Notes under the pieces: model-generated
Database searches by the model: none
The model's input: the letters and a program-made list of their open reading frames with translations, nothing else
What the model was told of the DNA's origin: nothing
Translations under genes and position numbers: made by a program
Shown: in pieces, positions 1 through 64,000 of the stretch
Layout of the letters: the number at the start of each line of letters is the position of its first letter
How positions within the stretch are numbered: the first letter of the stretch is position 1
DNA from: Chloroflexota bacterium
Lineage (GTDB): Bacteria > Chloroflexota > Anaerolineae > UBA4142
NCBI GenBank assembly: GCA_016208315.1
Contig: JACQYF010000122.1
Coordinates: 21,673-85,672 of the forward strand
Direction: 5' to 3'
DNA: 64,000 bases

Positions 1-671
1 GTTGACTGTTTACTGGTAATGGTAGGGATCGCGCCGAGGACCGTCACGCCGATGTAGCGCTCGGCATCTTCGACCGTGCGGACAATGTCCGATTCGAGCC
101 ACTCGAGCGCAAAGACGATGACGACGCCGATGAGCGCGCCCAAGATCGCGCCGGCCAACGTGTTCACGGATGTTTTCGGCGAAAAGATTTCGGGCGAGGT
201 GGCGTTGTAGAGCGTCTTGACGAGGATGCGGTCGCGCTGGTCTATGCCGAGGTTCTCTTGCTCGTGCTGAGAGACGAACGCCTCGGCCAAGTTCTGCGCC
301 ATTTTTGCGGCGACGGCCGGAATGGCGTGGCGCGCCTCGATGGCGATGGTCATGGTGTCTTCGGCCGCGTTGAACTGGAGCTGGCTGACGAATTTCGTCG
401 GCGTCACGTCGAGCTGCAATTTGTCAATCACCGGCTGCACGAGCGAAGGCGATTGCATCTGCTGCACATAGTTCCGCAGCAAGCTCTTGATCGCCTGGGT
501 CTGCCCCCAATCGGCGGGACGCGAGGGGACCGCGCTGAGGGTGACCGTCGAATGGTAGATGGGTGTTTGCAGTTTACTAAAAACGTAGGCGCTGCCGGTG
601 GCGATGATTGCCAGCAGGATGATGATCCAACCGCGCTTCAACAACACGCGCGCGTAATCTTGCAATTGCAT
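1..671 (-). CDS. Wzz/YveK-type chain-length determinant (partial)
   Basis: Membrane protein of the polysaccharide co-polymerase type, expected to control chain length of an exported polysaccharide. The visible 223 codons start at 671 (MQLQDYARVLLKRG) and stay open at base 1, so the C-terminus is outside the window. A membrane segment at about residues 14-33 is followed by an extracytoplasmic region and a second membrane segment near residues 167-188 (LAGAILGALIGVV), then a short cytosolic tail, which is the Wzz topology. A GAGGAG ribosome binding site precedes the ATG. It lies downstream of a second Wzz gene and a glycosyltransferase on the same strand, so a shared exopolysaccharide operon is inferred. 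Confidence 0.8.
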   Translation of the reverse strand, partial: MQLQDYARVLLKRGWIIILLAIIATGSAYVFSKLQTPIYHSTVTLSAVPSRPADWGQTQAIKSLLRNYVQQMQSPSLVQPVIDKLQLDVTPTKFVSQLQFNAAEDTMTIAIEARHAIPAVAAKMAQNLAEAFVSQHEQENLGIDQRDRILVKTLYNATSPEIFSPKTSVNTLAGAILGALIGVVIVFALEWLESDIVRTVEDAERYIGVTVLGAIPTITSKQS

Positions 672-735
672 GCGTTTCTCCTCGTGTGTACTCCGACGGC
701 GAGCATTGTAACATAAGTAGTAGATTTCACGAAAA

Positions 736-810
736 CGAGGGGGGAGAGGGGGTGAGGGGGTGAGGGGGAGAAATTCTCCCGCTCTCCCCGTCTCCCCCTC
801 TCCCCCTCTC
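736..810. repeat. G-rich/C-rich palindromic element (family A)
   Basis: A G-rich arm (gagggggg, gagggggtgag units) is followed by a complementary C-rich arm (ctccccgtctccccctc), able to form one long hairpin. It fills the gap between the two Wzz genes. Related elements lie at 17114-17211 and, inside genes, at 27874-27969, 28860-28964 and 58246-58290. Confidence 0.75.
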
Positions 811-814
811 AACA

Positions 815-1498
815 TTATTTCCGCGGAATCTCGGCAATGACCCGCAGCCCCAATTGCTCCGCGTCGCGCGCGTCGCGTACCGAGGTGTCGAGATATTCGA
901 GAATGAACGCGAGTGCGATGGCCGCAAGCAAGGCCAGCGCGATGCGAATCGGGATGTCGAGTTGATCGCGCAGGGACGAGCCGACTTGGGCGACCACCGG
1001 TTGGTCAATAATCGTCACCGTTGCCGCGGTCGAGCCAAGCTGCGCGAAATATTTGCGATTGTTCTCCGCGAGATTCTTGACCGCGGCGTCCACGATTTGT
1101 TGGGCCTGCTCCGGGTTGTGCCACGTGACCGACAGCGACATCAAGCGCCGCTGCTTTTCGACGACCGCAGAGATATTGCCGCGCCTAACGGTAATGCCGG
1201 TCACGCCCATCCTGGCAAGCTGCGCGTTCACATCCCCGGCAAACGAATCGCTGTGAACCACCTCGACGAACTCGTCGCGGATGTATTCGGATGCTTGATA
1301 GGCCGTGAGGATGGGATCGTAGCCGGTGACCTGAGTCGCGGGCGGCGCGTTGACGCCAATCGTAAACCGCACGCCCGCGGAATACTGCGGCGCCGGCTGC
1401 GGGCGAAAAATCCAACTGCCGATTCCAACCACGACCGGCAAGACGACGATCATCCAGAGATACCGCCCAAGGACGCGCGCGTATTCGCGTAACTCCAT
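815..1498 (-). CDS. Wzz/YveK-type chain-length determinant
   Basis: Second polysaccharide co-polymerase-like membrane protein, 227 residues. It starts MELREYARVLGRY, very like the start of its downstream neighbour, so the two look like a tandem duplication that has diverged. The first membrane segment is at about residues 14-30 and the second at about 187-204 (IALALLAAIALAFILEYL), with a cytosolic tail ending IAEIPRK. No tyrosine kinase domain is attached, so this is the stand-alone (YveK-like) form. A GGGAG site precedes the ATG at 1498. The gene starts 12 bases after the glycosyltransferase stop, so the two are probably co-transcribed. Confidence 0.85.
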   Translation of the reverse strand: MELREYARVLGRYLWMIVVLPVVVGIGSWIFRPQPAPQYSAGVRFTIGVNAPPATQVTGYDPILTAYQASEYIRDEFVEVVHSDSFAGDVNAQLARMGVTGITVRRGNISAVVEKQRRLMSLSVTWHNPEQAQQIVDAAVKNLAENNRKYFAQLGSTAATVTIIDQPVVAQVGSSLRDQLDIPIRIALALLAAIALAFILEYLDTSVRDARDAEQLGLRVIAEIPRK

Positions 1499-1510
1499 TT
1501 ATGCTCCCAA

Positions 1511-2596
1511 CTACCCAACCACCAAGTGCTGCAACTTGTCTTTGAATACTGCCGTGCTAAACTTTTCCGCGTGCTGGCGAATTACCTGCGGGTCATACTT
1601 GCGGTCGTCGAAGGAGGCCAAGATGGCGGCGAGCGATTGCGCCGTTGGCTCGCGAAAGAGTTCGCCCGTCACGCCTTCGATCATCGTCTCCAGCGCGCCG
1701 CCGCCCCGATACGCGATGACCGGCTTGCCGCACGCGTTCGCCTCGAGTGGGGTGATGCCGAAATCCTCTTCGCCGGGAAAGACGAACGCGCGGCAGCGCG
1801 CCATGAGATCGCATGCGTCGTGGTCCGAGGGCCGGCCGACGAACTTGACGTTGGGCTGGGCCATTTGCTCCAACCGCGCGCGGTCGCGTCCCTCGCCGGC
1901 GATGACGAGGGGGAGCCGCAGCGCATTGAACGCTTGCACCGCCAGGTCAATCCGCTTGTACGGGACGAGCCGAGAGAGAATCAAGAAAAAATCGTCGTGT
2001 GATTTGGCGACGCTGAAGCGGGCCGTGTCCACCGGCGGATAAATGACGACCGAGTCGCGCGCGTAACTGGCGGCGATGCGCTTTTGCACCAGTTCCGAAA
2101 TCGCGACGAACTGCGTCACCCGCTGCGCGGCGCGGCGGTCCCAATCGCGCAGCGACGCGATAAAGAGCGGCAGCACCGCGCGCGGCACGCGCCCGATCCG
2201 TTCGCGTTCGACATAGTCCAGATAATTCCAGAGAAAACGCGCGGGCGTGAATAGGTAGCAGAAATGGCGAGCGTCCACGGGCAAGCGGACGCCGTGCGCA
2301 AAGGCGCTCGTCATGCTCAGGACGCGGTCGTAGCCGCGCAGATCGAGCGATTCAAACGCCCAGGGATAAAGCGGCAGGAACAAACGCTGGTTCGCAATCG
2401 GGATTTTGTCGAGAAAAGAAACGCGAATATCCCAAGTCCGGTAAGCGGGCGGCATCGCCGCGGGCCAATAGGTCGAGGTAAAAACGGGCGCCGTGGGAAA
2501 CAACTCGTGCGCCACTTCTAAGCAGCGTTCGGCCCCGCCGTACTGGTTGAGCCAACTCGCGACGAGCGCCACCCTCGGCGCAGAGGTCCCAGTCAT
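1511..2596 (-). CDS. GT4-family glycosyltransferase
   Basis: Retaining GT-B glycosyltransferase, 361 residues, likely adding a sugar to an exopolysaccharide or lipid-linked precursor. The N-terminal half holds an acceptor-site motif (LNQYGGAERCLE, residues about 15-26). The C-terminal half holds the nucleotide-sugar site typical of GT4 (EEDFGITPLEANACGKPVIA), with the E-x7-E spacing intact. I place the start at the ATG at 2596: the open frame runs further upstream, but that part is antisense to the divergent kinase gene. The TATACT box at 2604-2609 leaves almost no leader before this ATG, which also supports it. Donor and acceptor sugars cannot be told from sequence. Confidence 0.88.
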   Translation of the reverse strand: MTGTSAPRVALVASWLNQYGGAERCLEVAHELFPTAPVFTSTYWPAAMPPAYRTWDIRVSFLDKIPIANQRLFLPLYPWAFESLDLRGYDRVLSMTSAFAHGVRLPVDARHFCYLFTPARFLWNYLDYVERERIGRVPRAVLPLFIASLRDWDRRAAQRVTQFVAISELVQKRIAASYARDSVVIYPPVDTARFSVAKSHDDFFLILSRLVPYKRIDLAVQAFNALRLPLVIAGEGRDRARLEQMAQPNVKFVGRPSDHDACDLMARCRAFVFPGEEDFGITPLEANACGKPVIAYRGGGALETMIEGVTGELFREPTAQSLAAILASFDDRKYDPQVIRQHAEKFSTAVFKDKLQHLVVG

Positions 2597-2603
2597 TGCC
2601 GCT

Positions 2604-2633
2604 AGTATACCCGAAAGTGCGCGATTTTGCCAA
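2604..2633 (-). promoter_or_regulatory. sigma-70 promoter of the GT4/Wzz operon
   Basis: On the minus strand, TTGGCA (2628-2633), an 18-base spacer and TATACT (2604-2609). The predicted transcription start falls at about 2597, next to the ATG at 2596, so the mRNA should be leaderless. The -35 box overlaps the -35 box of the divergent kinase promoter. Confidence 0.7.
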
Positions 2634-2655
2634 ACTCGCCCTTTGGGAGTATACT
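2627..2655 (+). promoter_or_regulatory. sigma-70 promoter of the hybrid kinase gene
   Basis: TTGCCA (2627-2632), a 17-base spacer and TATACT (2650-2655). The expected start is near 2662, ten bases before the ATG at 2672. It shares its -35 region with the divergent glycosyltransferase promoter, so the two probably compete. Confidence 0.75.
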
Positions 2656-2671
2656 TGCGCCCGGAACTTTT

Positions 2672-5023
2672 ATGGCTCACCAAAATATCCTGATCCTTGA
2701 AGACCATCCCGAACTGTGCGCCCAGATTCGCCAGATTCTGGTAAAAGCTGGCTATCAAGTTCAGGTCGCGGCGACCGGCGCGGACGCCGTGGCCACCGCG
2801 CGCCGCCACGCCTTTGATCTCCTCGTCGCAGATATCTATCTCCCCGATTTCTCCGGCATCGAGGCCTTTCAACGCATTCGCACCTACCGCCCGGATTTGG
2901 CGGGGATCGTCATCACGGGTTACAGCACGTGGGAAATGGCGATGGACGCGCTGCGCGTCGGCTTTGTCGGGTTTCTCGTCAAGCCGTTCGTGCCCGAGCA
3001 ACTGGTCGCGGCGGTGGTCAGCGCGCTCGAGCAGGAGAAACTCCGGCGTGAGAACGCGCGCCTGAACGCACTCGTGCCGCTCTACGAACTCTCGCGCGCA
3101 TTCATCGGCACGGTCGAGCTAAACGAACTGCTGGACCGCATCGTCACAACCGCGCAGCAGGAAACCAAAGCCGAGGTCGTGTCGCTGATGCTGCTTGACG
3201 AGGACCGCCGGGAGCTGGGCATCGCCGCGGCGACCGGCTTGGCGCCCGACGTGATCGAACGGCAAAAGCGCGTGTTGGGCAGCGGCATCGCCGGGCACGT
3301 CGCGGAAACGGGCCAGCCGGTCATGATCGCCGAGGGCATGACGCTCGATCCCGCCATTCGCAAGATGCTGACGGGCCGCTCGGAAATCGTCTCCGCGATT
3401 TCGCTGCCAATCACCTCACGCGGCCAGGTCATCGGCGTGCTCAACCTGTCACGCATGCGCGGCGGCGAATCGTTCACACCCGGCGATCTCGAACTGGCGA
3501 CCGTGCTCGCGAGCCAGGCCGCGATTTCGATTGATAACGCGCGGCTGTTCAAGCAACTCCGGCTGTTGAGCGATATGAGCCAGTGGCTCGCGCGCTCGAT
3601 GGATTTGAACGAAGCCGTCGAGGCGATCGTGTCCGGGCCGCTGCAATTGGTGGGCGCGCGCGGCGCGGCGTTATGGCTGATCGAGGGCGAGATCGAGCTG
3701 AAGATGGTCAAGCAGCAGGGATTGGAAGATCTCGAATTGCCCAAACTCGCGCGCGAGCAAATTGCCGAGGGCTTTAGCGCGGACCGCAGCGGCGGCTGGC
3801 TAACTATTCCCCTCCGGCACGGCGACAAGGACCTTGGCGCGCTCACCATCCGCACGTTCACCCCGAAACCGCCGAGCGAGGAACGCCTGGGCTTGCTGCG
3901 GACCCTCGCGCACGCGGCCAGCGCGATCGTCGAGACGCACCGCTTGCGCGCGCGCGAGTCTACGGCCTTTCGCGAAGTGGACCGCGCCGTGCGTTCGAAC
4001 CTGAGCGTGCGCCAGCAGATCGAGCACTTGCTCGAACAAATGCTCAACGCGTGCGAGGCCGAGTGCGGCGCGATTTTCTTGTGGGAACCGGAACGCGACC
4101 GCCTCGACATGTGGGTGACGTGCGGCCGGCCCGTACGCGAAGATTGGGCGCGCGTCATCATCCACGAAGGCCGCGCCGGTTTTCTCACCGACGAGCAAGT
4201 GGGCGCCGAAGTGGCCATGGGCGCGCCGATGCGCGTCGGCGGCCGCATCGAAGGCGCGGTGGTTCTGACCCGCGGGGCGCCGCGCGGCCGCTTTGCGGCG
4301 CGCCAGTTGGATTTATTGTCCACGCTGACGAGTTCGGCGGCCTTGATCGTCCGCAACACCCAGTTGTACGCGCGCTCGGAAGAGGCCGCCATCGCCGAGG
4401 AACGCACGCGCATCGCGCGCGAGATTCACGACGGGCTGGCACAGGACTTGTCGTTCCTCGTCTTGAAGGCGAGCGCGGCGCAGAAACTCCTGGGCCGCGG
4501 CGAAGAGAAACAGCTAGTGCGCGAATTGCGCGAGATCTCCGACCAATTGCGCCAGGACGCGCGCGAAGTGCGGCGGGTAATTTTCGCGCTGCGCCCGCTC
4601 GACATTGAAGCGCTGGGCTTTTTGCCCGCGCTGGAAAAATTCGTCAAAGAATTCGCGCAGGCCAACGATATCGAAACGGAATTCGCCGTCGAGGGAGACG
4701 TGAGCCATCTCTCGCCGAAATTGGAAACGGCGCTGTTCCGGCTCACGCAAGAGGCCCTCAACAATATTCGCAAGCACGCGCGCGCCAAACACGCCTCGGT
4801 GCGGCTGGAGCGCAACGACGGCGGCAATGCGCGCCTGGGCGTGCAGGACGACGGCTGCGGCTTTGAGGTCGAGAAGGCGCTGCAAGCGGCGCGGACGCGG
4901 GGGAGTGTGGGCCTGGTGCAGATGCGCGAGCGCGCCGAGCGCGCGGGCGGGACATTCAAGATCACGTCGTCACCCAACGCGGGGACGTGCATCGAAGTGG
5001 AATTACCGGTTCGGGAACTGTGA
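2672..5023 (+). CDS. Response-regulator/GAF hybrid histidine kinase (HisKA_3 type)
   Basis: Signalling kinase of 783 residues. It opens with a receiver domain (1-120, phospho-acceptor Asp54 in LLVADIYLPD), followed by three GAF domains (roughly 135-290, 305-430, 445-570). Next come a NarX/DegS-type dimerisation and phosphotransfer domain (His586 in AREIHDGLAQDL) and an HATPase domain (about 680-783, NNIRKHA and DDGCGFE boxes). A receiver at the N-terminus of a HisKA_3 kinase implies it is itself phosphorylated by another kinase. No NarL-type response regulator lies beside it. The start at 2672 matches the first receiver strand (NILILEDHPELC). No membrane segment is seen, so it should be cytosolic. 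Confidence 0.88.
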   Translation: MAHQNILILEDHPELCAQIRQILVKAGYQVQVAATGADAVATARRHAFDLLVADIYLPDFSGIEAFQRIRTYRPDLAGIVITGYSTWEMAMDALRVGFVGFLVKPFVPEQLVAAVVSALEQEKLRRENARLNALVPLYELSRAFIGTVELNELLDRIVTTAQQETKAEVVSLMLLDEDRRELGIAAATGLAPDVIERQKRVLGSGIAGHVAETGQPVMIAEGMTLDPAIRKMLTGRSEIVSAISLPITSRGQVIGVLNLSRMRGGESFTPGDLELATVLASQAAISIDNARLFKQLRLLSDMSQWLARSMDLNEAVEAIVSGPLQLVGARGAALWLIEGEIELKMVKQQGLEDLELPKLAREQIAEGFSADRSGGWLTIPLRHGDKDLGALTIRTFTPKPPSEERLGLLRTLAHAASAIVETHRLRARESTAFREVDRAVRSNLSVRQQIEHLLEQMLNACEAECGAIFLWEPERDRLDMWVTCGRPVREDWARVIIHEGRAGFLTDEQVGAEVAMGAPMRVGGRIEGAVVLTRGAPRGRFAARQLDLLSTLTSSAALIVRNTQLYARSEEAAIAEERTRIAREIHDGLAQDLSFLVLKASAAQKLLGRGEEKQLVRELREISDQLRQDAREVRRVIFALRPLDIEALGFLPALEKFVKEFAQANDIETEFAVEGDVSHLSPKLETALFRLTQEALNNIRKHARAKHASVRLERNDGGNARLGVQDDGCGFEVEKALQAARTRGSVGLVQMRERAERAGGTFKITSSPNAGTCIEVELPVREL

Positions 5024-5035
5024 GCGGATCCGAGG

Positions 5036-5066
5036 CCCGGAGGCAAAACCTCCGGGTCTTGTCTTT
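5036..5066 (+). terminator. Intrinsic terminator after the hybrid kinase
   Basis: Stem CCCGGAGG/CCTCCGGG with a CAAAA loop, followed by TCTTGTCTTT, starting 13 bases after the kinase stop codon. Confidence 0.8.
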
Positions 5067-5207
5067 ACCAGTACTCCAGGGCCAGGACCACGTGGGGATT
5101 GTTTGCGGGCCAGAGATTATCCTATAATGCAGGCGTCAAGCAATTTGGTGCATGGCGGCCACGCGGACTGTAAGCATTCTGTAACGCAATTCCTGCAAAA
5201 ATCCCTT

Positions 5208-5348
5208 TATAATCTAGTCGTAGAACGGTCACATGACGACGTGTGATTTGGGCTGGGGGCAATGAACCGCGATTCGTTTAATTCGGCCACCTAGAATCGC
5301 GATGAGCCAGTGGTGAGACCGACCAGTATTTTTTCTGGTCGGTTTTTC
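5208..5348 (+). promoter_or_regulatory. Leader of the secretion cassette with a -10 box and a terminator-like hairpin
   Basis: A TATAAT box (5208-5213) lacks a convincing -35 box. About 105 bases downstream is a strong hairpin ACCGACCAG/CTGGTCGGT (5318-5343) followed by TTTTTC, ending 22 bases before the first ATG at 5370. A second inverted repeat, GCGATTC/GAATCGC, precedes it. The layout fits a transcription attenuator. I compared it with c-di-GMP riboswitch consensus features and see no match. Apart from this leader and the kinase terminator, 5024-5369 holds nothing I recognise. Confidence 0.45.
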
Positions 5349-5369
5349 ATTTTTCCAGCGGGAGCGCTG

Positions 5370-5753
5370 ATGTTTTTCAATCTCAGTTCGATGCGCTGGT
5401 TCTTCCTGATCGCCCTTGCGCTGGTCGTTTCCGCCGCGGCGTATGGCTTTGCGGCGAGCAACACGGTGCCCGCCAGCAGCGCGGGCGAAGGCAGCGGCGC
5501 CGTGAGCGGCTTTACCGTGACCGCGGTCCACTACAATCTCAACGCCACCACGCCCGCGAACATTGACAGCGTCACATTTACCATTGCTCCCCCGGTCCCG
5601 GCCGGCGGCTCGGTCAAAGCCAAACTCGTCAGCGCGGGCGGCACCTGGTACAGTTGCACGGTCACAGGCGGCACGAGCGTCGCGTGTACCACCACGAGTC
5701 CGCAGGCAACCGCGCAGACAACCGATACCCTGGACGTAGTAGCCGCGCAGTAG
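5370..5753 (+). CDS. Small secreted protein with SipW-type signal peptide
   Basis: Protein of 127 residues with a hydrophobic signal segment (about 9-28, WFFLIALALVVSAAAYGFA) followed by AASNTVPASSAGEG. The mature part is Ser/Thr-rich, likely beta-sheet, and carries a WYSCT...AC pair of cysteines near the C-terminus. The next gene encodes a paralogue with the same YGFAASNT junction and the same WYSCT...C pair. A SipW-like signal peptidase gene follows, so both are probably its substrates and may form surface fibres, by analogy with TasA-type proteins. The start at 5370 has GGGAG upstream; the longer open frame would run through the leader hairpin. Confidence 0.75.
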   Translation: MFFNLSSMRWFFLIALALVVSAAAYGFAASNTVPASSAGEGSGAVSGFTVTAVHYNLNATTPANIDSVTFTIAPPVPAGGSVKAKLVSAGGTWYSCTVTGGTSVACTTTSPQATAQTTDTLDVVAAQ

Positions 5754-5814
5754 CTACGGTCTTTTCGCACCGGTCGTGCGATGAGAATATTCTTCGTAGA
5801 AAAAGGAGATTCGT

Positions 5815-6195
5815 ATGTTTAGAATGAAATGGCTCGCCATGCTCGCGCTCGTAGTGTTTCTAGCCGCTTCCGCTTATGGTTTTGCCGCAAGTAACACCAT
5901 TGACACTAGTGGTGCTGGCGAAGGTGCTGCGACCATCAGTGGCTATACAATCAGTGGCATCAAATATACTGTCAACCGAGCGGCGGGTGACAGCACTATC
6001 ACGGCAGTTTCCTTTGATGTCACGCCTAAGCCGGGGGGCGTCGATGCAAACAACGTGGAAGCACGACTGAAAGACTCGGGCGTCTGGTACAGCTGCACGG
6101 GGCCCACTGTCAACAATTGGTCCTGCGATACGACAGGGACCACTATTAAGGTTAAGGATGCCGATAATTTGACCGTGGTTGCGTGGCAAGAATAG
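5815..6195 (+). CDS. Small secreted protein, paralogue of the preceding gene
   Basis: Protein of 126 residues: signal segment (about 5-24, KWLAMLALVVFLAASAYGFA), then AASNTIDTSGAGEGAATISG and a beta-rich mature region ending DNLTVVAWQE. It shares the signal junction, the GAGEG segment, the WYSCT...C cysteine pair and the C-terminal (D)xLxVVA segment with its upstream neighbour, showing a tandem duplication. An AAAAGGAG ribosome binding site precedes the ATG. Export followed by cleavage by the adjacent SipW-like peptidase is inferred from context. Its molecular role is unknown. Confidence 0.78.
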   Translation: MFRMKWLAMLALVVFLAASAYGFAASNTIDTSGAGEGAATISGYTISGIKYTVNRAAGDSTITAVSFDVTPKPGGVDANNVEARLKDSGVWYSCTGPTVNNWSCDTTGTTIKVKDADNLTVVAWQE

Positions 6196-6279
6196 ATCAG
6201 TCATTGCGAAATGTACTGACTCCAAACTGGAGCAACGAATACACCGGGGGGCGGAGAGGCGCGTTCCCAAGTCACGCTC

Positions 6280-8409
6280 ATGATGACTCAACGTCGCTGG
6301 TATAGCATCCTGTCGGCCATACTGCTTTTCCTGTTCTTGGTGGTGGCCTGGCTCAGTCTTGCGCCACTCGAGGTGGGCGGTTCGGCGGCGTATGTCATCG
6401 TGAACGGAAACAGCATGGAGCCGCTCTACCACGCGAGCGATCTGGTCGTCGTGCGCTCAGCGGATGTTTATCAAGTAGGCGACATTGTCACCTATCGGCA
6501 TCCCGACGTCGGCCGGGTGATCCATCGCATTATCGCGCAGGAAGAAGATGGGTTTGTACTCCAGGGCGATAACAATTCGTGGATTGACTCGTACCGTCCT
6601 ACGGCCGACGACATCATCGGCAAGGCGTGGTTGCATATCCCGAAACTCGGAGATCTCTTGGCGCAACTCCGCACGCCGATGGCGATGGCCGTTCTCGCCG
6701 GAATGCTGCCGCTCGTAACATTGGGCGGCACCGCCGGCATGCGCCGGGCGCGCCGGCGCGGTCATACCAACCTAAAGGAGCAGCGCGGCTCGATGAACTT
6801 GTCCGATCAAAGCAAAGAACTGGCCCTCGGTACGTTCGGGATCCTGCTCTTGGCTTCCGTGTTGCTGGCGATTTTCGCTTTCACGCGCCCGCTCACGCGG
6901 ACCGTCGCCGACGACATCGCCTACGAACAGAGCGGGGTCTTTAGCTATTCTGCCGCCGCGCCCGCCGGGGTATCCAGTACCGGCAGCATCAAAACCGGCG
7001 ACCCCATCTTTCGGCAAGTGACCAACCTCGTCAACGTCGCGTTCGATTATCAGTTCACAACACCCGCGCCCGCCGTGCTTAGCGGGACCTATCTGCTGAA
7101 CGCGCAAATCAGCGATCCGAGCGGTTGGAATCAGACGCTTACGCTGAGACCGGAAACTCGCTTCGCCGGAAGCGCGTTCACGGCCAGCGGCGCGCTCGAT
7201 CTGTCCCAGGCACAAGCGATCATTGATCGCTTTGAGAAACAGACCGGAGTTCAGCGTTCCCAATACACTCTCGCTATTTCGCCCGAGGTCCGCATCGCCG
7301 GGACGTTACGCGATGAGGACGTGAGCGATACTTTCAGCCCCCACCTGACGTTTCGGATGGACAAGCTCCAACTGACCGTGGCGAATGACGGCCAGAACAA
7401 GACGGACCCGTTCAAGCCATCGGCGAAAAGCGTGCTCAAAAATACGCGCGCCGCGCCGAACACGCTATCCTTGTTGGGCTTGAACCTCGACGTGGCGCTG
7501 GCGCGTTGGCTCTCGATCTTTGGAATCGTCGTCGGCGCGGGCGGTCTCACCGTGGTGATCCTCCTCGTCGTGCGATTGACACAACGGGATGAGGCCACGG
7601 CGATTCGGCTGAAATATGGTTCTCAGATCGTTGCCGTCCGCCACGCCGAATTGGACGAACGCAGCCGAATCGTTGACCTGGCTTCGATGGACGACCTCGC
7701 CAAGATCGCCATGAAAGATGGGCGCATGATCCTGCACGCGAACCGAGACACGAACGAAGAGTATCTCGTGCCCGACGCGGACGTGACCTATCGCTATGTC
7801 CTCGCCTCAACCAGACTGCCGGCGCGTACGACGGAAGGTCCCAAGATCCAGATCATCCCGAGTGCCGATACGCCGATGCAAGAATGGCTGCGCAAACTTG
7901 AACAAAGCCAGAAGGAAAATGCCGCGCACTGCCACCGCGTCGCCAAGCTGACGATGCGCCTCGCGCGGCAAATGGGTTGGGACCAAAGAGAAATCGCGTT
8001 GTTGGGCTGGGGCGCGCTGTTGCACGATCTGGGCATGTTGAACATCCCCGACGAGATTCTGCGGAAAAACGGGCCGCTTACGGATACCGAGTGGGCCGTC
8101 ATGCGCCAGCATCCATCGAATGCGTACAAGCTATTGATGCCCGTCTCCTCGCAGCGGATCGTCGAGATTCCCTATTGCCATCACGAAAAATGGGACGGCT
8201 CGGGTTACCCGCGGGGACTGAGAGGTCAAGCTATCCCGCGGGCGGCGCGCCTTTTTTCGGTCGTGGACTCGTGGGACGCGTTGTGCTCGCATCGCCCGTA
8301 TCGTCCGGCGTGGCCGAAGGAACGCGTGGTCGCGTATCTCCGGTCGTTGGCCGGGTCGCATTACGATCCGAAAATCGTGAATGCCTTTTTGAGCTTGGGC
8401 CTAGAATGA
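6280..8409 (+). CDS. SipW-like signal peptidase fused to DUF5305-like and HD-GYP domains
   Basis: A 709-residue fusion. Residues 1-165 are an S26B (archaeal/SipW-type) signal peptidase with membrane anchor 10-30, catalytic Ser45 (GNSMEP), His82 (VIHRI, in place of the usual Lys) and Asp97 (QGDNN). A second membrane helix (181-201) leads into an outside beta-rich domain like haloarchaeal DUF5305, then a third helix (410-432). A short cytosolic segment (SMDDLAKIA) also resembles DUF5305 tails. Residues about 545-709 are an HD-GYP hydrolase with H582-D583, the motif HHEKWDGSGYP at 634-644, and DSWDAL. It should cleave exported proteins outside and hydrolyse a cyclic dinucleotide inside. The RTX-like gene overlaps its stop (ATGA). 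Confidence 0.85.
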   Translation: MMTQRRWYSILSAILLFLFLVVAWLSLAPLEVGGSAAYVIVNGNSMEPLYHASDLVVVRSADVYQVGDIVTYRHPDVGRVIHRIIAQEEDGFVLQGDNNSWIDSYRPTADDIIGKAWLHIPKLGDLLAQLRTPMAMAVLAGMLPLVTLGGTAGMRRARRRGHTNLKEQRGSMNLSDQSKELALGTFGILLLASVLLAIFAFTRPLTRTVADDIAYEQSGVFSYSAAAPAGVSSTGSIKTGDPIFRQVTNLVNVAFDYQFTTPAPAVLSGTYLLNAQISDPSGWNQTLTLRPETRFAGSAFTASGALDLSQAQAIIDRFEKQTGVQRSQYTLAISPEVRIAGTLRDEDVSDTFSPHLTFRMDKLQLTVANDGQNKTDPFKPSAKSVLKNTRAAPNTLSLLGLNLDVALARWLSIFGIVVGAGGLTVVILLVVRLTQRDEATAIRLKYGSQIVAVRHAELDERSRIVDLASMDDLAKIAMKDGRMILHANRDTNEEYLVPDADVTYRYVLASTRLPARTTEGPKIQIIPSADTPMQEWLRKLEQSQKENAAHCHRVAKLTMRLARQMGWDQREIALLGWGALLHDLGMLNIPDEILRKNGPLTDTEWAVMRQHPSNAYKLLMPVSSQRIVEIPYCHHEKWDGSGYPRGLRGQAIPRAARLFSVVDSWDALCSHRPYRPAWPKERVVAYLRSLAGSHYDPKIVNAFLSLGLE

Positions 8410-8801
8410 TCGCATTTCACCCCGTCCGCCTTGCGATGATCGCGCTCGTGGGGTTGATTCTCATCAGCACGGGCGCCGGCTTTGCCGCGTCCGTCGCCGT
8501 GCCCGCCTCAAGATTGAGCGAAACAATTCGACCCGCTGGCCCCAACGACCTAAAGCCGACGGAATGCGCGGGGCTGACCCTGACGAACATTGTCATAGGT
8601 AGCGGGAACATTGACGGCACGGGCGGCAATGATCTCATCTTCGGCAGCGCCGGCGCCGATAGTATCAAGGGCCTTGGTGGGGGTGATTGCATCCTCGGCG
8701 GTGGCGGCGACGACGACATCAACGGCAACGGCGGTGGGGATATTTGCATCGGCGGACCGGGGACCGATACGATCAAGAACTGCGCGACGACGATCCCCTG
8801 A
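8406..8801 (+). CDS. Secreted RTX-like glycine/aspartate-repeat protein
   Basis: Protein of 131 residues. Its signal segment (about 8-28, LAMIALVGLILISTGAGFAAS) ends in GFAAS, the same junction as the two small secreted proteins upstream. After a linker come five or so short repeats of the form GGNDLIFG, GADSIKG, GGDDDINGNG and GPGTDTIKN, resembling calcium-binding RTX nonapeptides. Three cysteines interrupt the repeats. Its ATG overlaps the TGA of the signal peptidase fusion, so the two should be translationally coupled. A calcium-stabilised secreted or surface protein handled by that peptidase is the most economical reading. Confidence 0.72.
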   Translation: MIAFHPVRLAMIALVGLILISTGAGFAASVAVPASRLSETIRPAGPNDLKPTECAGLTLTNIVIGSGNIDGTGGNDLIFGSAGADSIKGLGGGDCILGGGGDDDINGNGGGDICIGGPGTDTIKNCATTIP

Positions 8802-8804
8802 GCC

Positions 8805-9584
8805 ATGGCAACGACGTGGCTCGAACTCGCGATTCAAGCCGCCCGGCAAGGCGAGGTCGCGCGCGCCCGCGAACTGCTGCGCGGCTACGTAAGGTATTAT
8901 CCACGCGAAGAAGTGGGCTGGCTTTGGCTGAGCCGCGCGACAGATTCACCCTCCGAAAAGCTCAAGCTGGTGCAGCGCGGCCTGGCTGCCTGTCCGCAAA
9001 ACGCGCTCCTCCGCGCCGAATACGCCAAACTCGCCGCTTCGCAATCCCACAGTACTTCGACACTCTCCAAACCGCGCTACACTCGTTCAGTCGTGGTCGC
9101 GCGCGCCAGTTGGCTGTGCCGCGCATTCGAGTGGAATCTGCTCGCGCTCTCGCTCGCGCTCGCCCTCACCGTGGTCGCGGCGACCACACCGGCCTTCTTA
9201 GGTAATCGGATTGTCACATGGGAAGGCGCGCTCGTGGTTGCCCACGTCACCGCCGCGGCAGACCTCCAAGTCGGCGACGAGATCATTCTCGACGTGCCTT
9301 CAGAATTGGAAACCCCTCACGTGCGGCAAATTGCTGGAATCGAGTACAGCCAGGGCCTCGAATACGTGCGCCTGACAAATGACGAACGCATCGTCGCGCC
9401 GCGGCAGGTCTGGCGAGTCAAGTTCAGTTTTCCTTTTCTCGGACATGCCACCCGCTACGCAGCCACCCCGGTCATGGCCGGGCTATTCCTGCTCATTGCG
9501 CTGACAGCTCTGGTGACGCTCAAGCTACTCGGGCGCAAGCACAAGCAAAACGAACCCGCCAAATTTCTGCCAACTCGTGCTTGA
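8805..9584 (+). CDS. TPR-like membrane protein with a degenerate S26 signal-peptidase-like domain
   Basis: Protein of 259 residues. Residues 1-85 form TPR-like helices (AIQAARQGEVARARELLRGY, VGWLWLSRATD). A membrane helix (about 111-128) precedes a domain whose order of motifs follows SipW-type peptidases: LQVGDEIILD, TPHVRQIAGIEY, VRLTNDER, then FSFPFLGHATRYAATPVMAG and a final helix. The catalytic Ser motif is missing: WEGALVVAHV stands where G-S-M-x-P is expected. It starts three bases after the RTX-like gene. I infer a non-cleaving relative, perhaps a substrate adaptor or an inhibitor of the active peptidase. The similarity is by eye only. Confidence 0.6.
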   Translation: MATTWLELAIQAARQGEVARARELLRGYVRYYPREEVGWLWLSRATDSPSEKLKLVQRGLAACPQNALLRAEYAKLAASQSHSTSTLSKPRYTRSVVVARASWLCRAFEWNLLALSLALALTVVAATTPAFLGNRIVTWEGALVVAHVTAAADLQVGDEIILDVPSELETPHVRQIAGIEYSQGLEYVRLTNDERIVAPRQVWRVKFSFPFLGHATRYAATPVMAGLFLLIALTALVTLKLLGRKHKQNEPAKFLPTRA

Positions 9585-9609
9585 CTTGGAACACCCGTTC
9601 GGTTATAAT
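9581..9609 (+). promoter_or_regulatory. Upstream recA promoter
   Basis: TTGACT (9581-9586), 17 bases, TATAAT (9604-9609). The -35 box overlaps the stop codon of the preceding gene. Confidence 0.75.
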
Positions 9610-9613
9610 AGGG

Positions 9614-9652
9614 GCGCATCGTTGGTTCCACACGATGCGCTCGCCGTTTTTT
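9614..9652 (+). terminator. Leader hairpin with T-run upstream of recA
   Basis: Stem GCGCATCGT/ACGATGCGC with a 9-base loop, then TCGCC and seven T residues (9646-9652). It starts right at the expected transcript start of the upstream recA promoter, so it may attenuate that transcript or protect its 5' end. Its activity as a terminator is uncertain because the T-run is five bases from the stem. Confidence 0.45.
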
Positions 9653-9707
9653 CACCGGCGGCACGTATCCAAAAATTTTGTTCGCGTCCCTTTACGCGTA
9701 CGCGTGC

Positions 9708-9736
9708 TTGTGTTTTCCAAGCACTTGTAGTAAACT
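9708..9736 (+). promoter_or_regulatory. Proximal recA promoter candidate
   Basis: TTGTGT (9708-9713), 17 bases, TAAACT (9731-9736), giving a leader of about 40 bases. I see no LexA box of the known Gram-positive or proteobacterial types around it. Confidence 0.5.
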
Positions 9737-9781
9737 GTACGCAAGATGCTGCAAGGGGCGCGTCACGAGAGGAGCATTGAC

Positions 9782-10858
<1,077 letters not shown>

Positions 10859-10871
10859 CGATACATCTCAA

Positions 10872-10898
10872 GATGCGCTCGCCTGAGGCGGGCGCATC
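10872..10898 (+). terminator. Hairpin after recA
   Basis: Stem GATGCGC-t-CGCC/GGCG-g-GCGCATC with a TGA loop, 14 bases after the recA stop. The following CTCATAATAG has no real T-run, so termination may be weak. Confidence 0.6.
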
Positions 10899-11335
10899 CT
10901 CATAATAGCGCAGCACGCACAAAAGTTCTGTTTGGGTGATGGTCGGGCGGCGACGTATCGCCGCCCGACCATCACCCGCAACCACGCAACCGTTTGAACA
11001 CTCACCGAAGCACTTCCGGGGTCGTCCCCGTTTCGGCGGGCGATCTCCGATTCCGAACACGCGACGATGGATTTGAATGCGGGTAGGTTCGTTACTAGTC
11101 AACATACGTCAGGCGCCAACCGCCTGACAGGCACAAATCGCCGACGAAAGTTTTCATTTTTTCGCAAGCGGGCCTTGTTGCTAACTCCGCTCGATTGGTC
11201 CATTCCATTTTGACTCGCGCGTTTGCGGAGCGTCAATAGTCACGCCGACGCTGGCATTATTTCATCGGAGAAACGTATACACTCGGAAGTGTGCGGAGGG
11301 GGCACACGTGCCTCTCGGCGCGCGTTCCCGGCGGT
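10899..11335. other. Non-coding gap between recA and recX
   Basis: I see no credible gene here: the frames in this stretch are short, Arg-rich and lack ribosome binding sites. It holds a perfect hairpin (10934-10977) and, near 11270-11320, short inverted repeats (GTGTGC/GCACAC) just ahead of the recX leader terminator. No match to tmRNA, RNase P, SRP or 6S RNA signatures is visible. Confidence 0.6.
10934..10977. repeat. Perfect 20-bp inverted repeat
   Basis: Two 20-base arms (10934-10953 and 10958-10977) are exactly complementary around a CGTA loop. There is no T-run on either side, so it is not an ordinary terminator. Confidence 0.85.
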
Positions 11336-11364
11336 CGCTGTGGTTAACCACCACGGCGTTTTTT
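11336..11364 (+). terminator. Leader terminator just before recX
   Basis: Stem CGCTGTGG/CCACGGCG with a TTAACCA loop, followed by six T residues, ending 15 bases before the recX ATG. Because it precedes rather than follows a gene, attenuation of recX is likely. Confidence 0.65.
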
Positions 11365-11379
11365 GTTTGTAGGGGCAAC

Positions 11380-12003
11380 ATGTCCGGTCAGATTACGGCC
11401 ATCGAGCCGCAAGCGCGGCACGCCAACCGGTATAATCTGTATATTGACAACCGCTTTACGGTGGGCCTTTCGGCCATCGTCGCGGCGAAATTGCGCGTCG
11501 GGCAAACCCTCGGCGAAGCGGAATTAGCCGAGCTTGAAAAGCAAGAGGGGTTGGAGGACGCGCACGAAAAGGCGCTGCGCTTTTTAGAGCCGCGCCCACG
11601 CAGCACGGCCGAAGTCAAGCAGCACCTGCGCAAGAAAAAAGTCGCGCCCGAATTGATCGAACCGGTCTTGGCGCGCTTGACGGACGCGGGACTACTCGAC
11701 GATGCCGCGTTTGCGAAATTTTGGGTCGAGAATCGAGAACAATTCCGCCCGCGCGCCGGACGCGCTCTCCGCTTTGAGCTACGGCGCAAGGGGCTGAACG
11801 ACACGGCCATTGCCGAGGCGCTGGAAACGGTGGATGAGAGCGAGAGCGCGTATCGCGCGGGACTGGCGCGCGCCCAACGCTGGAGCGCCCTCGAGCGCCG
11901 CGAGTTTCGCGACAAGATCTGCGCGTTTCTCGTCCGGCGCGGCTTTTCCTACGAGGTCGCCAAACAGGCGGCAGAACGGCTGTGGGCGGAAGTGCGAAGT
12001 TAA
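11380..12003 (+). CDS. recX: RecX regulatory protein
   Basis: RecX binds RecA filaments and limits recombinase activity. This 207-residue protein has the family's helical repeats: EKALRFLEPRPRSTAEVKQHL, LTDAGLLDDAAFAKFWVENR and GRALRFELRRKGL, and a C-terminal repeat ending RGFSYEVAKQAAERLW. The start at 11380 is chosen because it follows an AGGGG site and matches the start of the first domain. The longer frame runs through the leader terminator. It follows recA at a distance, with a leader hairpin between them, so its expression is probably independent and attenuated. Confidence 0.92.
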   Translation: MSGQITAIEPQARHANRYNLYIDNRFTVGLSAIVAAKLRVGQTLGEAELAELEKQEGLEDAHEKALRFLEPRPRSTAEVKQHLRKKKVAPELIEPVLARLTDAGLLDDAAFAKFWVENREQFRPRAGRALRFELRRKGLNDTAIAEALETVDESESAYRAGLARAQRWSALERREFRDKICAFLVRRGFSYEVAKQAAERLWAEVRS

Positions 12004-12085
12004 AAGTGCCTAAAGTTCGAAGCGGAGTCGGACGAACTGCGTCCGCTTACTTTAGACACTTCCGACTTTAAACTTGACACTTGGT
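12000..12085. repeat. Palindromic array (family H) between recX and rny
   Basis: Units such as AAGTGcCTAAAGT and ACTTTAGacACTT face each other around AAGCGGA/TCCGCTT, forming a long imperfect hairpin that begins at the recX stop codon. Confidence 0.6.
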
Positions 12086-12107
12086 TTTTTCTGGAGGCAC
12101 ACTAACA

Positions 12108-13646
12108 ATGGATCTAGTTCAGGTTATCCTATTTTTGATTGTGGCCCTCGTAGTCGGCGGGATCGGCTTTGCGGCCGGCTACGTGATGCAGCAAAATTTC
12201 GCCAGCGCGCAGCTCAAGGCGCGTCAGGTTCAAGTCGAGGCCAAGAATGCGGAAGCCGAGGCGCGGGCCAAAGACATCATCCTGAAAGCCAAGGACGAGG
12301 CGATCAAAGTCCGGGATGAAGCCGAAAACGAGAACAAGAAGAAACGGGTAGACTTGCAGCGTGAGGACGAGCGGCTGCGGCATCGCCGGGAGAGCATTGA
12401 CCGGCGGCAGGAGATGTTGGAACAGCGCGAGAAAAAGTTCGACAAAAAGGAAAAAGACCTCGACCGGATTCGGGAATCGCTCGAGTCGGCGTCGGCCAAA
12501 CAATTGGCCGAGTTGCAGCGCATCTCCGGTCTGAGCACGGAGGACGCCAAAGCTATCCTGCTCCAACAAGTCGAAAAGGAAACCCGGCAGGATTCGGCCC
12601 GCCTGATCCGCGAGATCGAGCAGCAGGCCCGTGAGGAAGGCGAACGCCGCGCGCGCGAAATCATTACTACGGCCATCGAGCGCGTTTCGTCCGATCAGGT
12701 GGCCGAGACGACCGTCGCGCTGGTCCCGCTGCCGAATGACGAGATGAAGGGGCGCATTATCGGGCGCCAGGGCCGCAATATCCGCGCTATCGAGATCGCC
12801 ACCGGCGTAGATTTGGTCGTGGACGATACGCCGGAAGCGGTGATCCTCTCCTCCCACAATCCGGTGCGACGCGAAGTCGCGCGCCTGGCGCTGAATAAGC
12901 TTATCACCGACGGCCGCATCCATCCCGGCCGCATCGAAAAGATCGTCGAAAAAGCCGAGGAGGAGGTGAACGCGGCGATTCTCGAGGCCGGCGAGCAGGC
13001 CGCCTTGGAAGTCGGCATAACCGGATTGCACCCGGAAATTATCAAGCTGCTGGGGCAACTCAAATATCGCACCTCCTACGGGCAGAACGTCCTCGCGCAC
13101 GTCGTCGAAACCGCCCATCTGGCCGGCATCATCGCCTCCGAACTCAAGGCCGATGTGTATGTCGCCAAAGCAGGGGCCTTGCTGCACGACATCGGCAAGG
13201 CGGTGACGCACGAAGTCGGCGGCGCGCACGCACTGATCGGCGCGGACTATGCTCGCAAATACGGCGTGCCGGAAGCGGTCGCCAACATCATCGCCTCGCA
13301 CCACGGGGAGGAAGAGGGCCATTCGCTCGAAGCCGTGTTGGTCGTCGCCGCAGACGCTATCAGCGGCGCGCGGCCCGGAGCGCGGCGGGAATCGTTAGAA
13401 CAGTATTTGAAACGCGTCGAAGCCCTGGAAACGATGGCCAACGCCTTTACGGGCGTCCAGCAGTCGTACGCCATCCAAGCCGGCCGCGAAATCCGTATTA
13501 TTGTCAAACCGGAGGAGATAGACGACCTCGGCGCGATCAACCTCTGCAAGCAGATCGCCCGTAAAGTGGAAGACAATCTCGAGTATCCGGGGCAGATCAA
13601 GGTCACGGTCATCCGCGAAACCCGCTCCATCGAGTACGCCAAGTAG
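12108..13646 (+). CDS. rny: Ribonuclease Y
   Basis: Membrane-anchored endoribonuclease that initiates mRNA decay, 512 residues. The N-terminal helix (2-24) is followed by a long charged coiled coil (about 30-195). A KH RNA-binding domain comes next (about 205-270, [17 protein letters not shown]), then an HD domain (about 325-425, [10 protein letters not shown] and ASHHGEEEG) and a conserved C-terminus ending ETRSIEYAK. The ATG at 12108 follows CTGGAGG and begins the membrane anchor. Length and domain order are standard. Confidence 0.97.
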
Positions 13647-13652
13647 GCGCTT

Positions 13653-13680
13653 GGGGATGCCGCCCGTGAGCGGCATCCCC
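13653..13680 (+). terminator. Terminator hairpin after rny
   Basis: Perfect 11-bp stem GGGGATGCCGC/GCGGCATCCCC with a CCGTGA loop, six bases after the rny stop. The T-run is poor (CGTTCGGTTT). Confidence 0.65.
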
Positions 13681-13866
13681 CGTTCGGTTTGGCAGCCAGG
13701 GCCGATTCTCCTTGAATCAAGCGTGACAAGATATTATCTCATTCGTTGTAATACTCAGGAAATCCCAACGTTGCGCATTCGCCACATCCTAGAATCGTGC
13801 GTGGATGCGCGGTGCGCTCCGGCTCTTTGATAAGCAGCATGGAGACGCACCCAAAGGAGCGGTCCT

Positions 13867-14220
13867 ATGGTGGACACCATCAAAGTCTCTGCCAAATCAC
13901 GGTCCACCGCGGTGGCTGGCGCCATCGCCGGTGTCATCCGGGAGCACAAGCGCGCGGACGTGCAGGCGATCGGCGCGGGCGCCGTCAACCAGGCGATCAA
14001 GGCGATTGCCATCGCGCACGGATACCTGCAGCAAGACGGTCTGGATATCGTGTGCATTCCAACCTTCGTCGAAGTAGACGTCAGCGGCGAAGAGCGGACG
14101 GCGGTCAAGTTGGTCGTCGAGGTGCGCAGTGAAACGGCCCCTCTCCCCGGATCGCGCTTGGAGAGTATGACCCACCCGCGTCAGGAGGGCGAATCCACGC
14201 CGCCCGCCGAAGAGCCATAA
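13867..14220 (+). CDS. spoVS: SpoVS family protein
   Basis: Small Alba-like nucleic-acid-binding-fold protein of 117 residues. The first 86 match the SpoVS family closely (KVSAKSRSTAVAGAIAGVIR, VQAIGAGAVNQAIKAIAIA, PTFVEVDVSGEERTAVKLVV). A 30-residue Pro/Glu-rich tail is extra. SpoVS affects sporulation in Bacillus but is widespread in non-spore formers, including Chloroflexota and Deinococcota, where its job is unclear. It follows rny, a gene order often seen. AAAGGAG precedes the ATG. Confidence 0.9.
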   Translation: MVDTIKVSAKSRSTAVAGAIAGVIREHKRADVQAIGAGAVNQAIKAIAIAHGYLQQDGLDIVCIPTFVEVDVSGEERTAVKLVVEVRSETAPLPGSRLESMTHPRQEGESTPPAEEP

Positions 14221-14253
14221 TCCCACATACCCAAGATTGGAACAAAATAGAAT

Positions 14254-15123
14254 ATGTCTCGCTTCATCGAGTCGGTTGGCCCTATGCGTGGCCGGGTTGA
14301 CCTTCACACTCACACGAACGCGTCCGATGGCGAATTGGAACCCGCAGGCCTCGTTAGGTTGGCGTTGGAACGCGGCCTGTCGGTCATCGCGCTGACCGAT
14401 CACGACACGGTGGCTGGGTTAGACGCAACAATCGAGGCGGCGCGGGGTACCGGGCTGGAAGTAATTCCGGGCGTGGAACTCTCTTGCGACGTGCCGGACG
14501 CCGAAGTCCACGTGCTCGGCTATTTCATAGATTGGCACAACCGGCACTTTAACGAAATGCTCGTCAAGTTCCGCGACGGACGCTACGGTCGCGCGGAAAG
14601 AATGGTGCAAAAGTTGACGGCCCTGGGCGCGCCCATCACTTTTGAACGCGTCAAGGAGATCGCCGGGGATGCGTCGCTCGGTCGCCCGCATGTCGCGCAG
14701 GCGCTCCTCGAAGCCGGGCACGTCGCCAACGTCACCGAAGCGTTCGACAAGTACATCGGGCGCAATGGCCCGGCCTACGTCGAGCGGTTTCGAATCACGC
14801 CGGAGGATGCGGTCGAGTTGATCCTTTCGGCCGGCGGCGTCGCGTCGCTCGCGCATCCGCGCGAGGTGACCAGCTTCGTCGAGCCGATGGTGCGCGCGGG
14901 CATGCAGGGCATCGAAGTGCATTACGGCTTGTACGATGATCAGACCATCCAGGGCTTGGCGCGCCTTGCCCGGCAATACGGTCTGATCGCTACCGGCGGC
15001 AGCGACTTTCATGGCTTGAACAAGATGGGACACATGGGCGGGCTAGGCGAGACCCACGTCCCGCCCGAAGTGGTGGACGAGCTGCGGAGAAAAGCAGAAG
15101 AGATCAAGAGAGAAAGGGCGTAA
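14254..15123 (+). CDS. PHP-domain phosphoesterase (TrpH/YciV-like)
   Basis: Metal-dependent hydrolase of the PHP superfamily, 289 residues, related to the 3',5'-nucleotide bisphosphatase/5'-3' exonuclease YciV. Metal ligands are visible in VDLHTHTNASDG (about 15-26), ALTDHDT, GVELSCD, ASLAHPREV and GGSDFHGLNKMG. The conserved core begins at MRGRVDLHTHT, so a start at 14284 is possible, but the upstream ATG at 14254 leaves no gap to fill. No ribosome binding site is obvious. It is convergent with ricT and ends at a shared terminator. Confidence 0.88.
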   Translation: MSRFIESVGPMRGRVDLHTHTNASDGELEPAGLVRLALERGLSVIALTDHDTVAGLDATIEAARGTGLEVIPGVELSCDVPDAEVHVLGYFIDWHNRHFNEMLVKFRDGRYGRAERMVQKLTALGAPITFERVKEIAGDASLGRPHVAQALLEAGHVANVTEAFDKYIGRNGPAYVERFRITPEDAVELILSAGGVASLAHPREVTSFVEPMVRAGMQGIEVHYGLYDDQTIQGLARLARQYGLIATGGSDFHGLNKMGHMGGLGETHVPPEVVDELRRKAEEIKRERA

Positions 15124-15124
15124 T

Positions 15125-15155
15125 TGCAAGGGCAGGTCTGAGACCTGCCCTTGCA
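15125..15155. terminator. Bidirectional terminator between the PHP gene and ricT
   Basis: Perfect 15-bp stem (15125-15139 with 15141-15155) around a single-base loop. It lies between two convergent genes and serves both. Confidence 0.85.
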
Positions 15156-15157
15156 GT

Positions 15158-15997
15158 TTATTCCTCGTCGTTCCCATTGTCCGGCGGCGGTTTGCCGGTG
15201 CGCGCGACCTCGCTGGCTTGGATCGTCGCGCTCGTGCCATCCTCGAATTGCAACGTGACATTTTCCTTCAAAATGTTGCGCGCGACCACGCGCGCCACCC
15301 CCCGCGCGCATTGCACCGTCTCGCCGACTCGCGGCACGCGCGGCTTGGCGTCCTGGTAGGCCGCCTGTTCGAACGCGAGACAGCAGAGCGGGCGGCCGCA
15401 AACGCCGGTCGCCGCATTCGGGCCGAGCGGCATGTCTTGATCTTTCGCCATCTTGATGCTGGCTTTGGGAAAATCGTCCAGGAATTTGCCGCAGCACAAT
15501 TCGCGCCCGCACGGCGCCAACCCACCGATCAGTTTCGCGCGGTCGCGCGGCCCGATCTGCCACAATTCCACGCGCGCCGGGAACAGCGCGGCCAAATCCT
15601 TGACCAGCCCGCGAAAATCCACGCGCCCATCGGCCACGAAATAGAACGTGATGTGGCTGCCGTCGAAATTGTATTCGGCGGTCAGCAGCCGCATCGGCAG
15701 ATTGTGCTTGGCGACTTGGGCGCGGCATTGCGCCAGCGCCTCCGGCTCGTGCAGTCTTAACTGCTGCCATTGGGAGAGATCGAACGCATTGGCGCGGCGC
15801 AAAATGGGGGCGAGCGGAGTATTTCCGGGCGCGGTCTGTAATTGTTGGGGGGCGATCACGACCCGCGCGGCTTCACGGCATTTGTCGGTGTCAACGATCA
15901 CGTAATCGTTCACGTGCAGATCGTCAAATCCGGCGGCGTTGTAATAGCATATTTGAGGCAGGCGTTTCAAGCGTAAACCTGCAACCATGTGCGACAT
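15158..15997 (-). CDS. ricT: PSP1-domain protein RicT/YaaT
   Basis: Protein of 279 residues matching RicT (YaaT), part of the RicAFT complex that stimulates RNase Y-dependent RNA processing in Bacillus. The PSP1 core is clear: LTAEYNFDGSHITFYF, RVDFRGLVKDLA, then cysteines in GGLAPCGRELCCGKFL and TGVCGRPLCCLAFE, which may bind an Fe-S cluster as in RicAFT. Its ATG at 15997 is two bases after the holB stop with AGGAG upstream, so holB-ricT is an operon, as in Firmicutes. The presence of rny 2 kb away fits a shared RNA-decay role. Confidence 0.93.
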   Translation of the reverse strand: MSHMVAGLRLKRLPQICYYNAAGFDDLHVNDYVIVDTDKCREAARVVIAPQQLQTAPGNTPLAPILRRANAFDLSQWQQLRLHEPEALAQCRAQVAKHNLPMRLLTAEYNFDGSHITFYFVADGRVDFRGLVKDLAALFPARVELWQIGPRDRAKLIGGLAPCGRELCCGKFLDDFPKASIKMAKDQDMPLGPNAATGVCGRPLCCLAFEQAAYQDAKPRVPRVGETVQCARGVARVVARNILKENVTLQFEDGTSATIQASEVARTGKPPPDNGNDEE

Positions 15998-15999
15998 TG

Positions 16000-17070
16000 C
16001 TAAACTCCTATGTGGGTAGCCAACGGCAACTTGAGGAACAGGACTTGTAGCGCCAGACGCGCGTTGACGTTTTGCGTTAGATACTGCGCCGTTGCCTGGA
16101 TATTCTGAAGCGCGGCCTGAATCTGTTCGAGCGAGTAGCGAGCCGCTTGTTCGCGCAGCAAATCTTGACGGTCTACGTTCGCGATGCGCTGCGCGTCGCC
16201 GTTGTGGGTCAAAAGGACATCGCGCCACCAACCCAGCCATTCTTCCAAAAGCTCCGGCAACTTGTCTGAATCTTTGGCGAGGTCGCCCGCGCGCGACAGC
16301 CGTTCGGCGCGACCTTCTCGCAAGACCGCCGCGAGCGCATCGAGCCGCGCCCCCCGCGCGTCGAGGAGCGCGTGATTGGCGCTCGCCCGCACGGCCCAAC
16401 CCAGTCGCCCGCCCGACAAGCGCGCCAGCAAGAGCGCCGTTTGCGGCTCGACCCTCCAACGCTCGACCAACGCCTGCTCAACCTGGGCGATGGGCAAGGG
16501 GCGGAGCGCGAGCACTTGGCAGCGGGACGCAATCGTCGGCAAAAGCACGCTCGCGTCACGCGCGGTCAGGATCAATCGCGCATGGGCGGGCGGCTCTTCG
16601 AGAGTTTTCAGAAACGCGTTCGCCGCTTCCTCATTCGCCTCTTCGAAACGGCGGAGGATCATGATCTTCCAACGCGCCTGAAAGGGCGCGCGGGAAAGGT
16701 CGTGCTGGACGAGGCGGATTTGGTCTATTTTTAAAATGCGCCGCTCGCGGTCGTTGCTCCGCGGCGGGGGAGGTGGCGCTTTTTCGTCAAACTTGAAACC
16801 GACGGGAACCCCTTCGATGATCTGCACATCGGGATGTCTGTTGCGGGCGATTTTCCGGCATGCATCGCATTCACCGCACGGCGGACGCGCCCCCGCGCAT
16901 TCCAGCGCCTGTGCGAGCGCGCGGGCGAGGGTCGTCTTGCCAATCGCGTGCGGACCCGTCAACAGGTACGCGTGCGCCACGCGGTCCGCGGCCAGACTGT
17001 GCGCGAGGCCCCGTACCGCCCATTCGTGTCCAACCACCCGCCAATTTGCCAACTCGTCCACCCGCGCCAC
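16000..17070 (-). CDS. holB: DNA polymerase III delta-prime subunit
   Basis: Clamp-loader subunit of 356 residues. Walker A is GPHAIGKTT (about 39-47), and the zinc-binding cysteines lie in CAGARPPCGECDACRK. The RFC-box helices and sensor region (NAFLKTLEEPP, LTARDASVLLPTIASRCQ) are intact. It opens a two-gene operon with ricT. A proline/arginine-coded loop (KAPPPPPRSNDRER) lies where other HolB proteins have a short turn. Confidence 0.93.
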   Translation of the reverse strand: MARVDELANWRVVGHEWAVRGLAHSLAADRVAHAYLLTGPHAIGKTTLARALAQALECAGARPPCGECDACRKIARNRHPDVQIIEGVPVGFKFDEKAPPPPPRSNDRERRILKIDQIRLVQHDLSRAPFQARWKIMILRRFEEANEEAANAFLKTLEEPPAHARLILTARDASVLLPTIASRCQVLALRPLPIAQVEQALVERWRVEPQTALLLARLSGGRLGWAVRASANHALLDARGARLDALAAVLREGRAERLSRAGDLAKDSDKLPELLEEWLGWWRDVLLTHNGDAQRIANVDRQDLLREQAARYSLEQIQAALQNIQATAQYLTQNVNARLALQVLFLKLPLATHIGV

Positions 17071-17081
17071 CTTCTACGTCA

Positions 17082-17109
17082 ATTATATCCCGATTGCGTC
17101 TTTCGACAA
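17082..17109 (-). promoter_or_regulatory. Promoter of holB-ricT
   Basis: On the minus strand TTGTCG (17104-17109), 16 bases, TATAAT (17082-17087), with the holB ATG at 17070. Confidence 0.65.
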
Positions 17110-17113
17110 AAAC

Positions 17114-17211
17114 TGAGGGGGAGAGGGGGAGAAGCGAGTATGGGAGTGTGGGTGTATAGGAGTGGTTGTCTCTCCCGCTCTCCCGCTCTCCCCTATCTCC
17201 CCGCCTCCCCC
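17114..17211. repeat. G-rich/C-rich palindromic element (family A)
   Basis: G-rich arm (gagggggagagggggag, about 17114-17132) and C-rich arm (ctctcccgctctcccgctctcc, about 17169-17211) flank a GTGTGGGTGTATAGG centre. The C-rich arm encodes the last residues and the stop codon of the Nudix gene. Confidence 0.7.
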
Positions 17212-17717
17212 GCTCGCGTCACTTTCCATCGGGTCAGGGCCTCACGGTGCGTGTTGAATGCAAGCTCTGCGAACGGAATCTCGTCGAGCGCGAAGAATCT
17301 CGCCTCCAAGCTATCGCTGCCGGCGCGCGGCTCACCCTTGACGACGCGCGCGGTGTAGAGGACCAGCACGCCCGCAGTACGTTTTGCCTCGTGATAGTAC
17401 GACCACACGCCCCACAAATCGCCAAGTTCCACGACTAGCCCGGTCTCTTCCAGACACTCGCGCAGGGCCGCTTGTTGAACCGTCTCGTCAATCTCCATAA
17501 ACCCGGCCGGCAAACCCCACAACCCGCGCCCCGGATTCTCGCCGCGCAGGACCAAGACGATTTTCCCGTCGGCGCGTTCGGCGATCACGCCCACGGCAAT
17601 CGGCGGATTCAAATAAACAATATAGCCGCATTCAGGGCAGGTGGGCCGGATGCGACCGTCGGGGGCCTCGCGCGCTTGGACGGCGTGCCCGCACTGCGGG
17701 CAGAATTTCGGTTCCAT
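17193..17717 (-). CDS. Zinc-ribbon Nudix hydrolase
   Basis: Protein of 174 residues. An N-terminal zinc ribbon (CPQCGHAV and CPECGY, residues 6-9 and about 28-31) precedes a Nudix domain with an intact box: G-x5-E-x7-REx2EE, seen as GFMEIDETVQQAALRECLEE. This architecture resembles ADP-ribose/NADH pyrophosphatase-type Nudix proteins; the substrate is unknown. I place the start at the ATG at 17717, which has GAGG upstream and lies downstream of the promoter at 17737-17765; earlier starts overlap the -10 box. The last residues and stop fall inside a family A repeat. Confidence 0.86.
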   Translation of the reverse strand: MEPKFCPQCGHAVQAREAPDGRIRPTCPECGYIVYLNPPIAVGVIAERADGKIVLVLRGENPGRGLWGLPAGFMEIDETVQQAALRECLEETGLVVELGDLWGVWSYYHEAKRTAGVLVLYTARVVKGEPRAGSDSLEARFFALDEIPFAELAFNTHREALTRWKVTRAGEAGR

Positions 17718-17736
17718 ATGTACCTCGTTTTCATCC

Positions 17737-17765
17737 ATTCTAGCCGCAACCGTGCGCTTTGGCAA
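17737..17765 (-). promoter_or_regulatory. Promoter of the Nudix gene
   Basis: On the minus strand TTGCCA (17760-17765), 17 bases, TAGAAT (17737-17742). It lies back to back with the promoter of the divergent reductase gene. Confidence 0.7.
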
Positions 17766-17771
17766 ATTGTT

Positions 17772-17800
17772 TTGCGAAACGTGGCAAGTTAAGGTATAAT
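17772..17800 (+). promoter_or_regulatory. Promoter of the GDP-sugar genes
   Basis: TTGCGA (17772-17777), 17 bases, TATAAT (17795-17800). An ATG overlaps the -10 box and therefore cannot be the start of the gene. Confidence 0.72.
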
Positions 17801-17834
17801 GAGTTGGAGTTATTCTCGTGTTGAGGAGAGCCGT

Positions 17835-18812
17835 TTGCGCGCGCTAATCACCGGCATCAACGGTTTTGCGGGCAGCCACCTCGCCGATTTCCTGTTGACG
17901 CAGCCCGGCACGCAAGTTTTCGGAGGGGTGTACGGCTTGTGCGATAACATCGTCCATCTCGACGGCCGCGCCACGTTTATCGAAGGCGACTTGCGCGAAC
18001 TGGATTTTGCCGAGGAGTTAGTCAAAGAGACCCAGCCGGATTATATCTATCATTTGGCCGGGCAGGCCTTTCCTCCCGCATCCTGGCAAGACCCCTGGAC
18101 GACCCTCGAAATTAACCTCCGTTCAGAGGTAAACCTGCTGCACAGCGTCGCCAAGATCAAACTGAAACCCCGCATCCTCGTCGTCGGGTCACTGGAGGAA
18201 TATGGACACGTGGATGCGCGCGCAATGCCGGTTGTCGAAGAGACGCCGTTTCAACCCGATAGTCCTTACGGGGTGAGCAAAGTCGCTCAAGATTTGCTCG
18301 GACTGCAATATTTCCAGAGCCATCATCTCCCCATCGTCCGCGTCCGTCCCGCCAATCACATTGGGCCGCGCCAAAGCGAACAGTTCGTCACGTCGGATTT
18401 CGCCAAGCAGATCGCCGAAATCGAAGCGGGCCAGCGCGAGCCGGTTATGCGCGTGGGCAACCTCAGCGCCGCGCGCGATTTCACCGACGTGCGCGACATG
18501 ATGCGCGCCTACCATCTCGCCCTTGAGCGCGGCAAGCCGGGCGAGGTCTATAACATCGGCAGCGGGCGCGCCGTTTCGATCCAGCGCGTGCTCGATATTT
18601 TGCTGGAGCAGAGCCGCGTCGCGATTCGCGTGGAACAAGACCCCACGCGGCTGCGACCGTCCGATACGCCGGTCTTGTATTGCAGCGCCGAGAAATTTCG
18701 CGCGCAGACCGATTGGCAGCCGACCATCCCGCTGGAGCAATCGCTGCGCGACGTACTCGAATATTGGCGGGAGAAAGTAAGCAAGGAAGCAGGTAAACAG
18801 GTACACAAGTAG
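17835..18812 (+). CDS. GDP-6-deoxy-4-keto-mannose reductase-like SDR (Rmd type)
   Basis: Extended short-chain dehydrogenase of 325 residues. NAD(P) site is ITGINGFAGSHL (5-16); the catalytic set is Ser in VVGSLEEYG and Tyr/Lys in SPYGVSKVAQ. It is paired with gmd, so it probably reduces the Gmd product to GDP-D-rhamnose or a similar deoxyhexose for surface polysaccharide. The start is a TTG at 17835 with GAGGAG six bases upstream; the ATG further up lies in the promoter. The last residues (EAGKQVHK) and the stop codon come from a family B repeat, replacing whatever the original C-terminus was. Confidence 0.85.
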   Translation: MRALITGINGFAGSHLADFLLTQPGTQVFGGVYGLCDNIVHLDGRATFIEGDLRELDFAEELVKETQPDYIYHLAGQAFPPASWQDPWTTLEINLRSEVNLLHSVAKIKLKPRILVVGSLEEYGHVDARAMPVVEETPFQPDSPYGVSKVAQDLLGLQYFQSHHLPIVRVRPANHIGPRQSEQFVTSDFAKQIAEIEAGQREPVMRVGNLSAARDFTDVRDMMRAYHLALERGKPGEVYNIGSGRAVSIQRVLDILLEQSRVAIRVEQDPTRLRPSDTPVLYCSAEKFRAQTDWQPTIPLEQSLRDVLEYWREKVSKEAGKQVHK

Positions 18813-18881
18813 ACATGTCCCTGTTTGCCTGTTTACTTGCGTACCTGTGTACCTGTCTACCTGTCTACCTACGTACATCTA
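18777..18881. repeat. Palindromic array (family B) between rmd and gmd
   Basis: Units of the type AGGTAAACAGGTACACAAGTAGACA face units of the type TACCTGTGTACCTGTCTACC, so the stretch can fold into one long hairpin. It begins inside the upstream coding region and supplies its TAG stop. Related arrays are at 33293-33655, 34090-34167, 48029-48120 and 58838-58915. Confidence 0.8.
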
Positions 18882-18898
18882 TCACTCAAGGAGCATGA

Positions 18899-19873
18899 AT
18901 GACCAAGCGCGTGTTGGTTTCTGGCATAACGGGCCAGGATGGCGGCTATCTCGCCGAGTATCTTTTGGAGCAAGGATATGAAGTGATCGGTATGGTGCGC
19001 CGCACCTCGACGATCAATTTCGAGCGCATTCAACACATCCAGGACAAAATCTGCATCGTGCAAGGCGACTTGCTCGACCAAGTGTCGTTGATTGATATTC
19101 TGCGCGAGCATCGTCCCGACGAGGTCTATAATCTGGCGGCGCAGTCGTTCGTGCCCACGTCGTTCAAACAACCGGTGCTGACCGGCGAATTCACCGCGCT
19201 GGGCGTGACGCGGATGCTCGAGGCGATTCGCATCGTCAATCCCCAAATCCGGTTCTATCAAGCTTCGAGTTCGGAAATGTTCGGCAAAGTGCAGCAAGTA
19301 CCGCAGACCGAAAAGACGCCGTTCTACCCGCGCAGTCCGTATGGCGTGGCAAAACTTTACGGGCATTGGATTACCGTCAATTACCGCGAGTCGTACAATA
19401 TGTTCACGGTTTCGGGCATACTGTTCAACCACGAGAGTCCCCGCCGTGGCTTGGAATTCGTAACTCACAAAGTCACCTATCATGCGGCCAAGATCGCGTT
19501 GGGGCTAGCCGACAAACTGCCGCTGGGTAATCTTGACTCGCAGCGCGATTGGGGCTGGGCGCCCGACTACGTACGCGCGATGCATCTCATGTTGCAGCAA
19601 GACCATCCGGAAGATTACGTCATCGCAACCGGGCGCACCCATTCCGTGCGCCGTTTGTGCGAGGTCGCCTTCGGCTGTGTGGATTTGGATTGGCAGCGCT
19701 ACGTCTACGTGAATCCGAACGATCTGCGCCCCGCCGACGTGGACCTCCTCATCGGCGACGCGAGCAAGGCGCGCAAGGTATTGGGCTGGGAGCCGAGCGT
19801 CACCTTCGAGGAGATGATCGAGCGCATGGTGCAGGCCGACCTCGCGGCGTTGAAAAAGGCGCACCATCTGTAG
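18899..19873 (+). CDS. gmd: GDP-mannose 4,6-dehydratase
   Basis: Extended SDR enzyme of 324 residues that converts GDP-D-mannose to GDP-4-keto-6-deoxy-D-mannose. NADP site is [16 protein letters not shown] (6-21). The catalytic triad is visible as Thr/Ser in SSSEMFG, Glu, and Tyr-Lys in [29 protein letters not shown] and [16 protein letters not shown] are Gmd hallmarks. Slightly shorter than E. coli Gmd, as in other bacteria. It sits 86 bases after the reductase that would use its product. Confidence 0.95.
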
Positions 19874-19882
19874 GAGCAGTTC

Positions 19883-20668
19883 GTGAATGCGCGTGTCAGG
19901 AAAATCATTGCCGCGTTGAAACGGTATGACCCAGAGCGTGTCATCCTTTTTGGTTCTACCGCGCGTGGCGATGCGGACCGATATAGCGACATTGACATTG
20001 TCGTCATTAAAGATACGCCGAAACGTTTCCTGGATCGCCTCGGAGATGTTTACGATTTGATTCAGCCGGATTTCGCGCTGGATGCGCTTGTCTACACGCC
20101 GAAAGAGTTCACTGAAATGCGGGCGCGCCGGAACCCGTTTGTCGAACAGGTGCTCCGCGACGGACAAGTGGTCTACGAGCGCGCGCGCGGCAACGTACAC
20201 CAAAGAGTGCTTCCGCCGCAAGGAGGCCCCGGTATGAAAAAAGTAGAAGCAGAACAAGAAGGTCGGCGATGGTTGGAGCAGGCGCAATCGGATCTGGCTG
20301 TCGCGAAATGGAACGAAGAGGGCAAGTTCCATTCTGCGGCCTGCTTCTGGTCTCAGCAAACGGCGGAAAGAGCACTCAAAGCGTTTCTCTATTATTCGGG
20401 CAAACGACGCGTCGTAGGTCATTCGGTTCTGGAACTTGCAAAGGCGTGCGGACGCTTGGACAAAGATTTCAAGCCCCTCGTGAATCGGGTCGCGCCTTTG
20501 GATCGTTATTACATTCCCACCCGCTATCCGAATGGACTTCCCGGCGGAGTTCCGGCGCAGGTATACCAAGCCGACGACGCCCGCGATGCGCTCAATTTGG
20601 CAGAAGAAACAGTGATTATGGTAGCAAACAAGATTCCACCTGCGCCCCCGGCCGAACAAGACGAATGA
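19883..20668 (+). CDS. Fused MNT nucleotidyltransferase-HEPN protein
   Basis: One frame of 261 residues joins two modules that are normally separate toxin-antitoxin genes. Residues 1-110 are a minimal nucleotidyltransferase (GSTARGDADRYSDIDIVV, residues 24-41, with the catalytic GS and DxD). Residues 118-261 are a HEPN domain (QAQSDLAVAKWN, FWSQQTAERALKAFLYY, GHSVLEL). In MntA/HepT-type systems MNT modifies and silences the HEPN RNase. An internal ATG at 20234 has a perfect AAGGAGG seven bases upstream, so the HEPN part may also be made alone. The GlmM start overlaps its stop (ATGA). Confidence 0.82.
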   Translation: MNARVRKIIAALKRYDPERVILFGSTARGDADRYSDIDIVVIKDTPKRFLDRLGDVYDLIQPDFALDALVYTPKEFTEMRARRNPFVEQVLRDGQVVYERARGNVHQRVLPPQGGPGMKKVEAEQEGRRWLEQAQSDLAVAKWNEEGKFHSAACFWSQQTAERALKAFLYYSGKRRVVGHSVLELAKACGRLDKDFKPLVNRVAPLDRYYIPTRYPNGLPGGVPAQVYQADDARDALNLAEETVIMVANKIPPAPPAEQDE

Positions 20669-22023
20669 CCGATCAGACCGCCAAGCTCTTCGGCACCGAC
20701 GGCATCCGCGGGGTTGCGAACGAGTGGCCGCTGACGCCCGAATTCATCACGCGCATCGGGAGCGCGATTGGGCAGGCGCTCAAAGGCAATGGCACGCGAC
20801 CGCTCGCGCTGATTGGGCGCGATACGCGGCTCAGCGGCGAGATGATCGAGAACGCGCTCGCCGCGGGCTTGATGTCGCAAGGGTTTGATACGCTGCACCT
20901 CGGCGTGCTGACGACGCCGGGCATCGCGTTTCTTACGCATACACGCCAAGCGCGCTGCGGCATTTCGATTTCCGCATCGCACAATCCATTCGAAGATAAT
21001 GGCATCAAAGTTTTCGGGCCTGACGGATTCAAGATTCCCGACGAGCGCGAGAACGAAATCGAAAAGCTGGCCCAGTCGGCGAACAATGACAAGTACGCTG
21101 CCGAGTCCCTCGGTCGCCGCCGCGATGAAACCCAACCGCTGGACGCCTATGCGGATTTCCTGCTCGGCGCGGTCAACCGCCAACCGATCTTGCAGGGGCA
21201 GTGCGTCGTCGTGGACTGCAACAACGGCGCAACCTTCGATCTCGCGCCCCGCGTCCTGCGCGAACTGCGCGCGCAAGTGATCGCGCTCAACGACAAGCCC
21301 GACGGCGTCAACATCAATCGCGGCTACGACTCGCTCGAACCCAAGCTGCTGCGCGAGACCGTCTTGCGCGAGCGCGCGAACTGGGGCGTCCAATTCGACG
21401 GCGATGGCGACCGCTCGGTTTTCGTGGACGAGCGCGGCAACTACATAGACGGCGATTTCGTACTGGCGATTTTGGCGCGCGATTGGGCCGCGCGCGGCAA
21501 ACTGCGAACGCGCGCGGTGATTTCGACCGTGATGGCGAATATTGGCTTGGAGCGATCGCTCAAGGAAATCGGCGCAACCTTGGAACGGACCGCGGTCGGC
21601 GACCGTTGGGTGACCGAGCGCATGCGGGAGAGCGGCACGCAAATCGGCGGGGAGCAATCGGGCCACATCGTGCTGTTCGACGGCGGGCACACGACCGGCG
21701 ATGGGCTGTATACCGCGATTCGAATGGCCGAGGTGATGGCGCGGCGCAATACGTCGCTTGCCGCGCTCGCGGCGTGCATGACCAGGTATCCGCAGGTTTT
21801 GATCAACGTACGCGTGCCGCGCAAGCCGCCGTTTGAAGAGTTTCCGCAAATCCAGGCGCAGCTCGAACACGCGCAGTCGGCCCTGAGCGACAGCGCGCGC
21901 ATTTTACTGCGCTATTCGGGCACGGAGAACCTCGCGCGGGTGATGATCGAAGGGCGGGACGCGGACGCCATCACGCGCGAGGCGCAGCAAATTGCAAAGG
22001 TGATTCAAGAGACAATAAAGTAA
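20665..22023 (+). CDS. glmM: Phosphoglucosamine mutase
   Basis: Converts glucosamine-6-phosphate to glucosamine-1-phosphate for UDP-GlcNAc and peptidoglycan synthesis. 452 residues, the usual length. Start motif KLFGTDGIRGVAN; phosphoserine loop SISASHNPFEDNGIK; metal loop DGDGDRSVFVDERG; sugar loop GGEQSGHI; phosphate loop LLRYSGTENLARVM. The ATG at 20665 overlaps the stop of the MNT-HEPN gene, and the longer upstream frame is antisense noise. The stop codon opens a small repeat array. Confidence 0.95.
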   Translation: MTDQTAKLFGTDGIRGVANEWPLTPEFITRIGSAIGQALKGNGTRPLALIGRDTRLSGEMIENALAAGLMSQGFDTLHLGVLTTPGIAFLTHTRQARCGISISASHNPFEDNGIKVFGPDGFKIPDERENEIEKLAQSANNDKYAAESLGRRRDETQPLDAYADFLLGAVNRQPILQGQCVVVDCNNGATFDLAPRVLRELRAQVIALNDKPDGVNINRGYDSLEPKLLRETVLRERANWGVQFDGDGDRSVFVDERGNYIDGDFVLAILARDWAARGKLRTRAVISTVMANIGLERSLKEIGATLERTAVGDRWVTERMRESGTQIGGEQSGHIVLFDGGHTTGDGLYTAIRMAEVMARRNTSLAALAACMTRYPQVLINVRVPRKPPFEEFPQIQAQLEHAQSALSDSARILLRYSGTENLARVMIEGRDADAITREAQQIAKVIQETIK

Positions 22024-22085
22024 AACGTAAAGAGTAAAACGTAAATTTACGCCTTACGTTTTACGTTTCACGTTTTACGCATTAG
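22020..22085. repeat. Palindromic array (family F) after glmM
   Basis: Units AAAACGTAAAGAGTAAAACGTAAA face TTACGTTTTACGTTTCACGTTTTACG, forming a hairpin that starts at the glmM stop codon. A related array lies at 46797-46848. Confidence 0.75.
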
Positions 22086-22095
22086 TGGAGTTCCC

Positions 22096-23523
22096 ATGTC
22101 ATCACAACCCATCAAATTCGGAACCGATGGCTGGCGCGGCGTTATTGCCGACGATTACACGTTTGAAAACCTGCGGCGCTGCTCGGAAGGCATGGCGCGG
22201 TATCTGGTCGAGACCGGGCAAAACAAACGCGGCCTCGTCATCGGCTATGACACTCGTTTCGAATCCGACCTCTTTGCGCGCGCCTCCGCCGAGGTCGTTG
22301 CCGCCCACGGCATCAAGGTTTACCTCGTAGATAAACCCACGCCCACGCCGGTTATCACTTACGCGATCCTCGACAAAAAGACCGAGGGCGCGATCAACAT
22401 CACCGCGAGCCACAATCCGCCAACTTGGCAGGGTTTCAAAGTGCGCGCCGATTACGCGGGGGCCATCGCGCCGGAAGGGCTGAAGCGCATCGAGGCGCGC
22501 ATTCCCGACTCGGGCGACGAGGTCAAACGTCTCGCGTTCGACGATGCGGTCAACCAGGGCCTGATCGAATTGTTCGATCCCGATCCGGCATTCCTCAAGA
22601 AAATCGCCACGCTCGTAAATGTCGAGCCGATCAAACAGGCGGGCCTCACCGTCGCGGTGGATTCGATGTGGGGCGCGGGCGCGGGCTGGTTCGAGAATAT
22701 CCTCGCCGGCGGCAAAACGCGCGTCGTCGAGATTCACAACGTTCGCAACCCTGCGTTCCCGGAGATGGATCATCCCGAGCCGATTCCGCCGAACGTCAAC
22801 GGCTTGATGGAACTCGTCAAGCGCGAGCACGCCGACGTCGGCATCGCCACGGACGGGGACGCGGACCGCGTGGGCGGCTCGACCGAAAAAGGTGTGTTCA
22901 TCCACCAATTGCAGATGTATGCGCTCCTCGCGCTGTATCTGCTACAAGTGCGCGGCTATCGCGGACCGATCGTCAAGACGCTGAACACCACTTCGATGCT
23001 CGAGCTGCTCGGCAAGAAATTCGGCGTGCCCGTGCATGAAACCGGCGTGGGGTTCAAGTATGTCGCGCCCAAGATGTTGGAGACGGACGCGATGATCGGC
23101 GGCGAGGAATCGGGCGGGTACGCGTTCCGCAATCACATTCCCGAACGCGATGGGATCGTCGCCGGGCTTTTCTTGATGGATTTCGTCGTCCAGACTGGCA
23201 AGAAACCGTCCCAACTGCTCGACCATCTCTTCGAACTGGTCGGCCCGCATTACTACGAGCGCATTGACACCGACTTTCCCGAAGCGCGGCGCGCGGAAAT
23301 TCTCCAGCGCTTGCGCGACGCCAAGCCGAGCGAGATCGCCGGTTTCAAAGTGACCGGCATCAACACAATGGACGGCTATAAATATTTGTTGAGCGATGGC
23401 GGCTGGCTGGTAATCCGCTTCTCCGGCACCGAGCCGATCATGCGTTTTTACGTCGAGACGACGCAGGACAACAAGCGGCAGGACGTGCTGGCCGCGGGGC
23501 TGAAGCTGGCGGGGTTAAAATAA
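22096..23523 (+). CDS. Phosphoglucomutase/phosphomannomutase family protein
   Basis: Alpha-D-phosphohexomutase of 475 residues. Motifs: IKFGTDGWRGVIADDY near the N-terminus, phosphoserine loop NITASHNPPTWQGFK, metal loop TDGDADRVGG, sugar loop GGEESGGYAF and phosphate loop VIRFSGTEPIMRFY. It resembles the archaeal/thermophile group acting on glucose or mannose phosphates. Next to glmM and the GDP-mannose genes it could supply mannose-1-phosphate or glucose-1-phosphate; the exact substrate cannot be read from the motifs. Confidence 0.9.
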   Translation: MSSQPIKFGTDGWRGVIADDYTFENLRRCSEGMARYLVETGQNKRGLVIGYDTRFESDLFARASAEVVAAHGIKVYLVDKPTPTPVITYAILDKKTEGAINITASHNPPTWQGFKVRADYAGAIAPEGLKRIEARIPDSGDEVKRLAFDDAVNQGLIELFDPDPAFLKKIATLVNVEPIKQAGLTVAVDSMWGAGAGWFENILAGGKTRVVEIHNVRNPAFPEMDHPEPIPPNVNGLMELVKREHADVGIATDGDADRVGGSTEKGVFIHQLQMYALLALYLLQVRGYRGPIVKTLNTTSMLELLGKKFGVPVHETGVGFKYVAPKMLETDAMIGGEESGGYAFRNHIPERDGIVAGLFLMDFVVQTGKKPSQLLDHLFELVGPHYYERIDTDFPEARRAEILQRLRDAKPSEIAGFKVTGINTMDGYKYLLSDGGWLVIRFSGTEPIMRFYVETTQDNKRQDVLAAGLKLAGLK

Positions 23524-23533
23524 GGAGAATTCA

Positions 23534-23812
23534 ATGGCTACGAGACGCTCGAAACGCTCGCAACCTAAGAAGACACGTAAAGCCACGCCCTACCCAACAC
23601 GCGGCGGCGAGAGTCTAGAAAATCGGACTCTCAAGAAACACGAGGACGAATTTCGTGGCAAGAACGTAATCGTCATCGGCACAGAAATCCACCCGATCAA
23701 AAACGGTAAGCAGGCGGCGCGCTTGCTGGAGGAATTGCGCCGGAAATATCCCAAGCGAACGCCGCTACTGACCTATGTTTGGGGAGACGAAACGTACATC
23801 TTATGCCATTGA
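23534..23812 (+). CDS. Small DUF5678-like protein
   Basis: 92 residues. The first 35 are basic and probably disordered. The rest (FRGKNVIVIGTEIHPIKN, AARLLEELRRKYPKRTPLLTYVW) resembles the short DUF5678 fold, though I recall this family only loosely. AAGGAG precedes the ATG. Its 3' end overlaps the start of the retropepsin-like gene, so the two should be translationally coupled. Function unknown. Confidence 0.65.
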   Translation: MATRRSKRSQPKKTRKATPYPTRGGESLENRTLKKHEDEFRGKNVIVIGTEIHPIKNGKQAARLLEELRRKYPKRTPLLTYVWGDETYILCH

Positions 23813-24234
23813 CCCTTCGTTTCCAAGAGATCCCATCCAAGTTGTTTGGACGTATCTATCGTCCTGTTGCAGATGTGGATTTCAAACACAAGACGAGAGA
23901 TATCTGGATTCCTATCCGACTGATCATTGACACCGGCGCCGATTACTCAGTTCTGCCGCGATCCTACGCGCTTCCGTTGGGAATTGACCTAGAACGCGAC
24001 TGCCAAGAGCATTGGACAATCGGGATCGGAGGAAGCGAAAGAATTTTTCTTTATCAGGGTCAGCAAGTACGCCTGGGCAAATATGCGCGCATCGTTCCAG
24101 TGGGATTTCTCGATCGGGAAATCGGCCCTGCGTTGTTCGGACGGCATGAGTTCCTTGAAACGTTCAAAGCCATTTTTGCAGATCATACTGTTAGATTCGT
24201 AAACCCGCGTCCCAGGAAGGCCCGTGCTCGTTGA
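23803..24234 (+). CDS. Retropepsin-like aspartic protease domain protein
   Basis: 143 residues. The motif LIIDTGADYSVLP carries the D-T-G-A active-site signature of retropepsin-like proteases, and VGFLDREIGPALFGRHEFLETFKAIF resembles the second half of that fold. No membrane segment or signal is seen, so it is probably cytosolic. It overlaps the preceding small gene by ten bases. Pairs of a small DUF5678-like protein and a retropepsin-like protein recur in bacterial genomes, sometimes considered toxin-antitoxin-like. No function is established here. Confidence 0.72.
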   Translation: MPLTLRFQEIPSKLFGRIYRPVADVDFKHKTRDIWIPIRLIIDTGADYSVLPRSYALPLGIDLERDCQEHWTIGIGGSERIFLYQGQQVRLGKYARIVPVGFLDREIGPALFGRHEFLETFKAIFADHTVRFVNPRPRKARAR

Positions 24235-24994
24235 CGCCCATTGCCATTTGGATGACGAACAGTTCGGCGACGACCTCGACGCGGTCGTGGCGCGCGCCGT
24301 GGACGCGGGCGTCGTCGCGATCGTCACTGCGGGCGGGGATGTCGCGTCGAGCCAGGTGGCTGTAGCGCTTGCCGAAAAGTACGAGCAGGTCTACGCCGCA
24401 GTTGGGATTCATCCGCATCACGCTGCTTCGTTCGGCGAGACCGCGCTGAAAGAGATTCGTGCGCTTGCCCAACATCGCAAGGTCGTCGCCATCGGCGAAA
24501 TCGGGCTGGACTTTCATTACGCCGACGGCGCGCCGCGCGAGGTTCAAGAGCGAAACTTGATCGCCCATCTCGATCTGGCCGAAGAGCTAGGCAAGCCGGT
24601 TGTCATTCACGACCGCGACGCGCATCGCGCGGTGATGGATATTCTTCGACAGAGAAACGGCAAGCCGCGCGGGATGCTCCACTGCTTTTCGGGGGATTTG
24701 GAGATGGCGCGGCAGGCGATTGATCTCGGGTACTTGATCTCTTTCGCCGGGAACGTGACGTTCTCGAACGCGCGGCAGTTGCAGGCGATCGCGCGCGCGA
24801 TTACGCTGGATCGCATCTTGATCGAAACGGACGCGCCCTATCTCTCGCCAAAGCGCGGGCGGCGCAACGAGCCGGCAAACGTCGCGGAGGTCGCGGCGAA
24901 AATCGCCGAGTTGATGGGTGTCGAAGAATCCGTGGTTGCAACGACCACGGCGCAGAATAGCAAGCGACTGTTTGGCTTTCGAACAATGGAGTGA
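24224..24994 (+). CDS. tatD: TatD family metal-dependent hydrolase
   Basis: 256-residue TIM-barrel metal-dependent nuclease/hydrolase. Metal ligands are visible in VDAHCHLDD, GIHPHHA, GEIGLDFHY, VIHDRDAH, MLHCFSGD and IETDAPYLSP. The start is a GTG at 24224 with AGGAAGG upstream, overlapping the retropepsin-like gene by 11 bases. TatD proteins act in DNA repair or RNA/D-aminoacyl-tRNA quality control; which applies here is unknown. Confidence 0.92.
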   Translation: MLVDAHCHLDDEQFGDDLDAVVARAVDAGVVAIVTAGGDVASSQVAVALAEKYEQVYAAVGIHPHHAASFGETALKEIRALAQHRKVVAIGEIGLDFHYADGAPREVQERNLIAHLDLAEELGKPVVIHDRDAHRAVMDILRQRNGKPRGMLHCFSGDLEMARQAIDLGYLISFAGNVTFSNARQLQAIARAITLDRILIETDAPYLSPKRGRRNEPANVAEVAAKIAELMGVEESVVATTTAQNSKRLFGFRTME

Positions 24995-25003
24995 GAGGCA
25001 TTC

Positions 25004-25972
25004 TTGGATATTAATTCGATTCTGGCCCCGATTCAAAGCGAGCTGCAGACGGTCGAAGTGCGGCTGCGGGAGGCGATTCACGTCGAGTTTGAGCCGCTGG
25101 CGAATGTGTTCGAGACGTTGATCGGCAGCGGCGGCAAACGCATCCGTCCCGCGCTGTCCGTGCTCTCGACCAAATTCCATCCCACCGATCCCGACAAAGC
25201 GCTGACTCTGGCCATCTCGACGGAACTTGTCCACGCGGCCACACTGATCCACGACGATCTGATTGACAAGTCGCCGCTGCGCCGCGGCAGCCCGACCGTC
25301 AACTCGCGCTGGAGCGGCACCGCCACCGTACTCGCGGGCGATTTCCTGTTGGCGCGCGCCGCGGACATTGCCGCGAGTCTGGATAACTTTCGCGTGATGC
25401 GGTTATTTGCGCGGACGCTTATGGCGATCTGTGACGGCGAGATTCGCCAGGATTTCGGCGGCGCGCATTGGCCCCCGAACCGCGAAGCATACTATCGCCA
25501 CATTGACAGCAAGACGGCCTCGCTCTTTGTCGCGTGTACGGAATCCGGGGCGATCTTGAGCAGCGCGTCCGAAGATGAAATCACGGCTTTGAGAGATTTC
25601 GGCCACAACTTGGGAAGGGCCTTTCAAATCGCCGACGATATTCTGGATTTTACGGCGGATCAAAGAGCGTTGGGTAAGCCGGTCGGGAGCGACCTGCGCC
25701 AAGGGACGCTGACGCTCCCGGTCTTTTATTTCGTCGAGCAAGACCCGCGCGGCGCACAGGTCGAGGAAACGCTGCAACTCGATGCGCACGACGGTCCCGA
25801 AATGGATCGTCTTATCGAGGCCATTCGCCAATCGCCCGCGATTGCGGCCTCGAAAGCCGAAGCGCGCCGCCACGTCCAAGCGGCTCAAGAGAGTTTGACC
25901 ATCTTGCCAAACAACTCGTATCGCCAGGCCCTGCATAACCTGGCAAACTATGTCGTAGACCGAACGACCTAA
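25004..25972 (+). CDS. Polyprenyl diphosphate synthase
   Basis: Trans-isoprenyl diphosphate synthase of 322 residues that extends isoprenoid chains for quinones or lipid carriers. The first aspartate-rich motif is seen as HDDLIDKSPLRRG and the second as ADDILDFT. GSGGKRIRPAL is the allylic substrate site. The start is a TTG at 25004 with GAGAGG upstream, nine bases after tatD. Product length cannot be told by eye. It is followed at once by polysaccharide glycosyltransferases. Confidence 0.92.
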   Translation: MDINSILAPIQSELQTVEVRLREAIHVEFEPLANVFETLIGSGGKRIRPALSVLSTKFHPTDPDKALTLAISTELVHAATLIHDDLIDKSPLRRGSPTVNSRWSGTATVLAGDFLLARAADIAASLDNFRVMRLFARTLMAICDGEIRQDFGGAHWPPNREAYYRHIDSKTASLFVACTESGAILSSASEDEITALRDFGHNLGRAFQIADDILDFTADQRALGKPVGSDLRQGTLTLPVFYFVEQDPRGAQVEETLQLDAHDGPEMDRLIEAIRQSPAIAASKAEARRHVQAAQESLTILPNNSYRQALHNLANYVVDRTT

Positions 25973-25977
25973 GCGCG

Positions 25978-26922
25978 ATGGACCTATCCATCCTGATCGT
26001 CAGTTGGAACGTGTGCGAGCTGCTGCGGCAATGCCTGTGCTCAGTCGCCAGTAGTCAGTATTCAGTAGCCAGACAAGAACATAATCTGACCACTGAAGTG
26101 ATCGTGGTGGACAATTGCTCCGCGGACGGAACCGTCGAGATGCTGCGCGCCGAGTTCCCTGAGGTTCGACTGATCGCCAACCCGCAGAACGTCGGCTTTA
26201 CGCGTGCGAACAATCAAGCCCTTGCGGTCGCGCAGGGGCGTTATCTTTTCTTGCTCAACCCTGATACGGAGGTCCGTCCCCGCGCGCTCCATACGCTCAT
26301 CGCCTACATGGACGCGCACCCGCGCGTGGGCATGATCGGCCCGCAACTGCTCTATGGCGACGGCTCAGTTCAATCTTCGCGGCGGCGCTTTCCGACGCTG
26401 GCCACCGCCTTCCTCGAATCCACCAAGCTCCAGCAATGGTTCCCACAGAACCGCGTCCTCACGCGTTACTATATGCGCGATACGCGCGACGATGCGACGC
26501 AAGAGGTAGACTGGGTCAACGGCTCGGCCATGTTCACGCGACGCGAGGTTTATGACCAGATTGGGGGATTTGACGAACGGTTCTTCATGTACTCGGAAGA
26601 ACTCGATTGGTGCTATCGCATCCAGCGCGCGGGATGGCAGATCGTCTATCTGCCGACCGCGCAGATCACGCACTACGAGGGCAAGTCGTCGGAGCAAGCG
26701 GCGGCCCAGCGCGATATCTACTTCCATTCCAGCAAGATTCGGTATTTTCGAAAATACCATGGGGCGTTCGTCGCGGAAATCTTGCGCGCGTTTCTGCTGC
26801 TGATGTTCGCGTTCCAGATCGCGGAAGAGGGCGGCAAGTGGCTGTTGGGCCACAAACGCGAAATGCGCGCCGCGCGGGTCAGGGCATATTGGCAGGTGCT
26901 GGCAAGTGGGTTAAAAAAGTGA
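25978..26922 (+). CDS. GT2-family glycosyltransferase (rhamnosyltransferase-like)
   Basis: Inverting GT-A glycosyltransferase of 314 residues. Start LSILIVSWNVCELLRQCL; nucleotide-sugar motif VIVVDNCSADGT; NVGFTRANNQAL; DxD-type FLLNPDTEVRP; acceptor/catalytic region GGFDERFFMYSEELDWCYR. The order matches WbbL/RfbF-like rhamnosyltransferases, fitting the upstream deoxyhexose genes. Residues about 22-35 (SVASSQYSVARQ) are an insertion before the VIVVDN strand. The DNA there is a gcc-agtagtcagta repeat, so a repeat array seems to have entered the gene in frame. The C-terminus is amphipathic or membrane-associated. Confidence 0.88.
   Translation: MDLSILIVSWNVCELLRQCLCSVASSQYSVARQEHNLTTEVIVVDNCSADGTVEMLRAEFPEVRLIANPQNVGFTRANNQALAVAQGRYLFLLNPDTEVRPRALHTLIAYMDAHPRVGMIGPQLLYGDGSVQSSRRRFPTLATAFLESTKLQQWFPQNRVLTRYYMRDTRDDATQEVDWVNGSAMFTRREVYDQIGGFDERFFMYSEELDWCYRIQRAGWQIVYLPTAQITHYEGKSSEQAAAQRDIYFHSSKIRYFRKYHGAFVAEILRAFLLLMFAFQIAEEGGKWLLGHKREMRAARVRAYWQVLASGLKK
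26041..26074. repeat. Short intragenic repeat array in the GT2 gene
   Basis: CAGTCGCCAGTAGTCAGTA followed by TTCAGTAGCCAGAC. It is low-complexity, read in frame, and resembles the intergenic family D units. Confidence 0.5.
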
Positions 26923-26924
26923 CC

Positions 26925-28169
26925 ATGCGTGTCCTCTTCATCACTGGCGAATATCCACCCATGCAAGGCGGCGTGGGCGATTACACGCGCGAGATCGCCC
27001 ACGGGCTGGCGGCGCACGGCGCCGAGGTTCGCGTCCTCACGTCACAATTGGCAACTACCAATTACCAATTACCAATTACCAATCGCCAATTTTCCATTCG
27101 CCCGATCATCGCCAAGTGGAACTGGTCGAGTCTCCGCGTGATCTCCAATTATGTTCGTGATTTCGCGCCCGACATCGTCAACATCCAGTACCAGACCGGC
27201 GCGTACGCGATGCACCCGGCCATCAATTTTCTCCCGCGCATGCTGCGATTTCCCTTCTTTCCCTCATTTCCCAAATTTGTCGTCACCTTCCACGACCTCC
27301 GCATCCCTTACCTCTTCCCCAAAGCCGGCCCCCTCCGCGAATGGGTCACGCGCGAGCTGGCTCGATCGTGCCACGCCGTAATCGCGACCAACGCCGAAGA
27401 CTATTCCAAGCTTTCGCCTTTTAACTTGAGACTTTTGACTTGTATCCCCATCGGCTCCAACATACCAACCATCGAGCCGCAGGACTATCGCCGTTCCGAG
27501 TGGCGCGCCCAACTTGGCGTATCGGATGGAGAATTGCTGCTGTGCCATTTCGGTTTTGTGAACGCGCGCAAAGGATGCGATACGCTCGTCCGCGCGCTCG
27601 CCATGTTGCCGAATGCGAAACTCTTGATGATGGGCGGGCAGACCGGCGCGAGCGATCCGACGAATGTGGCGCAACTTGCTCAACTCCAATCCTTGATCGC
27701 CGAACTCGGCTTGACGGAGCGCGTGCGCTGGACCGGCTACACGCCGCCGGAGGTGGTCACCGCAAATTTCCGCGCCGCGGATCTCTGCGTCCTGCCGTAT
27801 CGCGAAGGCGCGTCGTATCAACACGGCACGCTGATGGCCGCGCTCGCGCACGCGATGCCGATTGTAACCACCGCCTCACCCCCTACCCCCCTTCCCCCTC
27901 CCCCCTCTCCTGGAACGAAGTTCAGTTCCAGGAGAGGGGGGAGGGGGACCGAGGGGGAGGGGGGTGAGGTCACATTGAGTGATAGTCACAATTGCCTCTT
28001 GGTTTCCCCCGACGATCCGCACGCGCTTGCGCAAGCCATTCAGCGCGCGGCTGGCTCGCCGGAATTGCGCGCGCGGCTCAGCCGTGGCGCGTGTGACCTC
28101 GCGCAGCATTTCACCTGGTACAAAATCGTCCAACAATACCTCGAATTGTTCAACCACCTAACCATCTAA
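26925..28169 (+). CDS. GT4-family glycosyltransferase carrying in-frame repeat insertions
   Basis: GT-B glycosyltransferase of 414 residues: FITGEYPPMQGGVGDYTREIA at the N-terminus, IPIGSNIP, CHFGFVNARKGCDTLVRAL, and a C-terminal donor site LPYREGASYQHGTLMAALAHAMPIV. Two foreign-looking stretches interrupt the fold. One follows RVLTSQ (encoded by 27044-27094). The other is a Pro/Gly/Arg-rich segment of 32 codons (27874-27969) placed exactly after AMPIVTTA, in the loop following the donor site. Both keep the frame. A GTG at 26919 overlapping the previous stop is an alternative start. Confidence 0.86.
   Translation: MRVLFITGEYPPMQGGVGDYTREIAHGLAAHGAEVRVLTSQLATTNYQLPITNRQFSIRPIIAKWNWSSLRVISNYVRDFAPDIVNIQYQTGAYAMHPAINFLPRMLRFPFFPSFPKFVVTFHDLRIPYLFPKAGPLREWVTRELARSCHAVIATNAEDYSKLSPFNLRLLTCIPIGSNIPTIEPQDYRRSEWRAQLGVSDGELLLCHFGFVNARKGCDTLVRALAMLPNAKLLMMGGQTGASDPTNVAQLAQLQSLIAELGLTERVRWTGYTPPEVVTANFRAADLCVLPYREGASYQHGTLMAALAHAMPIVTTASPPTPLPPPPSPGTKFSSRRGGRGTEGEGGEVTLSDSHNCLLVSPDDPHALAQAIQRAAGSPELRARLSRGACDLAQHFTWYKIVQQYLELFNHLTI
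27044..27094. repeat. Intragenic ccaattaccaatt repeat in the GT4 gene
   Basis: Four to five copies of an ACCAATT unit, read in frame as a segment rich in Thr, Asn, Gln and Leu. The unit resembles the intergenic family D arrays. Confidence 0.6.
27874..27969. repeat. Family A palindromic element inside the GT4 gene
   Basis: Begins CCTCACCCCCTACCCCCC and ends GGGGGGTGAGG, with an apex hairpin TGGAAC/GTTCCA. It is 96 bases long, exactly 32 codons, and leaves the gene open. Its left arm is nearly identical to that of the element in ftsK at 28860. Confidence 0.85.
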
Positions 28170-28210
28170 CCACCTAACGACCCAACCACCCAACCACCTA
28201 ACCACCTCCC

Positions 28211-28241
28211 TTGCGCCGTTTTTCGATTTTTGTTGTATAAT
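28211..28241 (+). promoter_or_regulatory. Promoter candidate of ftsK
   Basis: TATAAT (28236-28241) with TTGCGC (28211-28216) 19 bases upstream, longer than ideal. The ATG at 28256 leaves a leader of under ten bases. Confidence 0.5.
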
Positions 28242-28255
28242 ACAAATGTTCCAAA

Positions 28256-30616
28256 ATGGCTTATCGAAAACCGCGCGCGAAACCAAAAGAACAACCCAGA
28301 ACCAAGCCGCTCGTGCAGCTCGACCCGGAACGCTGGGAAGAGATTGCCGCGATCGTCGTCTTTATCCTCGCGGCGCTCACCGCGCTCGCCGCGTTCAATC
28401 TGAGCGGCGGTTTTTTGCTCACGCCTTGGGTGCAGACTTTGCAATTGTTCTTGGGCTGGGGAGTCTATTTCACGCCGCTGCTCCTGCTCGGGTTGGGCTT
28501 GTGGCTTTTCTTCGACGCGCTCGACAGAATCGTAAACATCGGTTGGGAACGCCCGATCGGCTTGGGCTTGTTCTATCTCTGGCTCGTCGCCGTGCTGCAT
28601 TGGGTCAACTCATTCGAGAACCTGACCAAGATGCCCGGCAAGTTTGAAGGCGGTGGATGGCTCGGTTGGGCGATCACGTTTGTCCTCGTGCAAGCGTTTG
28701 GCACCGTCGCCGGCGCGTTCGCCTTGCTCGCCATCGTCAGCATCGCGCTGATTCTGCTTTTCAACATTTCGCTGCCTGAGCTCCTGCGCCGAATCTTCTA
28801 CCTCGCGCGGCTGATTCCGAACCTGCCCCGCGAACTGAGTCCGGGCAAGAAACAACCCGCCTCACCCCCTACCCCCCTTCCCCCTCCCCCCTCTCCCTCT
28901 AGCCACGCCGTTAACGACGTGGCTAGAGGGAGAGGGGGAGGGGGGGTGGGGGGTGGGGGTGAGGTGAAAAGCCCCATCGCCGCGCGCATCATCGGCAGCC
29001 CGCCCACTTCGCCCGCTCCCGCGATTCCGTCCCCGCCCACCATTCAGCGCGAGTGGCGTCTGCCGAACATTAGCGATATTCTCGAAGAAAGCGCCGAGCA
29101 AGAAATCAGCCAACAGGAAATTCGCGGCAAGGTCCGCATCATCGAGGAAACGCTCTCGCATTTCGGCGTGCCCGCCAAGGTGCTCGAAGTCAATCAAGGT
29201 CCGACCATCACGCAATTCGGCGTCGAGCCGGGCTTTATCGAACAAAAAGGCGTGGATGGCAAAGTGCATCGCGTCAAGGTCAAAGTCAGCCGCATTAGCG
29301 CGCTGCAACACGACCTGGAACTCGCGCTCGCCGCCGCGCCGATTCGGATCGAAGCGCCGGTGCCGGGCCGCAGCGTCGTCGGTATCGAGGTGCCGAACTT
29401 GCAGGTCGGGATGGTCAGTCTGCGCGGCATTATCGAGTCCGAGACATTTGCAAAGATCAAGTCCAAACTGCGGATCGCACTGGGGCAGGATGTCGCCGGT
29501 CAACCGATCTGCGCGGACCTCGCGACGATGCCGCACTTGCTCATCGCCGGCGCGACCGGGTCCGGCAAATCGGTCTGCGTCAACTCGATCATCGCCGCGC
29601 TGCTTTGCACGACGACGCCGACCGAAGTGCAATTCGTGATGATTGACCCCAAGCGCGTCGAGCTGGTCAATTTTAACGGTATTCCGCACTTGCAGCGCCC
29701 GGTCGTCAACGAAGTAGACGGCGCGGTCGGCGCGCTCCAAAGCGCGGTCGAAGAGATGGACAAGCGGTTCAAGCTGTTCGCGCAAAAAGGCGCGCGCAAT
29801 ATCGAAATCTACAACCACATGGTCGAGGATCAGCCGACCGAAAAACTGCCGTTCTTTATCGTGATCGTAGACGAGTTGGCTGATTTGATGATGGTCGCGG
29901 CGAATGAGGTCGAGCACACGATCACGCGCCTCGCCCAGATGGCGCGCGCGACCGGCATCCACTTGATCCTCGCGACCCAGCGGCCTTCGGTGGATGTCGT
30001 GACCGGCTTGATCAAGGCGAACTTTCCCGCGCGCATCTCGTTCGCGGTGACGAGCCAAATTGATTCGCGCGTCGTGCTCGATTCGCCCGGCGCGGAAAAG
30101 CTCCTCGGCCGCGGCGATATGCTGTACATGGCCAGCGATTCGTCGAAATTACTGCGGCTGCAAGGGTGCTTTGTGTCCGATCGCGAATTGGAAAAATTGG
30201 TGACGTACTGGAAAGGGTTTACGCCACCCGCGCCCACTGTGCCGTCGCCGCCGGATACAGTCGTGCAGACCACGTTGTGGGGTGGGAGTGTACCCGTAAA
30301 GGCGGGCGCGTCCGAAGAAGACGACCTGCTGCCGCAAGCCATCGAGGTCGTGAAGCAGACTCGGAAAGCATCGGTCTCGCTCCTTCAACGCAAACTGCGG
30401 ATCGGTTATTCCCGCGCCGCGCGCTTGATCGAATTACTCGAAGAGAAGGGCGTCGTGGGACCGGACGAAGGTCCGACGAAAGGCCGCGCGGTGCTCGCGC
30501 CAGATCGCCCGACCCATTCGCCCACGCGACGTTCCACATTGCCGCGCGCATCAGACACCGGGCTTGACTTTTCGGATTTCACCGAAGCCGATTGGGACGA
30601 TACGGACAAAGAGTAG
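28256..30616 (+). CDS. ftsK: DNA translocase FtsK/SpoIIIE
   Basis: Septum-located DNA pump of 786 residues that clears chromosome ends at division. Four membrane helices (about 30-185) are followed by a linker. The motor has an alpha domain (ISQQEIRGKVRIIEETLSHFG), a beta RecA-like core with Walker A GATGSGKSVCVN and Walker B FFIVIVDELADLMMV, and a C-terminal gamma winged helix (LPQAIEVVKQTRKASVSLLQ, RLIELLEEKGVVG) that would read KOPS-like sites. The linker contains a family A element (28860-28964) coding for a Pro- and Gly-rich 35-codon insert. Confidence 0.95.
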   Translation: MAYRKPRAKPKEQPRTKPLVQLDPERWEEIAAIVVFILAALTALAAFNLSGGFLLTPWVQTLQLFLGWGVYFTPLLLLGLGLWLFFDALDRIVNIGWERPIGLGLFYLWLVAVLHWVNSFENLTKMPGKFEGGGWLGWAITFVLVQAFGTVAGAFALLAIVSIALILLFNISLPELLRRIFYLARLIPNLPRELSPGKKQPASPPTPLPPPPSPSSHAVNDVARGRGGGGVGGGGEVKSPIAARIIGSPPTSPAPAIPSPPTIQREWRLPNISDILEESAEQEISQQEIRGKVRIIEETLSHFGVPAKVLEVNQGPTITQFGVEPGFIEQKGVDGKVHRVKVKVSRISALQHDLELALAAAPIRIEAPVPGRSVVGIEVPNLQVGMVSLRGIIESETFAKIKSKLRIALGQDVAGQPICADLATMPHLLIAGATGSGKSVCVNSIIAALLCTTTPTEVQFVMIDPKRVELVNFNGIPHLQRPVVNEVDGAVGALQSAVEEMDKRFKLFAQKGARNIEIYNHMVEDQPTEKLPFFIVIVDELADLMMVAANEVEHTITRLAQMARATGIHLILATQRPSVDVVTGLIKANFPARISFAVTSQIDSRVVLDSPGAEKLLGRGDMLYMASDSSKLLRLQGCFVSDRELEKLVTYWKGFTPPAPTVPSPPDTVVQTTLWGGSVPVKAGASEEDDLLPQAIEVVKQTRKASVSLLQRKLRIGYSRAARLIELLEEKGVVGPDEGPTKGRAVLAPDRPTHSPTRRSTLPRASDTGLDFSDFTEADWDDTDKE
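28860..28964. repeat. Family A palindromic element inside ftsK
   Basis: Left arm CCTCACCCCCTACCCCCC and right arm GGGGGGTGGGGGTGAGG flank an apex hairpin TCTAGCCAC/GTGGCTAGA. It is 105 bases long, exactly 35 codons, and sits in the flexible linker between the membrane and motor domains. Confidence 0.85.
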
Positions 30617-30620
30617 AAAT

Positions 30621-30649
30621 TTCCCCATTTCGCCATTATGCTCTATAAT
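30621..30649 (+). promoter_or_regulatory. Promoter candidate of the lipoprotein gene
   Basis: TATAAT (30644-30649) with a poor -35 (TTCCCC, 30621-30626) at 17 bases. The leader to the ATG at 30734 is about 80 bases and contains a TTCGGC/GCCGAA hairpin. Confidence 0.45.
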
Positions 30650-30733
30650 GGTGTCTGCTTTCGGCATCGGCGCCGAATTGTTGTTCCCTGCTCTAACCCT
30701 CATCAAATTCCCATTGAAAGGAGAAATTGACCG

Positions 30734-32311
30734 ATGAGAAAGCATTTGGTCAGTGCTTGTATTTTGCTCGTCGCTGTTGCTCTACTCGCCACGGCTTGCG
30801 GCACGCCCGCGACGCCCACTCCCACCCCGCGACCTACTCTGCCGCCCACGCAGCCACCGCCGCCCACACTTCCGCCAACGCCGGTCCCGCCGACCGCAGC
30901 GCCCACGCCGACCGTCGTGCCCACCGCGGCGCCGCTGTCTAGCGACGCGCTGAAGAATGCCGAGTACCCGGTTCAGGGTCCGGCAAGCGGCAAAGCCAAA
31001 CTCGTCAATGGAACGTACAGCGAAAAGGTCCCCAACTCCACGGCTCAGGTTGTCGTGACGTTCGAGAACATTGTCGCCACGGGCGATTTGAACGGCGACC
31101 GTTCGGACGACGCGGCGGTGTTGATCAGCGTCAAGACGGGGGGCACGGGTACTTTTTATTATCTCTACGGGGTGATCAACGAGAGGGGCACACCCAAGCC
31201 CGCGGCGCCGGAACTTTTGGGCGACCGGATCAAAGTCAAGTCGCTCACGATTCAGGGCGGCGAGATGGTCGTCAACTTTCTGACGCAGGGTCCGAGAGAC
31301 CCGATGACGAATCCGACGCTGGATACGACGCGCAAATTCCGGCTGCAAGACAACAAGTTGGTTTCGACGACGCCGGTCACGCCCACCGCAGCCGCGCCGA
31401 CTAAAGCGGCGGTCGTCGCCACGCCAAGGCCCGCGGTCACCGCGACGCCCACCCCCCTGCGGCTGCCCGCGCCGAGGGGCAGCATCGCGTATCACAAGAG
31501 TGACCAGGGGATTGATCGCGTCCGCGCGCTTGACCTGGATCGCAACGTCACGACACCGCTGGTAGACACCGGCCCGGTAATGGATCTGACTTTGGGCGGC
31601 TCGGGCACCAACGCGCATCTCGGCGAGTTTTCGCCAGACAACCTCAAGTTCGCGTTCATCCAGGTCACCGCCGCGGGCGGCGCCAACAATCTCAAAGTGC
31701 TCGATTTTCGCAGCGGCGCCACGAACGGAATATTCTCGGACGCCGGCATGTCCAGTCCGGTTTGGTCGCCCGACGGCAATCGGATTGCATTCGTTCGGAC
31801 GAATAGCAATCAGGCCTTTTGGGCGGTCAGCGTCATCAATGCCGATGGAACCGGGGGCGTCCGCGATCTCTTCACGAATCGAGGCGGCGAGCAACTACGC
31901 GGCGGCCTAGCGTGGTCGAAGCAAAACATCTTTGCGGTCGGCTTGAACACGACCGGGCTGAACGATGTGTACACGCTGTTCTCGGACGGAGGCGGACTGA
32001 CGAATCGCACGAACAACCCCGCCGACGACAGTACGCCCGCCTTTAGCCCGGACGGCAAACAAATCGCGTTCACGTCTACGCGCGACGGGCGTCAGCAAAT
32101 CTATGCGATGAACGCGGATGGCAGCGGTGTGCGCCGCGTCAGCCAAAGCACCGTGAACGACTGGTCGCCTTCCTGGTCGCCGGATGGCAACTGGATCGCG
32201 TTCACGTCTACCCGCAACAATTCCACCGACATTTACATCATGGATACGCGCGGGGGCAACGTCAAGCAAATGACCACCGGCGGCGGCGACCGCCCGATGT
32301 GGTCGCGGTAG
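30734..32311 (+). CDS. TolB-like beta-propeller lipoprotein
   Basis: 525 residues. A lipoprotein signal (LLVAVALLATAC, Cys at about 23) is followed by a Pro/Thr-rich stalk to about residue 75. A first domain (about 80-200) contains GDLNGDRSDDAAVLISV, resembling an EF-hand/FG-GAP-like segment. A second Pro/Thr linker leads to a propeller of WD40/PD40 blades (FSPDNLKFAFIQ, SPVWSPDGNRIAFVR, PAFSPDGKQIAFTSTRDGR, PSWSPDGNWIAFTSTR). It should be anchored outside the cell membrane and bind proteins or ligands; its partner is unknown. GAAAGGAG precedes the ATG. Confidence 0.88.
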   Translation: MRKHLVSACILLVAVALLATACGTPATPTPTPRPTLPPTQPPPPTLPPTPVPPTAAPTPTVVPTAAPLSSDALKNAEYPVQGPASGKAKLVNGTYSEKVPNSTAQVVVTFENIVATGDLNGDRSDDAAVLISVKTGGTGTFYYLYGVINERGTPKPAAPELLGDRIKVKSLTIQGGEMVVNFLTQGPRDPMTNPTLDTTRKFRLQDNKLVSTTPVTPTAAAPTKAAVVATPRPAVTATPTPLRLPAPRGSIAYHKSDQGIDRVRALDLDRNVTTPLVDTGPVMDLTLGGSGTNAHLGEFSPDNLKFAFIQVTAAGGANNLKVLDFRSGATNGIFSDAGMSSPVWSPDGNRIAFVRTNSNQAFWAVSVINADGTGGVRDLFTNRGGEQLRGGLAWSKQNIFAVGLNTTGLNDVYTLFSDGGGLTNRTNNPADDSTPAFSPDGKQIAFTSTRDGRQQIYAMNADGSGVRRVSQSTVNDWSPSWSPDGNWIAFTSTRNNSTDIYIMDTRGGNVKQMTTGGGDRPMWSR

Positions 32312-32322
32312 CGCAGCAATGG

Positions 32323-32358
32323 AAAGACCTTCAGGCCTGAAAACCTGAAGGTCTTTTT
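32323..32358. terminator. Bidirectional terminator between the lipoprotein gene and the aminotransferase
   Basis: 13-bp stem AAAGACCTTCAGG/CCTGAAGGTCTTT with T-runs on both strands, lying between convergent genes. Confidence 0.88.
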
Positions 32359-33275
32359 CACACTTCCGTTCTCCACTCCCCATACCGCGCGTCAATCCCG
32401 CGCACCAAATCGTGATACAGATTCTCCAACTGCGTCGTGATGGGGCCGATGCCGCCGTCGCCCAGCGTAAAGCGATCAACCGATGCGAGCGGCATGATCT
32501 CCGCGCCGGTTCCGCACAAGAACGCTTCGCTCGCCACGTACAACTCGGTACGGTCCACCTCGCGTTCGATCACTTGTATTTCCAAGACCTCGCGGCACAG
32601 TTGAATAAGCGTCGCGCGCGTGATGCTCTCCAGAATTCCGCTCGTCACCGTCGGCGTGATAATTTTCCCATTCCGCACGATCATCACGCACGCGCCGGGC
32701 GCTTCGGCCACTTTGCCATTTTGGTTGAGGAGGATGGCCGCGTCGTAACCGTTCCGCCGCGCTTCCTCGGCGGCGAGGCGCGAGTTGAGATAGTTGGAAG
32801 CGGCCTTGACGCGCGGCGGCATCACGTTATCGCTCAGGCGCGCCCACGAGCTAACGCACGCGTGCGCGACCTTGCCGCCCTTGAGCTTGGAGGCCCACGG
32901 CGTGGTGTTGAGCACGATGCGCGGCGCATTCTGATCCGTAACGCCAAACAGCGTGCTCTCGACAAACGCGAGCGGGCGAATGTAGGTGTCGCCCGCGCAT
33001 TCGTTCGCGCGCAAAAGGGAAAGCAATCCCTCTTTGATCTCGGCGGTTGAAAACGGCTGCTGCATGCGCATCAAGCGGATGGATTGCGCCAAGCGCGCCA
33101 AATGCGCGTCGAGTTGAAAGACAAATAACCGCTGGGCCGATTCGTTCCAATACGCGAGGATGCCTTCAAACACCGACGACACGCCGGCCGTGCCGACGGT
33201 CGTGATGTGAATCGTCCCCTCGCTCCAACGCGTGAGTTTGCCGTCGAGCCAGATGAATTGGGGGTGGTCTGCCAA
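32358..33275 (-). CDS. ilvE: Branched-chain amino acid aminotransferase (class IV)
   Basis: PLP-dependent fold-type IV transaminase of 305 residues, likely the last step of Val/Leu/Ile synthesis or the first of their breakdown. FEGILAYWN is near the N-terminus; the PLP lysine lies in PRVKAASNYLNS; phosphate-binding residues are in SGILESITRATL and CGTGAEIMPL. The start is a TTG at 33275 with AGAGG upstream. Some D-amino acid transaminases and ADC lyases share the fold, but the residue pattern fits IlvE best. Upstream is a dense repeat region rather than a recognisable promoter. Confidence 0.85.
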   Translation of the reverse strand: MADHPQFIWLDGKLTRWSEGTIHITTVGTAGVSSVFEGILAYWNESAQRLFVFQLDAHLARLAQSIRLMRMQQPFSTAEIKEGLLSLLRANECAGDTYIRPLAFVESTLFGVTDQNAPRIVLNTTPWASKLKGGKVAHACVSSWARLSDNVMPPRVKAASNYLNSRLAAEEARRNGYDAAILLNQNGKVAEAPGACVMIVRNGKIITPTVTSGILESITRATLIQLCREVLEIQVIEREVDRTELYVASEAFLCGTGAEIMPLASVDRFTLGDGGIGPITTQLENLYHDLVRGIDARYGEWRTEV

Positions 33276-33314
33276 CTGATACCTCTAAAGCAAGGTACAC
33301 AGGTAGACAAGTAG

Positions 33315-33425
33315 ACACAGTAGATCACAGTTTCACCGAGGAGTGAGCGCTCTCTAGCGCGACTCACGCATGACGTCGGCGTTAGAGAACGCCTGTCTCC
33401 TCGAATTTGTGATGTACTGAGACAA
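33315..33425. repeat. Cruciform element, copy 1
   Basis: Nested inverted repeats CAGTAGATCACA/TGTGATGTACTG, CGAGGAG/CTCCTCG and GCGcTCTCTA/TTAGAGaaCGC enclose a 15-base apex. Copy 2 follows at a period of 123 bases with a different apex. Confidence 0.8.
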
Positions 33426-33437
33426 GTAAACAGGCAG

Positions 33438-33547
33438 ACACAGTACATCACAGGTTTACCGAGGAGTGAGCGCTCTCTAGCGCGAATCCAGCAACAGGGC
33501 GGCGTTAGAGAACGCCTTTCTCCTCAAATCTGTGATCTACTGAGACA
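33438..33547. repeat. Cruciform element, copy 2
   Basis: Same architecture as copy 1: CAGTACATCACA/TGTGATCTACTG outside, GAGGAG/CTCCTC, then CTCTCTA/TTAGAGA. Each outer arm has one mismatch with its own partner but is perfectly complementary to the arm of the other copy. Confidence 0.8.
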
Positions 33548-33627
33548 GGTACAAAGGTAAACTGGCAAACAAGTTCAATGTACGTGTGTACTTTTGTACC
33601 TGTTTACTTGTCTACTTGTCTACCTGT

Positions 33628-34074
33628 TTACTTGTGTACCTGCCTACCTGCCTGTTCCTTCTTCCACGCCTCGTACTGCTCGTCAAAGTACATCTCATTC
33701 GCCTTGTAGTAATCCTCCGACCGTTTGAACGCGTCCTGCACGATCTGCTCGAACTGCTGCGGTGAGATGCGCTCCCGGACCGCGCTCGCGTCCAGATCGC
33801 CCACCTTGGCCGGCAGCGCGTGATAGACGCTCTCGGCGATTTTCTTTTTGTCCGCGGGTGACAGCGGTGGGTAGCCATCCCCCAGCGCGCATTCCGTTGT
33901 CCGATACGCCGCGTCAATGCCATAGAACGCGATGGGCAGAAGCAAACGTTCCATGTCCTCGGCGGCCCCTGCCTCGCGCTCGACCAGCCGGGGGTAGAAA
34001 AAGATCAATAGCGCAAAAATCGCCGAGCTAATCGCGATGCCGGCGAAGAGGAAGATGAGCGAGTTGACGTCCAT
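33628..34074 (-). CDS. Small membrane protein of unknown function
   Basis: 148 residues with one N-terminal membrane helix (about 4-26, SLIFLFAGIAISSAIFALLIFF) and a soluble, charged, mostly helical remainder (EDMERLLLPIAFYGIDAAYR, ADKKKIAESVYHALPAK, QFEQIVQDAFKRSEDYYK). I do not recognise the family. GGAGA precedes the ATG at 34074; the longer frame upstream is coded by a repeat. The C-terminal AGRQVHK and the stop come from a family B array, giving nearly the same tail as the reductase at 17835 (AGKQVHK). Confidence 0.7.
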   Translation of the reverse strand: MDVNSLIFLFAGIAISSAIFALLIFFYPRLVEREAGAAEDMERLLLPIAFYGIDAAYRTTECALGDGYPPLSPADKKKIAESVYHALPAKVGDLDASAVRERISPQQFEQIVQDAFKRSEDYYKANEMYFDEQYEAWKKEQAGRQVHK

Positions 34075-34089
34075 GGTCTGCGTCTCCGT

Positions 34090-34167
34090 GTAAAGAGTAA
34101 ACAAGTACACAGGGAAACAGGTAGACAAGTCACGTGTGTACCTGTGTACCTGTTTCCCTGTCTACCT
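34090..34167. repeat. Palindromic array (family B)
   Basis: AAGAGTAAACAAGTACACAGGGAAACAGGTAGACA-type units face TACCTGTGTACCTGTTTCCCTGTCTACC-type units. It lies between cinA and the membrane protein gene and begins at the cinA stop codon. Confidence 0.75.
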
Positions 34168-35353
34168 AACCCTTTAGCGTTGCCCGTCTCACTAGATCCA
34201 GCGCGCGCATAATGATCCACGTTTGCGCTTGCTCGCCAATGCCGCCAATGCTGTACGCGCGCGAGAGCGCGCCGCTCGCCGTCGCAACGGCAATCGCGCT
34301 TTTGCCCGTGGCGTCGCTGTATATATCTTCACCCGAATTCGTGCTTGCTAACACCGCCAGCGATATATCCGCGCCCGACACGTTGCGGAATTGTTCCGCA
34401 ATTTTCTCGGCGTTCTTTTCGCTCAGGTCGCTTACGCTGTCGAGAACCATTGCCGACTTGATAATGCGCGCACCCTCGGGCCGGCCCCGCAGACGCTCGG
34501 CGATCTGGCCCGCCGTATTCGTCTCGGCGATGGCGATCCGCCAGTTGCGCGCGGCCAGCGCACGCGCGAGCACCTCGTCAATAGTCTCTTCCCCCTCGCC
34601 ATAAATCCAATCGCCGAGCCGCTCGCGCACCTTGGCTTCCATCTCGCGAATCATCTGCTCGGCTTCGGCGCGCGTCTTGGCTTTGGCCGTCACGCGCACG
34701 TCGGTCTGCCCGGGGTGCGCCAACAGTCCAACCGTGGGATTGGTCGAGGCCTCCAAATCGGCGATCTTGGAATCCACCAAGCTTTCGCCGACCGCGCAAG
34801 TTTTCAGCGTCTTGCTGAGAATGATTTGCTCGTCGCCCGTTTTCTCGCGCAGCCACGGCAGAATGCGCGTCTCCATCAGGTACTTCATTTCGCGCGGCAC
34901 GCCCGGCAGCGAGATAATATAGTGCCCCTCTGTCTCGACGATAAAACACGGCGCGGTACCCACCGGGTTCTCGACCGGAGTCGCGCCGCACGGGATGTAT
35001 GCCTGCCGCACGTTGTTCTCGCTCATCGGCGTGCCCCATTTGGCAAACCGCGCGCGAATTTGCTCGAGCAACCTTTCGTCGAGCACCAAATCGCAGTTCG
35101 TCGCGCGTGCGACCGCTTCGCGCGTCATGTCGTCCACCGTCGGCCCAAGTCCGCCCGTGGTGATGATGACATCGGCGCGCGTGAGCGCGTGGGTGATCGC
35201 GTCCGCAATGCGCCCGACATTGTCGCCGACGGTCGTGCGGAAATAAATATCCACGCCGACTTCGGCCAACCGTCCCGCGATCCAGACCGCGTTCGTGTCC
35301 GTAATTTCGCCGAGCAATAACTCGGTGCCGATGGAGATGGTTTCGGCTCTCAT
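34166..35353 (-). CDS. cinA: CinA-like competence/damage-inducible protein
   Basis: 395 residues with two domains. The N-terminal molybdopterin-binding-like COG1058 domain (ISIGTELLLGEITDTNA, TTGGLGPTVDDMTREA) is linked to ADP-ribose pyrophosphatase activity in this family. The C-terminal domain (about 255-395, EVLARALAARNWRIAIAETNT) matches the PncC/CinA nicotinamide-nucleotide amidase fold. However, the usual E-S-x-T-x-G segment reads ETNTAGQIAERL, so amidase activity may be altered. The role is NAD by-product salvage or repair. It starts seven bases after the proline dehydrogenase gene, so the two are co-transcribed. Confidence 0.88.
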   Translation of the reverse strand: MRAETISIGTELLLGEITDTNAVWIAGRLAEVGVDIYFRTTVGDNVGRIADAITHALTRADVIITTGGLGPTVDDMTREAVARATNCDLVLDERLLEQIRARFAKWGTPMSENNVRQAYIPCGATPVENPVGTAPCFIVETEGHYIISLPGVPREMKYLMETRILPWLREKTGDEQIILSKTLKTCAVGESLVDSKIADLEASTNPTVGLLAHPGQTDVRVTAKAKTRAEAEQMIREMEAKVRERLGDWIYGEGEETIDEVLARALAARNWRIAIAETNTAGQIAERLRGRPEGARIIKSAMVLDSVSDLSEKNAEKIAEQFRNVSGADISLAVLASTNSGEDIYSDATGKSAIAVATASGALSRAYSIGGIGEQAQTWIIMRALDLVRRATLKG

Positions 35354-35360
35354 GTTGCCT

Positions 35361-36290
35361 CTACGACTTGAACAGATTGCTAATCAAAAAGACGACGTTC
35401 GCCGGTCGTTCCGCGAGGCGGCGCATAAAGTAGGGATACCAGTGCGAACCGTAGGGCACGTACACGCGCATCTTGTAGCCCTCGGCAGCGAGTTTGCGCT
35501 GCAAATCCGGGCGGATGCCGTACAGCATCTGGAACTCGAAATGGCGGCGGTCAATGTGATGCTCGGTCGTGTACTGCTTGGCCCAATTGATCATGTTTTC
35601 GTCGTGCGTCGCCAGCGCGAGATAGGCGCCGTGGCTGCCGTTGCGCTCGAGGAATATCTGCGCGAGCTGGATGTAATTCGCGTCCACATCGTGCTTTTCC
35701 GGGAAGGCGATCTCGGGCGGCTCTTTATAAGCGCCCTTGCACAAGCGGACGTTGGCGTGCAGCGCCTTGAGCGCGCGCAGGTCGCCTTCACTGCGATACA
35801 AATAACTCTGAATCACGATGCCGACGTTGTCGAATTCTTCGCGCAGCGTCTTGAAGATATTGAGCGTCGCTTGCGTGCGCGCGGAATCCTCCATGTCTAT
35901 CCGCACGAACGCGCCGGCCTCGCGCGCCTTGGCGATGATTTGCCGCATGTGAGCCAGGCACAAGTCGGAATTCAAGTCCAAACCCATCTGCGTCAGTTTC
36001 ACCGAGACGTGCGACTTGACTTGGTTAGCGGCAATCGCGTCGAGCGCGCGCAAATAGCCGTCCTTGGCTTGGCGCGCTTCCGACTCTTGAGTGACGTTCT
36101 CGCCCAGCTGATCGAACGTGACCTCCAGTCCTTGCCGGTTCAGTTTCTTGACCACTTGAATGGCCGCGTCCAAAGTTTCGCCGGCCACGAAACGGCGCGA
36201 AAGCCGGCGCGAAAGGGGGAAGCTAATGACGAACTGACGCATGGCCGCGTTGGTAGAGAGGGCGAGCAACAGATCGCGCAAAACGGGCAT
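35361..36290 (-). CDS. Proline dehydrogenase
   Basis: FAD-dependent TIM-barrel enzyme of 309 residues that oxidises L-proline to pyrroline-5-carboxylate. Length matches the mono-functional bacterial PRODH/PutB group. Typical motifs are FDQLGENVTQ, VSVKLTQMGLDLN, FVRIDMEDSART, VRLCKGAYKEPPEIAFP, ATHDENMI and FEFQMLYGIRPDLQ, the last near the substrate site. AGGAGG sits just upstream of the ATG. It follows an FAD-dependent amino acid oxidoreductase gene by 17 bases. No pyrroline-5-carboxylate dehydrogenase gene is seen in the window. Confidence 0.93.
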   Translation of the reverse strand: MPVLRDLLLALSTNAAMRQFVISFPLSRRLSRRFVAGETLDAAIQVVKKLNRQGLEVTFDQLGENVTQESEARQAKDGYLRALDAIAANQVKSHVSVKLTQMGLDLNSDLCLAHMRQIIAKAREAGAFVRIDMEDSARTQATLNIFKTLREEFDNVGIVIQSYLYRSEGDLRALKALHANVRLCKGAYKEPPEIAFPEKHDVDANYIQLAQIFLERNGSHGAYLALATHDENMINWAKQYTTEHHIDRRHFEFQMLYGIRPDLQRKLAAEGYKMRVYVPYGSHWYPYFMRRLAERPANVVFLISNLFKS

Positions 36291-36307
36291 CGTTTATCCT
36301 CCTGGGG

Positions 36308-37465
36308 TCAGACGACATTGACTTCTCGAATCATCCGCCCTTCGGCAAAGCGCTCCAAATCCAGCATCGAGACGTCAATTGTCTGCGATGCGCCGTCGAG
36401 AATGATTTCGCTCATCACCTTGCCCGTCGCGGGCGCGTGTTGGAAGCCGTGGCCGGAAAATCCCGCGGCAATGTAAAAGCCGCGCAGAGCGCGCGCTTGC
36501 GCGAGAATCGGGTGCGCGTCTGGCGTGACCTCGTACAGGCCGGCCATCTGGCGCGCCACGCGTGCGTGCTCGAGCAGGGGCAAGCGGTACAGCGCGCGTT
36601 CGAGTGTTTGGAGATGGAACTCTTCGTCAAGCGCGTACGTGTCGCCCGGCCTTTCGTCCGCGTTCGACATGCCGACCAAAACGCCCGGGCCTTCGGGATG
36701 AAAATAAAGCGACGTGGAAAACTCGATCGTCATCGGATGATCGCGCGGCATCTCCGCCACGGCGTCCGTGATGAAGAACTGACGGCGCACTGGGACGATG
36801 GGTATCTCGACGCCGGCCAGCGCGCCGATGGACGCGGCCCAGGGCCCGGCGCAGTTCACGACCACATGCGTCGCGACCTCGCCCTGATTTGTCACGACCG
36901 CGGCCACGCGCGCGCCATCGGTCTTGATGCCCATCACGTTCGTTTCCGTTTCGATTTGCGCGCCGCGCACCCGCGCGGCCTGGGCGAAACCCTGCGTCAC
37001 GCTGTTCGGGTCGGCGAGGCCGTCACGTGGGCAGAACGTTCCGCCGAGAACGCCATCCAGATTGACGAGTGGAACCAGCCGCGCGATTTCGGCGCGCTCT
37101 AGGTAGCGTACCCACGGCGCGCCGAGCGCGTGCTGCATCTCGACGTTCGCCTTGAAAGTCGTTACGTCGTCGAGCGAAGTGAGCAGAAAAAGATAGCCGA
37201 TCGGACGATACTCTGCAGAAATGTCGAACAATTCGTCAAAGTGGGAAATTACGTCGAGACTGAAAAGAGAGAGGCGGACATTGACCGGGGTCGAGAATTG
37301 ATAACGCACGCCGCCCGCATTCCGCCCGGTCGAACCCATGCCGAGGAATTTTTCTCGTTCGAGGAGTAAGACCCTGCCTGCGCCGCGCTGCGCCAGGTAA
37401 TACGCCGTGCTCGCGCCCATGCATCCTCCGCCGACGATGACCACGTCGGCGGTTTTCGGTAACAT
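36308..37465 (-). CDS. FAD-dependent amino acid oxidoreductase (DAO family)
   Basis: 385 residues. The Rossmann FAD site is VVIVGGGCMGASTAYYLAQR (8-27), and the C-terminal family signature is ILAQARALRGFYIAAGFSGH. It resembles sarcosine/glycine oxidases and the beta subunit of dye-linked L-proline dehydrogenase. Being first in an operon with proline dehydrogenase, it may oxidise proline, sarcosine or a related secondary amine. The ATG at 37465 has GGAG upstream. A near-perfect palindrome lies between the promoter and the gene, suggesting a repressor that responds to the substrate. Confidence 0.85.
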   Translation of the reverse strand: MLPKTADVVIVGGGCMGASTAYYLAQRGAGRVLLLEREKFLGMGSTGRNAGGVRYQFSTPVNVRLSLFSLDVISHFDELFDISAEYRPIGYLFLLTSLDDVTTFKANVEMQHALGAPWVRYLERAEIARLVPLVNLDGVLGGTFCPRDGLADPNSVTQGFAQAARVRGAQIETETNVMGIKTDGARVAAVVTNQGEVATHVVVNCAGPWAASIGALAGVEIPIVPVRRQFFITDAVAEMPRDHPMTIEFSTSLYFHPEGPGVLVGMSNADERPGDTYALDEEFHLQTLERALYRLPLLEHARVARQMAGLYEVTPDAHPILAQARALRGFYIAAGFSGHGFQHAPATGKVMSEIILDGASQTIDVSMLDLERFAEGRMIREVNVV

Positions 37466-37494
37466 TTCGATTCATTCTCCACGTTGAGGACTTT

Positions 37495-37521
37495 GTAGGA
37501 CAATTTGACAAATTGACCTAC
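37495..37521. promoter_or_regulatory. Palindromic operator upstream of the proline/FAD operon
   Basis: GTAGG-n-CAATTTG-n-CAAATTG-n-CCTAC, a 27-base palindrome with only the single-base spacers unpaired. It lies just downstream of the -10 box of the operon promoter, where a bound repressor would block transcription. Confidence 0.65.
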
Positions 37522-37529
37522 CTGTTTCA

Positions 37530-37558
37530 ACTATACTCCAAACGTGGGAGAAGGTCAA
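37530..37558 (-). promoter_or_regulatory. Promoter of the FAD oxidoreductase operon
   Basis: On the minus strand TTGACC (37553-37558), 17 bases, TATAGT (37530-37535). Confidence 0.72.
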
Positions 37559-37591
37559 CAGCGAATGTGCGTCGCACATTCACTGTCCATG

Positions 37592-40369
37592 TTATTCTTT
37601 CTCCGGCGTAAAAGTGATCACGCCCAGAACTCCGGAAGGATCGGGACACGACGAGAGCACAAAGGCGCCGCCGAGATCCTTTTCGACGAGCGTGCGAATC
37701 AACTGCAAACCCAGGCCGCCGTTGGCCGGATCGCGCCCGGATTCCTCGGGCAAGCGCGCGCCGCGACTGAAGAATTCCAGCCGCGCCTGGCCGCGCATGA
37801 GTTTCACGCCGAGACGCAATTCGACCTCCGGACTCTCGCCGCTGTGTTTGATCGCGTTCGTCACCAACTCGTTGAGGATCAGCGCGACGCTCGCCGCCCG
37901 CTGGGCCGAGATCTCGAATGAATCGCCCTCGACGACGAAGGGGACCGTCTGCCCCGGCAAGGTCAATTGGCGCACGCTGTCGCCGAGGACATGCCGGCTC
38001 AACTCCAACACATCCACACGCGCGCGGGGCGAATTGGCGAGCAGCGAGTGCGCCACGGCCATGCTTTGGACGCGGGTCAGCGTCTCGTTGAGGATTGTCT
38101 CGCGCGGGATCGTTTCCTGGTCCAAGCCCAGGTAGAGCAGACCGACGATCGTGCCGAGGTTGTTCTTGACACGATGGCTCAGCTCGCGCAGCAAGGCGGC
38201 CTTGACGTCGGCTTCGTTCCTGGTTTGCGCGTAAAGGCGCGCGTTCTCGAGCGCAACGGCAATTTGGTTCGCGAGGGTTTCCATGGCGGCCACGTCACTG
38301 GCGTCAAAGGCGTTCCGTTCGCGCGCCTGAAGGTCAAGCACGCCCAGAATTTTATCGCCCATCTTGAGCGGGACGGACAATTCCGAGCCGGTCACGGTCG
38401 CGCGCGTGTCCGGGAAATAAAAGCGCGCATCCTGACGCACGTCGGGCAAGTTGATCGTCACGCCAGTGCGCGCCGCCGCGCCGATCAAACCGACGGACAC
38501 GGACTGGATATAATCCGCGCCAAACAGGTCGGCATCGCCGCCCGCGACCGCGCGCAAGCGCACGGCGGCCATCCGTTCGTCCAGCGAAAAAAGCGCGACA
38601 TTGTGATACTGAAAGCGCTCCTCGATCAAAACGACCACTTGACGCAAAAGTTGATCCGAGTCGTGGATCGCCGTGATCCGCTCGGCGATCGCGCTGACGA
38701 GCGCGAGCTGCGCGGCGCGTTTGCGTTCGGCGGCGAAGAGGTCCCGTTTCTCAACCGCGGCGGCGATCTGGTTGGCCAGGGCTTCCATCGCGGCCACATC
38801 CACGGCTTCAAAGACATTCGCGGCCGTGCTCTGGACGTCGAGCACGCCGAGCGTTTCCCGGTCGCGCTTGAGCGGCACGACCATTTCGGCTCGGCAGATA
38901 TCGCGCTCGGCGTCGTCCGTATGGTAGCGCGGGTCGCCACACACATCGTTGGCGACGATCGTTTTGCCGAGGCGCGCCCCTTCACCGATAAGGCCAACAT
39001 CCCACGATTGGCGATAACCGATCTCTTCACGGTTGATGGCGGAACCGGCGTGCGCGCGGAGCACGACCTCCCGCGTTCCCGGCTCGTTGACGAAAACCGA
39101 AGCATTCTCGTAACCGAAACGCCGGACGATGAGCAAGGTCACCTCGTGGAACAGTTCCTCGGCGTCGAGTAACCCCACGGCCTTTTCGGCGATCTCGCTG
39201 ACGACCACGAGCTGCGCGGCGCGCTTTTGCTCGCGCTCGAACAGCCGCGCCTTTTCGAGCGCGACGGCGATTTGCTGCGCGAGCCCCGTCATCACTGGCA
39301 GGTCTGCCGCGTCGAGATCCGGGCCCCACAAACCCAGCAGGCCCAGGGACCGGTCGCGGGCCAATAAGGGCACGTTGATGTGCTTGCCCAGCCCTGCCAG
39401 TTCAACGATTCGTTGCGCGAATTCTGGAGATAGCTGCGGCCAGTGTCGCCGAATGAATTCGTGGCTCGACTCAAAAAACACGGCGCGGCGTTCGGCCAGC
39501 GCCCGACGAAATTCGGGCATATCGGCGATATTCATCCGAAACTCGGTGGCCGACATGCCCACCAGCCGTTCCAGATGCCTCCGCGCCGCAGGCGCTAGCG
39601 ACACGTAACCCAGCCGCAGCTTTTGGCTTGGCTCGTCCCACAGCGCGATGAAACAATGGAGGCGGAGCTTTTGCAATTCCCCGCCGATCACCTGAAAGAT
39701 CCGCGTAGGATCGGACTCTTCCTGGATGAAGACGCCCACCGCATTGATAAGCTCCCAGCGCTGCGCCATGCGTTCGGCCTCCTCGCGTCGCTGGCGTTCC
39801 ACTTGGGCCAGCCGGTCGCCTGCTTCGGAAGATTCGACCGTCCGCCGCCGAACGGTTTCGACGAGCACGACGACGGTTAGACCGATGAGCGTGAATCCGC
39901 CGAGGATCAAAAGTTGGTTGAGCAGCGCTAGCAGAAGCGATGATTCGGGCCGAGCGGATGAAAGATACAACTGGGTGACGAAATCGGTCAGCGCGGCCGT
40001 CAAGACGAGGACCAACACGCCGCGCCGGTGGGCGACCATCGCGGCGATCACGATGAGCGGGACGAACGCCAGATCAAAGTCGGGGAGGTAGTCGGCCAGC
40101 AGCAGCCGCAGGACGCCGACGATCATGACGTCAATCACGAGGAGCGCATAGATGACGCGGGGCGCATACTGGGCGCGCGGAAAGAGGTAGTGAAAAATGA
40201 AAATCAAATACGCGCCGACGAAGAATAGGAAGCGCAGCATCGAAGTGCGCTCCGGCTCAGGCATGGGCAGCGCGAACACGATGAGATAAAGCCCGGCCAA
40301 GCCGAACCACTTGATGAATTCGACCCAATGACGATAGGGAAACGCTCGGTCGGTCACCATTCGGCCCAC
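37592..40369 (-). CDS. Membrane GAF histidine kinase (HisKA_2 type)
   Basis: Sensor kinase of 925 residues. Five or six membrane helices fill residues 15-175, then a short coiled coil and three GAF domains (about 205-365, 390-540, 560-710). The phosphotransfer domain is HisKA_2 (His732 in LLRELSHRVKNNLG), followed by an HATPase domain (NELVTNAIKHSGESPEVE, GGLGLQLIRTLVEKDLGG). HisKA_2 kinases usually act with stand-alone or LytTR-type regulators; none is next to it. The GAF domains are close relatives of one another, suggesting internal duplication. The start may be the GTG at 40369 or the ATG at 40360. Confidence 0.87.
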   Translation of the reverse strand: MGRMVTDRAFPYRHWVEFIKWFGLAGLYLIVFALPMPEPERTSMLRFLFFVGAYLIFIFHYLFPRAQYAPRVIYALLVIDVMIVGVLRLLLADYLPDFDLAFVPLIVIAAMVAHRRGVLVLVLTAALTDFVTQLYLSSARPESSLLLALLNQLLILGGFTLIGLTVVVLVETVRRRTVESSEAGDRLAQVERQRREEAERMAQRWELINAVGVFIQEESDPTRIFQVIGGELQKLRLHCFIALWDEPSQKLRLGYVSLAPAARRHLERLVGMSATEFRMNIADMPEFRRALAERRAVFFESSHEFIRRHWPQLSPEFAQRIVELAGLGKHINVPLLARDRSLGLLGLWGPDLDAADLPVMTGLAQQIAVALEKARLFEREQKRAAQLVVVSEIAEKAVGLLDAEELFHEVTLLIVRRFGYENASVFVNEPGTREVVLRAHAGSAINREEIGYRQSWDVGLIGEGARLGKTIVANDVCGDPRYHTDDAERDICRAEMVVPLKRDRETLGVLDVQSTAANVFEAVDVAAMEALANQIAAAVEKRDLFAAERKRAAQLALVSAIAERITAIHDSDQLLRQVVVLIEERFQYHNVALFSLDERMAAVRLRAVAGGDADLFGADYIQSVSVGLIGAAARTGVTINLPDVRQDARFYFPDTRATVTGSELSVPLKMGDKILGVLDLQARERNAFDASDVAAMETLANQIAVALENARLYAQTRNEADVKAALLRELSHRVKNNLGTIVGLLYLGLDQETIPRETILNETLTRVQSMAVAHSLLANSPRARVDVLELSRHVLGDSVRQLTLPGQTVPFVVEGDSFEISAQRAASVALILNELVTNAIKHSGESPEVELRLGVKLMRGQARLEFFSRGARLPEESGRDPANGGLGLQLIRTLVEKDLGGAFVLSSCPDPSGVLGVITFTPEKE

Positions 40370-40390
40370 ATGAATTGCGCCTTAAGTAAG

Positions 40391-40430
40391 AAACCCGTTT
40401 TCGCGCATTTGGCCGAAAACGGGCTTTTGG
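40391..40430. terminator. Terminator after gyrB
   Basis: Stem AAACCCGTTTTCG/CGAAAACGGGCTT with T-rich tails on both strands, just after the gyrB stop on the minus strand. Confidence 0.8.
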
Positions 40431-40432
40431 CT

Positions 40433-44820
<4,388 letters not shown>

Positions 44821-44828
44821 TTGATGCT

Positions 44829-44857
44829 ATTATAGCAGAACGCGTGTAGAGGGTCAA
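44829..44857 (-). promoter_or_regulatory. Promoter of the membrane protein-gyrB operon
   Basis: On the minus strand TTGACC (44852-44857), 17 bases, TATAAT (44829-44834), ending nine bases before the ATG. Confidence 0.8.
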
Positions 44858-44899
44858 ATAAAATGTACGGGAGTGTGGGAGGTGGGCGCTCGGCGCGCA

Positions 44900-44928
44900 T
44901 TGACAGCGCGTCCGTCGCATGGTATAAT
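44900..44928 (+). promoter_or_regulatory. Consensus promoter of the TetR gene
   Basis: TTGACA (44900-44905), 17 bases, TATAAT (44923-44928): a full match to the sigma-70 consensus. Confidence 0.88.
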
Positions 44929-44929
44929 G

Positions 44930-44953
44930 AATCTACCAAACGGTCGGTAGATT
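44930..44953. promoter_or_regulatory. Palindromic operator of the TetR gene
   Basis: AATCTACC/GGTAGATT separated by eight bases (AAACGGTC), placed immediately after the -10 box. Its position and symmetry fit autoregulation by the TetR protein encoded downstream. Confidence 0.75.
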
Positions 44954-44998
44954 GTTGCGGCGACCGAGCCGGTCGCCCCACTCCGCCAGGAGCGAGGT

Positions 44999-45589
44999 AT
45001 GCGCAAAAGCATCGTCGCGGACGCGCCGAGCAAGGATGAAAAAATCTTCGCCGAAGCCGTCCGCATTTTCAAACAAAAAGGGTATCACGCGGCTTCCATG
45101 CAGGACCTTGCGGACGCGGTGGGCCTGCAGAAAGGCAGTCTCTACCACTATATCTCCAGCAAGGAAGAATTGCTCTACAAGATATTCGAGCGCAGCACCG
45201 GCGCGCAAACCCAACGTCTCCAGGAAATCATCGCCTCCGACGATCCCCCGATCGAAAAATTGCGCTGCGCGATACAAGCCCACATTATCGCCCTCTGCGA
45301 ACACCTCGACCTCTACACGGTATACCTGACCGAGCGGCGCATGCTGACCGGTCGCACGCAAGACAAGGTTCGCAAAGAAGCCGAACGCCATGCCCGCTTG
45401 CTCGAAGAAATCATCCAAGAAGGGATCACGCGCCGCGATTTTCGCGCCATAGACGGCAAGATAGCCGCGCACGCGATTCTCGGCATGTGCAACTGGCTCT
45501 ACCAGTGGTATTCGCCGGATGGCCGTCTCACGCCCCAAGCCATCGCCGAAATCTTTGCAGACCTCGCGATTAGCGGACTGTCCAAGTAG
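44999..45589 (+). CDS. TetR-family regulator of a fatty acid/CoA cluster
   Basis: 196 residues. The N-terminal helix-turn-helix is typical (EAVRIFKQKGYHAASMQDLADAVGLQKGSLYHYISSKEEL; residues about 18-57), and the C-terminal ligand domain resembles that of KstR2/FadR-like regulators (ERRMLTGRTQDKVRKEAERH, MCNWLYQWYSPDG). It heads a run of CoA-dependent genes on the same strand and has a palindrome over its promoter. It is likely a repressor released by an acyl-CoA. AGGAG precedes the ATG. Confidence 0.9.
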   Translation: MRKSIVADAPSKDEKIFAEAVRIFKQKGYHAASMQDLADAVGLQKGSLYHYISSKEELLYKIFERSTGAQTQRLQEIIASDDPPIEKLRCAIQAHIIALCEHLDLYTVYLTERRMLTGRTQDKVRKEAERHARLLEEIIQEGITRRDFRAIDGKIAAHAILGMCNWLYQWYSPDGRLTPQAIAEIFADLAISGLSK

Positions 45590-45690
45590 CAATTGCAGAT
45601 TTCAGACTGAAAGTCCCTTTGGGATTCTAGATTGCAAATTGGCCGCGATTCTAAATCTGAAATCTGAAATCGTAAATCCTAAATCCGACA
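45587..45690. repeat. Palindromic array (family E) after the TetR gene
   Basis: CAATTGCAGATTTCAGACTG...GATTCTAGATTGCAAATTG and AAATCTGAAATCTGAAATC units, beginning at the TetR stop codon. A related array lies at 56239-56338. Confidence 0.7.
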
Positions 45691-45699
45691 GGAGGCAAC

Positions 45700-46131
45700 A
45701 TGGCACTGCTCGCCGCGGGCGCCCCCGCCCCAACGTTCAAGGGTCTTAATTTGACCGGACCTGAAGTCAACTACGAGAATTACAAGGGCAAAAAGCCCGT
45801 CGTCCTGATCTTTTCCAGCACCCGCGTGGACCCGGCTCAGATCAACGCGGTCAAAGCGATGTGGATGAAGCACCGCGAAAAGACCGAGATTATCACCGTT
45901 TCCTACAAGCTGCCCAGCGTCTCGATGGCGAAAGCGTTCATGCAGCAACTCGGCGCCAAATTCCCCGCCCTGTACGATCCGGCCCAGACCGTTTACAAGG
46001 CGTTCGGCGTGGAGAATCCCGTCGCGATCGTCGTCATTGATGCGAACGGCTCCATTGCCTACTCCGCCGAAGCGCTCGAGACCAAAGACACCAAGGCGTT
46101 GGAAGAAGCGATTGTCGCGAATGTCAAGTAG
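45700..46131 (+). CDS. Redoxin-fold protein lacking the catalytic cysteine
   Basis: 143 residues with a thioredoxin/peroxiredoxin-like fold: GAPAPTFKGLNLTG, YKGKKPVVLIFSS, LGAKFPALYDPAQTVYKAFGV, VENPVAIVVIDANGSI. The peroxidatic Cys normally found after the F-x-x-T/S strand is absent (FSSTRVDPAQ), and the protein contains no cysteine at all. Peroxidase activity is therefore not expected; a binding or chaperone role is possible. Its stop codon opens a repeat array. Confidence 0.75.
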   Translation: MALLAAGAPAPTFKGLNLTGPEVNYENYKGKKPVVLIFSSTRVDPAQINAVKAMWMKHREKTEIITVSYKLPSVSMAKAFMQQLGAKFPALYDPAQTVYKAFGVENPVAIVVIDANGSIAYSAEALETKDTKALEEAIVANVK

Positions 46132-46213
46132 TCGAATAGTCAATTGGTCAATTAGTCGCCTAGGCAATTAGTCGCAGGCCTGATTGACCAATTGACTTGT
46201 TGACTAATTGACG
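46128..46213. repeat. Palindromic array (family D)
   Basis: AGTCAATTGGTCAATTAGTCG units face TTGACCAATTGACTTGTTGACTAATTGAC, starting at the stop of the redoxin-like gene. Related arrays are at 50853-50986 and 54419-54593. Confidence 0.75.
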
Positions 46214-46228
46214 GCGACCGGAGGGAGC

Positions 46229-46798
46229 ATGGACCTAGGTCTCAAAGGCAAAGTGGCGCTGGTGACCGGCGGCGCGCGCGGGATTGGCAAGGCGACCGCC
46301 CTGGTCAACAGCGCGGCGATCCTCGTCAACGTCGCCAAGATCGAGGAAATGGACCACGAAATGTGGCAGCGCGATCTCGACGTGAATCTCACCGGCGTGT
46401 TCAACGCGACGCGCGCCGTGCTGCCCTTTATGCAAAAGCAGAATTGGGGCCGTATCGTCACGCTCTCGTCCGTCGCCGGCGTGATGGGCGGATTCGGGCA
46501 GGCGGGCTATTCGGCCACCAAGGGCGCGGTCGTCAGCCTGATGAAGACGGTCGCCATCGAGATGGCGCGTTACAGCATCACCGCGAATGCGGTCTACCCC
46601 GGCATCGTCGGCACGGAGATGGCGCAGTTCATCCGCCCGGACATGAAAGAGCGGATGCTCAAGCGCAGCGTGTGGAAGAAAGAGATGGAACCGACCGCCA
46701 TCGCCGACGCGATCGTCTTCCTCTGCTCCGAGCCAGCCCGATACATCACGGGCACGGCGTTGGATTTGAGCGGGGGCATCTCCTTATTCACGTTTTAG
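46229..46798 (+). CDS. Short-chain dehydrogenase with an internal deletion
   Basis: FabG-like oxidoreductase of 189 residues, about 57 shorter than the family's usual 246. The start is normal (LKGKVALVTGGARGIGKATA, with TGxxxGIG). The next residues are LVNSAAILVNVAKIEEM, equivalent to the NNAG strand beta4. Strands beta2-beta3 and the intervening helices, about residues 22-80 of a normal protein, are therefore missing in frame. Ser, Tyr and Lys of the active site are present (TLSSVAG, GYSATKG). Without the missing part cofactor binding is doubtful, so this may be a pseudogene or an assembly collapse. GGAGGG precedes the ATG at 46229. Confidence 0.75.
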   Translation: MDLGLKGKVALVTGGARGIGKATALVNSAAILVNVAKIEEMDHEMWQRDLDVNLTGVFNATRAVLPFMQKQNWGRIVTLSSVAGVMGGFGQAGYSATKGAVVSLMKTVAIEMARYSITANAVYPGIVGTEMAQFIRPDMKERMLKRSVWKKEMEPTAIADAIVFLCSEPARYITGTALDLSGGISLFTF

Positions 46799-46848
46799 AA
46801 TTACGTTTTACGTTTCCCGCATTACTCTTGCCGTAAAACGTAAGGAGT
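46797..46848. repeat. Palindromic array (family F)
   Basis: AATTACGTTTTACGTTTCCC faces CGTAAAACGTAAGGAG. It starts at the SDR stop, and its end forms the ribosome binding site (TAAGGAG) of the thiolase gene. Confidence 0.7.
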
Positions 46849-46854
46849 TGCACT

Positions 46855-48033
46855 GTGAAAGATGTGGTCGTAATCGACGGCGCGCGCACGCCCATTGGCT
46901 CGTTCGGCGGGAGTCTGCGCGAGGTAAATGCGCCGACGTTGCTGGAGCACGCCTTTCGCGCCGCGCTCGACAAGACGAAAATCGAACCGAAGGACATTGA
47001 CGAGACCATCGTCGGCCAGGTGTTTCAGGGGAGCGACGCGCCGGGGATCGCGCGGTTTTGCTCGCTGCGCGTGGGCATCCCAAATGACGTTCCGGGAATG
47101 ACGCTGAATCGCCAATGCGCGAGCGGATTGGAAGCCGCGGTCTATGGCGCGAAAGATATTTTGACCGGCGATGCCAACCTCGTGTTGACCGGCGGCGTCG
47201 AATCCATGAGCACCGTACCCTACCACATTCGCGGCATGCGCTGGGGCGTCAAGATGGGGCCGCAATTCCTCATTGACGGTATGGCCGAACTCTTCGACGA
47301 CGTGACCGCGGGCGGAATGTGGATCTGGGCCGAGAACATGGCGGAGAAATTCGAGGTCTCGCGCGAGGAACAGGATCAATGGTCGCTCATCTCGCACCAG
47401 CGCGCCGTCGCGGCGACCGCGTCCGGGCGCTTGCGCGCCGAAATCGCGCCGCTGGAAATCCCGGACCGCAAGGGCGTGCGCGTGATGGACAAGGACGAAG
47501 GCCCGCGCGCCGACACCTTTCTCGAAAAACTGGCGCGGCTCGAACCGAAGTTCAAATGGGACGGCACGATCACGCCCGGCAATGCCTCGACGCTGAACGA
47601 CGGCGCTTGCGCGGTCTTTATCACTTCACGGGAAAAAGCCGACCAACTGGGGATCGAGCCGCTAAGCCGAATCGTTTCGTGGGCCGTCGTCGGCGTGGAC
47701 CCGGGAATCACCGGCTACGCGCCCGTCGTCGCGATTCCGGCCGCGCTGAAAAAAGCGGGACTGACGCAACAGGACATTGCACTGTACGAAGTGAACGAGG
47801 CGTTCGCGGTGATGATCGTCACGACCCTTCGCGAACTGAACCTCGATCCCGAGACACTTAACGTGAATGGCGGCGGCGTCGCGCTCGGTCATCCGGTAGG
47901 GATGAGCGGCAATCGGCTGCTGCTAACCATGTCGTATGAACTGAAACAGCGCAAGGCCGAGTTCGGCGTCGTGGCGCTCTGCGCCGGCGGCGGACAAGGG
48001 ATTGCGATGGTCATTCAAAATCTGGAAAGGTAA
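46855..48033 (+). CDS. Thiolase (acetyl-CoA acyltransferase)
   Basis: 392-residue thiolase that cleaves 3-ketoacyl-CoA or condenses acetyl-CoA. The nucleophile Cys lies in LNRQCASGLEAA (about 86-97). NEAFAV, GGGVALGHPVGMSGNR and the second Cys in CAGGGQG complete the active site. The start is a GTG at 46855 with TAAGGAG upstream, that site being part of a repeat array. With the acyl-CoA dehydrogenase and CaiB-like genes nearby it is probably part of fatty acid or aromatic acid breakdown. Its stop codon lies at the head of a family B array. Confidence 0.94.
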   Translation: MKDVVVIDGARTPIGSFGGSLREVNAPTLLEHAFRAALDKTKIEPKDIDETIVGQVFQGSDAPGIARFCSLRVGIPNDVPGMTLNRQCASGLEAAVYGAKDILTGDANLVLTGGVESMSTVPYHIRGMRWGVKMGPQFLIDGMAELFDDVTAGGMWIWAENMAEKFEVSREEQDQWSLISHQRAVAATASGRLRAEIAPLEIPDRKGVRVMDKDEGPRADTFLEKLARLEPKFKWDGTITPGNASTLNDGACAVFITSREKADQLGIEPLSRIVSWAVVGVDPGITGYAPVVAIPAALKKAGLTQQDIALYEVNEAFAVMIVTTLRELNLDPETLNVNGGGVALGHPVGMSGNRLLLTMSYELKQRKAEFGVVALCAGGGQGIAMVIQNLER

Positions 48034-48120
48034 ACAGGGAAACAGGTACACAGGTAAACAAGTACACAGGTAGGCAAGTGCTACCTGTGTACCTGTTTAC
48101 GTGTTTACCGGTCTACCTGC
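48029..48120. repeat. Palindromic array (family B)
   Basis: AGGTAAACAGGGAAACAGGTACACAGG units face CTACCTGTGTACCTGTTTACGTG. It overlaps the thiolase stop and ends five bases before the CaiB-like ATG. Confidence 0.78.
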
Positions 48121-48124
48121 GCAT

Positions 48125-49303
48125 ATGAGACCACTAGAGGGTATTCGCGTCCTGGATCTCTCACGGCTGCTGCCTGGCCCGTATGGCACAATGCTGCTCG
48201 CGGATTTGGGCGCAGAGGTTATCAAGATCGAAACGCCGGGTCTCGGCGATTACATGCGGCTGATTCCGCCGTTCGTCGAGGACTCCAACACCGGAACGAT
48301 GGTCAGCACGGCGTATTTGATGGTCAATCGCAATAAAAAGAGCGTCGCGCTGAATTTCCGTAACAAGCGCGGCAAGGAAATCCTCATGCGCCTCGCCCGC
48401 GATGTGGACGTCGTCTTCGAGACCTTTCGTCCCGGCGCGGCGCAGCGCTGGGGCATTGGCTATGAAGCGCTGCGCGCGATCAACCCGCGCATCGTTTACT
48501 GCTCGCTCAGCGGCTATGGGCAAGACGGACCTTACAAAGATCGCGCGGGACATGATTTGAACTATCTCGCGCTCACGGGCTTGCTCGCCGCGAACGGCGC
48601 GTCCGGCGGCCCGCCGATCCCGCCCGCGGCGCAAATTGCCGATCTCGGCGGCGGAATGCTCGCGGCGATTTCGATCTTGGCCGCGCTCGTCGGGCGAAAT
48701 CGGACCGGCGAAGGTCAATATCTCGACGTGAGCTTGTACGATGCCGCGCTGTCTTGGGCGGGTACGATGGTGGGCGCGGCCTATGTCGCCGGCAAGGAGC
48801 GCGCGCCGGGGCGGATGCAGTTGAATGGCGGCATGGCGTGCTATAACGTCTACGAAACGAAGGACGGCCAGTTCATCACGTTGGGCGCGATCGAGCCGCA
48901 CTTTTGGGCAGCGTTCTGCAAAGCGGTAGCGCGGCCAGACTTGGACGCGCGGCAGTTGGAGTTCGAAGCGATTCCTGAAGTGGCGGCCGTTTTCAAATCG
49001 CGCACGCGCGACGAGTGGCTCGAGATGTTCAAGACGATTGACGCGTGTATCGAGCCGGTCTGCGATTTCTCGACCGTGTTTGACAATCCGCAGGTCAAGC
49101 ATCGCGGGTTGATCGCGCAGCTCGACGTGCCGGGGATCGGCAAGGTCGCGCAGGTCGGCTCCGTGTTCGTGTTCGCCGAGCGTGGCAACGCGCCGCCGCC
49201 GCAGCAGGGCGAGCACACGCGGGAGGTGCTGGGGAGATTAGGGCTTGGAGAATTGGAGATTAGGGATTTGGAAGAGGCCGGGGTGATTAAGAGCGGGAAA
49301 TGA
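48125..49303 (+). CDS. CaiB/BaiF family CoA-transferase (racemase-like)
   Basis: Type III CoA-transferase superfamily protein, 392 residues. N-terminal PLEGIRVLDLSRLLPGPYGTMLLADLGAEVIKIE; catalytic Asp in DRAGHDLNYLALTG, where the GHD-NY context matches alpha-methylacyl-CoA racemases; C-terminal DNPQVKHRGLIAQL. It may epimerise branched acyl-CoA before oxidation or transfer CoA. The ATG at 48125 begins the conserved domain; no clear ribosome binding site is visible because a repeat array ends just upstream. Confidence 0.9.
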   Translation: MRPLEGIRVLDLSRLLPGPYGTMLLADLGAEVIKIETPGLGDYMRLIPPFVEDSNTGTMVSTAYLMVNRNKKSVALNFRNKRGKEILMRLARDVDVVFETFRPGAAQRWGIGYEALRAINPRIVYCSLSGYGQDGPYKDRAGHDLNYLALTGLLAANGASGGPPIPPAAQIADLGGGMLAAISILAALVGRNRTGEGQYLDVSLYDAALSWAGTMVGAAYVAGKERAPGRMQLNGGMACYNVYETKDGQFITLGAIEPHFWAAFCKAVARPDLDARQLEFEAIPEVAAVFKSRTRDEWLEMFKTIDACIEPVCDFSTVFDNPQVKHRGLIAQLDVPGIGKVAQVGSVFVFAERGNAPPPQQGEHTREVLGRLGLGELEIRDLEEAGVIKSGK

Positions 49304-49315
49304 GGGAACTATCGG

Positions 49316-49600
49316 TCACAATTTGCCTCGTTGTTCGATGATGATCTCGCTCAAAGGCTTACCGGGAATCTCCAACGGTTTCTGGCGGGGACGCTTACGT
49401 TTTGAAGCAGTTGGGTCTGGAAGCTGTACCAAACCTGTAGACGCGAGTGCCCGGAGAGTCCGCTCCCGCAATTCGTCCCTTGTTACTGTTGCGTTTTCCA
49501 ACTCCGTCAAGCCCAATTCTAAGATTTCCGGCAATTGTTCTTGATACGGGCGCAAGCGGTCAACCAATTTTTCCGGAATTTCAATTGTGATACTGCTCAT
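49316..49600 (-). CDS. Small antitoxin-like protein of unknown family
   Basis: 94 residues: SSITIEIPEKLVDRLRPYQEQLPEILELGL at the N-terminus suggests a beta-strand plus helix as in small DNA-binding antitoxins. The rest is charged (TRDELRERTLRALASTGL, ASKRKRPRQKPLEIPGKPL). GAGG precedes the ATG at 49600. No toxin gene is adjacent. It is antisense to, and wedged between, the CaiB-like and acyl-CoA dehydrogenase genes. Confidence 0.6.
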   Translation of the reverse strand: MSSITIEIPEKLVDRLRPYQEQLPEILELGLTELENATVTRDELRERTLRALASTGLVQLPDPTASKRKRPRQKPLEIPGKPLSEIIIEQRGKL

Positions 49601-49691
49601 CTCTCGCCTCACTTTCGCCTGAATTCTAGCACGCTTGGGTATACCTGTCAATGTAAATGGCTCGATTTAACCCGCTCTCAAAGGAGGAACC

Positions 49692-50855
49692 ATGATCGGC
49701 TTTGATTTTAGTGAAGAGCAGCAGCGATTGCAGGAAATGGCGCACGAGTTCGCCGAGAAGGAAATGCGTCCGGTCGCGGCGCATTACGACGAGACGGAAG
49801 AATTCCCCTGGCCCGTGCTGAGAAAGGCCAACGACGTCGGCTTGCTCACTTATGCGTTCCCGGAAGAGTACGGCGGCGCAGGCGTGCTGAGCCAGGTCAC
49901 CACCTGCCTGGTCACAGAAGAGTTGTTTTGGGGCTGCGCCGGAATCTCCACGGCGATGGGCGCGATCATGTTGGGCGCGCTGCCGATTCTGATCTCTGGC
50001 ACCGAAGCGCAAAAGAAAAAGTATCTCGGGATGCTGACCGAGACGCGGCCGGACGGCAATCCGCGGCTCGCCGCCTTCGCGCTGACCGAGCCGGATGCGG
50101 GGAGCGATGCCGCCGCGCTCAAGACGAGCGCGAAAAAGGTCAAAGGCGGCTGGGTCCTCAACGGCACCAAGCACTTTATCACGAACGGCGGCATCGCAGA
50201 CGTGTACACTGTCTACGCCACGCACGATCCCAGCCAGGGCGCGGACGGGATTGACTGCTTTATCGTCGAGGGTGGGTGGGACGGCGTCAAGCCGGGCAAG
50301 AAAGAAAAAAAGATGGGCATTCGCGCCTCGCACACGGCCCAGGTTCACTTTGAAGACGTGTTTGTCCCCGAAGAAAATCTTCTGGGCGCGGAAGGCGAGG
50401 GCTTTTTCGTCGCCATGCAAGTGCTCGACAAGTCGCGCCCGATGGTCGCGGTCGGCGCTGTGGGCATCGCCCGCGCAGCGTTCGAGGCGGCTCTGGCGTA
50501 CAGTCTGGAGCGCAAGCAGTTTGGCCGCCCGATCGCCAAGCAGCAAGCCATCGGTTTTATGCTGGCGGACATGGCAACCAAGATTGACGCCGCGCGTTTG
50601 CTGTGCCATCGTTCGGCCTGGCTCCTCGATCAAGACCTGCCCAGCATGAAAGAATCCTCGATGGCGAAATCGTATGCGCCGGACGTGGCGATGGAAGTGA
50701 CTACGGACGCGGTCCAGATTTTTGGCGGCGTCGGCTATACGCGCGAGTATCCCGTGGAGAAATGGATGCGCGACGCCAAGATCATGCAGATCTTTGAGGG
50801 CACGACCCAAATTCAAAAGTTGGTCATCTCGCGCTCGCTGATCGGGTTTGGGTAG
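49692..50855 (+). CDS. Acyl-CoA dehydrogenase
   Basis: FAD-dependent acyl-CoA dehydrogenase of 387 residues, first oxidation step of beta-oxidation or a related CoA-ester pathway. FAD/substrate motifs: FALTEPDAGSDAA, GTKHFITNGG, MGIRASHTAQVHFEDVFVP. The C-terminal part has LERKQFGRPIAKQQAIGFMLADM, VQIFGGVGYTREYPVEKWMRDAK and the catalytic-base region IMQIFEGTTQIQK. A perfect AAAGGAGG precedes the ATG. The stop codon begins a repeat array. No ETF genes are visible here. Confidence 0.95.
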   Translation: MIGFDFSEEQQRLQEMAHEFAEKEMRPVAAHYDETEEFPWPVLRKANDVGLLTYAFPEEYGGAGVLSQVTTCLVTEELFWGCAGISTAMGAIMLGALPILISGTEAQKKKYLGMLTETRPDGNPRLAAFALTEPDAGSDAAALKTSAKKVKGGWVLNGTKHFITNGGIADVYTVYATHDPSQGADGIDCFIVEGGWDGVKPGKKEKKMGIRASHTAQVHFEDVFVPEENLLGAEGEGFFVAMQVLDKSRPMVAVGAVGIARAAFEAALAYSLERKQFGRPIAKQQAIGFMLADMATKIDAARLLCHRSAWLLDQDLPSMKESSMAKSYAPDVAMEVTTDAVQIFGGVGYTREYPVEKWMRDAKIMQIFEGTTQIQKLVISRSLIGFG

Positions 50856-50986
50856 ACAAGTCAATTAGTCAATCGGTCAATCAGTCAATTAGTCGGGCAG
50901 TCGCAGTGACACTGCCCGACTATTTCATTATTCCACTAATTGACTATTCGACTAATTGACTACTCGACTACATGACTACCCATTCG
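50853..50986. repeat. Palindromic array (family D)
   Basis: TAGACAAGTCAATTAGTCAATCGGTCAATCAG units face CTAATTGACTATTCGACTAATTGACTACTCG around a CGGGCAGTCGCAGTG/CACTGCCCGAC centre. It begins at the stop of the acyl-CoA dehydrogenase. Confidence 0.78.
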
Positions 50987-50990
50987 AATA

Positions 50991-51019
50991 TTGCCTTGTA
51001 GCTGGAATCTGGGTATAAT
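50991..51019 (+). promoter_or_regulatory. Promoter of the sensor kinase/regulator pair
   Basis: TTGCCT (50991-50996), 17 bases, TATAAT (51014-51019), about 70 bases before the kinase ATG. Confidence 0.7.
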
Positions 51020-51095
51020 TTTTGTAGGAGGTGTGATGCGATGCTCCAAATAGCTCACCGGTCGCGCTGTTCCTAGCCGCTTTCAAGGAAACGCC

Positions 51096-53713
51096 ATGTC
51101 CGAATCCAGCAAAGACGCGGAGATGCAGCAGCTCGAACAGCGTTTAGGCGAATTACAGGCGCTGATCCAGGTGATCGGCCGGATCAACCGGTCGCTCCAA
51201 GTTGACGACGTCCTGCAAGCCAGCCAGGATGGAATTCTGCGCGTGCTCGAAGGTAGGTTCGGCTGCTTTCTGCTAATTGATCTGCCGGCGCGCCAACTTG
51301 AATTGGCGCACGCCGAGACGCTCCCCCCCATTCTCGGCGAAAGTCTCCGACTCCTCGTTCGCGATTTTCAATTTCCGCCGCCCGACGTCGAGCCGGAAAA
51401 TCCAGTGAGCTTGATCGCCGCGCTGGGCGAACGCGTGCGCGAGGTCCTCCAAGCATACACTTCCGAATCGGCCGCGTTGATCCCGCTGACGTCGCGCCAG
51501 CGCCCAGTCGGCATCCTCGTCGTCGGAGTCGGCACGCCGCGCGTGCTCATGCCCCTGAGCATTGATCTGTTGATGTTCATCGGGGAGCAAGTGGGTATGG
51601 CGATTGAGAACGCGCGCCTGCACGCCTCACAGGAGCGCTCGATTGCCACGCTGGACCGCCGCAATCTCGAACTGCGAACCCTCAATGCCATCGGCAACAT
51701 CCTCAGTCATCCCCTTGAAATCGTCCGGGCCCTTTATCAAGTCTGTGAACAGATTACTCCGATCACCGGCATGGAGAGCGCCGCGATTTTGCTGGCCGAC
51801 GAAAACCAGGAAAGGTTGGTCCTGACGGCGTATCACAGCGTTGAGGCGGAACTGCTCTCGGAGGCGTATCAAGTTGGATTGGACGATCCGATGGCGCGCG
51901 CTATCGCCGTTGAGGGGCAGGTCTTCGCCGCCGACGATGTGATGATGGACCAAGTCCCGAGCTTTGCCGGTCCACGCCGCGCCGGATACCATGCCGGCAT
52001 CGGCGTCCCCATCAAGCTGCGCGGCAAGCCCATCGGCGCGATGTTCGTGGGCAGCAAAACGCTCATGCGCTATGAAAAAGCCGATGTGGACCTGATGGTC
52101 AACATCGGCGAGCGCATCGGCATGGCCCTGGAGAACCACAATCTCTATGCCGATTTGCGGCGGCGCGTGAGCGAGCTGGACGGTCTGGCGCAATTGAGCG
52201 CGGCGGGCACCTCCAGTCTGGACCCGCAGGCCATTTCCCAAATCGCCGTCGAATGGACCAAGAAACTATTAGAGAGCGACCTGTGCAGCATCCGCCTGCT
52301 GGATGACGGGCGCTTGCGGCTCGGCGCCGTGTTGGGGCAGAGCGAAGGTCTTCCGCCGCTCGAACACTTGAATCGAGGCGATGTGAGCGAATCCATTTTG
52401 AGCGCTCGCGCGCCCGTAATCGTGACCGATGTGGCCCAGGACTCCAGGATCGAACCCAACCTGCGCGACTATATGGTTGCGAATCGGGTGCATACCGTCC
52501 TGGCCGCGCCGCTCCCCACGCCGGCCGGCCGCATCGGTTTCATCACCGTGTCCCATTCGCATCCGCACGCGTGGCAACAGCACGAGATTGACCTGCTGCA
52601 AACGATCGCTAACCAGACTGCCAACGCGATTCACAACGCGCAGCTTTTCCAGACCGTGCTCGGCGAACAGCGCAAAGTGCAAGCCATTTTCGACAGCGGG
52701 ATCAGCGGCCTGTTCGCGACGGATGCGGACGGGCGCATCGTCATGTTCAATCGCGCGGCCGAACGCATCACCGGCTGGACCGCGTTCGAAATTCACGGCA
52801 AAAAATGGGCCGACGTTTTTGTGGACGCGACGGACCCTCAGCCCGTCAAGCCGCTCATCAACGAGGCCCTCTTGCGAAAGCAAACGATTTACGTGGCGGA
52901 CGGCCGCAAGCTTCAAACGCGCGATGGCCGCGTCATCCCGGTCGCCAAAGCCGTTGCGCCGCTGATGGACGAAAATGGAATCGTGACCGGCGCCGTGGGC
53001 GCATTTTGGGACCTGACACGCGAAAAGGCCGCGGAGCAAACTCGCGAGAATTTCTTGGAGATGGTCGCGCACCAAATGCGTAACCCGCTGACCGTTCTGG
53101 GCAGCGCGCTCGAGCTATTGGATGGCGCCAGACTCACCAAAAAGCGCCGCCAGGAGATGTACGAGTTGGTCAAGAGCCAAGCCGAACGGCTCAAAAAGTT
53201 CTCGCAGCAGTTCTTGGATCTGGAAAAGGCCCTCCACTCGGGCCGGCCAGTGGAGTGCAAATCCGTCTCAGTGACCGACCTGGTTCATAAGCTCGTCGGG
53301 GAATTTGCGGCCCTTCACCGCCACCATGACTTTAGCGTCGAATGTCCCCAACCCGCTCCCTTGGTCTACGCCGATCCGGATCGCGTGGATAACGTCTTGC
53401 GGAATCTGCTGGACAATGCGGTGACCTACTCGGACGCGGGGACGCATATCCTCATCTCAATCAGCGCACAAGAGAGCGACAACACGGTGGATATCGCCGT
53501 GCAGGACGAAGGCATAGGCATTCCGTTCGCGGAGCAGGGTCGTATCTTCGACGCGTTCTATCGCGCCACCTCGCCGGAAGGACGCCACACGTATGGACAC
53601 GGCTTTGGGCTATACGTGGCGCGCCAGATGGCGCGGCAGATGGGCGGCGACATTCAATTTACGAGTCGCGAGCATGAAGGCAGCACGTTCCATTTCATCC
53701 TGCGGAGGCCTGA

Positions 53714-53717
<4 letters not shown>
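51096..53717 (+). CDS. Multi-GAF/PAS sensor histidine kinase
   Basis: Soluble sensor kinase of 873 residues. An N-terminal coiled coil leads into three GAF domains (about 35-180, 200-345, 360-520), a PAS domain (about 525-645, FDSGISGLFATDADGRIVMF) and HisKA with phospho-His659 (FLEMVAHQMRNPLTVL). It ends with an HATPase domain (LRNLLDNAVTYSD, QDEGIGIPFAEQGRIFDAFY, GHGFGLYVARQMA). The stop overlaps the start of the response regulator (ATGA), so the two form a translationally coupled two-component system. The signal is unknown; GAF/PAS suggests small molecules, redox or light. Confidence 0.92.
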
Positions 53718-54415
<698 letters not shown>

Positions 54416-54418
54416 GGC

Positions 54419-54593
54419 AATGAGCCAATTGACCAATTGACCAATGAGCCAAACTGCTCGCTCTTGCGCTTGATTTGGTTATTGGCAATAGGACGCAAGT
54501 TGCTCTTTGTTGACGGCGGCATCCCCATGCCGCCGTCAATGGTTTGATTTGGCTCATTGGCCCATTGGGCAATTGGCTCATTGATCAACCCCC
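54419..54593. repeat. Nested palindromic array (family D variant)
   Basis: Outer units AATGAGCCAATTGACCAATTGACC and TTGGCTCATTGGCCCATTGGGCAATTGGCTCATTG surround an inner perfect hairpin TTGACGGCGGCAT/ATGCCGCCGTCAA (54510-54539). It lies between the convergent response regulator and glyA genes and may end both transcripts. Confidence 0.7.
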
Positions 54594-55837
54594 GGCATCG
54601 GGTATTTGCTCGCAAAGGCGCCGACCGCTTCACGCACGCGCGCATGGAGCGCGGTATCGTCCAGGCGCGAGACCACGTCCGCGATCCAATCCCCGACCTG
54701 GCGCATGTCGTTCTCTTTCATGCCGCGCGTCGTGAGCGCGGGCGTCCCGAGGCGAATGCCGCTCGTCACCGTCGCCGGGAGCGGGTCGAACGGGATGAGG
54801 TTCTTGTTGCAGGTGATGCCCACAGTCTGCAAGGTGTTGGCCGCGTCTTTGCCCGTGACCTTTTTCGGCGTCAAGTCAACGAGGAGCAAATGGTTGTCGG
54901 TCCCGCCCGACACCAGGCGCACGCCGCGCGCTTCCAGTTGCCGACCCAGCGCTTTGGCGTTTGCGACGATTTGCTTTTGATAATCCACGAACGAGGGCTG
55001 TAGCGCTTCGTACAGCGCAACCGCTTTGCCGGCGATCACGTGCTCGAGGGGGCCCCCTTGCGTGCCGGGAAAGATCGCCTTGTCCACGGCTTTGGCGTAT
55101 TCCAAAGTCGAGAGAATCATCCCGCCGCGTGGACCGCGCAGCGTCTTGTGTGTGGTCGTGGTGACCACCTCAGCGACCGGAACCGGACTGGGGTGCTGAT
55201 TCGTCGCGACGAGTCCGGCGATATGGGCGATGTCTACCATGAGCTTGGCTCCCACGGTTTTGGCGATCGCGCTCAATTGGTCGAAATCAATGATGCGCGG
55301 ATACGCGGTCGCGCCGGCGACGATGAGTTTGGGATGGTGCTCCTCGGCGAGCTGGGCAATCTCTTCATAGTCGAGGGTTTCGGTTTCCTTGTTGACGCCG
55401 TAGCCGACAAAGTGATACAACTGGCCCGAGAGGTTCACGGGCGCGCCGTGCGTGAGATGTCCGCCTTGCGCGAGACTCATCGCCAGGATCGTATCGCCCG
55501 GCTGGACCAGCGCGACGTACGCGCCGAGGTTGGCCTGCGAGCCGGAATGGGGCTGGACGTTGGCGTGCTGCGCGCCAAAGAGTTGCTTGGCGCGCGCGAT
55601 CGCCAAAGATTCCGCTTGATCCACGAATTCGCAGCCGTTGTAATACCGTTTGGCCGGGTATCCTTCGGCGTATTTGTTCGTCAGGACCGAGCCGACTGCT
55701 TGCAGCACTGCGCTGCTGGCGTAATTTTCCGAGGCGATCAGTTCGAGGCCTTCCTTCTGCCGTCGTCGTTCGCGTTCGACAATCGCCGCGATTTCCGGGT
55801 CCACTTGGGCGAGTGGGGAGAGATTCGTCGTTTCCAT
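54578..55837 (-). CDS. glyA: Serine hydroxymethyltransferase
   Basis: PLP enzyme of 419 residues, normal length, interconverting serine and glycine with tetrahydrofolate. Motifs: [60 protein letters not shown] lysine in [14 protein letters not shown], and [10 protein letters not shown] near the C-terminus. The ATG at 55837 follows AAAGGAG; the longer frame overlaps the promoter. The 3' end reaches into the repeat array. Confidence 0.97.
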
Positions 55838-55883
55838 TGGGATTGCTCCTTTGCGAATTGGGCGCGTGAAAAATGCCGAAACG

Positions 55884-55912
55884 AGTATAGCACACGGGCA
55901 AGGATAGTTCAA
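55884..55912 (-). promoter_or_regulatory. Promoter of glyA
   Basis: On the minus strand TTGAAC (55907-55912), 17 bases, TATACT (55884-55889), back to back with the tRNA promoter. Confidence 0.75.
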
Positions 55913-55919
55913 GTTACGT

Positions 55920-55948
55920 TTGACTAATTCGCGCCTCTTTGCTATACT
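55920..55948 (+). promoter_or_regulatory. Promoter of the tRNA cluster
   Basis: TTGACT (55920-55925), 17 bases, TATACT (55943-55948), about 15 bases before the first tRNA. Confidence 0.78.
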
Positions 55949-55963
55949 ATGTGGCGTCGGTGA

Positions 55964-56047
55964 GGAGGAGTGCCGGAGTGGACGAACGGCGCCGCCTTGA
56001 AAGCGGATGGGCGATGAGCCACGGAGGTTCGAATCCTTCCTCCTCCG
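55964..56047 (+). tRNA. tRNA-Ser (TGA)
   Basis: Acceptor GGAGGAG pairs with CTCCTCC, with discriminator G. The anticodon loop CTTGAAA gives anticodon TGA. A long variable arm and T-arm GGAGG-TTCGAAT-CCTTC are present. 84 bases; CCA is not encoded. Confidence 0.96.
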
Positions 56048-56052
56048 CTGGG

Positions 56053-56137
56053 GCTGGAAGTTAGAAATTGGAAGTTAGAAGTTAGAATGCCGAGTCCACG
56101 AGGTTTTCCAACCTCCAATTTCCAACGTCCAATTTCC
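56053..56137. repeat. Palindromic array (family G) between tRNAs
   Basis: GGAAGTTAGAAATTGGAAGTTAGAAG faces CCAACCTCCAATTTCCAACGTCCAATTTCC. Hairpin-forming, unrelated in sequence to the other families. Confidence 0.65.
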
Positions 56138-56143
56138 GAGTTT

Positions 56144-56238
56144 GGAGGGGTCGCATAGCCCGGTCTAGTGCGGTCGCCTGCTAAGTGACTGTAGGGGCTT
56201 TAAAACCTCTACCGCGGGTTCAAATCCCGCCCCCTCCG
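56144..56238 (+). tRNA. tRNA-Ser (GCT)
   Basis: Acceptor GGAGGGG/CCCCTCC; anticodon loop CTGCTAA gives GCT; long variable arm; T-arm GCGGG-TTCAAAT-CCCGC; discriminator G. 95 bases. Confidence 0.96.
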
Positions 56239-56338
56239 CCTTTCCAATTTCAGATTGCAGATTGCAGATTTTCGATTTAGGACTGCGTGAAATCTGAAAT
56301 CCTAAATCTGAAATCCTAAATCTGAAGTCTGAAATTGA
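56239..56338. repeat. Palindromic array (family E) between tRNAs
   Basis: CCAATTTCAGATTGCAGATTGCAG faces AAATCTGAAATCCTAAATCTG units, as in the array at 45587-45690. Confidence 0.7.
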
Positions 56339-56341
56339 AAA

Positions 56342-56415
56342 CTCCCCGTAGCGCAATTGGATAGCGCGCAGCCCTGCGGAGGCTGAGGTTGCGAGTTCGA
56401 GCCTCGCCGGGGAGG
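56342..56415 (+). tRNA. tRNA-Arg (GCG)
   Basis: Acceptor CTCCCCG/CGGGGAG; D-arm GCGC...GCGC; anticodon stem CAGCC/GGCTG with loop CTGCGGA, giving anticodon GCG; T-arm GCGAG-TTCGAGC-CTCGC; discriminator G. 74 bases. Most bacteria read CGC with ACG (inosine), so a G34 form is less usual. Confidence 0.93.
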
Positions 56416-56425
56416 CACCGAATAG

Positions 56426-56454
56426 CGCCGAGTCGCTTTGCGACTCGGCGTTTT
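56426..56454 (+). terminator. Terminator of the tRNA cluster
   Basis: 11-bp stem CGCCGAGTCGC/GCGACTCGGCG with a TTT loop and TTTT tail, ten bases after tRNA-Arg. Confidence 0.88.
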
Positions 56455-56478
56455 CGCGAGTGAGGTTTGGAGTTGGCG

Positions 56479-56919
56479 ATGACGAGATTCTTTCAAGATG
56501 TGCGCCGTTTGCAAATTCTGAGCGCCGTGCTCGCCGCGATCGGAGTCGTTGATTCGGCGTATTTGTGGTACACCAAACTCACTCTCTCTTCCATCATGTG
56601 CGGCATCGGCGAATGCGACGTGGTCAACGCCAGCCCGTATTCGTCCATCGCCGGCATTCCGGTCGCGGCGCTGGGCTTACTGGGATACGCCGCACTTTTG
56701 GCGCTCGCGCTGTGGCCGCTTGCCGCGCCGGAGACCGCGCCGTATTGGCTGCTCGATCTGCGACTATTCATCGCGGGATTGGGATGGCTCTTTGCCGCGT
56801 ATCTCACCGCGCTGGAATTGTTCGTCATCCACGCGATCTGAATTTGGTGCGTGCTGCAGGCTGCGGCCATCACCGGGATTGTGCTGGGGTTGATTGTGGA
56901 ACGACGGGTAAACGGATAA
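56479..56919 (+). CDS. Vitamin K epoxide reductase family protein, probable selenoprotein
   Basis: Integral membrane thiol oxidase of the VKOR family, expected to reoxidise disulfide-forming partners using quinone. From ATG 56479 the frame gives four helices' worth of VKOR. The loop cysteines are seen as MCGIGECDVVNASPYSSI, followed by AGIPVAALGLLGYAALLAL. The active-site helix FVIHAI is interrupted by TGA at 56839-56841. Reading it as residue 121 gives U-I-W-C, the family's C-x-W-C motif, then VLQAAAITGIVLGLIVERR and TAA at 56919. A SECIS-like hairpin starts 11 bases after the TGA. If the TGA is a true stop, the product lacks its active site. Confidence 0.75.
56853..56867 (+). promoter_or_regulatory. 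SECIS-like hairpin downstream of the in-frame TGA
   Basis: GCTGCA-GGC-TGCGGC, a six-pair stem (one T-G) with a GGC loop. It starts 11 bases after the TGA, the spacing of the E. coli fdhF upper stem, whose apex reads GCAGGTCTGC. GGTG (56846-56849) and CACC (56871-56874) can extend the stem below. Confidence 0.6.
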
Positions 56920-56938
56920 GGGCGGGGTGACCCCGCCC
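56920..56938. terminator. Hairpin between the VKOR and typA genes
   Basis: 9-bp stem GGGCGGGGT/ACCCCGCCC around one base, directly after the TAA at 56919 and before the typA stop. Its position supports the longer, read-through form of the VKOR gene. Confidence 0.65.
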
Positions 56939-56945
56939 CTACATA

Positions 56946-58820
56946 TCATGCCCGCTCCAGCGCCCGCGCCGTGGCCTTGTCCCGCGCGGCTCTTTCCTTG
57001 TGGCGATCCTCCGTGCCGATAATCTTTTTGCGAATTCGAAAACTCTTGGGCGTCACTTCCAGCAACTCGTCTTCCGAAATGTATTCGAGGGCCTCGTCGA
57101 GACTCATCAGTCGCGGCGGCGTGAGCCGCACCATGATGTCTTCGTTCGAGCTGCGGACGTTCGTCAGGTGCTTTTTCTTGCACACGTTCACCGCAATGTC
57201 GCCCTCGCGCGCCTGCTCGCCGATCACCATCCCCTCGTACACTTCAACGCCCGGCCCGATAAACAACATACCGCGACCTTCCGCGTTGTGCAGCGCGTAA
57301 CTCGTCGTGAATCCCGTCTCCCAAGCGACCAGTGACCCATGCTCGCGTGTCGCGATTTCGCCCGCGAGCGGCAGGTAGCCGTGAAAAAGCGCGTGCATGA
57401 CGCCAGTGCCGCGGGTCGCGGTGAGGAACTTGCTGCGGAATCCGAGGAGCCCGCGCGTCGGAACGAGATAGCGCAGATGCACGCTGCCGTCGTCGGCAGT
57501 GTGCATCTCCTTCAGCGTGCCGCGCCGCATGCCGAGACCTTCCATCACCACGCCCAGGAAATCGCCCCCCACTTCGATATAAACCTCTTCGACCGGTTCG
57601 AGCGTCTGCCCATTCTTTTCCTTGAAAATCACTTCCGGCTTGGACACCTGGAACTCGTACCCCTCGCGCCGCATCGTCTCGACCAAGATGGCGAGGTGCA
57701 GTTCGCCGCGTCCGGAAACGATGAACGTATCCGGCGTTTCCGTTTCGTCCACGCGCAGACTGACGTTCGATTCCAATTCCTTGAACAGCCGCTCGCGCAA
57801 CTTGCGCGACGTGCTCCACGTCCCCTCGCGGCCCGTGAACGGCGACGTGTTCACGCCGAACGCCATCCGCACGGTTGGCGCTTCGACGCTAATCGGCGGC
57901 AGCGGCTTGGGATCGCTCGCGTCCGCCACCGTCTCGCCGATGTAGACTTCGGGCAAGCCGGTGAGCGCGACGATTTCGCCCGCGGCGACCTCGCTCACCG
58001 GAATGCGTTCCAAACCCTGATGCACGAATAATTCCGCGATCTTGCCCGGCGTCATCGTGCCATCGTGCGCGATCCGCATCACTTGCTGCGCGGGCCGCAG
58101 CGTCCCCGCGAACAGCCGCCCAATCGCGATGCGGCCTTTGTAATCGTCGTAGGCAAGCGTGGTAACTAGTAATTGCGATGGCCTGTCCGGCTCGACCTGT
58201 GGCGCGGGCAGATAATTCACAATCGTATCAAACAACGGCTGCAAATCACCCCCACCCCCATCCCCTCCCCCGCTTGCAGGGGAGGGGGGCGTAATCGTCG
58301 CGGTGCCGCGGATCGCGTCGGTATAGACAATCGGAAATTCCGCTTGCGCGTCCGTCGCGCCGAGGTCAATGAAGAGGTCGAAGGTCGCGTTCGCCACGTG
58401 GTTCAGACGCGCGTTGGGGCGGTCCACCTTGTTGATGACGACGATGGCCTTGTGCCCCAATTCGAGCGCCTTGCGGAGCACGAACCGCGTCTGCGGCATC
58501 GGCCCATCCACCGCGTCCACGAGCAGCAGCACGCCGTCTACCATATTGAGCACGCGCTCGACCTCGCCGCCAAAATCGGCATGGCCGGGCGTATCCACGA
58601 TGTTGATTTTGGTGCCGCGGTAGGTGATCGCGGTATTCTTGGCGAGGATGGTGATACCGCGCTCGCGCTCCAAATCGTTGGAATCCATCACGCGCTCGAC
58701 GACGGTCTGGTTCTCGCGAAAGATATGCGATTGCCTGAGCATCCCGTCAACCAGCGTCGTCTTGCCGTGGTCAACGTGAGCGATAATGGCGATGTTGCGA
58801 AGGTCGTTACGTACTGGCAT
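56946..58820 (-). CDS. typA: Ribosome-associated GTPase TypA/BipA
   Basis: Translational GTPase of 624 residues that assists ribosome assembly under stress. G1 is AHVDHGKTT (12-20), the switch region has ERERGITI, G3 is [10 protein letters not shown], and G4 is NKVDRPNA. The EF-G-like domains III and V ([37 protein letters not shown]) and the TypA-specific C-terminus ([26 protein letters not shown]) are intact. A short Pro/Gly/Asp-rich segment ([14 protein letters not shown], about 185-198) is coded by a palindromic element and is absent from typical TypA. ATG 58820 has GGAG upstream. Confidence 0.95.
58246..58290. repeat. Family A-like palindromic element inside typA
   Basis: C-rich arm (cacccccacccccatcccc) and G-rich arm (caggggaggggggcg) around CCCCGCTTGC, read in frame in a loop between the GTPase domain and domain II. 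Confidence 0.7.
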
Positions 58821-58837
58821 GGGAACTCCAAATGAAA

Positions 58838-58915
58838 AAGTAGACAGGGAAACAGGTATATAGGTAAACAGGGTATCCATGTCTACCTGTGTACTTGTTT
58901 CCCTGTCTACCTGCG
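58838..58915. repeat. Palindromic array (family B) upstream of typA
   Basis: AGTAGACAGGGAAACAGGTATATAGG units face CTACCTGTGTACTTGTTTCCCTGTCTACC. It lies in the typA leader. Confidence 0.75.
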
Positions 58916-58920
58916 CCAAC

Positions 58921-58957
58921 AAAAACCTCGGCGCCGGATGGAGCCGAGGAGATGCAT
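58921..58957 (-). promoter_or_regulatory. typA leader attenuator with a possible leader peptide
   Basis: On the minus strand, stem CCTCGGC/GCCGAGG (58926-58949) is followed by TTTTT, forming a terminator about 30-50 bases after the promoter. A short frame beginning at 58957 ([16 protein letters not shown]) runs straight through it, as in peptide-coupled attenuators. Confidence 0.5.
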
Positions 58958-58978
58958 TGCTCGGTCAGAATTGGTTGT

Positions 58979-59007
58979 ATTATACGCGGATTGGGGCGGA
59001 TTGGCAA
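58979..59007 (-). promoter_or_regulatory. Promoter of typA
   Basis: On the minus strand TTGCCA (59002-59007), 17 bases, TATAAT (58979-58984). It gives a leader of about 150 bases containing the attenuator and a family B array. Confidence 0.75.
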
Positions 59008-59021
59008 ATTGGGTTTGGCTT

Positions 59022-59050
59022 TTGCCGCGGTGTTCGTTTCAGAGTATAAT
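59022..59050 (+). promoter_or_regulatory. Promoter of the small gene pair at 59086
   Basis: TTGCCG (59022-59027), 17 bases, TATAAT (59045-59050). Confidence 0.72.
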
Positions 59051-59085
59051 GGCAGCACTCGGTTTGAGCCTCAAAAAGGATACCT

Positions 59086-59349
59086 GTGGAGAATGCGGTA
59101 ACTTTCAAGAACGGCGTCCCTATCCGTCTAACCGATGAGCGATGGGCACACATCACGGAAGAACATGCCGAATTGGCAGGGTGGCGCTTTGAAGTGGTGG
59201 AAAATATCGCTGAACCAACGCGTATTCTCGCGGGAGGCGCAGGAGAACTGTTGGCAACCCGCGAAATCGAAGCAGGCAAATGGCTTGTAGTCGTGTATCG
59301 TGAATTGGAAAAGGACGGATTCGTGATTACCGCATTTCTCACTCGTTGA
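59086..59349 (+). CDS. PBECR-like small nuclease-fold protein
   Basis: 87 residues: LTDERWAHITEEHAEL, ENIAEPTRILAGGAGELLATRE, KWLVVVYRELEKDGFVITAFLTR. This pattern recalls the phage-barnase-EndoU-colicin-RelE-like (PBECR) nuclease-fold proteins that often accompany DUF2283 proteins. The conserved H-x3-H-x-E-L and the C-terminal Y-R-E...D-G-F-x-I-T-A-F are present. The start is a GTG at 59086 with AAAGGA upstream. A toxin-like role in a toxin-antitoxin pair is possible but unproven. Confidence 0.72.
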   Translation: MENAVTFKNGVPIRLTDERWAHITEEHAELAGWRFEVVENIAEPTRILAGGAGELLATREIEAGKWLVVVYRELEKDGFVITAFLTR

Positions 59350-59377
59350 ATTCGTTCTTGAAAAAGAGGAGACAGCT

Positions 59378-59605
59378 ATGGCCGTAACTGATATTCGTGA
59401 ATACCTGAAACTTGTGCCAGCCGTCAAGAAGTCGCCGCAACACTTGCTTTGGATGTCCTATGACTCCGAGGCGGATACGCTCTACGTCAATTTCAAAAAG
59501 CCAAGTTACGCGACCGATAGCGAACTGACCGACAATGATGTTATCATTCGCTACGAGGACAAACAAGTCGTTGGCTTGACAATCCTGCACGCTAGTAAGC
59601 GATAG
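59378..59605 (+). CDS. DUF2283 family protein
   Basis: 75 residues with the DUF2283 core: MSYDSEADTLYVNF, ATDSELTDNDVIIRYEDKQVVGLTILHASKR. AAAGAGGAG precedes the ATG. It follows the PBECR-like gene by 28 bases on the same strand; the two commonly sit together and are suspected toxin-antitoxin partners. Confidence 0.85.
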   Translation: MAVTDIREYLKLVPAVKKSPQHLLWMSYDSEADTLYVNFKKPSYATDSELTDNDVIIRYEDKQVVGLTILHASKR

Positions 59606-59642
59606 CGCCTTGACCAGTTACAAAGAACTCTGGTACGTTCCC

Positions 59643-59843
59643 ATGAAAAAGACGTTTAACGCCGTGGCGATGAAACGCCGCGCTTCTGAAGAAATCTATA
59701 AACAGATTGCAGGGATGACCGTGGAGCAGCACCTGGCTTTTTGGCAAGAGCACACGCGAGCGTTGCAGAAAAGTCAAGCCGCGCGAGCCAAACGCCGCGC
59801 GTCTCGTTCGTCAAGACCAGCTATGACATCGGTATCCCGCTAG
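59643..59843 (+). CDS. Small basic helical protein of unknown function
   Basis: 66 residues if started at ATG 59643: MKKTFNAVAMKRRASEEIYK, then IAGMTVEQHLAFWQEHTRAL and an Arg/Ser-rich tail. The helical middle with T-x-E-Q-x-L-x-F-W resembles short antitoxin-like partners often seen beside small toxins. I do not recognise a named family. Upstream frame codons starting at a TTG (59610) are less likely, as no ribosome binding site precedes them. Confidence 0.5.
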   Translation: MKKTFNAVAMKRRASEEIYKQIAGMTVEQHLAFWQEHTRALQKSQAARAKRRASRSSRPAMTSVSR

Positions 59844-59885
59844 TTAAAGGTGTTGCCGCGCTCTTGATTCCGAAGGAGGGGCTTG

Positions 59886-62234
59886 ATGACCGAAGCCGAC
59901 ACCTGTCGCACCTATGTCGTTCCCAAACTCCACGCGGCGGGATGGAGCGATGAACAAATCCGCGAGCAAGTGACGTTCACCGATGGACGGATCATCCCTA
60001 TTGGCGCAACACACGCGCGCCGGCCGGGCAAGCGCGCCGACTACATCTTGCGCTATCGCGCCGATTTCCCGATTGCCGTGGTCGAAGCGAAAGCCGAATA
60101 CAGAAATCCGGGCGATGGGTTGCAGCAAGCGATGGACTATGCCGAGATTCTCGGTTATCGCTTTGCTTATTCGACGAACGGCAGGGGCATCGTCGAGCAC
60201 GATTATTCGACGGGATTGGAACGCAAATTAGAGGAATTCCCTTCGCCCGATGAACTGTGGGGGCGATATCGTGGCGATGTCCAGCTTTACAAAGACAAAG
60301 ACGCCGACGACTTGTTGTATCCCTTTCATCGCGAAGTTGGCAAGCAGCCCCGCTATTATCAAGAAATCGCCATCAATCGCGCGGTCCAAGCCGTCGTCAA
60401 AGAGCAAAAACGGATCCTCATCACGATGGCGACGGGAACGGGCAAGACCTTTGTCGCGTTTCAAATCGTATGGAAACTCTGGAAGTCACGGCGCAAGAAG
60501 AAAATACTCTTCCTCGCCGACCGAAATATCCTCGTGGACTATGCCGAGGCACACGACTTTTCGCCGTTAGGCGACGCGGCGACCAAAATCCAAACCCGCG
60601 CGCACAAAAGCCGCGAGATTTTCTTTGCCATTTATCAGGCCATTGCCGACCGCGATAACGCGCCCGGGCTTTACCGCGAATATCCACGCGATTTCTTCGA
60701 CCTGATCATCGTGGACGAATGTCATCGCGGCAGCGCCAAAGACGAGAGCAACTGGCGGCAAATCCTCGAATACTTCGAGCCGGCCACCCAGATTGGGATG
60801 ACCGCGACCCCCAAGCGCGACGCCAACGTGGATACCTACAACTATTTTGGCGATCCGGTCTACACCTACAGCTTGAAAACGGGAATTGACGACGGCTTTC
60901 TCGCGCCGTACCGCGTGCAGCGCGTCGTGCCGAACGTGGACGCGCTGGGTTGGCGACCCGCGTCCGGGGAGCGCGACCGCTTTGGCCGCGAAATTCCCGA
61001 CGGCTTGTACGGCACGAAAGACTATGAGCGGGTGATTTCGATTCTGGCGCGCACGCAAGCCGTCGCCAAGCACCTTACGCAATATCTCCGCGCCACCGGC
61101 CGGATGGCAAAGACGATCGTTTTCTGCGTGGACCAAGAACATGCCGAAGACATGCGCCTCGCGCTGGCGCAAGAAAATGCCGATCTCGTCAAGAAATATC
61201 CCCACTATGTCGCGCGCGTCGTCTCGGACGAAAAGAGAATCGGGCGCGGCTACCTGGATGATTTTCAAGACCCCGAGAAAGCCACCCCCGTGATCGTGAC
61301 CACTTCACAGATGCTGACGACGGGCGTGGACGTGCCCACGTGCAAGAACGTGGTCTTGTTCAAACCCATCGGTTCGATTGTTGAGTTCAAGCAAATTATC
61401 GGCCGCGGCACTCGCGTGCGCGCGGATTTCGACAAGTTATGGTTCACGATCATTGATTACACGGGCGCAACCGCCTTGTTCACCGATCCGTTGTTCGACG
61501 GCGACCCCGAAACGCCGCCGCGGGTTGAGACGATTGACGCGCAGGGTAACGTGATCGCGAGTGAGGAAGTGGATGTTGAACCGAGCGCATCGATTGAAGT
61601 AAACGAATCCAACATCCCAGCGCCACCGGAATTGCCTATTGACGCAGGACGCGAACCGGCGCACAAGTACTATGTAGATGACGTGCCGGTGTGGATTACG
61701 GCCGAGCAAGCGTTCGAATTGGCCCCGGATGGACACGTTCTCAGAACGGTTGAGTTTACGCGCTATGCGCGTGAGCAAATTCGTCGCATCGCGCCAAATA
61801 CCGAACATCTGCACGTCGTCTGGGGCCAGGCGCAGCGGCGTGACGAAATCATTCACGAACTGCGAATGCGCGGCGTAGATTTGGACCACCTTGCCAAAAC
61901 GGCAAACCAGCCGGATGCCGACCCGCTCGATTTGCTTTTGTACGTGGCCTACAATGCGCCGTGTCTTTCACGCCGCGAGCGCGCCCAGCAGTTGAAATCC
62001 AAGCGGGCCACATTTTTCAACACGTACACGCCTGCCGCGCGCGAGGTGCTGGAAGTCATCTTGGACAAATACGCCGATTACGGTTTCAGAAATCTGCAGG
62101 ACTGGAGTGAATTGCTCAAGGTCGAGCCGCTCAACGCGAAAGGCACGCCGCTTGAAATCGCCGCGCTCTTTGGCGGCGCGGTGGAAATGAAGTGCGCGGT
62201 TGAACAGATGCAAGCGTTGTTGTATTCGGATTAG
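59886..62234 (+). CDS. hsdR: Type I restriction endonuclease subunit R
   Basis: 782-residue motor and nuclease subunit. N-terminal PD-(D/E)xK nuclease: RADYILRYRADFPIAVVEAKAEY (about 50-75). Helicase motifs: Walker A in TMATGTGKTFVAFQ, DEAH-like IIVDECHRGSAKDE, TATPKRD, then the second RecA-like domain with TSQMLTTGVDVPTC and IGRGTRVR. A C-terminal helical domain (about 600-782) would bind the methylase. AAGGAGG lies upstream of ATG 59886. It is five bases ahead of hsdM, so the two are an operon. The R-M order fits type I systems of the EcoEI (type IB-like) group. Confidence 0.92.
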   Translation: MTEADTCRTYVVPKLHAAGWSDEQIREQVTFTDGRIIPIGATHARRPGKRADYILRYRADFPIAVVEAKAEYRNPGDGLQQAMDYAEILGYRFAYSTNGRGIVEHDYSTGLERKLEEFPSPDELWGRYRGDVQLYKDKDADDLLYPFHREVGKQPRYYQEIAINRAVQAVVKEQKRILITMATGTGKTFVAFQIVWKLWKSRRKKKILFLADRNILVDYAEAHDFSPLGDAATKIQTRAHKSREIFFAIYQAIADRDNAPGLYREYPRDFFDLIIVDECHRGSAKDESNWRQILEYFEPATQIGMTATPKRDANVDTYNYFGDPVYTYSLKTGIDDGFLAPYRVQRVVPNVDALGWRPASGERDRFGREIPDGLYGTKDYERVISILARTQAVAKHLTQYLRATGRMAKTIVFCVDQEHAEDMRLALAQENADLVKKYPHYVARVVSDEKRIGRGYLDDFQDPEKATPVIVTTSQMLTTGVDVPTCKNVVLFKPIGSIVEFKQIIGRGTRVRADFDKLWFTIIDYTGATALFTDPLFDGDPETPPRVETIDAQGNVIASEEVDVEPSASIEVNESNIPAPPELPIDAGREPAHKYYVDDVPVWITAEQAFELAPDGHVLRTVEFTRYAREQIRRIAPNTEHLHVVWGQAQRRDEIIHELRMRGVDLDHLAKTANQPDADPLDLLLYVAYNAPCLSRRERAQQLKSKRATFFNTYTPAAREVLEVILDKYADYGFRNLQDWSELLKVEPLNAKGTPLEIAALFGGAVEMKCAVEQMQALLYSD

Positions 62235-62239
62235 AAACC

Positions 62240-63766
62240 ATGCGCCAGCCAAAATCGAAAAAGATAAGAACACAGCCCACACTGCCGCAGCTCGCGTCCG
62301 CGCCAAACAACGGGACGAGCAAAGCCCAACTCTCCTCCGTCATCAAATCCGCGCGCGACATTATGCGCAAGGACGCGGGCTTGAATGGCGACCTCGACCG
62401 CTTGCCCCAACTCTCGTGGGTGCTCTTCCTGAAATGCTTTGACGATCTCGAACTGCGCCGCGAACAAGAAGCGGTAATGCGCGGTCAACCGTACAAGCCC
62501 ATCATCCCGCAAGCGTATCGCTGGCGAGATTGGGCCGCCGACGAGAACAAGGGGCGCACCGGGGAAGACCTGCTCAAGTTCGTGAATGACGACCTCTTGC
62601 CGAACCTGCGCGGGCTGAACGGTTCAGACGAGCGGCAGACGATCGCCGACGTTTTCAAAGAAACGTTCAATCGCTTCCTCTCCGGCTTTCTCTTGCGCGA
62701 CGTCGTCAACCTCGTCAACCGCATCAATTTCAATTCGAGCGACGACATTCACACGCTGAGCCATCTCTACGAATCCATGCTCAAGGAGATGCGCGACGCG
62801 GCGGGCGATTCCGGCGAGTTTTACACGCCGCGCCCCGTCGTGCGCTTCATCGTCGAGCGCGTCGAGCCGAAATTGGGCGACAAGGTTCTCGATCCGGCGT
62901 GCGGCACGGGCGGCTTTTTGGTTGAGACCTACAACCTGCTCGAACAGCAACAGCACACGGTCGAGGATCGCGAAACCCTGCAAACCGCAACACTTTACGG
63001 CGTGGAAAAGAAGCCAATGCCGTTTCTCTTGGGCATGATGAATCTGCTCTTGCACGGCGTTGACCGTCCGAACTTGCGCCGCGATAACGCGCTCAAGAAT
63101 CCGCTGCGCGAGATCACCGCAAAAGATCGCGTGAACGTGATCGTGACGAATCCGCCGTTCGGCGGCGAAGAGGAACGCGGCATTCAATTGAACTTTCCCG
63201 AAGCCACGCGCACGAGCGAGACAGCGCTGCTCTTTGTGCAATTCATCATGCGCTCGCTTAAAGAAGGCGGACGCTGCGGCATGGTCGTTCCGAACGGCAC
63301 GCTCTTTGGCGACGGCGTCGCGGCGCGCGTCAAGGAGCAATTACTGACCGATTTCAACCTACACACGATTGTGCGCCTGCCGAATGGCGTCTTTGCGCCC
63401 TACACGAGCATTCCCACGAACCTGCTTTTCTTCGACAAGCCGGGGCCGACGACGAGCATCTGGTACTACGAATTGCCGTTGCCCGAAAGACGCAAGAATT
63501 ACACCAAGACCGCGCCGCTCCAAGACGCGGAATTCGATGGGTGTCGCGCGTTGTGGGGCAGACGCGAGGCGACGGCGCGAAGTTGGATCGTCGCAGCGAA
63601 AGATGTTGCCGCGAACAATTACAACTTGGACATCAAGAACCCGAACCGCGTAGACGATTACGAGCACATGCCGCCGGAGAAATTGGTCGCGGACATCACG
63701 GCGAAGGAGAAGCGGATTGCGGAGATCATGGCGGAGATCGCAGAGGCGCTAGAACCAAGGGGATGA
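62240..63766 (+). CDS. hsdM: Type I restriction-modification methyltransferase subunit M
   Basis: N6-adenine methyltransferase of 508 residues. N-terminal HsdM_N helical domain (about 30-160), then SAM site DPACGTGGFLVETYN and catalytic motif IV VTNPPFGG. A C-terminal coiled region (LVADITAKEKRIAEIMAEIAEAL) is typical for contact with HsdS. No specificity subunit gene follows: the next feature is a convergent partial gene. hsdS must lie beyond the window, in a rearranged place, or be missing. Confidence 0.94.
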   Translation: MRQPKSKKIRTQPTLPQLASAPNNGTSKAQLSSVIKSARDIMRKDAGLNGDLDRLPQLSWVLFLKCFDDLELRREQEAVMRGQPYKPIIPQAYRWRDWAADENKGRTGEDLLKFVNDDLLPNLRGLNGSDERQTIADVFKETFNRFLSGFLLRDVVNLVNRINFNSSDDIHTLSHLYESMLKEMRDAAGDSGEFYTPRPVVRFIVERVEPKLGDKVLDPACGTGGFLVETYNLLEQQQHTVEDRETLQTATLYGVEKKPMPFLLGMMNLLLHGVDRPNLRRDNALKNPLREITAKDRVNVIVTNPPFGGEEERGIQLNFPEATRTSETALLFVQFIMRSLKEGGRCGMVVPNGTLFGDGVAARVKEQLLTDFNLHTIVRLPNGVFAPYTSIPTNLLFFDKPGPTTSIWYYELPLPERRKNYTKTAPLQDAEFDGCRALWGRREATARSWIVAAKDVAANNYNLDIKNPNRVDDYEHMPPEKLVADITAKEKRIAEIMAEIAEALEPRG

Positions 63767-63797
63767 TTCTTGAAATCACAAATCCTGATTTCAAGAA
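63767..63797. terminator. Inverted repeat after hsdM
   Basis: 12-bp stem TTCTTGAAATCA/TGATTTCAAGAA with a CAAATCC loop directly after the hsdM stop. It overlaps the end of the convergent gene, so it probably ends both transcripts. Confidence 0.65.
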
Positions 63798-64000
63798 GGG
63801 GTGATTATTTCTGCTTCACCGACCTTTACTTCTGATAGGATAAGATAGTCTTCTTCCAGCGTTTGCAGCGCTTTGATTTCCATCCACCAATCCAAGAAAT
63901 CGAACGTTTCTTTGAGGTCTTGGCCGTCAAAACGGCGCGCGAACTCTTCCGAGGTCATTCCAAAGCGCTGTTCAAAGCCCGCCAGTTGCTCGCGGGTGAG
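63791..64000 (-). CDS. Hypothetical protein, partial
   Basis: The last 69 codons of a minus-strand gene that enters from beyond base 64000. It is acidic and helical: REQLAGFEQRFGMTSEEFAR, FDFLDWWMEIKALQTLEEDY, ending VGEAEIITPS. Such short sequences occur as small companion proteins of toxin-like genes, but I cannot name the family. Codon use looks like that of its neighbours. Confidence 0.6.
   Translation of the reverse strand, partial: LTREQLAGFEQRFGMTSEEFARRFDGQDLKETFDFLDWWMEIKALQTLEEDYLILSEVKVGEAEIITPS

Follow-up and report, generated by a model that had tools for sequence, protein, structure and literature searches.

Tandem nested palindromes in a Chloroflexota genome as probable miniature transposons carrying REP doublets

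Two nested palindromes lie in tandem in a stretch of 64,000 nucleotides (the window) from a bacterium of the Chloroflexota. Each is very probably a 102-bp non-autonomous miniature transposon (MITE) with ISH3-like ends and a REPIN-like belly, a doublet of REPs, the composite having spread as a unit. The outer layer and the inner layer of the same palindrome thus point to two different kinds of mobile DNA, and the evidence for each is considered below, followed by the ways in which the pair itself could have arisen.

The Palindrome Pair in the Window

The pair is intergenic, between two genes on the same (minus) strand, one of unknown product and the other encoding a class-IV aminotransferase, the latter about 40 bp away. 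The two palindromes, each of 102 bp, start 123 bp apart, within a 123-nt direct repeat (33299-33421 and 33422-33544) whose halves are 85% identical. The locus is made up of the following parts.

33293..33317, no strand: octamer-period repeat of the left flank, GTAGACA-type units, partly complementary to the 33579-33650 array
33313..33317, plus strand: AGACA preceding copy 1, a putative target duplication of 5 bp (from the flank comparison, row L131)
33318..33419, no strand: first composite element, a MITE containing a REP doublet (copy 1)
33318..33330, plus strand: left terminal inverted repeat of copy 1, CAGTAGATCACAG
33338..33360, plus strand: REP unit B of copy 1, tag GAGGAG and hairpin GCGCTCTCTAGCGC
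33378..33402, minus strand: REP unit A of copy 1, opposed head to head to unit B, with hairpin GGCGTTAGAGAACGCC and tag CTCCTC (GAGGAG on the minus strand)
33407..33419, minus strand: right terminal inverted repeat of copy 1, CAGTACATCACAA on the minus strand
33420..33440, no strand: spacer AGACA-AGTAAACAGGC-AGACA, that is, putative right target duplication of copy 1, octamer repeat and putative left target duplication of copy 2
33441..33542, no strand: copy 2 of the composite element
33441..33453, plus strand: left terminal inverted repeat of copy 2, CAGTACATCACAG
33461..33483, plus strand: REP unit B of copy 2
33501..33525, minus strand: REP unit A of copy 2
33530..33542, minus strand: right terminal inverted repeat of copy 2, CAGTAGATCACAG on the minus strand
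33543..33547, plus strand: AGACA following copy 2, a putative target duplication of 5 bp
33579..33650, no strand: octamer-period repeat of the right side, TACYTGTY units

The cross-matched outer arms described in the initial annotation are indeed present. Left arm 1, CAGTAGATCACA, pairs with right arm 1, TGTGATGTACTG, with 1 mismatch and with right arm 2, TGTGATCTACTG, perfectly; left arm 2, CAGTACATCACA, likewise pairs perfectly with right arm 1. Inside the arms, each copy has GAGGAG/CTCCTC feet and the two hairpins GCGCTCTCTAGCGC and GGCGTTAGAGAACGCC. The suggestion that the pair could fold as one giant hairpin agrees with prediction, the minimum-energy RNA fold of the joined pair containing the crossed arm pairing (-119.7 kcal/mol, z -8.2), an energy reached by 0 of 100 shuffled sequences.

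Terminal Inverted Repeats, Target Duplications, and an ISH3-like Transposase

The outer arms are the terminal inverted repeats (TIRs) of a MITE. Other genera of the order have them too, often as pairs at a spacing of 90-300 bp. Among 40 distinct elements with both arms from sister Chloroflexota genomes, in the selection of which the flanks played no part, 26 have identical 5-mers on both flanks and 36 have 5-mers that agree in at least 4 of 5 positions. When the right flanks were swapped among elements in 2000 shuffles, perfect matches numbered 4.6 on average (maximum 13) and matches of at least 4 of 5 numbered 15.2 (maximum 23). The identity holds at exactly 5 bp and at no other length, the preferred target being N-G-W-C-N; a 3-bp GWC duplication, the first idea, was dropped when a systematic test of length gave 5 bp. 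Such duplications surround the composite element as well. At the pair in the window, AGACA is present also in the local octamer repeat, so that at this one locus the putative target duplications do not settle the matter.

Four loci of the order (L240, L273, L274, and L275) carry ISH3-like DDE transposase genes with TIRs that are the same or related. The most complete picture comes from L240 of genome G011, a 1253-bp element in which a 395-amino acid open reading frame lies between perfect 12-bp TIRs with the same arms. Its protein matches the NCBIfam ISH3 model over its full length (E 3.4e-55) but scores 187.3 bits against a cut-off of 225, and it is for this reason called only "ISH3-like"; Pfam DDE_Tnp_1 is slightly above its cut-off. 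The transposase reading frame of L274 has CAGTACATCACG at both ends with AGATT/AGATT duplicated, that of L273 has related ends with CAGTAGATCCAAA on both sides, and L275 is a fragment with one related end. An autonomous partner is present in G016, a genome with many copies of the arms; no relative of the ISH3-like protein is detectable in the genome to which the window belongs (hereafter the own genome, G000; 93% complete).

Among the arm pairs listed, no TIR-TIR element is without cargo, and no empty site was found in a search that same-genus genomes lay outside. One locus of the own genome (L009, C106:10057-10092) has the outer arms without a REP core; its breakpoints fall in TCAC repeats and it lies inside a long octamer hairpin, and it looks like a slippage deletion of the REP core.

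The REP Doublet and Its Tyrosine Transposase

The inner layer consists of two short palindromic hairpins, inverted head to head, with a conserved tag at the foot of each. The local hairpins covary: in aligned 16-mers, 120 of 156 cells are Watson-Crick pairs, compared with a maximum of 108 in 5000 shuffles, and double changes in the stems include T-A to C-G and G-C to A-T. A conserved long hairpin was rejected, as the two halves are identical, making a perfect long hairpin possible, in only 4 of 39 doublets, whereas the local stems covary. The tag is GAGGAG in the own copies, AAGGGG in the sister genus represented by G009 (Chloroflexi MAG NC_groundwater_1079), and GCGTAG in related hairpins of the same order. 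By its place in the sequence, this foot tag appears to hold the position of the GTAG guide, the canonical REP tag (PMC3733652, PMC6006769), although the own tag is GGAG and not the canonical GTRG (GTAG/GTGG).

In G009, two doublets directly flank a gene (L042:1570-2178), one before and one behind. The product matches NF047646 REP_Tyr_transpos of NCBIfam (125 bits, cut-off 80), as well as Pfam Y1_Tnp and the PDB entry TnpArep 4er8, and retains the HxH and YIHNNP motifs; these matches identify the gene as one for a predicted REP-associated tyrosine transposase (RAYT). Given about 30 doublets in 2.8 Mb, the chance of such two-sided flanking is, by our own estimate, of the order of 1e-4 or less. 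The REPs at this gene have no outer arms in the sequence examined. The own genome, at 93% completeness, yielded no homologue of the cognate RAYT, and a RAYT of its own as the source was rejected, all five Y1_Tnp genes there being flanked by other hairpin families. Each of these genes (L056-L060, on C53, C116, C162, C152, and C141) has a different hairpin set, several of them nested double hairpins, and many RAYTs of the order are flanked by similar hairpins.

Dispersal of the Doublets

The further genome copies for which the initial annotation proposed a search do exist. With a covariance model of the inner part, the own genome (6.26 Mb) yields about 17 doublets, spread over 15 contigs, G009 about 30, and G008 one, and three genomes from another family within the order have weaker relatives; doublets are absent from 14 other genomes of the order searched with the same model. 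The copies are dispersed and mostly intergenic, with a few in open frames, and REP halves are found singly as well. One such half (L022:1501-1525) lies in frame in a 623-amino acid open frame, where it is read EEKAFSNA, and a similar stretch is found just upstream of it. In G009, many copies are situated at contig ends (C62, C177, C281, C291, C180, C92, and C178); the repeat probably broke the assembly, the true copy number then being above the count. An exact pattern of the perfect doublet has no match across 84,980 species, because tags and stems vary, and the element has no match in phage records, plasmid records, or viral contigs.

Exchangeable Cargo

The same TIRs are found around at least five mutually unrelated palindromic interiors, namely the REP doublet and those beginning GTCATTTCGAGCG, GTCATGCTGAGCGAAG, CGCGGATGAACGCGG, and ACACAGATGCCACAGATG, some of which are also found outside TIRs at the loci examined. 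A search of the literature by sequence for the other cargo palindromes returned nothing relevant. Conversely, REP doublets of the own genome are found in more than one setting: 4 of 18 have these TIRs, 2 have a different TIR pair, and 12 have no complementary arms. The second TIR pair, TTTGGCAATGTCA, is accompanied in the clearest cases by 4-bp direct repeats, GTAG or CTAC, and also surrounds a GTAG-tagged REP doublet (L149, L151). It marks a second MITE-like family (L015, L020, L041, L149, and L151) with two different REP doublets as cargo.

Alternative Readings of the Palindrome

These observations bear on two simpler accounts. If the element were a plain REPIN or BIME, the arms would simply form the outermost part of the REP doublet, and a RAYT alone would have moved the nested palindrome in its entirety, as might be supposed from the sharing of the outer arms by most G009 doublets and from the REPs that flank the G009 RAYT. 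Those very flanking REPs, however, show no outer arms in the sequence examined, most doublets of the own genome are also without them, and the arms surround both unrelated cargo and ISH3-like genes, with 5-bp duplications. The occurrence of the arms around other cargo largely refutes this account, which we consider very improbable.

The initial annotation had left the choice between a mobile and an RNA element, and it is the mobile half that stands, on the dispersed copies, the 5-bp target duplications, and the ISH3-like transposases with the same ends. A structured RNA with a conserved fold (a terminator, attenuator, or small RNA) between the two same-strand genes would account for the intergenic location, the very stable predicted fold, and one terminator-like match at 33501-33516; the pair would fold if transcribed. 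Yet one such match against 0.5 expected is not above chance, the positions of the copies in the genome are unrelated and some are inside open frames, conservation lies in the local hairpins and not in the whole fold, and target duplications mark inserted DNA. With no Rfam match above the gathering score at the site and no sign of a functional RNA, this is the least probable of the readings, slightly below the RAYT-only account. Elsewhere in the window, Rfam identifies a c-di-GMP-II-GAG riboswitch (5246-5333, plus strand, 66.7 bits).

Origin of the Tandem Arrangement

How the two composite MITEs came to lie side by side is a separate matter, since a local tandem duplication followed by arm exchange or conversion, as the initial annotation proposed, is compatible with their identity as MITEs. 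The 123-bp spacing, the cores in the same orientation, the resemblance of the spacer to the left flank, and the crossed arm matches would all fit such a history. Comparison with copies elsewhere argues against it. The two copies agree in 88 of 102 positions, and each is at least as close to L003, a copy from a different contig: copy 1 agrees with it in 89 of 101 positions and copy 2 in 90 of 98. G016 has a run of three elements, end to end, with TGACA common to neighbors (L243), and the two complete ones differ in cargo. The similarity of the spacer to the left flank is expected in an octamer array. The crossed matching itself comes down to one G/C position per arm, which makes it weak as evidence for arm exchange, and the same difference separates the two TIRs of copies in another genus (G006, L254-L259, CAGTACATC and CAGTAGATC). 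Duplication with arm exchange is therefore unlikely. Because of the similarity to L003 and the different cargo in the L243 tandem, two separate insertions into neighboring octamer repeats would be a likelier history than an old duplication.

The AGACA-rich octamer repeat around the pair is a fitting target for such insertions. Insertion at the apex of octamer hairpins was considered, several type-1 copies being situated in octamer arrays; a CCTGWCAGG-like target preference could explain part of these. Many intergenic gaps of the window contain imperfect hairpins with arms built of tandem repeats, period 7 or 8, in which the unit sequence differs from place to place; these hairpins may be terminators or insertion targets. 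They are found at the following positions.

740-810, 18777-18876, 33579-33650, 34105-34165, 46123-46212: intergenic period-7/8 array hairpins
48028-48119, 50859-50978, 54413-54583, 58840-58910: the remaining intergenic period-7/8 array hairpins

A Model for the Composite Element

The most likely history of these layers would begin with two independent systems. The ends, CAGTASATCACA, would be recognized by an ISH3-like DDE transposase whose target duplications are 5 bp long, while the REP doublet would first have been spread by a RAYT acting on single-stranded hairpins. The doublet would then have entered the center, or apex, of a TIR-TIR palindrome, and the composite would have spread as one unit via ISH3-type transposition; alternatively, palindromes may have been captured during faulty repair of the MITE interior. 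Both the entry at the apex and the roles of the ISH3-like and RAYT enzymes as the movers are what we infer from the arrangement of the sequences. Because neither enzyme was found in the own genome, its copies may be relics, which fits their lower mutual similarity (85-92%, compared with 91-95% among the main G009 copies compared). The element is probably selfish, and any effect on the neighboring aminotransferase gene would be a side effect.

Relation to Known Systems and Implications

The inner layer shares with REPINs and BIMEs and their RAYTs (TnpA-REP) the inverted doublets of tagged hairpins, the mostly intergenic location, and, in the sister genus, an HUH/Y1 RAYT flanked by the same hairpins. 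It differs from them in a tag that is GGAG or GGGG instead of GTRG, in the inclusion of six own-genome doublets in TIR-bearing MITEs, and in the cognate RAYT not being found in the own genome. The outer layer, in turn, resembles the DDE-derived bacterial MITEs Correia, RUP, and BrickBuilt (PMC4596501) in its length of about 100 bp, the TIRs of a full insertion sequence, the fixed-length duplication, and its non-coding nature. BrickBuilt likewise has a repeat as cargo (PMC4596501), but the ends are here ISH3-like and the belly may be a REP doublet or other unrelated palindromes under the same TIRs.

A further parallel comes from Anabaena variabilis and Halothiobacillus neapolitanus, in which REP dimers are central in a longer conserved palindrome and REP-free palindromes were not found (PMC3733652). 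That outer palindrome was left unexplained in 2013 (PMC3733652); in the present element, the outer palindrome is identified as a pair of TIRs flanked by target duplications of 5 bp. While REPINs, RAYTs, and MITEs are all already known, the new aspect is the exchangeable palindromic cargo of a MITE; no MITE that carries a REP doublet is described in the literature searched, which covered few subscription journals.

A broader generalization can be offered only tentatively. The ISH3-like MITEs of this Chloroflexota order might be general carriers of palindromes, the apex of the TIR-TIR hairpin accepting REPs and other palindromic repeats so that DDE and HUH single-strand systems ride on each other, and the REP-in-palindrome cases of the cyanobacterium and Halothiobacillus could be the same phenomenon. 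REP doublets and DDE-type MITEs are usually handled as separate, and here one nested palindrome is both, by layer. The arrangement offers a candidate explanation for REP dimers within long palindromes of other bacteria, one that predicts fixed-length target duplications there. It would also give REPs a route of spread without a transposase of their own, and this is relevant to their persistence in genomes that lack a cognate RAYT.
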